36,743 nt of DNA, taken from a virus. The notes under the pieces are model-generated. The model made no database searches and had not been told where the DNA came from. It worked only from the letters and a program-made list of their open reading frames with translations. Position 1 is the first letter of the stretch. Every line of letters starts with the position of its first letter. Position numbers and translations under genes: made by a program. Below, one piece after another: positions 1 through 36,743 of this stretch. Location: IMG/VR virus record IMGVR_UViG_3300006305_000065, positions 1 through 36,743 of that record. One strand, 5' to 3'.

Positions 1-240
1 GGATCAGCAGCGACGATCGCCAAAAGATGGATGGTCATTATAAACCAATGCCTTCCACCTGATGGACACCAGCTATCCTTCATACATGACGAACTAAATT
101 ATGAATGTTATAGGCGTGATTGTGAAGAACTAGCTAAATGGCTCGAGCTTGCAGCCAAATTAGCAGGCGAACATTACCACCTAAGATGCCCCATCGCAGC
201 AGAAGCTAAGATTGGACAAACTTGGGCTGACGTACACTAA
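1..240 (+). CDS. DNA polymerase, family A (T7 gp5-like), C-terminal fragment
   Basis: This is the last 79 codons of the replicative DNA polymerase; the frame is open from base 1, so the gene begins upstream of the window. The fragment has the family A palm signature HDEL (the conserved HDE that follows the catalytic strand). It ends with the T7-type C-terminus (EAKIGQTWADVH, like T7 EGKMGPNWAICH). The upstream codons, GSAATIAKRW, match the 'LQSAGA' helix that precedes this motif in T7 gp5. The enzyme copies the phage genome and belongs to the replication module with the exonuclease gene 6 bases downstream. The first ATG at 31 is internal and should not be taken as a start. Confidence 0.93.
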   Translation, partial: GSAATIAKRWMVIINQCLPPDGHQLSFIHDELNYECYRRDCEELAKWLELAAKLAGEHYHLRCPIAAEAKIGQTWADVH

Positions 241-246
241 ACCACC

Positions 247-1011
247 ATGAACATACTAATAGATGCAGACTTCATAGTATATAAATGCTGTGCAGCCTGT
301 GAAACAGAAATAGACTACGGGGAAGACGTTATATTTGTTACTTCTAACTTTAGTGAAGCTTATAAAGCTGTAACAACGGAGATTGACAAGATAACCTCTC
401 ATTTTGGCGGATTTGCAAAGCCAATACTCTTCTTTTCGGACACCAAAAATTTTAGGAAAAAAATTTCCCCAGATTACAAAGGTCATCGAAACAGAAAAAA
501 GCCCTGTGGCTATAAACGGGTTATTTCTAGCCTTAAAATAGGATACAATGTAATTATTATGAAACAGTTGGAAGCTGACGATGCTATGGGCATCTACGCT
601 ACACAACACCCCGGTAATATTATTGTCTCACCTGACAAAGACATGAGACAGATACCCGGCAAACTATATGACCTCGAAACCTCTAAAGATATCACCGCTG
701 AAGAGGGTGCTAAGTGGCACTTGATACAGACACTAGCTGGCGACCAGACTGATGGCTACAGTGGAGTACCGGGCATCGGAGTCAAGAGAGCAGAGACACT
801 GTTCAATAAAGAAGGCTACAACTGGTCAACAGTTGTGAAAGCATTTACGGACAAAGGACTGACCGAAGACGACGCCCTTTTGAACGCAAGGCTTGCCAGA
901 ATACTTACCATAGATGACTATGATACCAAGCAACAAACGCCCAAACTCTGGACACCCGAAGAAACCTATTCAGTTAACACTGGAACAGGACTTCAAGATG
1001 AGAGTGATTGA
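247..1011 (+). CDS. 5'-3' exonuclease (T7 gp6-like)
   Basis: This 254-aa protein is a FEN/T7 gp6-type 5'-3' exonuclease, which in T7 degrades host DNA and removes RNA primers. The metal-binding acidic residues are visible: D6 and D8 at the N-terminus (ILIDADFIVY), E109/D111/D112 (LEADDAMG), D130/D132 (SPDKDM) and D166/D169 (GDQTDG). The last group leads into a helix-3-turn-helix (GVPGIGVKRAETLF, about residues 173-186) that binds DNA. A basic arch-like stretch (residues 70-90, KGHRNRKKP) fits the helical clamp. The length is somewhat below T7 gp6 (about 300 aa). It follows the polymerase directly, as in related phages. The C-terminus overlaps the next small gene by 14 bases. Confidence 0.93.
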   Translation: MNILIDADFIVYKCCAACETEIDYGEDVIFVTSNFSEAYKAVTTEIDKITSHFGGFAKPILFFSDTKNFRKKISPDYKGHRNRKKPCGYKRVISSLKIGYNVIIMKQLEADDAMGIYATQHPGNIIVSPDKDMRQIPGKLYDLETSKDITAEEGAKWHLIQTLAGDQTDGYSGVPGIGVKRAETLFNKEGYNWSTVVKAFTDKGLTEDDALLNARLARILTIDDYDTKQQTPKLWTPEETYSVNTGTGLQDESD

Positions 1012-1138
1012 AGATAATTTACGTAAACATTATGATAAGAAGGAGGACGTTGTGACTGTCTTCCTTGCTTTACAAAGACAAAACTTCGCATTAACTAATG
1101 CACTCAAAGACCTAATAGAAAACAGTATTATTATTTAA
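998..1138 (+). CDS. small hypothetical protein, 46 aa
   Basis: This short gene lies between the exonuclease and NrdA. The frame is open from 914, but the likely start is the ATG at 998: an AGGA at 987-990 sits seven bases upstream, and this start keeps the overlap with the exonuclease to 14 bases. The product begins MRVIEDNLRKHYDKKED and is charged and helical, with no cysteines or membrane segment. No function is recognised. Its position in the replication/nucleotide operon and its tight spacing (one base before NrdA) support it being real. Confidence 0.6.
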   Translation: MRVIEDNLRKHYDKKEDVVTVFLALQRQNFALTNALKDLIENSIII

Positions 1139-1139
1139 A

Positions 1140-2519
1140 ATGCCAGAACTAATCTCCCGCACTGGACGGGTACAGTCTTGGATTGATGACCCTCAGTCAA
1201 GACTTCCTGTATCATGCACAACCTTCGTTGTTGAAGACAGCATGGAAGGTCCAAACGGCATCGAAGCTAGCTGGAGGTTCGCAAGTCATGCACTAAGATT
1301 TGGTGCAGGCTGTGCAATCCACCTGTCTAAGCTAAGACCAGCCGGACACGAAAATGACAAAGGACTTGTGGCTACCGGCCCAGTCAGCTTTGGTAAAATA
1401 TATTCAGCTCTAAATGAAACCTTGAGAAGAGGTGGAGCATACAAAAATGGAGCCATCGTACTCCATCTAGATCTATCACACCCAGATGTGGTAGACTTTA
1501 TAACAGCAACAAGATCCGAGTTACCTTGGGTCAAGAGATGTGTCGACATCGACGATGAGATGTGGGCATTTGCAGATCAAGATACAAAGGACGCACTTAT
1601 TTATGGAATCAAATCAGGAGACATCTGGCTCAACAAAATCAAACACGACCCCAATACCGGGGAGCGTATCTATGGGAACGTCTGCCTTGAAGTATACTTG
1701 CCCTCACGTGGAACTTGCTTGCTACAGCATGTCAATCTCGGTTCCTGTACACTCGACAACCTACAAGAGGCTTTCGTATCAGGCATGTCCGAGTTGTGCG
1801 ATCTCCATAGTAGGACAGGCGTTGGAGAATCTGGAGAGTACCTTGCCCCCGAAGTCGACAGACAAGTTGGGCTCGGAGTGCTCGGTCTTGCAAACTTCCT
1901 CAGAAGATACAACATCAGCTACGCAGACTTCGGAGAAGCCCTCCGTCTTGTCAACAAAGGATATAGTGCAACCAACGAAGCCGGTATCGCAGCTGTTGCG
2001 TTGGACAGAGCGATTTTTGAAGCAGCACAAGTAGCACATAATAATAATATGGTAAGGGCGTTCGCTATTGCACCCACTGCCAGCTGTAGCTATCGCAGTA
2101 GAGACCTAGACGGCTTTACATGCACACCCGAGATAGCACCACCAATAGCAAGGATGGTTGACAGAGACTCCGGCGAGTTCGGAGTAGAGAGAGTTAACTA
2201 TGGCGACGTTGAGATAGCAAGTGAAGTAGGATGGGACGCATACAAGCGTGTAGCAGACGAAATCATGACGATGCTCGATAGGACAGGATTGCTTCATGGC
2301 TACAGCTTTAACAGCTGGAGTGATGTAATTACATACAACGAAGCATTTATAGAGGAGTGGCTAGGAAGCTCACAAACCTCTTTATACTATTCTCTCCAAG
2401 TTATGGGCGATGTACAGGATAAGTCTGACGCTTACGCAGCACTAGCAGATACTGACATTGACAGTTACTTGGAAAACATACTAAATGATAACAAGATTAA
2501 ATGTGACTGCGAACAATGA
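1140..2519 (+). CDS. nrdA: ribonucleotide reductase class I, alpha subunit (compact cyanophage type)
   Basis: This enzyme reduces ribonucleotides to deoxyribonucleotides for phage DNA synthesis. At 459 aa it is much shorter than a typical NrdA (about 750) and has no N-terminal ATP cone, so dATP feedback through that domain is not expected. Visible active-site features are C26 (PVSCTT), the N180-x-C182-x-E184 triad (NVCLE), the partner cysteine in NLGSC, the phosphate-binding loop (APTASCS), the stacked tyrosine pair Y416-Y417 (SLYYSLQ), and a C-terminal C455-x-C457 pair for re-reduction. The YY pair and the adjacent beta gene indicate class I; such cyanophage enzymes were formerly labelled class II. 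The stop overlaps the NrdB start as ATGA. Confidence 0.9.
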   Translation: MPELISRTGRVQSWIDDPQSRLPVSCTTFVVEDSMEGPNGIEASWRFASHALRFGAGCAIHLSKLRPAGHENDKGLVATGPVSFGKIYSALNETLRRGGAYKNGAIVLHLDLSHPDVVDFITATRSELPWVKRCVDIDDEMWAFADQDTKDALIYGIKSGDIWLNKIKHDPNTGERIYGNVCLEVYLPSRGTCLLQHVNLGSCTLDNLQEAFVSGMSELCDLHSRTGVGESGEYLAPEVDRQVGLGVLGLANFLRRYNISYADFGEALRLVNKGYSATNEAGIAAVALDRAIFEAAQVAHNNNMVRAFAIAPTASCSYRSRDLDGFTCTPEIAPPIARMVDRDSGEFGVERVNYGDVEIASEVGWDAYKRVADEIMTMLDRTGLLHGYSFNSWSDVITYNEAFIEEWLGSSQTSLYYSLQVMGDVQDKSDAYAALADTDIDSYLENILNDNKIKCDCEQ

Positions 2520-3232
2520 ACCCCTACATAAAATTACAAAACAGAAAAAGAACATGGACACCAGTCCAACCTACAAAAGGAGTATTGAAAGAAGGTGCTG
2601 AAGAAACCATCAAGCGTGCACTCGCAATACGTCATATGGAGCTACCAGTTGGAGAATTTATTTCTCAGGGACTGGAGAAAGAAGTCCCGGAAGCAGCGAG
2701 GACACTTCTTGAGTCAAACGTACAAGATGAGATTAAACATGATCTCGCTCTGGGCTTCATTGTTGACGCCCATGGGGCTGATCTCAAGTCTGAGCTCGAA
2801 GCTAAGAGGTTAAGAGATGCTTGGATTGCACACCCTGACCACACTATCACAAAGGCACTCGTTGCAGAGCGAGCTATATTCTTTGTTCTATTACCTATGT
2901 TTCGCTTTCTTGGTGACGCTGCTCTCAGAACAGTATCAGCTGATATATCCAGAGATGAACAGATACACGTTGCGACAAATAGTCTCGTATGTACTGAGCT
3001 GGGTCTTGTTCCTAGCACTTCTTTGGATAAGCTTCGGAAGGCAACTATACAATGGGTATTACAACCCCTAAGAGAGAACCACACTGATAAATATTTAGCG
3101 AAAAAATTTTGGCTGGATGCGAGCGATCAGTTAATGTATCAGGGCAAAGCCCCGCAGTTCTCAGAAACAAAAGCAGCTCGTATGCCAGCGTTCTTTGAAC
3201 ATGCAAACACAAACCTCCCACAATATGCTTGA
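2516..3232 (+). CDS. nrdB: ribonucleotide reductase class I, beta subunit, lacking the radical tyrosine
   Basis: This 238-aa ferritin-like protein is the expected radical-generating partner of the upstream NrdA; the genes overlap by four bases (ATGA). The dimetal site can be traced: E42, E72-x-x-H75 (DEIKH), E118 (VAERAIF) and E148-x-x-H151 (DEQIH). The position of the E. coli tyrosyl radical (four residues after the first histidine) is leucine L79, not tyrosine. The protein therefore resembles subclasses that store the oxidising equivalent on the metals (Ic/Id-like) or in some other way. It is shorter than typical NrdB (about 320-375 aa). The ligand assignment comes from spacing, not from an alignment program. 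Confidence 0.85.
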   Translation: MNPYIKLQNRKRTWTPVQPTKGVLKEGAEETIKRALAIRHMELPVGEFISQGLEKEVPEAARTLLESNVQDEIKHDLALGFIVDAHGADLKSELEAKRLRDAWIAHPDHTITKALVAERAIFFVLLPMFRFLGDAALRTVSADISRDEQIHVATNSLVCTELGLVPSTSLDKLRKATIQWVLQPLRENHTDKYLAKKFWLDASDQLMYQGKAPQFSETKAARMPAFFEHANTNLPQYA

Positions 3233-3398
3233 GTCCATCATCGGACCAACCATTAGTTCTATACAAGTAGAGCTAGAAGAAAACTTCCCACCCGTTAATC
3301 CACATCCGAAGCAGAGCATCGGCGAAGTCATGTACTTAGCCGGTCAACGCTCGGTGGTCGAGTGGTATAACAAGAGAGTAGCTAAGGATGAGAATTGA
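3225..3398 (+). CDS. small conserved cyanophage protein, 57 aa
   Basis: This small protein begins MLESIIGPTISSIQ and carries a central GEVMYLAGQRSVVEWY segment of the kind seen in other marine cyanophages from memory; the function is unknown. The frame is open from 3195, but the ATG at 3225 is preferred because it overlaps the NrdB stop by only eight bases. It overlaps the next gene by 11 bases, consistent with translational coupling within the operon. No signal peptide or membrane segment is seen. Confidence 0.7.
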   Translation: MLESIIGPTISSIQVELEENFPPVNPHPKQSIGEVMYLAGQRSVVEWYNKRVAKDEN

Positions 3399-3813
3399 AG
3401 AGATACATCCATGGCAGTTGCCAAATGTCTGGCACATTTTAAGACCTTTAATAGACAAGGCACTAGATCATAGTCTCGGTGAACGGTTAGCATCAGATAT
3501 GCTCGAACAATTAATGAACGACGAGCTCTGGTTGCTGACTGGCATCGACGAACAAGGGGACTTGGCTGGAGTGTTAGTAGCTGAAGAGATAGTACATGCT
3601 CAGAAGAAAGAGTTGTATGTACATGCTTGGGCTACCGTAACTGGCTATGGTTTTGATGACTGGGTAGAACTCTTTGAAGAGTCACTGGAAGATATAGGAC
3701 ACCGATCTGGATGTCATTATATATCTACTACATGTCGTAAAGGACTAGCTAAGAAAATGACAACAAAACGTGGATGGGATAATTCTTATTCCGTCATAAC
3801 TAAACCTATATAA
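3388..3813 (+). CDS. GNAT-like acyltransferase-fold protein
   Basis: This 141-aa protein looks like the GNAT (acyl-CoA N-acyltransferase) fold proteins found just before the portal gene in many podoviruses. Supporting features are an N-terminal helix pair, a central beta-strand run (ELWLLTGIDEQGDLAGVLVAEEI), and a C-terminal segment ending RKGLAKKMTTKRGWDNSYSV, the usual 'RKGW' region of these proteins. The acetyl-CoA loop is not clear, so catalytic activity is uncertain. The substrate is unknown. It is the last gene before the head module and is followed by a strong ribosome site for the next gene. Confidence 0.65.
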   Translation: MRIEEIHPWQLPNVWHILRPLIDKALDHSLGERLASDMLEQLMNDELWLLTGIDEQGDLAGVLVAEEIVHAQKKELYVHAWATVTGYGFDDWVELFEESLEDIGHRSGCHYISTTCRKGLAKKMTTKRGWDNSYSVITKPI

Positions 3814-3826
3814 AAGGAGAAAACAA

Positions 3827-6220
3827 ATGGGTGGTGGTGGAAAGAAAGGCGGTAAGAAGAAGAGTAAGAAAAAGTTAACAGGCAAAGCTAAGTTAGCTAG
3901 CTTAGGTCGAGCTCCCAAGTCTGCCCTTGGAAAAACTAAAGCTCAAAAACAATTTGCAGCTAACAAAGCTAAGTATGGTGGTACAGCATCAGCTGCCAAA
4001 GCTAACAAAGCTGCTGGTAAACAAGCAGCAGCCGCACGTCATACTAAGTACAAGCAAACCGGGGTGCAAACTTTCGGTGGTAAGAAGACTTCCTTTACTG
4101 CAAAAGAAAAGGCAAACATAACCAAAGCAGGCTACAGTGTAGATGGATACTCACAGGCTCCGGCCAAGAGTGATACTCAGCTACAGGTAGACAGAGATAA
4201 CAAGCTGTATGGTAACACAGCACCAGTTGGTGGTTTTAACATCAGTGAAGAAGGACAGAAAGTAGCAGCCGCACAACTATCAGAAAAGAAATTAGCTAAC
4301 AAAGAGTTAGCAAGACTAGAAAAAGTAGATCCCGGCACAGCTAACTATATAAAAAGTTTAGCTCCTAACATACAAACCGATGCGTTGATAGGTGGACGAA
4401 CACAGGCTCCCGGTGTAGAACTAGGCATAGGTCTTGGCACTATCATTGGAGGTAAGATGCTTCTAGGTGGAGGTCTCTTAGGAAGCTTAAAAGGGCTCGC
4501 TTTTGGAGGAGCTAAAAAAGGTCTAGGTTATAAGGGTACACAGGTAGGCTTTACTGGCATGGGCAAGAAAGGCTTTGATGCTATTTCAGCTGGAGCTAAG
4601 TACAAACCGGGCACGTTTAAATTATTTGGTAAAACATTTAACAAGCCACAGATATTAGGTGGAGGTAAAGCTTACTCATCACCTAAAGCAGCTAAAGGTC
4701 CATTCTATAATCCCGGTGCTGGTAATTACTCAGGCACACAAGGATCACTTGGTGGCACACAGACACCCGGTGGTGTAATATCATCTATTGTATCTGGTAA
4801 AGCACCACGAATAGGTTTTCTAGAAAAGCAAGCAGCAGTAAGCCCCGGCATGTTTGACAAGGGTGTAACTCTTGCTAACAAAATATCACAAGGAGCATAT
4901 GGTAAGAGCACACTAGCTAATGTTTTCCGATCCCAGATGAATACAGGTATAGCACCCGGCGGTGGTATAGGTAGTAATATAACTGGTGCTAATTTAGGTA
5001 AACTCGGTATAGTATCAGCTGGTGGATTGAACCTCGGTGGTGGTAGTGGCAGTGGTGTAGATAGTGGAGAACCTACAGGTAGTGGTACAGGTAGAACTGT
5101 TGTAACTACTGACAAAGATACAAACATTAGTTATGATGCTAAAGGAATAGCTAAGGATGCGTTTTTAGGACTAGCTGACGCAGCTACCTTTAACAAGTTT
5201 GACTTTGACAATCTAGGCAGACCCGGTGACAATAAAACATTTACACAAAAGTTTGAGACATTTAAAAAAAGTCCATTACAACAGGCTATTATATCTAAAC
5301 AACTAGGCATAGATGCCAAGCGTCTTATAAACGATAGTGAGTCAGCAGCTAAATCATTATTCAGTAACTACATAGGAGACATTGATGCTTCTACTAAGAA
5401 GGGAGTACGTCAACCTATTGCTAAGTTCTTGAAGGATGTAGGAAGCGATGATGCAACAGCAATGGCTGGTAGAGCTATAGATGCTTTTGGTTATGATGAT
5501 GAAAACTTTAGCAATGAGCCTAACAAGCTTACAAAAATGCTTCAATTTACTGGTCTACCACAGTTTAGTGAGGAGAACGTACAAGATATACGACACACTC
5601 TTAACAAAGATGTAACAAAAGAGACTGGCATACAAGGTAAGTCAATACTAAAGAACGTACCTTACACCCAAGCTCTTGGATTTGCTAACAGAATAGTCTC
5701 TGGTAAGTTATCAGATTCTACAGGAGAAGCGATGAATCAGTTAGGTATGCAGAACGTAGGTGGTATTGATGATGCAATCAATCTTGGTATGCAGATCAAC
5801 ACTAACAAAAACTTAGAAGGTACGATAGCTAACAAACGATTCGGAGAACTAGATAATTTAATTCAGAAATATGGTCCGGGTAAAGGACAGATACCTACAC
5901 TCCCATCTATCATCAAAGGTATTGGTGGTTCACTAGGAGCCACAGGTGGAGGAACTACTCCATTACAGATACAAGGTGGTAGTAATATGACTGCTACTTT
6001 ACCAACAACTAACCAACAAAAACTCGCATCAGTATTACCTGTGTCTACTACACAGACAGGTACAGATTCTAGTAACTTGTCAAAGATTATGCAAAACGCA
6101 TACACTAATCAGATGAGTTTGTATGGTATGAACCCTAATTACTTTGCTCAGTTTATGATGCAGAAATCAAAACGCCCATTGAAAAAATTTAAACAAGTAT
6201 TTAATAGAAATTATTTTTAA
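3827..6220 (+). CDS. large Lys/Gly/Ala-rich protein in the T7 gp7.3 position
   Basis: This is a 797-aa protein without a recognised family. The N-terminus is extremely basic (MGGGGKKGGKKKSKKKLTGK), followed by Ala/Lys-rich sequence to about residue 80. A hydrophobic glycine-rich stretch at about residues 197-230 (GLGTIIGGKMLLGGGLLG) could contact membrane or core. Glycine/serine linkers follow (about 400-425), and the C-terminus is basic (KRPLKKFKQVFNRNYF). T7 has gp7.3, a small virion protein of about 100 aa with a similar 'MGKKVKKAVKK' start, in the same place before the portal, so a virion or tail-assembly role is a reasonable inference. Translation should be strong: AAGGAG lies at 3815-3820. 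The stop is three bases before the portal start. Confidence 0.75.
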   Translation: MGGGGKKGGKKKSKKKLTGKAKLASLGRAPKSALGKTKAQKQFAANKAKYGGTASAAKANKAAGKQAAAARHTKYKQTGVQTFGGKKTSFTAKEKANITKAGYSVDGYSQAPAKSDTQLQVDRDNKLYGNTAPVGGFNISEEGQKVAAAQLSEKKLANKELARLEKVDPGTANYIKSLAPNIQTDALIGGRTQAPGVELGIGLGTIIGGKMLLGGGLLGSLKGLAFGGAKKGLGYKGTQVGFTGMGKKGFDAISAGAKYKPGTFKLFGKTFNKPQILGGGKAYSSPKAAKGPFYNPGAGNYSGTQGSLGGTQTPGGVISSIVSGKAPRIGFLEKQAAVSPGMFDKGVTLANKISQGAYGKSTLANVFRSQMNTGIAPGGGIGSNITGANLGKLGIVSAGGLNLGGGSGSGVDSGEPTGSGTGRTVVTTDKDTNISYDAKGIAKDAFLGLADAATFNKFDFDNLGRPGDNKTFTQKFETFKKSPLQQAIISKQLGIDAKRLINDSESAAKSLFSNYIGDIDASTKKGVRQPIAKFLKDVGSDDATAMAGRAIDAFGYDDENFSNEPNKLTKMLQFTGLPQFSEENVQDIRHTLNKDVTKETGIQGKSILKNVPYTQALGFANRIVSGKLSDSTGEAMNQLGMQNVGGIDDAINLGMQINTNKNLEGTIANKRFGELDNLIQKYGPGKGQIPTLPSIIKGIGGSLGATGGGTTPLQIQGGSNMTATLPTTNQQKLASVLPVSTTQTGTDSSNLSKIMQNAYTNQMSLYGMNPNYFAQFMMQKSKRPLKKFKQVFNRNYF

Positions 6221-6223
6221 ACC

Positions 6224-7813
6224 ATGACAGCAAAATCTAGGTATGATAATTTATCCAGTGATCGTTCCCAGTTTTTGACCGAAGCAGAAGACGCAACTAA
6301 ACTTACACTCCCATATCTTATCCGTGGTCACGAAGAGTACCAGAAAGGTATGAAGCAACTGAAGACACCTTGGCAGTCCGTGGGGGCTAAAGGGGTGGTA
6401 GCCTTAGCATCAAAGCTATCGCTATCACTCGTCCCTCCACAGACTAGCTTCTTTAAGTTACAGCTAGATGAATCCCAGTTAGGAGAACAGTTTGGTCCGG
6501 AAATAAAATCAGAACTTGACTTATCCTTTGCAAAGATAGAGCGTACTATTCTTGACGCTATCGCTGCATCAGATGATCGTGTAGTAATACACCAAGCATT
6601 ACAACATCTAGTTGTAGGTGGTAATGCTCTTATCTTTATGGGCAAGACAGGACTGAAGTTATATCCTCTTAATCGCTACGTGATAGAACGAGATGGTAAC
6701 GGCGACGTGATTGAAATTATCACAAAAGAAAGGATCAACAAAGATCTTATCCCTTCCTACTACGAGATCATGCCAAAGAGAATGATAACAGATCAGGACG
6801 AAGAGGAAGAGGAATGTGATGTCTTCACGCATTGTAAGCGTGACAACAACAGATTTGTTTGGCATCAAGAGGTACACGATAAACAGATACCCGGGTCACA
6901 AGGTAAGTCACCAGTCGATACTACACCATGGCTACCACTACGATTTAATACAGTAGACGGAGAAGCATATGGTAGAGGTAGAGTCGGACAGTTCATCGGA
7001 GATCTCAAGTCTCTCGAAGCATTGTCACAGGCTATAGTAGAAGGTAGTGCAGCAGCAGCTAAGGTTGTATTTACTGTATCACCATCATCTACAACTAAAC
7101 CTCAGACGCTAGCAGCAGCTGGCAACGGTGCTATCGTACAAGGTAGACCTGATGACATAGGTGTAATACAAGTCGGTAAGACAGCTGATTTCGCTACGGC
7201 GTTACAGCACATGCAGACACTTGAGAAGCGGTTGAACGAAGCGTTCCTGATTCTGTCAGTTAGGCAGTCAGAGAGAACCACAGCTGAAGAGGTACGCATG
7301 ACACAGATGGAACTAGAGCAACAGCTTGGCGGATTATTCGGGTTGCTCACTGTAGAGTTCCTAGTACCATATCTAAATAGAAAGCTTAGTATCTTCCAGA
7401 AAACAGGAGAGATACCACGCTTACCAAAAGGCATGGTCAAACCTATCATCGTAGCTGGTATAAATAGTCTAGGCAGAGGACAAGATGCAGCAGCACTTGC
7501 TCAGTTCTTACAGACTATAGCTCAGACAATGGGACCAGAAGCGATAGGACAATATATAAATCCAGAAGAAGTAGTCAAGAGACTTGCAGCTGCACAGGGT
7601 ATAGATGTACTCAATCTTGTGAAGAGTATGGAAGAAGTACAACAGAAAGAGCAGCAAGAGATGGCACAACAAGCTGAGATGGAAGCTATACGTGCTACAC
7701 CAGCATTGATGAAATCACCAGCCCTTGATCCTACTAAGAATCCACAACTTGCAGCTACTATACAAGCAGCACAGCAAGGACAACAACAAGAACAACAACC
7801 ACCTCAACAATAA
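6224..7813 (+). CDS. head-tail connector (portal) protein, T7 gp8-like
   Basis: This 529-aa protein has the size and character of the T7-family portal (T7 gp8, 536 aa), the dodecameric ring through which DNA is packaged and ejected. The N-terminus has the family pattern of a short charged helix followed by LTLPYLI and the KTPWQSVGAKGVVALASKL segment. The centre contains SVRQSERTTAEEVRMTQMELEQQLG, the conserved portal helix, and the C-terminus is rich in glutamine, as in relatives. The order portal, then scaffold, then capsid is the T7 order. The TAA stop shares a base with the scaffold ATG. Confidence 0.95.
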   Translation: MTAKSRYDNLSSDRSQFLTEAEDATKLTLPYLIRGHEEYQKGMKQLKTPWQSVGAKGVVALASKLSLSLVPPQTSFFKLQLDESQLGEQFGPEIKSELDLSFAKIERTILDAIAASDDRVVIHQALQHLVVGGNALIFMGKTGLKLYPLNRYVIERDGNGDVIEIITKERINKDLIPSYYEIMPKRMITDQDEEEEECDVFTHCKRDNNRFVWHQEVHDKQIPGSQGKSPVDTTPWLPLRFNTVDGEAYGRGRVGQFIGDLKSLEALSQAIVEGSAAAAKVVFTVSPSSTTKPQTLAAAGNGAIVQGRPDDIGVIQVGKTADFATALQHMQTLEKRLNEAFLILSVRQSERTTAEEVRMTQMELEQQLGGLFGLLTVEFLVPYLNRKLSIFQKTGEIPRLPKGMVKPIIVAGINSLGRGQDAAALAQFLQTIAQTMGPEAIGQYINPEEVVKRLAAAQGIDVLNLVKSMEEVQQKEQQEMAQQAEMEAIRATPALMKSPALDPTKNPQLAATIQAAQQGQQQEQQPPQQ

Positions 7814-8589
7814 TGGCAGAAACACTAACTATGGAGTCCAAGGTCGAAACAACAAGTATCGACAATCTCTCAGCAGAAGAGCAAGACTCTCTACAAGTTG
7901 GTGAGAAGATGGAGCAAGCTCAAGAACAACTACTAGCAGGCAAGTATAAAAATGCTGAAGAGCTAGAGAAAGGTTATCTTGAGCTGCAACAAAAACTCAG
8001 CAACAACAAAGAAGAAGAAGCACCAGCCGAAGAGCAGGCTGAACAAACAGAAGAAGCAGAGCAAACTGTACTAGATAGAATCTGGGAAGAAGCTACATCA
8101 CGAGAAGAGTTTAGCCCAGAACTAACAGAAGAAATTAGCAAGATGAGTTCTACTGAGCTAGCTAATATGTATCTAGATTACAGACAAAACCAAGAAGCAG
8201 AACCTCAAGAAGGAGGACGTGACTTTTCTACAGAAGAGATCACACAACTTAAAGGTATTGTAGGTGGTGATGCTAACTACACAAACATGATAGACTGGGC
8301 ACAGAAATCTCTGAACGAACAAGAGGTACAGATGTTTGATGCTGTCATGCAGAAAGGAGATCCACTAGCTGCCTTCTTTGCTGTTAGATCTTTAGCATAC
8401 GCATACAATGATGCAATAGGATATGATGGCAACATGGTACAAGGTAAAGCACCTAAACAAAGTAACGATCAGTTCCGTAGTCAAGCAGAAGTTGTAGCTG
8501 CTATGGCAGATTCACGTTACGAAAACGATCCAGCATATCGTAGAGATATAATGGACAAACTTGAAAGATCACCAAACGTAAATTTCTAA
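7813..8589 (+). CDS. capsid assembly (scaffolding) protein, T7 gp9-like
   Basis: The 258-aa product is strongly acidic (Glu/Gln-rich, for example EEEAPAEEQAEQTEEAEQ around residues 70-88), predicted helical, and ends with a shorter basic-hydrophobic tail (RRDIMDKLERSPNVNF). This composition, and the position immediately after the portal, match T7 gp9, the scaffold that nucleates procapsid assembly and then leaves. The conserved LAGKYKNAEELEKGYLELQQKL segment near the N-terminus is typical of phage scaffold or assembly proteins. TAATG overlaps at both ends couple it to the portal and to the 34-aa gene. Confidence 0.9.
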   Translation: MAETLTMESKVETTSIDNLSAEEQDSLQVGEKMEQAQEQLLAGKYKNAEELEKGYLELQQKLSNNKEEEAPAEEQAEQTEEAEQTVLDRIWEEATSREEFSPELTEEISKMSSTELANMYLDYRQNQEAEPQEGGRDFSTEEITQLKGIVGGDANYTNMIDWAQKSLNEQEVQMFDAVMQKGDPLAAFFAVRSLAYAYNDAIGYDGNMVQGKAPKQSNDQFRSQAEVVAAMADSRYENDPAYRRDIMDKLERSPNVNF

Positions 8590-8693
8590 TGCCAAACGTA
8601 AACGGAAAGAAGTATCCCTACACCAAAGCAGGGATGAAAGCAGCAAAGACAGCTGCTAAAAAAACTGGAAAAAAAATTAAGAAAAAGTATTAA
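8589..8693 (+). CDS. 34-aa basic micro-protein
   Basis: This tiny ORF starts at the ATG overlapping the scaffold stop (TAATG) and encodes 34 residues beginning MPNVNGKKYPYTKAGMKAAK and ending in a lysine-rich tail. About a third of the residues are Lys. Similar 'NVNGKKYPYTKAGM' peptides are recalled from other marine cyanophages, but the role is unknown; nucleic acid binding or a virion-associated role is only a guess from charge. It is followed two bases later by the 205-aa gene. Confidence 0.7.
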   Translation: MPNVNGKKYPYTKAGMKAAKTAAKKTGKKIKKKY

Positions 8694-8695
8694 TT

Positions 8696-9313
8696 ATGGC
8701 TAGAGGCGATAGTATCAATAGTCTGCTCCAGATGCAAGCATACCGCAGAGCAGAGATGGAAGGACAGATAGCAAAGCGTGATGTCTACGGAGAAACAAAA
8801 GCTTTCGTAGAACAGTGGAGAAAAAGTAATGGACTAGAAGGTACTAAAGCCTTACCTAATCGTAATGAAGTACCATTCCAGTGGATGTTACCTTTCTTAG
8901 ATAAGGTAGAGACAGAGGATACAAAGTCTAGTCCTATGGCAAATCAAGGTATGATGATAGCTGGAACTCCAAACTTTCCCGGAGGTGGATACACTACTAC
9001 AAGTGGAGCCTTCGTAGATTTAAGTGGAGAAGCTTACTATCTTGATAATGGAGAGTTGATACCAGAAGGAGGATACGACCCTGCTTTACATGGAGATCTG
9101 ATTCCCGGCGGAGGTCCCGGAACAGATCGAGTTATGAATGAAACAAATGATAATAACTCTATGATGATAGCTACACATGATAAACCCGGAGTCGGTAGAA
9201 ACTCACCACCAGCTAGTTCTGGTGACAACCTAGCTCCTGACTGGTTGATTGATTACATGAATCGAAAGGACGAGAACTTACTTCAAGTTCAAGATAGATT
9301 AAGAAGAGTGTAA
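8696..9313 (+). CDS. hypothetical protein, 205 aa, between scaffold and photosynthesis genes
   Basis: This 205-aa protein has no recognised family. Residues 1-80 are helical and charged (MARGDSINSLLQMQAYRRAE...). The middle is glycine/proline-rich and flexible (FPGGGYTTTSGAF, IPGGGPGTD) with two NxxMMIA repeats (MANQGMMIAGT at about 81-91 and NSMMIATHD further on). The C-terminus is again helical (DWLIDYMNRKDENLLQVQDRLRRV). The low-complexity centre suggests a structural or assembly protein rather than an enzyme. The start at 8696 directly follows the micro-protein, and the stop shares a base with the next ATG. Confidence 0.7.
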   Translation: MARGDSINSLLQMQAYRRAEMEGQIAKRDVYGETKAFVEQWRKSNGLEGTKALPNRNEVPFQWMLPFLDKVETEDTKSSPMANQGMMIAGTPNFPGGGYTTTSGAFVDLSGEAYYLDNGELIPEGGYDPALHGDLIPGGGPGTDRVMNETNDNNSMMIATHDKPGVGRNSPPASSGDNLAPDWLIDYMNRKDENLLQVQDRLRRV

Positions 9314-9570
9314 TGGCACGTAAGAAAAGAGTCCGTAAAAGAAACGTCTCCCTTAGAATTGGTAAACACAAGAGTCGAAAGGGAGGACTCACAGCAGCCG
9401 GTAGAAAAAAATACAATCGGGCTACCGGCTCCAACCTCAAGGCTCCACAGCCCGGAGGTGGTCCACGCAAACGCTCGTTCTGTGCTCGCTTTAGAGGCAT
9501 GAAGGGTCCGATGAGAAAGAACGGCAAGCCTACACGTAAGGCACTTGCTATGCGACGATGGAAATGCTAA
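9313..9570 (+). CDS. basic cyanophage protein, DUF6321-like
   Basis: This 85-aa, highly basic protein begins MARKKRVRKRNVSLRIGKHK, contains the GLTAAGRKKYNRATGSNLKAP and GGGPRKRSFCARFRGM blocks, and ends RKALAMRRWKC. This arrangement corresponds to the DUF6321 family that is common in marine phages, assigned from memory of the motif order. The function is unknown. Two conserved cysteines (SFCARF and the terminal C) and many Arg/Lys suggest RNA or DNA binding. It is coupled by TAATG on both sides in the run of small basic genes between scaffold and hli. Confidence 0.85.
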   Translation: MARKKRVRKRNVSLRIGKHKSRKGGLTAAGRKKYNRATGSNLKAPQPGGGPRKRSFCARFRGMKGPMRKNGKPTRKALAMRRWKC

Positions 9571-9638
9571 TGGCATACAAAAAGAAAACCAAAAAGAGCA
9601 GCAAGTGTGGCTGCAAACACGGAGGCAAAAAACGCTAA
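9570..9638 (+). CDS. 22-aa Lys/Cys micro-protein
   Basis: This ORF encodes only 22 residues (MAYKKKTKKSSKCGCKHGGK then KR). Half are Lys or Arg, with a CGC-x-H cluster that could hold a metal ion. It begins in the TAATG overlapping the previous gene and ends in a TAATG with the next, exactly as the clearly real neighbours do, which is the main reason to believe it is translated. No family is recognised. Confidence 0.55.
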   Translation: MAYKKKTKKSSKCGCKHGGKKR

Positions 9639-9799
9639 TGGCTAAGAGAGGCTTGTACGCAAACATACACGCCAAGAGAAAGCGGATCGCCGCTGGCTCT
9701 GGCGAAAAGATGAGGAAACCCGGATCAAAGGGTGCTCCCACAAAAGCTAACTTTGTAAGATCTGCAAAGACAGCTAAACCATATAAAAAGAAAAAATGA
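9638..9799 (+). CDS. basic conserved phage protein, 53 aa
   Basis: The product begins MAKRGLYANIHAKRKRIAAG, continues SGEKMRKPGSKGAPT and ends in KKKK. The 'GLYANIHAKRKRI-GSGEKMR-PG-KGAPT' pattern is widespread among marine phage and bacterial small proteins of unknown function. The frame is open from 9545, but the start at 9638 is preferred because it begins this conserved motif and forms TAATG with the preceding stop. Its stop overlaps the hli start as ATGA. It is probably cytoplasmic and may bind nucleic acid, judging by charge only. Confidence 0.8.
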   Translation: MAKRGLYANIHAKRKRIAAGSGEKMRKPGSKGAPTKANFVRSAKTAKPYKKKK

Positions 9800-9984
9800 T
9801 TACTACCGATATTGATGGTAGAGAAAACATCTACCCAAACGAACCCCCTATACAATTATTACCACAAAGAAAACTAATGTCACCAGAAGCAGAAAGATTT
9901 AATGGCTGGGCAGCAATGCTCGGATTCGTAGCAGCTGTAGGAGCCTACGCAACAACAGGACAAATCATACCCGGAGTATTCTAA
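9796..9984 (+). CDS. hli: high-light inducible protein (HLIP)
   Basis: This 62-aa protein has one membrane helix (about residues 37-55) with the chlorophyll-binding signature of the light-harvesting superfamily: [12 protein letters not shown], in which Glu33 and Asn36 are the expected pigment ligands. HLIPs bind chlorophyll and carotenoid in the thylakoid and dissipate excess excitation, protecting photosystem II. The C-terminal TGQIIPGVF is typical. The gene directly precedes psbA with a one-base TAATG overlap, so the two are probably co-translated to keep photosynthesis running during infection. It is of host origin in the evolutionary sense, as known for cyanophage hli genes. Confidence 0.97.
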
Positions 9985-11066
9985 TGGCAGCTATCTCTGT
10001 AACAAGAGGTACTAGCACTAGCAACTGGGAAAGATTTTGCCAATGGGTTACAAGTACAGAGAACCGCCTATATGTAGGTTGGTTTGGTGTGCTAATGATC
10101 CCTTGCTTATTAGCAGCAACAACTTGTTTTATACTCGCCTTCATCGCAGCACCGCCTGTAGACATAGACGGCATACGTGAGCCTGTTTCTGGCTCGTTAA
10201 TATACGGAAACAATATTATATCAGGAGCAGTCGTCCCCTCCTCAAACGCAATCGGACTACATTTTTATCCAATTTGGGAAGCCGGAACCATGGACGAATG
10301 GTTATATAATGGCGGACCATACCAACTCGTTGTCTTCCACTTCTTAATCGGAGTAGCAGCTTATGCTGGTAGACAGTGGGAACTATCATACAGACTTGGC
10401 ATGAGACCTTGGATCTTTGTTGCATATACTGCACCACTATCCGCAGCTCTTGCAGTCTTTCTTGTCTACCCATTCGGTCAGGGTTCATTCTCTGACGGCA
10501 TGCCCCTAGGTATCAGTGGAACATTTAACTTCATGTTTGTCTTCCAAGCGGAGCACAACATCCTTATGCACCCCTTTCATATGCTCGGAGTTGCGGGCGT
10601 GTTTGGTGGTTCTTTGTTTAGTGCTATGCACGGAAGCCTTGTTACTTCCTCAATCCTTCGGGAGACCACGGAAGAAGTTTCACAGAACTATGGTTACAAG
10701 TTTGGTCAAGACGAGGAAACATATAACATTGTAGCTGCACATGGCTACTTTGGTAGACTTATATTTCAATATGCCTCTTTTAATAATTCTCGTAGCTTAC
10801 ATTTCTTTTTGGCTACTTGGCCCGTGGTTGGCATATGGCTCACCTCGATGGGAATTTGCACCATGGCTTTCAACCTTAACGGTTTTAACTTTAATCAGTC
10901 CGTCGTTGACGTTAACGGCAAGATCATACCTACTTGGGCTGACGTATTAAACAGAGCTAACTTAGGCTTTGAAGTAATGCACGAGCGTAATGCTCACAAC
11001 TTCCCACTTGACTTAGCATCAGCTGAGTCTACAAACGTAGCTTTAACTGCACCACAAATAGCATAA
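9984..11066 (+). CDS. psbA: photosystem II D1 protein
   Basis: This full-length 360-aa D1 reaction-centre protein has the five-helix fold and cofactor residues. With numbering one higher than plants and Thermosynechococcus, it has Yz Tyr162 (FLVYPF), the Mn ligand Asp171 (SFSDGMPLG), and the quinone-site [18 protein letters not shown] block. Residue 131 (canonical 130, GRQWEL) is glutamine, the D1:1-type state. The C-terminus [22 protein letters not shown] keeps the CtpA processing site after Ala344 (canonical). It replaces photodamaged D1 in the infected cell. There is no intron or frameshift. The TAA is followed three bases later by the start of the riboswitch region, so psbA has almost no 3' UTR of its own. 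Confidence 0.98.
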
Positions 11067-11141
11067 CCCCGACGTCCGTTCATCGCTTATGCGACGCATG
11101 TCATCTAGTCATGGAACGGGGGCTAGGTATCGGAGGAAGCT
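11067..11141 (+). promoter_or_regulatory. glutamine-II (downstream-peptide) riboswitch
   Basis: This leader has the parts of the downstream-peptide/glutamine-II RNA known from cyanobacteria and cyanophages. P1 pairs CCGTTC (11076-11081) with GAACGG (11114-11119). P2 is TCGC-TTAT-GCGA (11083-11094), followed by the conserved GACGCATGTCAT-type core. A pseudoknot pairs TCTAGTC (11104-11110) with GGCTAGG (11121-11127), seven pairs including two or more G-U. The pseudoknot ends four bases before the Shine-Dalgarno GGAGG (11132-11136), so bound glutamine should hide it and lower translation of the 17-aa peptide. The class was assigned by recalling its consensus, not by a covariance search. Confidence 0.87.
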
Positions 11142-11195
11142 ATGACAGTAACTTACGTTTACCGTGGTGTTACATATACTAAACTTGTTAAGTAA
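11142..11195 (+). CDS. 17-aa riboswitch-controlled peptide (DUF4278-like)
   Basis: The ORF encodes MTVTYVYRGVTYTKLVK. It has a strong GGAGG six bases upstream, inside the reach of the glutamine-II pseudoknot. The Y-RGV-Y-K core is the pattern of the DUF4278 peptides that characteristically follow this riboswitch class, and short ORFs gave the 'downstream-peptide' motif its name. The function is unknown; a nitrogen-metabolism effector has been suggested for such peptides only by association with glutamine sensing. The stop forms TAATG with the 43-aa ORF. Confidence 0.8.
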   Translation: MTVTYVYRGVTYTKLVK

Positions 11196-11326
11196 TGGCA
11201 CATCAAAGCTCGGTTATGAGAGCAGCAATCACAAGGTTTGAACCTGAGACATACCCTGCTCCAGAACCAGAAAATAAAACTGAAGAAAAGAAAGAAGATG
11301 CTCAACTAGAGACTCCTTCTTACTAA
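11195..11326 (+). CDS. 43-aa hypothetical protein downstream of the riboswitch peptide
   Basis: The product begins MAHQSSVMRAAITRFEPETY and has a Pro/Glu/Lys-rich, disordered C-terminal half ending QLETPSY. It starts in the TAATG that ends the 17-aa peptide and has no Shine-Dalgarno of its own, so its translation probably depends on that peptide and hence on the riboswitch. No family is recognised. Real coding is supported by the coupling and by the absence of stops, but the length is short. Confidence 0.6.
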   Translation: MAHQSSVMRAAITRFEPETYPAPEPENKTEEKKEDAQLETPSY

Positions 11327-11480
11327 ACAGCCGGGGAGCACCTCAGAGTCGGACTCCCCTGCCATTGGCATTTGCCCTCCACGGAGGATACCTCATGCCG
11401 TCTAGACGGTGGGATAGACCACAAAAAAATCTCGAGAAAAATTAGTACTAAGCAATATCAATCTTTACTAATCCATATCA
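11327..11480 (+). other. structured non-coding leader before the capsid gene
   Basis: This 154-base gap is unusually GC-rich and self-complementary in its first 90 bases. GGGGAG (11333-11338) can pair with CTCCCC (11354-11359). GGCAT (11367-11371) can pair with ATGCC (11395-11399), enclosing CCTC-CACG-GAGG (11376-11387). CCGTCTAGACGG (11398-11409) is a perfect palindrome that competes with the second stem. An A-run (11422-11428) and an AT-rich stretch then lead to the capsid ATG, with no good Shine-Dalgarno. T7 has its strong phi10 promoter and an RNase III site near here, so a phage promoter plus processed leader is possible. No known RNA family is recognised. Confidence 0.5.
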
Positions 11481-12650
11481 ATGGCTCAACAGAATAGTAC
11501 TCTGACTACCGCACTTACACGTCCGGGTCAGAAGAATAGCACAGGCAACGCCCGTGAACTTTATTTAAAGCTGTTCAGTGGAGAGATGTTTAAAGGCTTC
11601 CAGCACAATGCAATCGCTAGAGACCTTGTAATGAAGAGAACACTTACAAACGGTAAGAGTCTTCAGTTCATCTACACTGGACACACAAAAGCCGAGTACC
11701 ATGTACCCGGAAACAGCATTCTTGGTAACACCGATGGTGCACCACCAGTTGCTGAGAAGACCATCACTATTGATGACCTTCTAATCTCTAGTGCTTTCGT
11801 TTATGAACTTGACGAAACACTTGCTCACTACGAATTACGTGGTGAAATTTCCAAGAAGATTGGATATGCTCTTGCACAAAAATATGATAGACTAATCTTT
11901 AGAGCTATCGCTAAAGGTGCTAGACAAGCTTCTCCAATCACTAAAACAGGCTTTGTCGAGCCCGGCGGAACACAGATCAGAGTTGGTACAAACAACCAAG
12001 CATCTGACGCATACGTTCCAGCTTCTCTAATAGCAGCCTTCTATGATGCAGCTGCTGCTCTTGACGAGAAAGGAGTAAGCTCTGAAGGACGTGTTGCTGT
12101 GTTGAACCCAAGACAGTACTACGAATTAATACAAGGTGTTGGTTCTAACGGTCTTATCAACAGAGACGAGCAAGGTGGTGCGTTACAGTCAGGTAACGGA
12201 ATCATTGAAATTGCAGGCATCAAGATCTACAAGTCAATGAACATTCCATTCTTTGGCTCATACGGTACTAAGTATGGTTCTGCATCTGCAACAAACCCCG
12301 GTGTAACAAGCCCCGGAAACGTAGGAACATTCGTTGGTGAAACAGCAGAAGACGGTAGAGCTTCTGTAACTGGTATCAACAACAACTACGGTAATGCTAC
12401 AGACTTCGCTAACAGCTGCGGACTAATCTTCCAGAAGGAAGCCGCTGGTGTTGTAGAGTCAATCGGACCACAGGTTCAGATCACATCTGGAGATGTATCC
12501 GTAGTATACCAAGGTGATGTAATCCTAGGTAGACTCGCAATGGGAGCAGACTTCTTAAACCCTGCTGCTTGCGTAGAGCTAATTGCTGGTGCTGCTACTG
12601 GATCTACAGGTAATGCTGCATTCGGTACAACATACCCAGACAACGCTTAA
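11481..12650 (+). CDS. major capsid protein, T7 gp10-like
   Basis: This 389-aa protein is the T7-family major capsid protein (HK97 fold), the shell subunit. Supporting features are its position after the scaffold, the length (T7 gp10A is 345 aa), and the pattern ARELYLKLFSGEMFKGFQHNAIARDLVMKR near the N-terminus. There follow SLQFIYTGHTKAEYHVPGN and the ISSAFVYELDETLAHYELR segment, all typical of podovirus capsid proteins. The C-terminal part (SGDVSVVYQGDVILGRLAMGADFLNPAACVEL) is the usual P-domain end. No second, frameshifted form is evident. It is followed directly by an intrinsic terminator. Confidence 0.96.
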   Translation: MAQQNSTLTTALTRPGQKNSTGNARELYLKLFSGEMFKGFQHNAIARDLVMKRTLTNGKSLQFIYTGHTKAEYHVPGNSILGNTDGAPPVAEKTITIDDLLISSAFVYELDETLAHYELRGEISKKIGYALAQKYDRLIFRAIAKGARQASPITKTGFVEPGGTQIRVGTNNQASDAYVPASLIAAFYDAAAALDEKGVSSEGRVAVLNPRQYYELIQGVGSNGLINRDEQGGALQSGNGIIEIAGIKIYKSMNIPFFGSYGTKYGSASATNPGVTSPGNVGTFVGETAEDGRASVTGINNNYGNATDFANSCGLIFQKEAAGVVESIGPQVQITSGDVSVVYQGDVILGRLAMGADFLNPAACVELIAGAATGSTGNAAFGTTYPDNA

Positions 12651-12666
12651 TTTTTATTTTTTATAT

Positions 12667-12702
12667 GGGGCTTGGAGGTGTACCCTCCCCCCCTTTTTTT
12701 TT
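12667..12702 (+). terminator. intrinsic terminator after the capsid gene (T-phi-like)
   Basis: A GC-rich stem is formed by GGGG (12667-12670) with CCCC (about 12689-12692) around GGAGG (12674-12678) pairing with CCTCC (12684-12688), loop TGTAC. It is followed by nine T residues (12694-12702). This is a classic Rho-independent terminator, in the same place as T7 T-phi, just after gene 10. It would raise capsid mRNA relative to the downstream tail genes if it is leaky. It lies immediately before the next gene and occupies the place of that gene's ribosome site. Confidence 0.85.
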
Positions 12703-12709
12703 ATTAACT

Positions 12710-13330
12710 ATGCCTTTTCCAACCACAAATGCAGCTCAAGAGTTGCCAGCTATAAATCAAATACTTACATCCTGTGGTCAGGCTCCTGTAACTACACTAG
12801 ACCAAACCAACCCGGAAGTTGCGATTGCCTATGATACACTGTTACAGGTGTCAAGGGAGGTACAATCCGAAGGATGGACATTTAACAAGGAGTATCACTA
12901 CGAGTTTAACAAAGATGTTAATGATGAAATACTCATACCAAATAATGTAATACAAATCAAACTTACAGAGAATGCACAGAACTCACCCTACCACGCTATA
13001 CGTAGGAGTGGTAAATTATATGACAGACAAAACCATACATACAAATGGACATACAGTCCTATTGAATGTGATGTAGTCTGGGAGTTTGACTTTATAGATT
13101 TACCAGAACCCATACAAAACTTTGTAAAAGCCAGAGCATCTACATTAGTATCTGGCAGAATAGTAGGAGACGACGACCAGTACAAACGACTCAGAGCACA
13201 GGAGCAAGAAGCAAGAGCTACAGCTTTAGAGTATGAAACTAGCCAAGGGCAGTTTACTATGTTTGGTCATCCACAAGACGCCCAGAACTTCTACCAAAGC
13301 TATCAACCATTTCATGCTTTACAACGATAA
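12710..13330 (+). CDS. tail tubular protein A (gp11-like)
   Basis: The 206-aa product is the T7 gp11 homologue (196 aa), the ring that joins the portal to the tail nozzle. The motif AAQELPAINQILTSCGQAPVTTLD, followed by EVAIAYDTLLQVSREVQSEGWTFN, is diagnostic for the family. The frame is open from 12665, but that start lies inside the terminator stem; the ATG at 12710 starts the conserved sequence MPFPTTNAAQEL. No Shine-Dalgarno is visible because the upstream bases are the terminator T-run. The stop forms TAATG with gp12. Confidence 0.93.
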   Translation: MPFPTTNAAQELPAINQILTSCGQAPVTTLDQTNPEVAIAYDTLLQVSREVQSEGWTFNKEYHYEFNKDVNDEILIPNNVIQIKLTENAQNSPYHAIRRSGKLYDRQNHTYKWTYSPIECDVVWEFDFIDLPEPIQNFVKARASTLVSGRIVGDDDQYKRLRAQEQEARATALEYETSQGQFTMFGHPQDAQNFYQSYQPFHALQR

Positions 13331-15933
13331 TGCCAGCAGTTACTCAGCGAGTTGACGATTATCTTGGTGGAGTATCTAGACAATCTGATGATAAGAAACT
13401 TCCCGGTCAAGTCGAGGAGTGTATCAACGGCTATCCTGATCCAACCTTCGGTCTTACCAAAAGACCGGGGTTTCAGCACATAGGAAATCTAGGTACTGGC
13501 ACTACATATGACAACTCTAAGTGGTTCTTTATATCTAGAACCGATACAGAAAAATATATAGGCTGTATTACACCAGCGTCAGGAGGCTCTACAGGAGCCA
13601 TTGCTATATGGAACACTGAAACCTTTGCAGCCGCTACTATTACGTACGGTACAGGGGCACAGGCGTATCTTACAGGAACACGTACAGACTATGACATACT
13701 GACTATACAAGATAAATCTATAATTACAAATAAAACTACAACAGTAGCTAAGTTAGCTGACCCCGGTTTTAACAGTAATAGACAAGGTACAATTAGAATC
13801 ACTGGTGTGTCTAATGATACTACATATAATATTAGTGTAGCTGGACAAGCTATAACTGCATACACATCACCTAACAATGCAACCTACGATACAGTTTTAA
13901 CAGAACTTAAAAGTAGAATAGATGGATTAAACATATCTAACTTAACCGTAACCAAACTAAAAGATAGTCTACGTCTAGTACGTACAGGCACTTCGTTCTC
14001 GCTGACTGGTTCTGCTGGTGCTTTTAATAATCAGCTAAACGTATTTCAAGATCAAGTTGCTAGTCTAGATGAGTTACCAGCAGAAACAGTACATAACCAC
14101 ACTGTTAAGGTTGTTAACTCTGGTGCACTTACATCATCATACTTTTTAAAATATGTAGCTAACAACAGTACATCTGGACCGGGTTACTACGAAGAGACAT
14201 TATCTCCTGAGAAATCTACAGGGCTTGATAATTCTACTATGCCACATGAGCTAGTAAACACAGGTGTTAATGCGTTTACATTTCAACGTATAACATATGC
14301 TGCTAGAGCTGTAGGTGATGATGAGACTAACTCACACCCATCATTTGTAGGACAGAAAATAACTCAGTCTTTTTTTCACAACAACAGACTAGGTTTCTTA
14401 TCTGGTGACACAGTATCCATGAGTCAGTCAGCTAAGTTTTTTAATTTTTATCATACATCTGCACAGACAGTTACAGACTCAGATCCTATTGATATTAGTG
14501 CAAGTACAGTTAAGCCTGTTGCACTTCATAGTGTAATACCATCTACTCAGGGTCTAGTACTATTTAGTGCTAATCAACAGTTTCTTATGGGAGCTGGGGA
14601 TGGTATACTAACACCAGCTAAAACAGTTATACGCACCATAGCTAACTATGAGATGGATACTGTTATTAGTCCTGTAGATACTGGTACTACAATTAACTTT
14701 ATCAGTAAGACACCTAGTTATACTCGTGTCTTCGCTATGGTTACACGTGGAGAAAACGAAAACCCACAGGTAGCTGACATTGGTAGAGTTGTAAACGAAT
14801 GGATACCATCTACAGTTGATACATTAATCTCTAGTGCTCAAAACCAGTTTATTGCGTTCTCAGGACAGAGTACAAGATACATATATTTCTTTAGACAGTA
14901 TGCAGAAGGTAAAGATATTAAACTACAGACATGGTTTAACTGGCTTGCACCCGGTAATGTACAAACTATAGCTACAGATTCTGACGAATTTTTTGCTGTA
15001 ACTAAACAGGGCGGACAGTTCACACTTAGTAAAGCTAGCTTGAGTCAGAGTCCTGACGATGCTATTATTGTTAATAATGATGGTCAAAGACTAAATCCAT
15101 GTATAGACTTATATGCTACAGCTAGCTCTGTTACATTTGACACAGCTGGTAACTTTAGTAAATGTTTTATACCATACAATGATGCTACTAACCTGACACC
15201 TGTGATAGTAATTAAAGGTACTACAGCTACAGGTCAGTTTATTGAATCTGGATTTACTATATCTCCAGAGCGTGTAGTAGAGAGTGGTAACACATATTTT
15301 AAAGTACCGTTTAAAGATCTTAGAAGTGTACAAAATGATGTTATAGTAGGATATAAGTTTGACTTTGATGTTATACTACCTAAAACTTACTACAAGATAG
15401 ACGATGATATGAAACGTAGTGACTTTACTGCTAATCTTACAATAGCTCGTATGAAGTTTGCTGTAGGTTTATCAGGAGTTATGGGTTTTAAATTAAGATC
15501 TAAAGGTATACGTCAGGGTAAGAAAGAATATACAGGTGATGGGTCTACTACAGTATATCCTTGGACTAATGAGGATATAAATTATATAGATGATGACCAG
15601 ATAAAAGTAACAATAAACAATGTAGAAACTACAGCGTTTACAGTTGACAGAACTGGTGCATTACCTAAGATTACATTCAGCTCTGCACCCGCAGATAAAT
15701 CTTCTATACTTATATTTATTGATGAGTGGTATAATCTAAATCCAGTTATCATGGCAGACAACTATCTAGCTAATGATATTGCTGTGTCAGATCATACTAT
15801 ATTCTCATTACCTATACACCAGAAAACAGATAATTTTACATTGCGATTATTTAATGATTCGCCATTCCCAGTCTCTCTAAACTCTATGATGTGGGAAGGA
15901 ATATACTCACCTAGATTTTACAGGAGAACTTAA
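13330..15933 (+). CDS. tail tubular protein B / nozzle (gp12-like)
   Basis: This 867-aa protein is the T7 gp12 homologue (794 aa), six copies of which form the tail nozzle. Family features are the start AVTQRVDDYLGGVSRQSDDKKLPGQVEECINGYPDPTFGLTKRPGF and the beta-rich body with FFHNNRLGFLSGDTVSMSQSAKFFNF. Near the C-terminus, residues about 731-803, is a module (YTGDGSTTVYPW ... IKVTINNVETTAFTV ... ITFSSAPADKSSILIFIDEW) that resembles the N-terminal domain of the tail fibre encoded at 23571. That is unusual for gp12 and is treated as a separate finding. Translation is coupled to gp11 by TAATG. Confidence 0.93.
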   Translation: MPAVTQRVDDYLGGVSRQSDDKKLPGQVEECINGYPDPTFGLTKRPGFQHIGNLGTGTTYDNSKWFFISRTDTEKYIGCITPASGGSTGAIAIWNTETFAAATITYGTGAQAYLTGTRTDYDILTIQDKSIITNKTTTVAKLADPGFNSNRQGTIRITGVSNDTTYNISVAGQAITAYTSPNNATYDTVLTELKSRIDGLNISNLTVTKLKDSLRLVRTGTSFSLTGSAGAFNNQLNVFQDQVASLDELPAETVHNHTVKVVNSGALTSSYFLKYVANNSTSGPGYYEETLSPEKSTGLDNSTMPHELVNTGVNAFTFQRITYAARAVGDDETNSHPSFVGQKITQSFFHNNRLGFLSGDTVSMSQSAKFFNFYHTSAQTVTDSDPIDISASTVKPVALHSVIPSTQGLVLFSANQQFLMGAGDGILTPAKTVIRTIANYEMDTVISPVDTGTTINFISKTPSYTRVFAMVTRGENENPQVADIGRVVNEWIPSTVDTLISSAQNQFIAFSGQSTRYIYFFRQYAEGKDIKLQTWFNWLAPGNVQTIATDSDEFFAVTKQGGQFTLSKASLSQSPDDAIIVNNDGQRLNPCIDLYATASSVTFDTAGNFSKCFIPYNDATNLTPVIVIKGTTATGQFIESGFTISPERVVESGNTYFKVPFKDLRSVQNDVIVGYKFDFDVILPKTYYKIDDDMKRSDFTANLTIARMKFAVGLSGVMGFKLRSKGIRQGKKEYTGDGSTTVYPWTNEDINYIDDDQIKVTINNVETTAFTVDRTGALPKITFSSAPADKSSILIFIDEWYNLNPVIMADNYLANDIAVSDHTIFSLPIHQKTDNFTLRLFNDSPFPVSLNSMMWEGIYSPRFYRRT

Positions 15934-15935
15934 TT

Positions 15936-16817
15936 ATGTTATGGTTAGCACCAGTTGTAGGTGCTGCTGTTGGGCTGTACGGAGCTAAGAAAAGCTCTGA
16001 TGCAGCTAAACAGGCACAATCTGATCGCAACAATGCGGTAGGTGCACAGTACGAATACGATAAACAAGCATGGCAGATGCAAAAAGATGCTGCTATTGCT
16101 GATCGTGAATTTGCTGTACAAGAAATAGAACAGCGAGCTAAGAACGAAGGACAGCTTGCAGCTTATAAAGATGCACAAAATGCACAGAGCTATAATTACA
16201 ATCTTCAGATACGTAATCAACAGCAAGAAACAAATGAAAAGATGTATCGCAAGTCTGAAGATATATACTTTAATCAGCTTGGTGTAAACGCATTAGAAGA
16301 ACGTGATGCAAGACTTAATGAAAGACGTCAGTTACAAGAGATAACTACACAAAACTTATACGAACAAAATGATGCAATGTTAGAAGCTATGCAAGCAGAA
16401 GGTACAATCCGAGCACGGGGTGTTACTGGTCGAACTGCTGACAAGCTTACATCAGCAGCTTTATTACAAGCTGGAACTAAAATGACATTGCTAGACCTGT
16501 CTTTGGACAGTGCTACACAAGAAGCAAACAGCACAATACGAGCCATCGGAAGAGAGCGAGTTGTGTCTGACCTAAATGCTTATGCAGCTAAAATGTTAGA
16601 TCCCGGTGTATTACCTATGCCGATACAACCATTACCTACACCACAAGCACAGTTCATGTACCCACGAGTATACGGAGACTATGACTTTGGACCAGAGCCT
16701 ATTGAAGGAGCTATGATATCTCCATCAGCAGCGGCAGCACAGGTATGGGGTACAAGTTTAACTAGCCTAGCTGGAGCAGCAACAGGTGTTGTATCAGCCT
16801 TTACTCCTAAAATATAA
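15936..16817 (+). CDS. internal virion protein, gp14-like
   Basis: This 293-aa protein has the hallmarks of T7-like internal core protein gp14: a hydrophobic N-terminus (MLWLAPVVGAAVGLYGAKKS), then a long Gln/Ala/Glu-rich helical coiled-coil region (about residues 25-150) and a short Pro-rich C-terminal section (LPMPIQPLPTPQAQFMYP). In T7, gp14, gp15 and gp16 leave the head during ejection and gp14 forms the outer-membrane part of the channel. It lies directly between tail tube B and the larger core proteins, the T7 position. The assignment rests on order and composition. Confidence 0.85.
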   Translation: MLWLAPVVGAAVGLYGAKKSSDAAKQAQSDRNNAVGAQYEYDKQAWQMQKDAAIADREFAVQEIEQRAKNEGQLAAYKDAQNAQSYNYNLQIRNQQQETNEKMYRKSEDIYFNQLGVNALEERDARLNERRQLQEITTQNLYEQNDAMLEAMQAEGTIRARGVTGRTADKLTSAALLQAGTKMTLLDLSLDSATQEANSTIRAIGRERVVSDLNAYAAKMLDPGVLPMPIQPLPTPQAQFMYPRVYGDYDFGPEPIEGAMISPSAAAAQVWGTSLTSLAGAATGVVSAFTPKI

Positions 16818-16820
16818 ATA

Positions 16821-19370
16821 ATGGCATTATCAAAAAACTACAAGAGGTACGCCTCTGGTGGTAGAAATCGTAATCTAAGAATGGATGATGGCTTACGAGC
16901 CATGCAAGAGCAAAGTGACAGAAAAGTACAAGCTCTTAGGGGACTGGAAGAACAGAACCGAATCCAATCTAGACAACGTATTTCCGATCTAGAAAGCAAA
17001 GAATCAAAAGAAGCAAACAACAGAAAGCTACTTAACGAGATAGAGGTACAGAAACCTCGTCAGCTACGTGAAAAAGCTATCAAGCAAAACGCTGAAGTTA
17101 GAATTAAGAATCACGAAAGGCAAGCAGCAGAGAATCAAAAGCTATCTCAAGTATGGGCTGGCTTGTCTCCTACCCTAGCTAAGAGTTTTGCAGGGTTAGT
17201 AGAACAGTCAGAGCTATACATGGCAAAGACTGGAGCTATAGATGACTTTAATAAATTAATAGAAACTGGCAAACTATCTGAGATAAATAAACTTCATAGT
17301 AATCTTAAGAGTCAAGCTAACTCTCAGGAGTTAATGAATCTACGCTATCAAAGATATGCGAATCAGGATAAACCGGGCGGTGATTATCTTACAACTGTAT
17401 TAAAGATAAACAACCGCTTTACTAAAGCAATGGTTTATGATGATCTAGAAAAAAACTTTGACAGCGTTATACAACCTGACTTTCACAGATTTTTACAAGA
17501 TAACGGACTATATAAAAAAGAAGATATACTTTCACATTACCAATTTCGTGCAGTTGAGTTTTTAGAACAGTATGGTATTAAGCCTGACTCAGAAATAGGT
17601 CTTAAAGTACAACAGTTATTTAGAAACAAAGGTGCTATCGTTGAGAACCAAATGTATCTAGGTCATGACTATGAAACACATTCTGAGATTGTAGACATGT
17701 CTAAAGAAGAACTGAAAGCTGTACTAAATACTGAAAGACCTAATGAAGCTGACTACGTAGGAGATCCAGCTGGTTATGAGAAAGCACTAAAAACACACTA
17801 CTCTGATGCCAATGCTATTTTTATCAAAGGTGTAACCAGTCAAAACCAGTTACCACTTAAAGGTAAGAATGGTACGTACTCAGTTAACATGGCTCCTAAC
17901 ATGCGAGCTAGTATAAATACATACCTTAAGAATAATCTGAGTGATGTACGTTATAGTAACGGCGAAAGCAACGAGTCTGGCTTTCAGATATTTAAAGAAG
18001 AAATGCTAGGTGTTAATAAAGATAACCCACTTGGCTATCTGATACCCGGTGCACCTGTAGGTTCTAAGAAAAAGTCTGATTACTTATTAGGTAAGTTTCC
18101 TAATCTTGAACAAGAGCTAAAAGAAGAGTGGCAAAACGAAAACGCTACTAAACTGAAAACAATGACTGCTCTTAAAAAAGATGAGCAGAAAGCTATTGCT
18201 AATCAGTTTGAGACTAGAATAAAAAATGGTGAGTTTAAAGGTGAGATGAAATGGGACGGTAAGTTCTGGACATTTTACGAACAGCATAAAGGTAACTCTT
18301 ATGTAACTTCAATAGCTAACCAGTACCTAGGTCTATCAGGTGATAATATAAATTATGACTCTGCTATTGTACAAGCTATTCGGACTAACAACATACAGGA
18401 CATAGCTACTGCATGGTCAATGATGGATGAGAAAGGTTCTGGATTTACTAACAAAGAACAAAAATTAGAACTTGCTTACAAAAACTGGCAAGAGTTAGCT
18501 AATCATTTTAAAGTAGATATTAGTGGACTTGACGACTTTATAGATCTCTCATCTAAAGGTATAGCTGTAGATATGATGGGTCGTGATAATATATCTAAAT
18601 CTAAAACTATCACACAAGAAGGTGTAACTCAAAAAGTAACAGCTTTACTACTAGCAACTTACAGTAATATGCAAGGTGAAAACGCTGAAGATAGATGGAA
18701 CAAAAGCTTAGAGCTTGTTAAGTCTATGGCTGGTTATGGTGATGGTAAAACTTTAGAGATAAACAACTTTGACGATAACTCTGTACGTGGCTGGGGTCCA
18801 CTTAGGCACAAGCAAGTAGGTAGTCAAATTATTTTTACTAACAGTGCAGAAGCTGGTAGAAATTATAATGGTATTACAGAACTAGAAATTAACGATATGT
18901 TATCTGATGAGAATGATACAATCTTTGATGATGAAACAGAAGTTAATTATACTAATCTTGAAAAGCTAGCAGCTGTTGTGCAGTATGGCATGAGAGAACA
19001 TAGTAGATCAGGAGAAGGTATATCCGATCAAGATTTATATGATTATCTTGTTACTGGTAGTACTAAGAATGACTTACTAAATCATATTGTTAAAGATCGT
19101 TTAGGTAAAGATATACCAGTTAGTGAATTTAAGAGAAGCTTAGAACCATTACTTGATGCTAAGTTTTATAGTAAAGTTGTAATGATGGATGGAGACGAGT
19201 GGTGCAACTATAAGTTTGGACCCGGATCTTCTAACCTTAGTGCTAAAGATAAACCTACAGCTATATGTGTACAGACGATTGAAAAACAATTAGGCGTATC
19301 TGCATGGGAAGTCTTGGTCGATGACAAGGTACGAGAAAAACTTAATAACATGTTACAGGAGAGAAATTAA
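16821..19370 (+). CDS. internal core protein, gp15-like
   Basis: This 849-aa protein sits at the T7 gp15 locus (T7 gp15, 747 aa). It is mostly helical and charged; the N-terminal 100 residues are a Lys/Arg/Gln/Glu-rich likely coiled coil (RAMQEQSDRKVQALRGLEEQ). No membrane helix, signal peptide or enzymatic motif is visible. In T7, gp15 forms the periplasmic section of the ejection channel with gp16. The function here is inferred from gene order and size. The stop TAA shares a base with the ATG of the gp16-like gene. Confidence 0.85.
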   Translation: MALSKNYKRYASGGRNRNLRMDDGLRAMQEQSDRKVQALRGLEEQNRIQSRQRISDLESKESKEANNRKLLNEIEVQKPRQLREKAIKQNAEVRIKNHERQAAENQKLSQVWAGLSPTLAKSFAGLVEQSELYMAKTGAIDDFNKLIETGKLSEINKLHSNLKSQANSQELMNLRYQRYANQDKPGGDYLTTVLKINNRFTKAMVYDDLEKNFDSVIQPDFHRFLQDNGLYKKEDILSHYQFRAVEFLEQYGIKPDSEIGLKVQQLFRNKGAIVENQMYLGHDYETHSEIVDMSKEELKAVLNTERPNEADYVGDPAGYEKALKTHYSDANAIFIKGVTSQNQLPLKGKNGTYSVNMAPNMRASINTYLKNNLSDVRYSNGESNESGFQIFKEEMLGVNKDNPLGYLIPGAPVGSKKKSDYLLGKFPNLEQELKEEWQNENATKLKTMTALKKDEQKAIANQFETRIKNGEFKGEMKWDGKFWTFYEQHKGNSYVTSIANQYLGLSGDNINYDSAIVQAIRTNNIQDIATAWSMMDEKGSGFTNKEQKLELAYKNWQELANHFKVDISGLDDFIDLSSKGIAVDMMGRDNISKSKTITQEGVTQKVTALLLATYSNMQGENAEDRWNKSLELVKSMAGYGDGKTLEINNFDDNSVRGWGPLRHKQVGSQIIFTNSAEAGRNYNGITELEINDMLSDENDTIFDDETEVNYTNLEKLAAVVQYGMREHSRSGEGISDQDLYDYLVTGSTKNDLLNHIVKDRLGKDIPVSEFKRSLEPLLDAKFYSKVVMMDGDEWCNYKFGPGSSNLSAKDKPTAICVQTIEKQLGVSAWEVLVDDKVREKLNNMLQERN

Positions 19371-22300
19371 TGGAAGAAGAGAATAAAGAAGAACTGATAG
19401 CTGGAGCTCCTATGAGATTCCAAGAGAATGCTGTAAATGCTGAACCAGTATTTCCTTCACCATTTAATTCTAAGATTGGTAACAGTACTGTCGACTTGTC
19501 AGACAAGGCTAATAATGACGCCATGTTAAAAGAGTATGATAACTGGTGGGATTTTGGTCAGAAAAAAGGTTTCTTAGGAATGAATTACTTGACTAAAGAT
19601 GAGTCTGTTCTTGCTGAAAGAAATCAAATGAGAGATGAATGGTATCAAAAATATCACGGCATGTCTTACGAAGATTATAAGAAAGGAGTAGATGAGCGTA
19701 CTGATACTAATTCACTTAAGCTTATAGGTCAACGCTTAGATAATAACTTTCAAGGTTTATCTGCACCCGGTATAGGACTACTTGACTTTGGTATGGATGC
19801 AGCTGGTACATTGATACCCGGCTTTGATAAGGTAGATGAAAAGTATGACAAAGCTACAATGCTTGATAATCCTGTTCATCAAATGGTAAGACGTGTATCG
19901 TCTATTGTATTACCTACTATCTTAGGTGGTGGCTATGCCTCAAGTGCAGTTAATGCTAAATTATCTGGTGGTGCATTATTTACCAAACCTTGGTTTACAA
20001 AACTAGCTGCTGATTTAATGACACAGGTAGGTGTTGATGCTACAGTATTAGCACTTAGTGATGTTGGAGAAGATGATAGTATTACTACAGAACTCAGCAA
20101 CATGTTTCCTGAGACATTCGGACCAAAGGGTAGGGTACCTTTGCCTGACTTTTTTAGAACTGCTGACAGCGATAGCCCCGGTATAAGAAAAGTTAAGAAC
20201 ATGCTAGAGTCAGCACCATTTGCTATACTTGGTAGTGTTATTGGATCTTTTATCGACGTAAAAAATGGTAAGCAAACTATGGGCTGGTTTGATCCTAAAG
20301 ACGGTGTATCTCAACAATATAAACAAGGTGTACTTAAGTTTGGTGGTGATCCTGACATACTTATACGTATACAAGAAATAGACGAACTGCTATCACTAGG
20401 TCGTAAAAACCTAAGTAGGCAAAATGAGAACTTACTGATTAACGAAAAGTTAAACTTAGAAGCACAGTTAGGAGATCCTAGTATTGACGTATCAATGAAT
20501 CGTCAGGCTGAGATTAATGCTAGTGAAGCTGATGCAGCTATAGATAGAAAGATTGCTAACAACTTTGAGCAGCTAGAACTAGATATTAATGGTCTAGATC
20601 CTGACTTAAATGCTGACTTATTATCTGATGCAGCAAAAACTAAACAACAAGTACCTCCCGGTAACGTAGCACGTAACATAGCAGATACTACAGCTATTAA
20701 AACTGGTTCATCATCTGGAGATCCAGCACCTATAATTACAGATTCCATGAGAAAAAAAGGTCTTATGGTAGGCTCTACAAGTCGTGATGCTGTAATGGGT
20801 GTATCCGAAGCTGCTAGAATGGCTGGTAGATTCGATGCTATCGTAGATGGTGTTAGATTTAGTGCCAAAGAAATGAACGCAGCAGCGTGGGGTATTTATA
20901 TGGATATCATAGATCCCATGTCTACTGTTGACGATGTAAAAGCATTGTTCTTAGAAAACAGAGATGTAAAGAACTTAATGCTTGGTAAGTTTAAGATAGA
21001 AGTAATTAACGAAGATCAGGCTAGAGCAGCGGCGTTTGCTATGCGTGACCTTGTTGACAGATTTTTAGGTAGAGAAGTGACAGCATCATCTGGTAGAGTT
21101 ATGGATACTCTAGGTAGAGAAGCTGCTACGATTGCAGCATCTATAACAGACATGGCTCCATTTGTAGATGATGCACATGCTATGGATATTGTGCTTGACA
21201 AGTTACTATTCTTGATGGATGAGTATGCACTTAATAAATACCTATCTGGTTGGTCACTACGTAACAAGAACTGGTTTGACCAGCTCCCACCACGTAATGC
21301 AGAAGAAGGTATACAGACACTGTTAGAAGAGTTTAAAACTGCTGAGAATAGTATTCATGCTAAGAATCTAAAGTTTACTAAAACACTTAAGGAACTACGT
21401 AAGAATAAACCAGAAGCATTACGTCCTTTGATTGACGCATACGCACATACTAATGGTGATGTAGATAGTCTCGCTAAACTATACAAATGGGCAGCAGATC
21501 AGATTACACCAGTAGGTATGTTAAAAAGTCCTGATCCTAAAAACATGAACTTGTTTGCTAAGGCTGCATGGGGTGTACGATACAACAATATGTTGTCAGG
21601 TATATCTGCATTTAGAGCTGGTGTAGGTAATGGTGTACAACTTTTACTTAGACCTATGACAGCTGTATTAGGACATGCTGTAACTGGTAACTGGGATGGT
21701 ATACGACGTACTATATATTATAATGGTGCTGTCTGGGAAACAAACAGACGTGCATTAACTGATGCGTACCAGATGATGAAGAGAACTCATAAAGATCCTA
21801 CTGCTATGATGGCACAGTTTCGTAAAGACTTTGTATTTAAGACTGACAAAGCTTGGGACATCATGGATGACATGGCTAAGTTATATGAGATTGATGGTAA
21901 CTGGGGTAGAGCATATCAATTAAAGATGGCATCTAGACTTAAGCAAATAGCTGGTATGAAAGGTTTACGTTATGGTATGACTGCTATGGTATTTCCTGAC
22001 GTATTTACAACCACACACCTAGCACATTACTTAGCTAGAGCTAAAGCTTATGATGATGTATTCTACGAATTTGGTAGTATATATGGTAAGGCAGATCTAC
22101 TAAAAGAAGCAGAGCTAAAGTATTATAATGAGTTCTTCGATGCTGATGGACTTGTTAAAGATAAGACGTTAAAAGCTATGGCTGGTGAAATACAGCTAAA
22201 CTTAGATGACGGATTAGCTAGCTACCTTACAGATGCTACAACAGCATATCCTATACTCAAAGAAGTTATGGCGTTTCCACGTACAGCTTCTAACTATATG

Positions 22301-23569
22301 AGAGCTGCTGCATCATGGACACCTATTACATTAATACCGGGTATTAGTAAGTATAGTAAAACTATATATGCTAAGACTACTGATGACATAGCTGAAGCTT
22401 TACTAGAACATGGTATCGTTATGGCTAAAGAGCCTAATGCACAGGTTATCTTTGAAAACTTACGTGCAGAGTATGTAGGTAGAATGGCGTTTAGTAGCTT
22501 ACTTGTATCTACATTATTTGGTTATGCTATGGCTGGTAACATTCGTGGTAATGGTCATTACAATGCAAGTGAACGTAACAAGCAAAGAGACCAGATGGGT
22601 TACATACCTAAGACTATACGTATAGGTGACAAGTGGGTAAGTTTTAAAGGTATCATAGGTATTGAACATATTTTAACTATCATAGGAGATTTAGCATACT
22701 ATGCTAGTGACATTGACGAGAACCTACTTGAAAACTGGGAGTCTAAGTTAGCTTGGACTATCGGTGCTACATTCCTAAATGAAACACCTTTAGCTGGTGT
22801 AGAGCCTTTGTTTGATGCTCTAAACGGTAACGTACGTGCATTTAACAGACTTGTATCACAAAGTGTATCATCATGGATTCCAGCTAGTGGAGGTCTAGGT
22901 GTTGTTGCTAATGCTACAGACGCTGCACAAAAAGATATTAATGGTGAAATTATTGCATTTGTTAAAAATAGAATACCCGGTCTAAAGAGTCAACTTCCTA
23001 ATCAGATAGACATATGGACAGGTGAACCTATTAACGATATAGATAATCCATTCTTACGTGCACTTAATGCTATTAGCCCTATACAGGTTAACGGGTCTAA
23101 TGAACCTTGGAGACAGTTTCTAATGGACATTCAGTACAGAGGCTTAGGTATACTTAAGTTTGACTCTACTGGATCATATGAATGGAAACCAGAAGACAGA
23201 GAAATAATAAATAAATATATTGGTGAGCAAAAACTGTATAAAGAGATCGAGCGTATTATGAATCGCAAAGATTATCAGAAACAGATCAAAGCTCTTAAGG
23301 CACTGAGAAATCAGAACAACCAAACCAATAAAGATAAAATAGAATTAAAAACCACTCTACTACCCATACATCAAGATCTAAACCAAGTCATTCGTGAAGC
23401 TTTAAAAATAGCTGAAGCGAGATACTTACGTGAACATCCACATGTACAAACATCTATCTATAATGCACAACAAGCTAAGTTACGCATGAAGGAAGGTAAT
23501 GTTGAAGGTGCTGGTGACATACAAAAAAGAGATCTTGAAACTAAACAATTAATCGAATACGGTAACTAA
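19370..23569 (+). CDS. internal core protein, gp16-like, no visible transglycosylase domain
   Basis: At 1399 aa this is the largest protein in the window and corresponds to T7 gp16 (1318 aa), which forms the inner-membrane part of the ejection channel. T7 gp16 has an N-terminal lytic transglycosylase domain; here the N-terminal 200 residues show no ES-x-x-NP-x-A or GLMQ motif, so that activity appears to be missing or hidden. There is a hydrophobic glycine/alanine stretch near residues 140-160 and another near 1045-1065 (FSSLLVSTLFGYAMAGNIRG). The order after gp14 and gp15 supports the assignment. Confidence 0.87.
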   Translation: MEEENKEELIAGAPMRFQENAVNAEPVFPSPFNSKIGNSTVDLSDKANNDAMLKEYDNWWDFGQKKGFLGMNYLTKDESVLAERNQMRDEWYQKYHGMSYEDYKKGVDERTDTNSLKLIGQRLDNNFQGLSAPGIGLLDFGMDAAGTLIPGFDKVDEKYDKATMLDNPVHQMVRRVSSIVLPTILGGGYASSAVNAKLSGGALFTKPWFTKLAADLMTQVGVDATVLALSDVGEDDSITTELSNMFPETFGPKGRVPLPDFFRTADSDSPGIRKVKNMLESAPFAILGSVIGSFIDVKNGKQTMGWFDPKDGVSQQYKQGVLKFGGDPDILIRIQEIDELLSLGRKNLSRQNENLLINEKLNLEAQLGDPSIDVSMNRQAEINASEADAAIDRKIANNFEQLELDINGLDPDLNADLLSDAAKTKQQVPPGNVARNIADTTAIKTGSSSGDPAPIITDSMRKKGLMVGSTSRDAVMGVSEAARMAGRFDAIVDGVRFSAKEMNAAAWGIYMDIIDPMSTVDDVKALFLENRDVKNLMLGKFKIEVINEDQARAAAFAMRDLVDRFLGREVTASSGRVMDTLGREAATIAASITDMAPFVDDAHAMDIVLDKLLFLMDEYALNKYLSGWSLRNKNWFDQLPPRNAEEGIQTLLEEFKTAENSIHAKNLKFTKTLKELRKNKPEALRPLIDAYAHTNGDVDSLAKLYKWAADQITPVGMLKSPDPKNMNLFAKAAWGVRYNNMLSGISAFRAGVGNGVQLLLRPMTAVLGHAVTGNWDGIRRTIYYNGAVWETNRRALTDAYQMMKRTHKDPTAMMAQFRKDFVFKTDKAWDIMDDMAKLYEIDGNWGRAYQLKMASRLKQIAGMKGLRYGMTAMVFPDVFTTTHLAHYLARAKAYDDVFYEFGSIYGKADLLKEAELKYYNEFFDADGLVKDKTLKAMAGEIQLNLDDGLASYLTDATTAYPILKEVMAFPRTASNYMRAAASWTPITLIPGISKYSKTIYAKTTDDIAEALLEHGIVMAKEPNAQVIFENLRAEYVGRMAFSSLLVSTLFGYAMAGNIRGNGHYNASERNKQRDQMGYIPKTIRIGDKWVSFKGIIGIEHILTIIGDLAYYASDIDENLLENWESKLAWTIGATFLNETPLAGVEPLFDALNGNVRAFNRLVSQSVSSWIPASGGLGVVANATDAAQKDINGEIIAFVKNRIPGLKSQLPNQIDIWTGEPINDIDNPFLRALNAISPIQVNGSNEPWRQFLMDIQYRGLGILKFDSTGSYEWKPEDREIINKYIGEQKLYKEIERIMNRKDYQKQIKALKALRNQNNQTNKDKIELKTTLLPIHQDLNQVIREALKIAEARYLREHPHVQTSIYNAQQAKLRMKEGNVEGAGDIQKRDLETKQLIEYGN

Positions 23570-23570
23570 A

Positions 23571-26402
23571 ATGAGTGCTGTTACACAGAACCAATATACC
23601 CAGCAGAACAACACAACTGTTCTGTACAATTTTACATTCCCATATCTTAAGACATCAGACGTTAAAGTAAGTCTTGATGGGGTTGCTACTACAGCTTTTA
23701 CACTAGCTAACGCAACCACAATACAATTAAATACTGCTCCTTCCGTAGGAACCAACATCAGAATATTTAGAGAAACAGGTATTGACGATCTAACAGCTAC
23801 ATTTTATGCTGGGTCAGCTATCAAATCAGAAGACCTTAACGATAACTTTACACAGAACTTATTTGTTACACAAGAGGTGAACGCACGTTTCTTGAACATT
23901 CTTGGTGGTAACAAAATGATCGAAGATGTACAACTAGGTCAGAATGCAGATCTAGTTTTTGAGGGTTCTTCTGATGATGCTAATGAAACTACATTATCAG
24001 TAGTTGATCCTACCGCAGATCAAACATATAGATTACCTAACTTATCTACTGGTACTTATGACTTAGTAAGTACTGGAGATACTGGCACTGTAGCCAGAGC
24101 CATGATTGCAAACGATGCAGTCAATGGTACAAAAATAGACGACAATTCTATAGACTCAGAACACTACGTAGATGGGTCTATAGATCGAGTCCATCTAGCC
24201 GCAGACATAGTAGACGGTACAAAAATAGCAGATGATGTTATTAACTCTGAGCATTATGTAGCTGGTTCTATTGATAGAGAACACCTAGCAGCTGACATAG
24301 TAGATGGAACTAAAATAGCAGACGATGCTATCGCTAACGAGCACATAGCAACTGATGCAGTCAATGCAGACAGTATTGCTAACAATGCTGTAGATACTTT
24401 AGCTATACAAAACCTCGCAATTACTAATGGTAAATTAGCAGACAATGCAGTCACTCAAGCTAAGATGGCTGATGATTCTGTCGGAACTGCTGAACTGGTA
24501 GATGGTTGTGTAGATTCTGATAGACTTGCTGCTAACTCTGTAACACTAGCTAAGATGACTGACAACTCTGTTGGTACATCTGAGTTAGTTAATGATGCTG
24601 TAACTGAAGTTAAGATTGCAGACAATGCAGTTTCAATGGATAAGTTAAGTAATGGTGCATTACCAACTGATATATCCGTAGCTAGTGCTAACATAGTAGA
24701 TGGTACAATCGTAGAAGCTGACATAGCTGACGATGCAGTTACAAATGATAAAATATTAGATGGTACATTAGATGGTAGATACTTTACAGAGACTGAATTA
24801 TTAGGCGGATCTCTAGATGGTAGATATTACACAGAGACAGAAGCTGAAGCTAAATTTTTAAGACAAGACTCTAGTGAAACTATTGCTAGTGGAGTTACAT
24901 GGTCAGCATCTGATGCTTTTGTAGCTACCACTGCTGCTATAGATTTACGTATTATTGAGCTCGTAGATGATGTAGGTGGTTTTGTACCTATAGCAAATGA
25001 AACAAGTTTCCCTGCAACTAATCCTGATATCAACAGTCCCGCATCTGGTGGTACTATTGTATCAGTCAAGACAGCTTCGACTAACTTAGTTCCTAGTAGT
25101 GGAACAGTTACTATTGCAAACGGTAGAGGAACTGGCAACGCAGTTGTTATAACAGGTGTTACTGCTACCATACCTTCGGGTTTTGGATTCTTGGTAGAAA
25201 CAACTTCTACAGATCACACATACGCATTTCACAGATTAGTACCAAAAGCAACAGAAGTTACAACAGTTGCAAACAATGTAACTAATATTGTAGCCGCTGG
25301 TGCAAACGTAACTGATATAAATAACTTTGTAGACCTTTATCAGATAAGCACCTCTGCACCTACAGCTAGAGCTGATAGCTCAAGCTTACAAGTCGGAGAC
25401 CTGTGGTTTGATAGTTCATCTAACAAAGTGTTAATGATCTATGATGGTAGCTCTGGAGATGGATTTACTGCTGCTACACCTAACGCATCTGACTTAGTAA
25501 ACATTAATATTGTAGCTGGTCAAATAACATACCAAGAAGATTTAGGTCTCATAACTAACGCAGTAAGTACAGGAAGTGGTAATAACTCTGTTAATACTGT
25601 AGCTGGATCTATTTCAAATGTCAATACAGCAGCTACAAACATAGCTAAAATTACAACAGTTGCTGATGACCTTAACGAAGGTACATCCGAAATAGACACA
25701 GTTGCTACTAATATTACAAATGTAAATAATGTTGGAAATAATATTTCTAATGTTAACGCTGTTCATACCAACGCATCAAATATTAATGCTGCGGTTTCTA
25801 ACGCAAGTAATATTAACGCTGCTGTATCAAACGCAACTAATATCAACACAGTAGCTGGAAATAATACTAATATAAATACAGTTGCTGGAGCTAACTCTAA
25901 TATAACTACTGTAGCTGGATCTATAAGTAATGTAAACACTGTTGGTAGTTCAATAGCTAATGTAAACACAACTGCAAGTAATATTGCAAATGTAAACAAC
26001 TTTGCTGCTACATATCAGATAGCATCTTCCAACCCATCACAAGATGGAGGTGGTAATTCACTAGCTGCTGGAGATCTATACTTTAATACTTCTTCTAACG
26101 AATTAAGAGTATATAATGGTAGTACATGGCAAGGTGGTGTTACAGCTACTGGTAACTTAGCTGGTTTAGGTGCTAACACATTTACTGGAAACCAGACAAT
26201 TAATGCAAACATTATTGTATCAGGTACTGTAGATGGTGTAGATATAGCTGCATTTAAAACTTCATTTGACAATCTAAGCACAGATATAGTTAATGACACT
26301 ACTCCACAACTAGGTGGAGCATTAGATGGACAAAATAACAACATGTCTAACATAGGAACAATAGACGGATCAAACTTACAACTCGACTTCGGAACACTTT
26401 AA
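23571..26402 (+). CDS. tail fibre protein, T7 gp17-like N-terminus
   Basis: This 943-aa fibre starts with the T7 gp17-type virion-attachment domain (about residues 1-120: TTVLYNFTFPYLKTSDVKVS ... IRIFRETGIDDLTATFYAGSAIKSEDLNDNF). There follows a long shaft of two repeat types: D-rich 'NAV-x-x-AKMADDSVGT' units (about residues 180-400) and Asn-rich 'NINTVAGNNTNINTVAG' units (about 665-810). A VSGTVDGVDIAAFKT segment near the C-terminus recurs in the next gene. It binds the host surface receptor, and in T7-like phages three copies form each fibre. The C-terminal tip is short, suggesting that receptor contact is made by the products of the next two genes. Confidence 0.92.
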   Translation: MSAVTQNQYTQQNNTTVLYNFTFPYLKTSDVKVSLDGVATTAFTLANATTIQLNTAPSVGTNIRIFRETGIDDLTATFYAGSAIKSEDLNDNFTQNLFVTQEVNARFLNILGGNKMIEDVQLGQNADLVFEGSSDDANETTLSVVDPTADQTYRLPNLSTGTYDLVSTGDTGTVARAMIANDAVNGTKIDDNSIDSEHYVDGSIDRVHLAADIVDGTKIADDVINSEHYVAGSIDREHLAADIVDGTKIADDAIANEHIATDAVNADSIANNAVDTLAIQNLAITNGKLADNAVTQAKMADDSVGTAELVDGCVDSDRLAANSVTLAKMTDNSVGTSELVNDAVTEVKIADNAVSMDKLSNGALPTDISVASANIVDGTIVEADIADDAVTNDKILDGTLDGRYFTETELLGGSLDGRYYTETEAEAKFLRQDSSETIASGVTWSASDAFVATTAAIDLRIIELVDDVGGFVPIANETSFPATNPDINSPASGGTIVSVKTASTNLVPSSGTVTIANGRGTGNAVVITGVTATIPSGFGFLVETTSTDHTYAFHRLVPKATEVTTVANNVTNIVAAGANVTDINNFVDLYQISTSAPTARADSSSLQVGDLWFDSSSNKVLMIYDGSSGDGFTAATPNASDLVNINIVAGQITYQEDLGLITNAVSTGSGNNSVNTVAGSISNVNTAATNIAKITTVADDLNEGTSEIDTVATNITNVNNVGNNISNVNAVHTNASNINAAVSNASNINAAVSNATNINTVAGNNTNINTVAGANSNITTVAGSISNVNTVGSSIANVNTTASNIANVNNFAATYQIASSNPSQDGGGNSLAAGDLYFNTSSNELRVYNGSTWQGGVTATGNLAGLGANTFTGNQTINANIIVSGTVDGVDIAAFKTSFDNLSTDIVNDTTPQLGGALDGQNNNMSNIGTIDGSNLQLDFGTL
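24105..24660 (+). repeat. tail fibre shaft repeats, Asp/Ala type
   Basis: Within the fibre gene this stretch encodes about ten imperfect units of 12-30 residues, such as AADIVDGTKIADD-x-I and NAVTQAKMADDSVGTAELVDG. At the DNA level, GACATAGTAGACGGTAC-type copies near 24207 and 24294 are nearly identical. They build a repetitive trimeric shaft and are likely to change length by recombination. Confidence 0.8.
25570..26000 (+). repeat. tail fibre shaft repeats, Asn-rich NINTVAGN type
   Basis: This stretch encodes consecutive short units of the form N-[IV]-N-x-x-x-x-N/S (NINAAVSN twice, NINTVAGN, NINTVAGA, NITTVAGS, NVNTVGSS, NVNTTASN, NVNNF). An Asn ladder every seven or eight residues suggests a beta-solenoid or triple-beta shaft. 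The copies are similar in DNA, so slippage is plausible. Confidence 0.8.
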
Positions 26403-28202
26403 ATGGCAAAATTATTAAAATTAAGACGTGGAACTACCACGCAACATAGTAGCTTCGCTGGAGCCGAGGGTGAAGTTACCGTAGATACTGATAAGGATAC
26501 TCTTGTCGTACACGACGGCTCAACAAATGGCGGTCATCCAATAGCAGCAGAAGACTTAACTAATGTTTCGTCTGCTACTATTGCTGGTAGATTAAATAAT
26601 GACTCTCTTGCAACATCTAAAATTGCTGCTGGTGCTTTACCAACAGACGTAACAGTTGCAGATGCAAATATATCCGGAAACTTAACAATAGAATCAGCAG
26701 ACATAGTTGACGGAACAATCGTAAACGCAGACGTTAACGCATCGGCTGCTATAGCTGGTTCAAAACTTGCTAACCCAATATCTTTAGCTGATGACCATAA
26801 AATCTCATTTGGTACTGGTTCTGATAATAATTTAGAAATATTCCACGAAAGCAGTTCAAATACAAATGAAATTATTGCTGCTGATGGTGATATACATATT
26901 CAAGCTGATAACTTTATGCTTATCAGTGATGATACTGCTGGCAGAGCAATTTATCTAGATAATGGTAATAGCCGATTAGAACTAGGTTTTGACGGAAACG
27001 ATGATGCTTACTTTACTGGTAGCGGAGTTACCTTTAGTACAAATGTAGATGCAAACGCTGGTCTTGATGTAACAGGAACTATAACTTCAACTGGAAATAT
27101 AACTACTAATGGACAAATAAATATTGCAAGCACAAGCCCTAGATTACATTTAGATGATACTAACAGTGAAGATGACTTTTCTGTTTATAATCAGAATGGT
27201 AGTTTTCTGGTATATAATGAAGACGATAATAGAGCTGATATAACTATTGCTTCAGATGGTCAAATAGATTTTGCTGGAAACGTAGATTGCAACTCAGGAT
27301 TAGACGTAACAGGAAACATCACAGTATCAGGAACGGTAGATGGTGTAGACGTAGCTGCTTTAAAAACAGCAAAAGATAGTTTATCAGCCAGTAACGGAGT
27401 AATTAAGAGTGGTGTTGAATTAGCTAGTGGTGTTATCACATCTACTCAGGCACAGTCTGATAACTCAACTAAAGTTGCTACAACTGCATATGTAAGATCA
27501 GCAGTTGCTGGCGTTGTTGATAGTGCACCGGCTACTTTAGATACACTTAATGAATTAGCAGCAGCTCTTGGAGACGATGCTAACTTCTCAACAACAATTA
27601 CCAACTCAATAGGTACTAAAATGCCTTTGTCTGGTGGTACATTTACTGGCAACGTTACCGTACAAGGCGATCTCGCCTGTCAAGGTGGTACTGGTGCTAT
27701 AAGTGTTGGTGGTGGTAGTGATATTCGTCTTACTGGTGGTAGTTGGACAGGAGAATTTACTAGCGGTATAAAAATACAACCTAATACTAATGATAGTTAT
27801 TTTCAATATCAAGGTGGTTTATACTTTAGAAACCCAAGTGGTTCCAATTTAATATCATTTGATAGCTCTGCTAATATAGTTGCTTCTGGTAACATAACAG
27901 CTTATTCTGACGAAAGACTAAAAGAAAACATACAGACAATTAATAATGCTCTTGGTATCTGCGGTAAGTTACGTGGTGTTAGTTACAAATGGAAAGATGC
28001 TAATACTACATCTATAGGTGTTATTGCTCAAGAAGTAGAAGCAGTAATACCAGATATAGTTTTAACTAATACTTACAAAGATCCAGCTGATGGAACAGAA
28101 ACTGAGGTTAAATCAGTTGACTACGGAAAAATAGTAGGCGTACTTATAAACGCAATAAACGAACTTAAAGCAGAAGTAGACGCATTAAAAGGAGGTAGCT
28201 AA
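26403..28202 (+). CDS. tail fibre/adhesin with S74 intramolecular chaperone domain
   Basis: This 599-aa protein has three recognisable parts. Residues 1-50 (LLKLRRGTTTQHSSFAGAEG ... VHDGSTNGGHP) resemble the N-terminal domain of phage fibre and Mtd-type proteins. The middle is beta-rich fibre sequence with a collar-like QSDNSTKVATTAYVRSAV ... TLNELAAALGDD ... MPLSGGTFTGNV block. The C-terminus (from about 500) is a peptidase S74/endosialidase chaperone: S502-D503 in AYSDERLKENI, then LRGVSYKWKD and IGVIAQEVEAVIPDIV. Such domains trimerise the fibre and cut themselves off at the Ser. The SGTVDGVDVAALKT segment is shared with the preceding gene. Confidence 0.9.
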   Translation: MAKLLKLRRGTTTQHSSFAGAEGEVTVDTDKDTLVVHDGSTNGGHPIAAEDLTNVSSATIAGRLNNDSLATSKIAAGALPTDVTVADANISGNLTIESADIVDGTIVNADVNASAAIAGSKLANPISLADDHKISFGTGSDNNLEIFHESSSNTNEIIAADGDIHIQADNFMLISDDTAGRAIYLDNGNSRLELGFDGNDDAYFTGSGVTFSTNVDANAGLDVTGTITSTGNITTNGQINIASTSPRLHLDDTNSEDDFSVYNQNGSFLVYNEDDNRADITIASDGQIDFAGNVDCNSGLDVTGNITVSGTVDGVDVAALKTAKDSLSASNGVIKSGVELASGVITSTQAQSDNSTKVATTAYVRSAVAGVVDSAPATLDTLNELAAALGDDANFSTTITNSIGTKMPLSGGTFTGNVTVQGDLACQGGTGAISVGGGSDIRLTGGSWTGEFTSGIKIQPNTNDSYFQYQGGLYFRNPSGSNLISFDSSANIVASGNITAYSDERLKENIQTINNALGICGKLRGVSYKWKDANTTSIGVIAQEVEAVIPDIVLTNTYKDPADGTETEVKSVDYGKIVGVLINAINELKAEVDALKGGS

Positions 28203-29086
28203 TGGCTTTACAAAGCGATGGAGCGATTACTCTTGCACAGATTGCTGCTGAATTTGGTGGTTCTACACCTCACTCTCTTTCTGAGTATTACCGAAATGGC
28301 AGTTTTGTTACATCAAATAACACGAACGTACCTACATCTGGTACTATTGATTTTGCTGACTTTTATGGTGCTGTTAAACAGATTACTGTTACGATAAGTT
28401 CTGGTGCTACTAACCAAAACGCATCAACTTTATTTGGTTCTAACTTTACAAGTAATGTTCCTAAGATTTTAATTATCAATAGTGGTGTTGAGCTAGGTGC
28501 TACATCTTTATCTAATTACGCACTACAAGTGCCTTCTGGAATGAGTGGTACTTTAAATATTCAAAACGCTGGTACTATATCGGGTGCTGGTGGAGATGGT
28601 AGTACATCTTTATCTAGTGCTGGTGATGCTGGCGGTACTGCTCTTTTTATTGCTTCTTCAAACGTAACCGTAACCAACACAGGAACTATCCGTGGTGGCG
28701 GTGGCGGCGGAGGTCGTGGTAATAATGGTGTACAGGGTGGAACTACTAACCCCGGTGGTGGTATATATTGTTTCTCTGGTACTGCTGGACAAGGTGGTAA
28801 CGGAGGTAACGGACAAGGTTACGACCAATCCCAAACAAATGGTGCTGGTGGTGGTGCACGTGGTGCTGGTTCACATACTGGAGGTGCTTTCGGTGCTTTC
28901 TATTGTGGAGGTTATAACGCTTCAACTGATGGATCTGCTGGTGGTAACGGTGGTACATATGGTAACGCTGGTCAAAACGGAGTCGATAATGGCTCTGCTG
29001 GAGGAGCAGCTGGAAAGTACATTCAACTATCAGGTGTTAGTTATACATTAAGTAACTCTGGAACATTACAAGGAAACGCTCCTTAA
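28202..29086 (+). CDS. glycine-rich fibre tip (polyglycine-II type adhesin candidate)
   Basis: This 294-aa protein has an N-terminal part ALQSDGAITLAQIAAEFGG ... SLSEYYRNGSFV ... GTIDFADFYGA, a segment common in cyanophage structural proteins. A beta domain follows (ITVTISSGATNQNAS...). From about residue 125 it becomes strongly glycine-rich, with GGxGG-type strings (RGGGGGGGRGNNG, GQGGNGGNGQG, GGARGAG, GGNGGTYGNAGQNG) separated by variable loops. This resembles the polyglycine-II sandwich of T-even-type gp38 adhesins, in which the loops bind the receptor. The role as host-range determinant is inferred from composition and position after two fibre genes. Confidence 0.7.
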   Translation: MALQSDGAITLAQIAAEFGGSTPHSLSEYYRNGSFVTSNNTNVPTSGTIDFADFYGAVKQITVTISSGATNQNASTLFGSNFTSNVPKILIINSGVELGATSLSNYALQVPSGMSGTLNIQNAGTISGAGGDGSTSLSSAGDAGGTALFIASSNVTVTNTGTIRGGGGGGGRGNNGVQGGTTNPGGGIYCFSGTAGQGGNGGNGQGYDQSQTNGAGGGARGAGSHTGGAFGAFYCGGYNASTDGSAGGNGGTYGNAGQNGVDNGSAGGAAGKYIQLSGVSYTLSNSGTLQGNAP

Positions 29087-29479
29087 ATGGAAATACCAGC
29101 CATAGTAATACCTGATGTTGAAAAGATAGAAACAATATCTATACCATTACCTACTGCTGACGTCCCTAGTTATGTACCCTTAGTTGTACCTCCAAGCGAT
29201 TTGGAAGAACCAGAGGGTACAAAACCTGTAGAAACAGTTGCACCTCCCGCACCTGTACTGAACTTACCACCCTTACCACCTATTCCTATACCTCCAACTG
29301 AGGTTTTAGTTCCTACAGTTATTACAGCTGTTACAGCCGTAGCAGCTACAACTGTAGCAACTCCTATTATACAGGATATCAAAGAAAGAATAACAAAGTT
29401 CTTAAATAATAAAATAAAGAAATGGAAAGAAAACCGGAAGAAAAAAAGGGAATCTTTACAAAACTCAAAGAAAACATAG
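29087..29479 (+). CDS. proline-rich protein with one membrane segment
   Basis: This 130-aa protein has a Pro/Val/Ile-rich N-terminal region (IPLPTADVPSYVPLVVPP ... LPPLPPIPIPP, residues 1-72), a hydrophobic Ala/Val/Thr segment (about 78-97, VITAVTAVAATTVATPI) that could cross a membrane, and a very basic C-terminus (KERITKFLNNKIKKWKENRKKK). Similar proteins lie near fibre genes in other cyanophages, from memory; they may be virion or lysis proteins. It follows the adhesin gene with no gap and overlaps the holin candidate by 58 bases in another frame. Confidence 0.7.
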   Translation: MEIPAIVIPDVEKIETISIPLPTADVPSYVPLVVPPSDLEEPEGTKPVETVAPPAPVLNLPPLPPIPIPPTEVLVPTVITAVTAVAATTVATPIIQDIKERITKFLNNKIKKWKENRKKKRESLQNSKKT

Positions 29480-29709
29480 ATGACCATGATGAACAGATGC
29501 AAGTACTAGGTGCAGCAGTGCGTCTAGGTGTTGTAATCTGGTCAGGGTTTATTATTACCTTAAGTTATGTTGAACTGCCTATGATTAAAAAGTCAGCTAC
29601 AGCAGGCGATATCACTTTCGTGGCTTCGATTTTTACTGGTGCACTTGCCACATTCGGTTTGTCCACAGGTAATGGTAAAAAAGATAAAGAACAAAAACCA
29701 AAGACATGA
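29422..29709 (+). CDS. small two-helix membrane protein, holin candidate
   Basis: This 95-aa protein has a charged N-terminus (MERKPEEKKGIFTKLKENID), two predicted membrane helices (about residues 29-48, LGAAVRLGVVIWSGFIITLS, and 63-80, ITFVASIFTGALATFGLS), and a Lys-rich tail. This is the layout of a class II holin. T7 also has its holin (gp17.5) between the fibre and small-terminase genes. No endolysin is in the window, so the lysis role is unproven. It starts inside the preceding gene (58-base overlap) and ends four bases into the next (ATGA). Confidence 0.65.
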   Translation: MERKPEEKKGIFTKLKENIDDHDEQMQVLGAAVRLGVVIWSGFIITLSYVELPMIKKSATAGDITFVASIFTGALATFGLSTGNGKKDKEQKPKT

Positions 29710-30068
29710 AGAAACTAATTCTTCTCTTAGCATTGTTATCACCCGCAGTTGCAAGAGCTAATACTGTCACGCCCCAGTTTACTACAGGGTCGATGAATAG
29801 TACAACTACAACAACCCAAACGATAACTGAGGTCGAGCAACGTCAGGTTTTCGGAGCTGCCGTCAATACATGGAGCGGTAGTAATATATCAGCAGCTCAT
29901 AGTGCTGGTATTGCTGGTGGAGATGCAGTATTTACTGTAACTGATACCACATTACCTTGGAACTTAGAAGTTACAACTCGTGCTGCTGGCGTCGTAGAAC
30001 AATGGGATACTACAAGAAACTATACAATAAACTCCACTACTACATCGCTGTCTGTCTTCTCACAGTAG
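29706..30068 (+). CDS. secreted protein with signal peptide, 120 aa
   Basis: This 120-aa protein begins with a clear Sec signal peptide (MKKLILLLALLSPAVARA, cut before Asn19). The mature part is Thr/Ser-rich beta sequence (TTGSMNSTTTTTQTITEVEQ) with no cysteines. No lipobox is present, so it is not a typical outer-membrane spanin. Similar genes are recalled from cyanophage genomes, next to the one below. Its role is unknown; an export-dependent function in the periplasm, or a virion role, is possible. The 3' end overlaps the next gene by 67 bases. Confidence 0.75.
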   Translation: MKKLILLLALLSPAVARANTVTPQFTTGSMNSTTTTTQTITEVEQRQVFGAAVNTWSGSNISAAHSAGIAGGDAVFTVTDTTLPWNLEVTTRAAGVVEQWDTTRNYTINSTTTSLSVFSQ

Positions 30069-30574
30069 GACCAGCGTTTGCAGAGGGAGATACAAATAAT
30101 AGCTCAAATCCTGTGGCAGCAGCTACAGGTAATGTGACAAACCAAGCCGTACAGTTTCAAAACAACGGCTCAATGTCACGTCAAAACTATGGTCCGAACA
30201 TATCATGTAACGGATCTACTATGACATTTAGTCCATTTTATATGGGCAATCATACAAAACCTTGGGAAGTAGGAGAAGACTCAGGTATGTCTCCTAGTAG
30301 TTATACCTTATCCGAAAACTGGGGTTTTCAACTTAACTTTATGGTTCCTTTAGACAAAAGTGGTCTTGAACAATGCAGACGTATTGCCAAGCGTCAAGAG
30401 GAAAAGATGCAGTTAGATTACGAACTTGTACGAGCACTTAAATGTGCAGAGTTACAACGTCAAGGTTTTACCATAAGACCGGGTACACGAGTAGCTTTTC
30501 TGTGTCAAGACATCGTACCTATACAGTCATTACTACCACCTAAACAAAAAGAAAAGAAATTTAAATTATTCTAA
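30002..30574 (+). CDS. second secreted protein with signal peptide, 190 aa
   Basis: The frame is open from 29957, but the ATG at 30002 gives a proper signal peptide: MGYYKKLYNKLHYYIAVCLL then TVGPAFA, cut before EGD. The mature part is Asn/Gly/Ser-rich and has cysteines in NISCNGS, LEQCRRI, LKCAEL and FLCQDI, which could make two disulfides in the periplasm. A helical region (about 120-155: RRIAKRQEEKMQLDYELVRALKC) precedes a basic C-terminus (PPKQKEKKFKLF). It overlaps the previous signal-peptide gene by 67 bases in another frame. The function is unknown; an Rz/Rz1-like arrangement was considered but the sequence features are not convincing. Confidence 0.72.
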   Translation: MGYYKKLYNKLHYYIAVCLLTVGPAFAEGDTNNSSNPVAAATGNVTNQAVQFQNNGSMSRQNYGPNISCNGSTMTFSPFYMGNHTKPWEVGEDSGMSPSSYTLSENWGFQLNFMVPLDKSGLEQCRRIAKRQEEKMQLDYELVRALKCAELQRQGFTIRPGTRVAFLCQDIVPIQSLLPPKQKEKKFKLF

Positions 30575-30678
30575 TGAGCACCCTATCAAATCAAATAGCA
30601 GCAAGAGAAGCTGACGCTAAAGCTAAAGTAGCAGCTGCAAAAAAGAAAGCACCTAAATCTAAAAAGGAGGTTAAATAA
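30574..30678 (+). CDS. 34-aa Ala/Lys micro-protein
   Basis: This small ORF begins MSTLSNQIAAREADAKAKVA and ends in a Lys-rich tail, so it is probably a single amphipathic helix. Both ends use TAATG overlaps (with the secreted-protein gene and with the next ORF). A GGAGG at 30666-30670 near its end serves the next gene. No family is recognised. Confidence 0.6.
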   Translation: MSTLSNQIAAREADAKAKVAAAKKKAPKSKKEVK

Positions 30679-30836
30679 TGTTTGCATTACTTAAACCATT
30701 AGTTCTTACAGGACTAAAAAGTGACAAGTTTAAAAAGTTTGTAGTTGACTTACTAGAAAAGCTAGTTGAGTCTACAGATAACGAACTAGACGACAGAGCA
30801 CTACAAATCGTTAAAAAAGGACTAGATATCGAATGA
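30678..30836 (+). CDS. 52-aa hypothetical protein
   Basis: This 52-aa protein begins MFALLKPLVLTGLKSDKFKK and continues with an acidic helix (VVDLLEKLVESTDNELDDRA). It has a strong Shine-Dalgarno, GGAGG, at 30666-30670. It has a short hydrophobic N-terminus, too weak for a convincing membrane segment. It ends ATGA-overlapped with the small terminase candidate. Similar small proteins occur at this locus in other marine cyanophages, from memory; the function is unknown. Confidence 0.7.
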   Translation: MFALLKPLVLTGLKSDKFKKFVVDLLEKLVESTDNELDDRALQIVKKGLDIE

Positions 30837-31099
30837 GCGAAACAAGAGTAATACCTAAGAAAGCAGACGAAGAAAGTTTTAACGAGCTTCACTACCTTGT
30901 TACACAAGAATTTTTACGTTTGATAAAATGTGGAGAAGCAAAGACTCAAGATTTGAAAGCAGCATGTGATTGGTTAAAAACTAATGACATTACAGGTGTT
31001 GCTCTTGAGGGCAGTCCACTTGACAAATTAGCTTCGATAATACCGAAGGTAGACCCAGAATTAGTAAAGAGCAGACTTTATGGCAAGACCCGGACCTAA
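30833..31099 (+). CDS. small terminase subunit candidate (gp18-like)
   Basis: This 88-aa, mostly helical protein is at the T7 gp18 position (DNA maturase A, 89 aa), after the fibre and holin-like genes and before the large terminase. The sequence NELHYLVTQEFLRLIKCGEAKTQDLKAACDWLKTNDITG contains a likely helix-turn-helix used for recognising packaging sites. Its length matches gp18 closely. The assignment relies on order, size and character rather than on a diagnostic motif. It overlaps the next gene by 20 bases in another frame. Confidence 0.75.
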   Translation: MSETRVIPKKADEESFNELHYLVTQEFLRLIKCGEAKTQDLKAACDWLKTNDITGVALEGSPLDKLASIIPKVDPELVKSRLYGKTRT

Positions 31100-31346
31100 A
31101 CTTAGTCCTAACCCCGGTAAAACTGCAAGATTTTACAGGAAAAACAAAAAGTCACGTGAGAAGCATAGGCGTACTCAGAGAGCTATCAACAGCACACCAG
31201 CTAAGAAAGCATACAGACGTGACTTAATGAAGATACGTAGAGAACGCAAACCCGGACCACAGACAGATATGTCACATAAAGGTGGAAGGGTCGTGGCAGA
31301 ATCACGTAAAACAAACCGAGGTAGAGGCGGAGCGAGCAGAACTTAA
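31080..31346 (+). CDS. highly basic conserved cyanophage protein, 88 aa
   Basis: About 40% of the residues are Lys or Arg (MARPGPKLSPNPGKTARFYR, then KNKKSREKHRRTQRAI and RDLMKIRRERKPGPQTDMSH). The protein ends GRGGASRT. The motif string is familiar from other marine cyanophages, but no function is known; DNA binding near the packaging genes is plausible from charge. It overlaps the small terminase end by 20 bases and is joined to the HNH gene by TAATG. Confidence 0.78.
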   Translation: MARPGPKLSPNPGKTARFYRKNKKSREKHRRTQRAINSTPAKKAYRRDLMKIRRERKPGPQTDMSHKGGRVVAESRKTNRGRGGASRT

Positions 31347-31672
31347 TGACACCATTACTACCAAACCCTGATTACTATTTACACAATTTAATAACCATGA
31401 CAAGTTCAGAATCTAAACGGCTCTGGAGAAGAGCTATCAAAGAGCACTTTAATTGTACATGCGTTTATTGCGGAGAATTTCATGAATTACACAACCTTAC
31501 AATCGACCACGTACGCCCCAAATGCAAAGGGGGTACAGATACAACGGCGAATGTTGTACCCTCGTGTCGACGATGCAATCAGGACAAAGGTAGTAGAGAA
31601 TGGCAAGACTGGATGAGGTCGACATTCGGTAAAACAGATAGAGAACAAACTATTTTATCACACATACAATGA
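31346..31672 (+). CDS. HNH endonuclease
   Basis: This 108-aa protein carries a complete HNH domain: the first zinc pair C-x-x-C (CVYCGEFHELHNLTIDHVRP), the catalytic IDHVRPKCKGG, the conserved Asn in ANVVPSC and the second pair C-x-x-C (SCRRCNQDKG). It nicks or cuts double-stranded DNA with one metal ion. The start at 31346 forms TAATG with the previous gene; the ATG at 31397 (MTSSESKRLW) is an alternative. HNH proteins beside terminase genes assist packaging in HK97-type phages; a homing-type free-standing role is also possible. It overlaps the next gene by four bases. Confidence 0.92.
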   Translation: MTPLLPNPDYYLHNLITMTSSESKRLWRRAIKEHFNCTCVYCGEFHELHNLTIDHVRPKCKGGTDTTANVVPSCRRCNQDKGSREWQDWMRSTFGKTDREQTILSHIQ

Positions 31673-33930
31673 CAACAGCCCCATTCCGATTTCAAGAAGA
31701 AGAGGATGAGTATAGTTATTTTAATGAACTAAGAGACAAAAAACTTAGTCAGGAAAAAGATCCCGGACCTATTATTAGGTTTTTAGAAAACATATTTCCG
31801 TTTACTAAAGATTTTGAAGCAGGCTATTCAGATACTCTTAACTATACACCAGCTGATACTCAGGACTTAATGGAAACATTTTTGTCCAAAGAAAACTCAG
31901 GTTTAGGTTTTCAAAAAACTGTTAAAAAGGACTATACTGATTTTAATGGCAGAGGTCCCGGAACTTTATATTTATCAGATGATAAAGGTAAACCTACTTT
32001 TAATTTTTATCCTAAACCACCACCAGAGTGGATGGCTGAAAATGCTACAGCTCTTGCACGAGCAGAGTTTACAGCTAATTTTTTTATACATACAGCTCCA
32101 ATCACAACACCTTTTGCGATGAAGACTCAGCCTACAAAAGTAGTTCTGAATGATAAATTTTTAACAAAAGGTAAAGATGTAACTGGTACATTACCCGGAT
32201 CTAAAGGCGGAAAGACCTTACTACAGCAAAGAAAAGCTAATAAAGAAATACTAACTGAGTTTGAAAAAACAGGTTATGGTAAAACTAACATAGCTCAAAA
32301 CGCAGTTAATGACGTATATAATAAGTCACCTGTTGATGTACGTGCTATAGTTAACATTGCTAAAAAGAATAAGATTAGTTATAAGCAAGCTGAAGCATAC
32401 TTAGAAATGCTGAAAACTGGTGTAAAACCAAATATGGATATTAAGCCCGGTTCATCTATGACTAAACAGCTGGAAGAAGGAACAACTCAAGGTTCTGGTT
32501 CTATTAATAAAGCATTATCAAGACTGCAAAAGATAAAGAAAGATAGAGGTATAGATCCTAATATAAAAAATATGCTTCAAAATAATACAGGTATGCCCGG
32601 TAGAGGAAAAGATGAAACATACCCAGATTATGTTAGAAGAATGTTAACTACATATGGTGCTAGACCTGATGAAAACGGTAATCTAGTTATGACTAGAGAA
32701 GCATTTGCTAATATTAAAAACCCTAACATTAGAAGAGAGATAGCTCAGTTATTACTTACACCTCTTAGCCAAGGTGTTAAAGGTTCGTTTCTTAAACAAA
32801 AACTTCCTAAAAATGCAAAGCTAAACAAAGATCTAGAAGCTTATAACAAAAAATATGGTGCTCGTGCAGACTTACATCACGGCTACCCATCAGTTATAGG
32901 TATTGAGTTTTATCTTGATAATCCACATATGGGTGCTCAATGGAAAGAGTATCAAGCTATAGCTGATAAATATGGTAACGTACCCGGTCAGCCTATGGTT
33001 GAAGGTAGAGATAACCTAAAATCTTTACCTAGTAGTATACCTTCAACTATAACAAATAGAAAAACAAAAGAAAAAACACCTAACCCAGCTTATGTAGAGG
33101 CTAAAGAAGGTCTTGCAAAATTAGGAAGAAAGATTCCTCAACATATTCATCAGATTATACATGATTCATTTCTTACAAACGAAATGGGTCAAACAGGTCA
33201 GAAGTTTTGGGAAAAATGGGAACCTATTATTTTTAGAAAAGGTAAAAAAGGTTGGCTTGAAGCATACGAAGCATTTAACGAAATAATCGCTAGAAACAGA
33301 GCTATGTATAATGAAGCCTTAGCTCAACTTGACGTATTCTTTAGTAAAGCTTCACTGAGTGAAAATCCAGAAAAATTAGTAGAATTACTAGAACAGTATG
33401 TTGCTAGAGGTAAAATTACAATAGGACAAGGTTTAGTGAGAGATAAAGACGGTAATGTAGTTATCACTAAAGAAGGTACAGATACAGCTTTATCTACTAT
33501 GAAGTTTGTAGAGTATCAGCAAGATGCTGTACAATACATAGTCGAAGATGCTTTAAGAGACTTTAAAAAAGAGGCTAACAAATTATTAGAAAACGATCCT
33601 AGACTAAAAGATGTAGCAGCAGAAGTTGCGGGAATACCCGGATTAACTCAAGCTGAAATAAAACGAGCTGAATTTTTATTATTTAAAATTAAGTATTATA
33701 ATAGTATTCTTTTAACTGATGGAAAAAGTCGAGCTTATCAAGTTACTCAGATCAGTGCAGCACAACATAAAAAACACGTAGATGAGTATTATGATCTAAT
33801 ACAGTTAAAATTACCGATAGAAGTACCTAAAGGTTTTATACAGCTAAGTGTTTTTAAAAATACAAAACTGCCAGATCTTAATAGGCAATTAGAACTGATT
33901 TTAGATCAGCAATTAGAGTTAGATTTATGA
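31669..33930 (+). CDS. large protein between terminase genes with a possible HNH-like core
   Basis: This 753-aa protein has no recognised full-length family. Residues 1-180 contain patches such as FRFQEEEDEYSYFNELRDKK; 180-400 are Lys/Gln-rich and helical. The middle has a histidine arrangement: H403-H404 in ADLHHGYPS, D448-N449 in EGRDNLKSLP, and H492-x-H494-x-x-x-H498 in IPQHIHQIIHDSF. The order HH...N...H, with these spacings, resembles LHH/HNH-type nucleases, although no zinc cysteines are present. The C-terminal 250 residues are helical and charged. T7 has no such gene between gp18 and gp19. The function is unknown; a DNA-cutting or packaging accessory role is inferred only. Confidence 0.7.
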   Translation: MTTAPFRFQEEEDEYSYFNELRDKKLSQEKDPGPIIRFLENIFPFTKDFEAGYSDTLNYTPADTQDLMETFLSKENSGLGFQKTVKKDYTDFNGRGPGTLYLSDDKGKPTFNFYPKPPPEWMAENATALARAEFTANFFIHTAPITTPFAMKTQPTKVVLNDKFLTKGKDVTGTLPGSKGGKTLLQQRKANKEILTEFEKTGYGKTNIAQNAVNDVYNKSPVDVRAIVNIAKKNKISYKQAEAYLEMLKTGVKPNMDIKPGSSMTKQLEEGTTQGSGSINKALSRLQKIKKDRGIDPNIKNMLQNNTGMPGRGKDETYPDYVRRMLTTYGARPDENGNLVMTREAFANIKNPNIRREIAQLLLTPLSQGVKGSFLKQKLPKNAKLNKDLEAYNKKYGARADLHHGYPSVIGIEFYLDNPHMGAQWKEYQAIADKYGNVPGQPMVEGRDNLKSLPSSIPSTITNRKTKEKTPNPAYVEAKEGLAKLGRKIPQHIHQIIHDSFLTNEMGQTGQKFWEKWEPIIFRKGKKGWLEAYEAFNEIIARNRAMYNEALAQLDVFFSKASLSENPEKLVELLEQYVARGKITIGQGLVRDKDGNVVITKEGTDTALSTMKFVEYQQDAVQYIVEDALRDFKKEANKLLENDPRLKDVAAEVAGIPGLTQAEIKRAEFLLFKIKYYNSILLTDGKSRAYQVTQISAAQHKKHVDEYYDLIQLKLPIEVPKGFIQLSVFKNTKLPDLNRQLELILDQQLELDL

Positions 33931-35672
33931 CGGATAATGAAATAATAGATAGTCTCAAAGGTGACTTTAAGCTTTTCCTACAAGCACTGTGGGAAGAGCT
34001 AGGTCTACCTAGTCCTACCAGAGCTCAGTATGCCATAGCTGACTACTTACAGAACGGACCAAAGCGTTTGCAGATCCAAGCGTTCCGTGGTGTAGGTAAG
34101 AGCTGGATTACTGGTGCATTTGTGTTATGGACACTATTTAATGACAACGAAAGAAAGATTATGATTATCTCTGCGTCAAAAGAACGTGCAGATAACATGT
34201 CTATCTTCTTACAAAAACTAATTATAGAAACACCATGGCTAAACTATCTAAGACCGAAAGCGGACGACAGCAGATGGTCAAGGATCTCCTTCGACGTAAA
34301 CTGTTCACCGCATCAGGCTCCGTCAGTCAAAAGTGTTGGTATTACTGGTCAGCTGACGGGGTCCAGAGCGGACTTAATGATTTTGGACGACGTGGAAGTA
34401 CCGGGAAACAGTATGACGGAGTTGATGCGTGAGAAGTTACTTCAACTCTGCACAGAAGCCGAAGCAATCCTTACGCCGAAAGACGATAGCCGTATTATGT
34501 ATCTCGGGACTCCTCAGACTACTTTTACTATTTATCGTAAGCTGGCAGAGCGGAGCTATCGACCATTTGTTTGGCCGAGTAGATACCCAACAAGAAAAAA
34601 ACTTACACAGTACGAAGGACTACTAGCACCTCAAATACAAGAAGATCTGGATATGGGTGCAGAAGAGTGGGAAGTTACAGATCCAGACAGATTTAGCGAA
34701 GATGACCTACTAGAAAGAGAAGCAGCTATGGGTCGGAGCAACTACATGCTTCAATTTCAACTCGACACAAGTTTAACAGATGCAGAAAAGTTTCCCCTTA
34801 AAATGGCTGACCTTGTGGTTACTAGCGTCAATCCTACTTCTGCTCCTGATAACGTGGTCTGGTGTTCAGATCCAGCAAATGTTATAAAGGATGCACCAAC
34901 AGTAGGACTACCCGGAGACTACTTCTACAAGCCAATGCAGCTGCAAGGAGAATGGGGTCCGTATGATGAAACCATATGCAGCGTAGACCCCTCTGGAAGG
35001 GGCTCAGACGAGACCGCAGCAGCCTTTATGAGCCAACGCCATGGCTTTCTATACCTACATGAAATGAGAGCGTATAGAGACGGTTACAGTGACAAGACAC
35101 TACTGGACATATTAAGAGGATGTAAGAAGTATAATGTAACTAAACTTGTAATCGAGACAAACTTTGGAGATGGAATGGTCAGTGAACTATTTAAAAAACA
35201 TATTCAACAGACGCAACAACACATCGATATCGAGGAGGTTCGTGCCAATGTTCGGAAAGAAGACCGAATTATTGATGCTCTTGAACCTGTCCTTAACCAG
35301 CATCGTCTTGTTGTGGATCGTGCTGTTATCGACTGGGACTATAGGTCGAATAAAGACAGTGCACCTGAGAGTCGCCTCCTCTATATGCTCTTTTACCAGA
35401 TGAGTCGGATGTGTCGTGAGAAAGGTGCAGTCAAACATGACGATAGGTTGGATACACTTGCACAAGGTGTAAAGTATTTTACTGATGCGTTGTCGATTAG
35501 TGCTCATGATGCGATAAAACTAAGAAAAAGAGAAGAATGGGATAGTATGTTAGAAGATTTCTTGACTTGTCCTCATAGATCTGCTAATCACCTTGTATTA
35601 GGCATGAATAAGCAGCAAAGAGAGGAAGCAATGGGTCTAGAAGGCAATTCTAACGTCAAAACGTGGATATAA
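33927..35672 (+). CDS. large terminase subunit (gp19-like)
   Basis: This 581-aa packaging motor matches T7 gp19 (586 aa) in length. The ATPase half has a Walker A-type loop FRGVGKSW (residues 53-60), a Walker B motif LMILDDVE (150-157), and a coupling motif MYLGTPQTTF (191-200). The nuclease half (RNase H fold) has the acidic residues D354 (SVDPSGRGSDETAA), E410 (LVIETNFGDG) and D505/D506/D509 (KHDDRLDTLAQGVKYF). It cuts concatemers and pumps DNA through the portal. It is the last large gene before an AT-rich, hairpin-rich region. Confidence 0.96.
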   Translation: MTDNEIIDSLKGDFKLFLQALWEELGLPSPTRAQYAIADYLQNGPKRLQIQAFRGVGKSWITGAFVLWTLFNDNERKIMIISASKERADNMSIFLQKLIIETPWLNYLRPKADDSRWSRISFDVNCSPHQAPSVKSVGITGQLTGSRADLMILDDVEVPGNSMTELMREKLLQLCTEAEAILTPKDDSRIMYLGTPQTTFTIYRKLAERSYRPFVWPSRYPTRKKLTQYEGLLAPQIQEDLDMGAEEWEVTDPDRFSEDDLLEREAAMGRSNYMLQFQLDTSLTDAEKFPLKMADLVVTSVNPTSAPDNVVWCSDPANVIKDAPTVGLPGDYFYKPMQLQGEWGPYDETICSVDPSGRGSDETAAAFMSQRHGFLYLHEMRAYRDGYSDKTLLDILRGCKKYNVTKLVIETNFGDGMVSELFKKHIQQTQQHIDIEEVRANVRKEDRIIDALEPVLNQHRLVVDRAVIDWDYRSNKDSAPESRLLYMLFYQMSRMCREKGAVKHDDRLDTLAQGVKYFTDALSISAHDAIKLRKREEWDSMLEDFLTCPHRSANHLVLGMNKQQREEAMGLEGNSNVKTWI

Positions 35673-35678
35673 ACCGAT

Positions 35679-35743
35679 CCCTCACGTATACAGGGGACGA
35701 GAAGGGTGGACTCGACCCCCAGAGGGAGACTAACATCTCCCTC
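35679..35743 (+). terminator. hairpin cluster after the large terminase
   Basis: Three hairpins follow each other: CCCT/AGGG (35679-35695), GGGT/ACCC (35704-35718, loop GGACTCG), and the strong GAGGGAGA/TCTCCCTC (35722-35743, loop CTAACA). The third is a perfect eight-base stem, but the bases after it (AACCTATTACTTG) are not a real T-run, so an intrinsic terminator is possible but not certain. An RNA processing site is an alternative. The cluster marks the end of the late operon. Confidence 0.5.
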
Positions 35744-35755
35744 AACCTATTACTT

Positions 35756-35776
35756 GTTATCATATGAGTTGATAAC
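35756..35776. repeat. perfect inverted repeat upstream of a small gene
   Basis: GTTATCA (35756-35762) and TGATAAC (35770-35776) form a perfect seven-base stem around a seven-base spacer, 29 bases before the 40-aa ORF. It could be an operator for a dimeric protein or an RNA hairpin. The surrounding DNA is AT-rich. Confidence 0.6.
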
Positions 35777-35805
35777 TCTTAATATACTACAATTAACTAA
35801 CAAAC

Positions 35806-35928
35806 ATGAAGTATATACAGAAATATAAGGCTGCACTGAAGTTAAACAGATGGCCGATGATAGATTATGTCAAACAAGCCGAAGAAGAGCAGCAGAACCG
35901 CATAGATAGGCTCTATCCGAAAAAATAA
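35806..35928 (+). CDS. 40-aa hypothetical protein
   Basis: This short ORF encodes a charged helical protein that begins MKYIQKYKAALKLNRWPMID and ends RIDRLYPKK. There is no strong Shine-Dalgarno (upstream AACTAACAAAC). No family is recognised. It is supported by good helical amino acid composition and by lying in an otherwise gene-poor stretch, but it could be spurious. Confidence 0.5.
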   Translation: MKYIQKYKAALKLNRWPMIDYVKQAEEEQQNRIDRLYPKK

Positions 35929-36099
35929 CATAAATTTTGCTGCCCTATTGGCGTTGTAGCCGGGACGCACAGCCCCCCAACGGTCTCCGTATTATTAATA
36001 AATAACAAGTTTTGCCAGTTACTCACAAGAATTAATTATTATTTCACTGTAATTCTTATTAGTTTATGTCGCTATCTGTTGCGGTATCATCTTAGACGC

Positions 36100-36115
36100 A
36101 TGAGATTCACAATCA
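36100..36115. repeat. 16-base direct repeat, first copy (second at 36644-36659)
   Basis: ATGAGATTCACAATCA occurs exactly twice in the window's terminal kilobase. Each copy sits in a longer imperfect repeat of roughly 100 bases that precedes a small gene or the window end, so the repeated unit is probably a promoter/leader module. Confidence 0.75.
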
Positions 36116-36167
36116 ATGCGACTCAAATAAGATGTGTGGTACAGCTCAAATCTCAACACAGTCTCAG

Positions 36168-36183
36168 TATAATAGACTATAAT
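36168..36183 (+). promoter_or_regulatory. two sigma70-like -10 boxes upstream of a small early-type gene
   Basis: TATAAT occurs perfectly twice, at 36168-36173 and 36178-36183, 31-46 bases before the start of the next gene. The -35 regions are weak (AACACA-like), so strength is uncertain. Host-type promoters in T7-like phages drive early genes read by host RNA polymerase, in keeping with the position beyond the terminase. Confidence 0.5.
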
Positions 36184-36213
36184 ATGTATATAAGAGATAA
36201 GGAGATTCAAAAC

Positions 36214-36405
36214 ATGACTAACATAAATACAGTAACAAATACAGCGTTCGGTAAAACATTACATTATGTTGTTGATGACTACTATGCAGATGCAATTAAA
36301 ACATTAACAGGTAAAAAGACTATTAATGATAATGATATTATTGCACTAATGCAGTTAGGACTTACAGTTAATAACAATACATTACAAGAGCTAATCGCTG
36401 TTTAA
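36214..36405 (+). CDS. 63-aa hypothetical protein
   Basis: The frame is open from 36079, but the ATG at 36214 is preferred because AAGGAG lies at 36199-36204, nine bases upstream, and twin -10 boxes lie before it. The product begins MTNINTVTNTAFGKTLHYVV and has a C-terminal helix pair (DNDIIALMQLGLTVNNNTLQELIAV). It is small, probably soluble and without known motifs. T7-like phages make several small host-takeover proteins first, so an early role is a guess from the promoter context. Confidence 0.72.
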   Translation: MTNINTVTNTAFGKTLHYVVDDYYADAIKTLTGKKTINDNDIIALMQLGLTVNNNTLQELIAV

Positions 36406-36428
36406 TTATAATTAAGGAGAAATATATT

Positions 36429-36626
36429 ATGAACCATCAAAGATTTAAGTTTTACAAACACTCTGCTGAGTATTATAAATCATTATACAATACGATTACT
36501 GAGTTAGAAGAATTAGATTTAAAACCAAGTTTAAGTCAATACAATTCAACAATTAATTATAATCGTAAAAGTAAGTTTATTAAATCAAATAGTAATACTA
36601 ATAAGACACATAAGAAAGTTGGTTGA
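36429..36626 (+). CDS. 65-aa hypothetical protein
   Basis: The start has a good Shine-Dalgarno, AAGGAG at 36413-36418, 10 bases before the ATG. The product begins MNHQRFKFYKHSAEYYKSLY, then an acidic helix (TITELEELDLKPS), then an Asn/Ser/Lys-rich basic tail. No family is recognised. It lies 23 bases after the preceding gene and is probably in the same transcript. Confidence 0.7.
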   Translation: MNHQRFKFYKHSAEYYKSLYNTITELEELDLKPSLSQYNSTINYNRKSKFIKSNSNTNKTHKKVG

Positions 36627-36743
36627 GACTTATCGTGAGTCTTATGAGATTCACAATCATTATCACAATCAGTCTCATGCGTCGCATTATACTCATGTGG
36701 TATTGCTCAAATATCATGTTAGACTCAATTTAAGATGCTATAA
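36627..36743 (+). other. intergenic module repeated from 36060-36170
   Basis: No gene is seen. AGACT (36626-36630) and AGTCT (36638-36642) form a small hairpin. ATGAGATTCACAATCA (36644-36659) is an exact copy of 36100-36115. CTCATGCGTC (36674-36683) is the reverse complement of 36095-36104. TGTGGTA-x-x-GCTCAAAT-x-TCA and AGACTCA/AGTCTCA blocks then follow in the same order as in the first copy. The window ends GCTATAA, possibly the start of another -10 box. Confidence 0.6.

Follow-up and report, generated by a model that had tools for sequence, protein, structure and literature searches.

The stretch of DNA analysed here, referred to below as the window, is a linear virus record 36,743 bases long in which the genes are arranged as in a marine T7-like cyanophage. 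In the leader of its gene for the major capsid protein (MCP), we identified a two-part structured RNA (11330-11423), composed of hairpin A and module B. The RNA is read on the + strand, and its 5' part occupies a slot that is filled interchangeably among relatives and stands at a fixed, tRNA-type distance from the rest. The leader is a real and strongly conserved RNA that is apparently undescribed. The original prediction of an unidentified structured RNA at this place is confirmed, and the RNA is larger than reported: the three stems and the 12-base palindrome are present in 11327-11430, no Rfam family matches, and comparison with relatives revealed a conserved structure with covariation in both modules (0 of 500 shuffles in each case). 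As to function, the spacing and slot data give about an even chance that processing akin to tRNA punctuation frees the MCP mRNA, the new 5' end of which would be locked in helix P1 of module B.

Genomic context

The MCP gene served by the leader (11481-12650, + strand, 389 aa) matches phrog_27239 (E 3e-82) and phrog_267 (major head protein, E 1.9e-80) and is followed on its 3' side by more structural genes and a terminase-like gene; the identities of these genes, and of psbA (9984-11066) upstream, come from reading of the translations. The interval between psbA and MCP contains, in order, a glutamine-II riboswitch aptamer (11074-11128, + strand; RF01704, 52.7 bits, E 3.8e-10), which is a separate known element, a 17-aa peptide, MTVTYVYRGVTYTKLVK (11142-11195, + strand), a 43-aa ORF (11195-11326, + strand) that overlaps the peptide stop by one base and ends 3 nt 5' of hairpin A, and the structured RNA region. 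The peptide and the ORF were read from the sequence. The 43-aa ORF, for which the PHROG matches are weak and all of unknown function, is acidic, overlaps the peptide stop in the sequence TAATG and is present in close relatives; other loci, L012 and L036 among them, lack it, and there hairpin A comes directly after the peptide. No Shine-Dalgarno sequence was found before the window MCP by reading of the sequence, and no terminator-like site was called in 11327-11430, an A-run standing in place of a T-run. This A-run, also noted originally, does follow the last stem in the window, but relatives have mixed A-rich sequence there.

Structure and covariation

Folded as a single sequence, 11327-11430 is not significantly more stable than shuffles (z = -0.96), nor is the longer leader (z -1.28), and because the folding is only slightly better than that of shuffles, a lone sequence cannot decide on structure. 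Relatives were compared using a covariance model, R1, built from 11 sequences, to which 94 relatives were then aligned. The conserved core, module B (11365-11423, + strand; 61 model positions), is matched by R1 with 71.8 bits and E 3.8e-15 in this contig. On the + strand, it comprises helix P1 (11367-11374/11392-11399), with 8 positions, two inner ones of which are unpaired in the window, the P2 hairpin (11376-11379/11384-11387) and the P4 hairpin GTGG-GATAGA-CCAC (11409-11412/11419-11422). Two-sided changes occur in seven of the eight P1 pairs and three of the four P2 pairs, and P2 and P4 are paired in 99.7% and 100% of the alignment cells, respectively, with P4 varying among relatives as GTGTG/CACAC, GTAGG/CCTAC and GCTG/CAGC. 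P2 is capped by a YNMG-type tetraloop (CACG in the window; UACG in 70 of the 94 aligned sequences) and is followed on its 3' side by a conserved AUAC or ACAC bulge strand (11388-11391), which gives module B an asymmetric C/AUAC bulge; the P4 loop is of the GAUAGA type.

Across the 94 relatives, 91.4% of module B cells are paired, 13 of the 17 pairs show two-sided changes, and the covariation score is 0.344. Shuffles score 0.105 (0/500), and slid partners give no more than 0.054. Fitting of the alignment to the structure favours the latter somewhat; the covariation of P2 and P4 is also visible in the raw MAFFT alignment. Hairpin A (11330-11362, + strand) consists of a 9-position stem (11330-11338/11354-11362), with one mismatch in the window, and a conserved 15-nt loop, CACCTCAGAGTCGGA (11339-11353), in which 11 of the 15 positions are invariant. 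In an ungapped alignment of 45 distinct sequences, all nine pairs of hairpin A show two-sided changes, and the covariation score reaches 0.822 versus 0.316 in shuffles (0/500), which, as for module B, ignore relatedness, the two-sided changes being spread over many sequences. Because G-U cells outnumber A-C cells by 59 to 10, we read the RNA on the + strand.

Other readings of the same bases were rejected. The GGCNNNNGCC hairpin, considered as an alternative to P1, is broken by an A-U third pair in L103, L114 and L187 and likewise by an innermost A-U in L046 and L091, P1 being kept in each case, and the GUCUA/UAGAC pairing of the minimum-energy fold is lost in CATG variants of the palindrome centre. 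A small protein gene, with ATG at 11395 after GGAGG and a 16-codon frame (MPSRRWDRPQKNLEKN), was discarded as well: relatives carry TAG, CTG or CGC-type sequence at that place, so that the ATG is a by-product of P1. Hairpin A was also considered for a host origin, which we rejected, given that its 17-mer has 11 exact matches in 84,980 genomes versus roughly 30 expected by chance, none of them in a cyanobacterium, judged by title; its occurrence in bacterial genomes is thus not beyond chance. One relative (L185:432-497) has a longer hairpin (CCCATGGCTTGTGTTACCAAGGTAGCACCGAGTGG) inserted in P2, where it replaces the tetraloop stem.

An exchangeable 5' slot

Three kinds of module occur upstream of P1, one per leader: hairpin A, seen in 83 distinct leaders, mini-tRNAs that have a T-arm, and real tRNA genes. 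The slot of the window holds hairpin A, and ARAGORN detected no canonical tRNA in the window. In relatives, the mini-tRNAs are 41-54 nt long, with a 4-6 bp acceptor and a canonical T-arm, and are not recognised by ARAGORN. Real tRNAs in the slot include an annotated tRNA-Gly in NATL1A-7, a tRNA-Gly and a tRNA-Leu called by ARAGORN in L131 and L086, and the tRNAs of L051 and L129 identified by inspection. The mini-tRNA acceptor stems covary: in a swap test on 24 sequences with 21 distinct helices, the mean length of the sequences' own helix was 4.9 bp versus at most 4.17 in 5000 permutations. This test was used instead of a free acceptor-stem search against shuffled upstream sequence, which has little power, and the multiple alignment of the mini-tRNAs, in which several acceptor stems are misaligned, was left out of counting.

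The distance between the slot and P1 is fixed. In 72 of the 83 hairpin A leaders, 13 nt separate the conserved loop from the GG of P1. In all 49 leaders with a T-loop, this loop is 15 nt (32 leaders) or 16 nt (17 leaders) away from the same GG, and each of the four real tRNAs measured has a spacing of 15 nt. A spacing of 15 nt equals a 12-nt acceptor/T strand plus the discriminator base plus UU, which is the geometry of a tRNA 3' end, so that module B starts where tRNA 3' processing would cut. The predicted 3' end of the slot tRNA abuts module B with zero gap in L082 and L086 and overlaps it by one base in L131.

An MCP protein tree, built by a quick method, implies 32 or more changes of slot type, with at least 20 forced by well-supported branches, and the changes are no fewer than with shuffled labels; thus, the slot modules look interchangeable. 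The slot can differ even between phages with MCPs more than 90% identical, as in the window, with hairpin A, and L008, with a mini-tRNA. Evidently, recombination swaps the slot cassette while module B stays, although upstream genes that hitch-hike at a recombination joint could also account for the swapping.

In many phages, the end of the riboswitch peptide ORF overlaps the mini-tRNA and supplies the 5' side of its fold. Translation of this ORF could therefore disturb the mini-tRNA, and riboswitch-controlled translation could, in turn, control slot folding. In L081 (3340-3427; P-SSP7) and similar phages, the overlap takes in the 3' end of the peptide ORF and its stop codon.

L119 (365-490) and L194 (2900-3080, - strand) contain an additional hairpin A, after which come a strong stem (CCTTGACC/GGTCAAGG) and then a structural-type ORF. 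This ORF is directly upstream of the MCP element and, in L119, encodes 173 aa with no PHROG match. The element seems to have been duplicated for another late gene in these two loci, and since the second hairpin A precedes another ORF, the slot is portable and acts for the downstream gene, not via the identity of the capsid protein.

Proposed processing and protection of the capsid message

Among the functions proposed originally, a processing signal is the reading we favour, because tRNAs, mini-tRNAs or hairpin A fill the slot interchangeably at a fixed spacing; the cut itself we infer. The leader would serve to produce a stable capsid mRNA from a long, polycistronic late transcript, with the 5' slot (hairpin A, or a mini-tRNA or tRNA in relatives) as the processing landmark. 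Host enzymes of the tRNA-maturation type (RNase Z or RNase P), or an equivalent endonuclease, may handle the slot, cleaving it at its 3' base immediately upstream of UUGG, so that the freed MCP mRNA would start 5'-UUGG, with two unpaired bases (a 2-nt 5' overhang) before P1. In P-SSP7, the predicted new 5' end would fall at about 20,680-20,682 of NC_006882.2. P1/P2 and P4 would then form a 5' end that resists decay by 5'-end-dependent enzymes (RNase E and RNase J), with a predicted gain in stability and half-life of the MCP mRNA; 3' of these structures, an open, A/U-rich stretch would let ribosomes land. This model fits the tRNA character of the slot, the spacing ruler, the interchangeability of the modules and the lack of a phage promoter at MCP in the cyanophage Syn5 (see below). 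Hairpin A, however, is not itself a tRNA fold, its proposed equivalence to the tRNA slot resting on position and swapping.

The arrangement resembles mitochondrial tRNA punctuation, in that a tRNA or tRNA-like fold lies directly before an mRNA, and processing of the tRNA end would create the mRNA 5' end. Such a fold directly 5' of the mRNA is present in relatives (tRNA-Gly, tRNA-Leu and mini-tRNAs), and the mRNA module starts at the tRNA 3' end in terms of geometry (49/49 leaders). In contrast to mitochondria, the cyanophage leader is found in a phage, at one or, rarely, two sites per genome, the slot is often a mini-tRNA or a non-tRNA hairpin followed by the structured module B, and cleavage is a prediction. 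tmRNA, viral tRNA-like structures and mascRNA-type processing signals mimic the acceptor and T-arm and are not full tRNAs. The mini-tRNAs are similar in this respect, but they are only 41-54 nt long with a 4-6 bp acceptor and lie inside a phage mRNA leader, with charging or processing hypothetical.

Of the rival explanations, we ranked a roadblock first and a translation element second, ahead of RNA dimerisation, then a promoter and, last, a ribozyme or riboswitch. Exonuclease-resistant structures in some plant and flavivirus RNAs leave stable remnants. By analogy, the slot and P1 could stack as a compact rod that remains uncut and acts as a roadblock or insulator, stopping 5'-to-3' decay (RNase J) that arrives from upstream, so that the capsid mRNA is the stable remnant. 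The fixed spacing between slot and P1, which could serve coaxial stacking rather than cutting, the interchangeable slot folds and the very stable P1/P2 are compatible with such a role, but no pseudoknot or ring fold was seen, and true tRNA genes suit a cutting site better; we regard the roadblock as a minor possibility. Alternatively, module B and the A/U-rich stretch might recruit ribosomes, or act through a bound protein, of phage or host origin, that sets the level of capsid translation, as might be suggested by the absence of a Shine-Dalgarno sequence before the window MCP and by the conserved YNMG loop, AUAC bulge and GAUAGA loop, which resemble recognition sites. This role appears unlikely given that it leaves the tRNAs and mini-tRNAs in the 5' slot, at a fixed ruler, unexplained.

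Of all the functions considered, a new self-cleaving ribozyme or a second riboswitch, the latter also suggested originally as a second regulatory RNA, is the least probable, close to negligible. The 11 invariant positions of the hairpin A loop and the conserved bulge speak for such a role, but no known family matches, no Rfam ribozyme was detected in the region, and the replacement of the conserved loop by tRNAs shows that it is dispensable.

The promoter question

In T7, the phi10 promoter precedes the capsid gene, and gene 10 has a structured leader and an A/T-rich stretch before the major capsid gene, with RNase III sites processing the late mRNA. The cyanophage leader, likewise with structure and an A/T-rich stretch before the major capsid gene of a T7-like phage, could by its position be a promoter for a phage RNA polymerase with a structured transcript start, as proposed originally. 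The Syn5 RNA polymerase promoter has been defined experimentally as a 15-bp sequence (PMC3950665). A scan of the Syn5 genome (L204) for exact copies identified only two, one within the RNA polymerase gene at 4929 and one beyond the terminase gene at 44797; the structural genes have no local copy, and none is present at the Syn5 MCP gene. In the window, only two 3-mismatch chance matches to this promoter were found, neither at the element, although the promoter of the window phage may differ. A promoter thus did not hold up and is highly improbable: the validated Syn5 copies are elsewhere, there is one significant copy of the element per genome, and the constraint, with covariation that admits G-U pairs, is on RNA. 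Unlike the T7 leader, which starts at phi10, the cyanophage element does not coincide with a promoter copy in Syn5, and the T7 and cyanophage leaders are connected by no Rfam family.

Palindromes

P3, a perfect 12-base palindrome, CCGTCTAGACGG (11398-11409, + strand), has two bases in common with P1 (C11398-C11399) and one with P4, and its centre changes symmetrically in relatives (CTAG, CATG, ATAT and TCGA). Originally, P3 was described as competing with one of the stems, and mutually exclusive pairings were suggested. The shared bases make P1 and P3 exclusive on paper, but P1 dominates the folding of the window, with a closing-pair probability of 0.97 versus 0.01 for P3, and P1 pairing is kept in the freshwater phages L216 and L217 while P3 pairs are broken. 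In S-CBP-type phages, P3 has an odd length or is broken. Syn5 keeps both the P1 and the P3 option with GG and CC exchanged, a single, suggestive case. A bistable RNA switch, with two folds of similar stability that are both conserved, is therefore not what we found, since P3 loses to P1 in folding.

A second loop-less palindrome, P6, TTAGTACTAA (11442-11451, + strand), is located in the A/T-rich stretch before MCP. Of 160 leaders, 134 have a perfect loop-less palindrome of at least 8 nt between module B and MCP, usually 26-39 nt before the MCP start and in 41 different sequences overall; those of at least 10 nt number 75 versus 10 expected (96 leaders). Among cases with one mismatch, 21 of 23 are U-G on the + strand and none is A-C (related leaders counted separately), which indicates that the constraint on P6 acts on RNA. 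A third palindrome, between P4 and P6, is weak (40/160 leaders versus 23 in shuffles) and is not claimed. A phage MarR regulator was considered as the reader of the palindromes and rejected, because no palindromic phage site is reported for it (PMC9692554) and the G-U bias argues for RNA, not DNA. In MCP leaders such as those of L055, L057, L205 and L220, there is a possible extra hairpin just 5' of the start codon (e.g., AGAGAGT...ACTCTCT), the 5' arm of which is shared with the 3' arm of the P6-type palindrome.

The sequence pattern of the P6-type palindromes suggests RNA-RNA pairing between transcripts: a self-complementary loop is unnecessary for a lone hairpin, whereas pairing of two transcripts would need it, and the same applies to P3. 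The processing model does not explain these loop-less palindromes. If P3 and P6 paired with a second copy of the transcript, capsid mRNAs would dimerise, in line with the frequency of perfect palindromes, the U-G bias of the mismatches, and centre bases that cannot pair in cis. We nevertheless consider dimerisation quite unlikely as the principal function, given the defective P3 of the S-CBP-type phages; we also know of no precedent in phages. A combination of the two ideas, in which exchangeable tRNA, mimic or hairpin cassettes would set the 5' end of the capsid message and be coupled to palindromes that pair two capsid mRNAs, is doubtful, yet worth naming.

Distribution and relation to known RNAs

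A blastn search detected the stretch in 74 of the 80 IMG/VR loci that were fetched by MCP, as well as in many records of cyanopodophages, and in most isolates it lies under no annotated gene. Of 197 IMG/VR matches to the combined P3 and P4 pattern, 187 have an MCP homologue 53-105 nt downstream; by inspection, the ten exceptions are three contig ends and seven chance look-alikes. When R1 was run on whole records, 12 of 17 cyanopodophage records yielded one significant match each, always in the MCP leader (E 1.4e-14 to 1.2e-4). S-TIP28, SS120-1 and Syn5 gave weaker matches at MCP (E 0.002-0.03); S-CBP2 and S-CBP42 gave no match. Read from the sequence, Syn5 has the same architecture at MCP, and the deeper Syn5/P60-type leaders have only part of module B in common. 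P-SCSP1c, a cyanophage lacking DNA polymerase, gave a partial match (E 0.016), and one roseophage and one pelagiphage gave none. By eye, a GCC-[hairpin, YNMG-like loop]-GAYAAC core is recognisable at the same place in the MCP leaders of P-SCSP1c, pelagiphage and roseophage (L206, L209, L219 and L221), and a GCC-[YNMG hairpin]-GAYAAC core also in the Syn5/P60-type leaders; it is possibly a deeper version of P2, a likeness seen by eye only.

In Rfam 15, no family matches the element, and only RF01704, upstream, reaches the gathering threshold; at E<=10, the region gave, besides RF01704, one chance microRNA match on the other strand. The glutamine-II riboswitch (RF01704), which in the window is about 200 nt upstream of the element, and the manA, wcaG and PhotoRC-II RNAs are, like this element, cyanophage structured RNAs, but they differ in structure and position, and none matches. 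Open-access full text on cyanophage structured or non-coding RNAs, tRNA-like leaders and P-SSP7 transcripts contains no description of the element; subscription journals are mostly outside this coverage, and a prior report is possible. The accessible part of a survey of 104 motifs (PMC2864571, Weinberg et al. 2010) mentions cyanophage motifs and no capsid gene. By its putative mechanism, the leader is best placed with mRNA processing or stabilising leaders and tRNA punctuation, as a member of no tested family.

Implications

These ocean viruses are abundant, and their main product is the capsid protein. With two exact promoter copies genome-wide in Syn5, strong capsid expression needs explaining, and a covarying leader across the T7-like cyanophages examined offers a testable answer, namely, RNA processing combined with 5'-end protection. 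The freely swapped slot, filled by a tRNA, a mini-tRNA or a hairpin, suggests, from sequence comparison, that the element marks the place where the capsid message is cut out and protected. The same slot provides a natural experiment on what tRNA-maturation enzymes accept as a substrate, and, as a new marker, the element can be used to find and classify these viruses in metagenomes.
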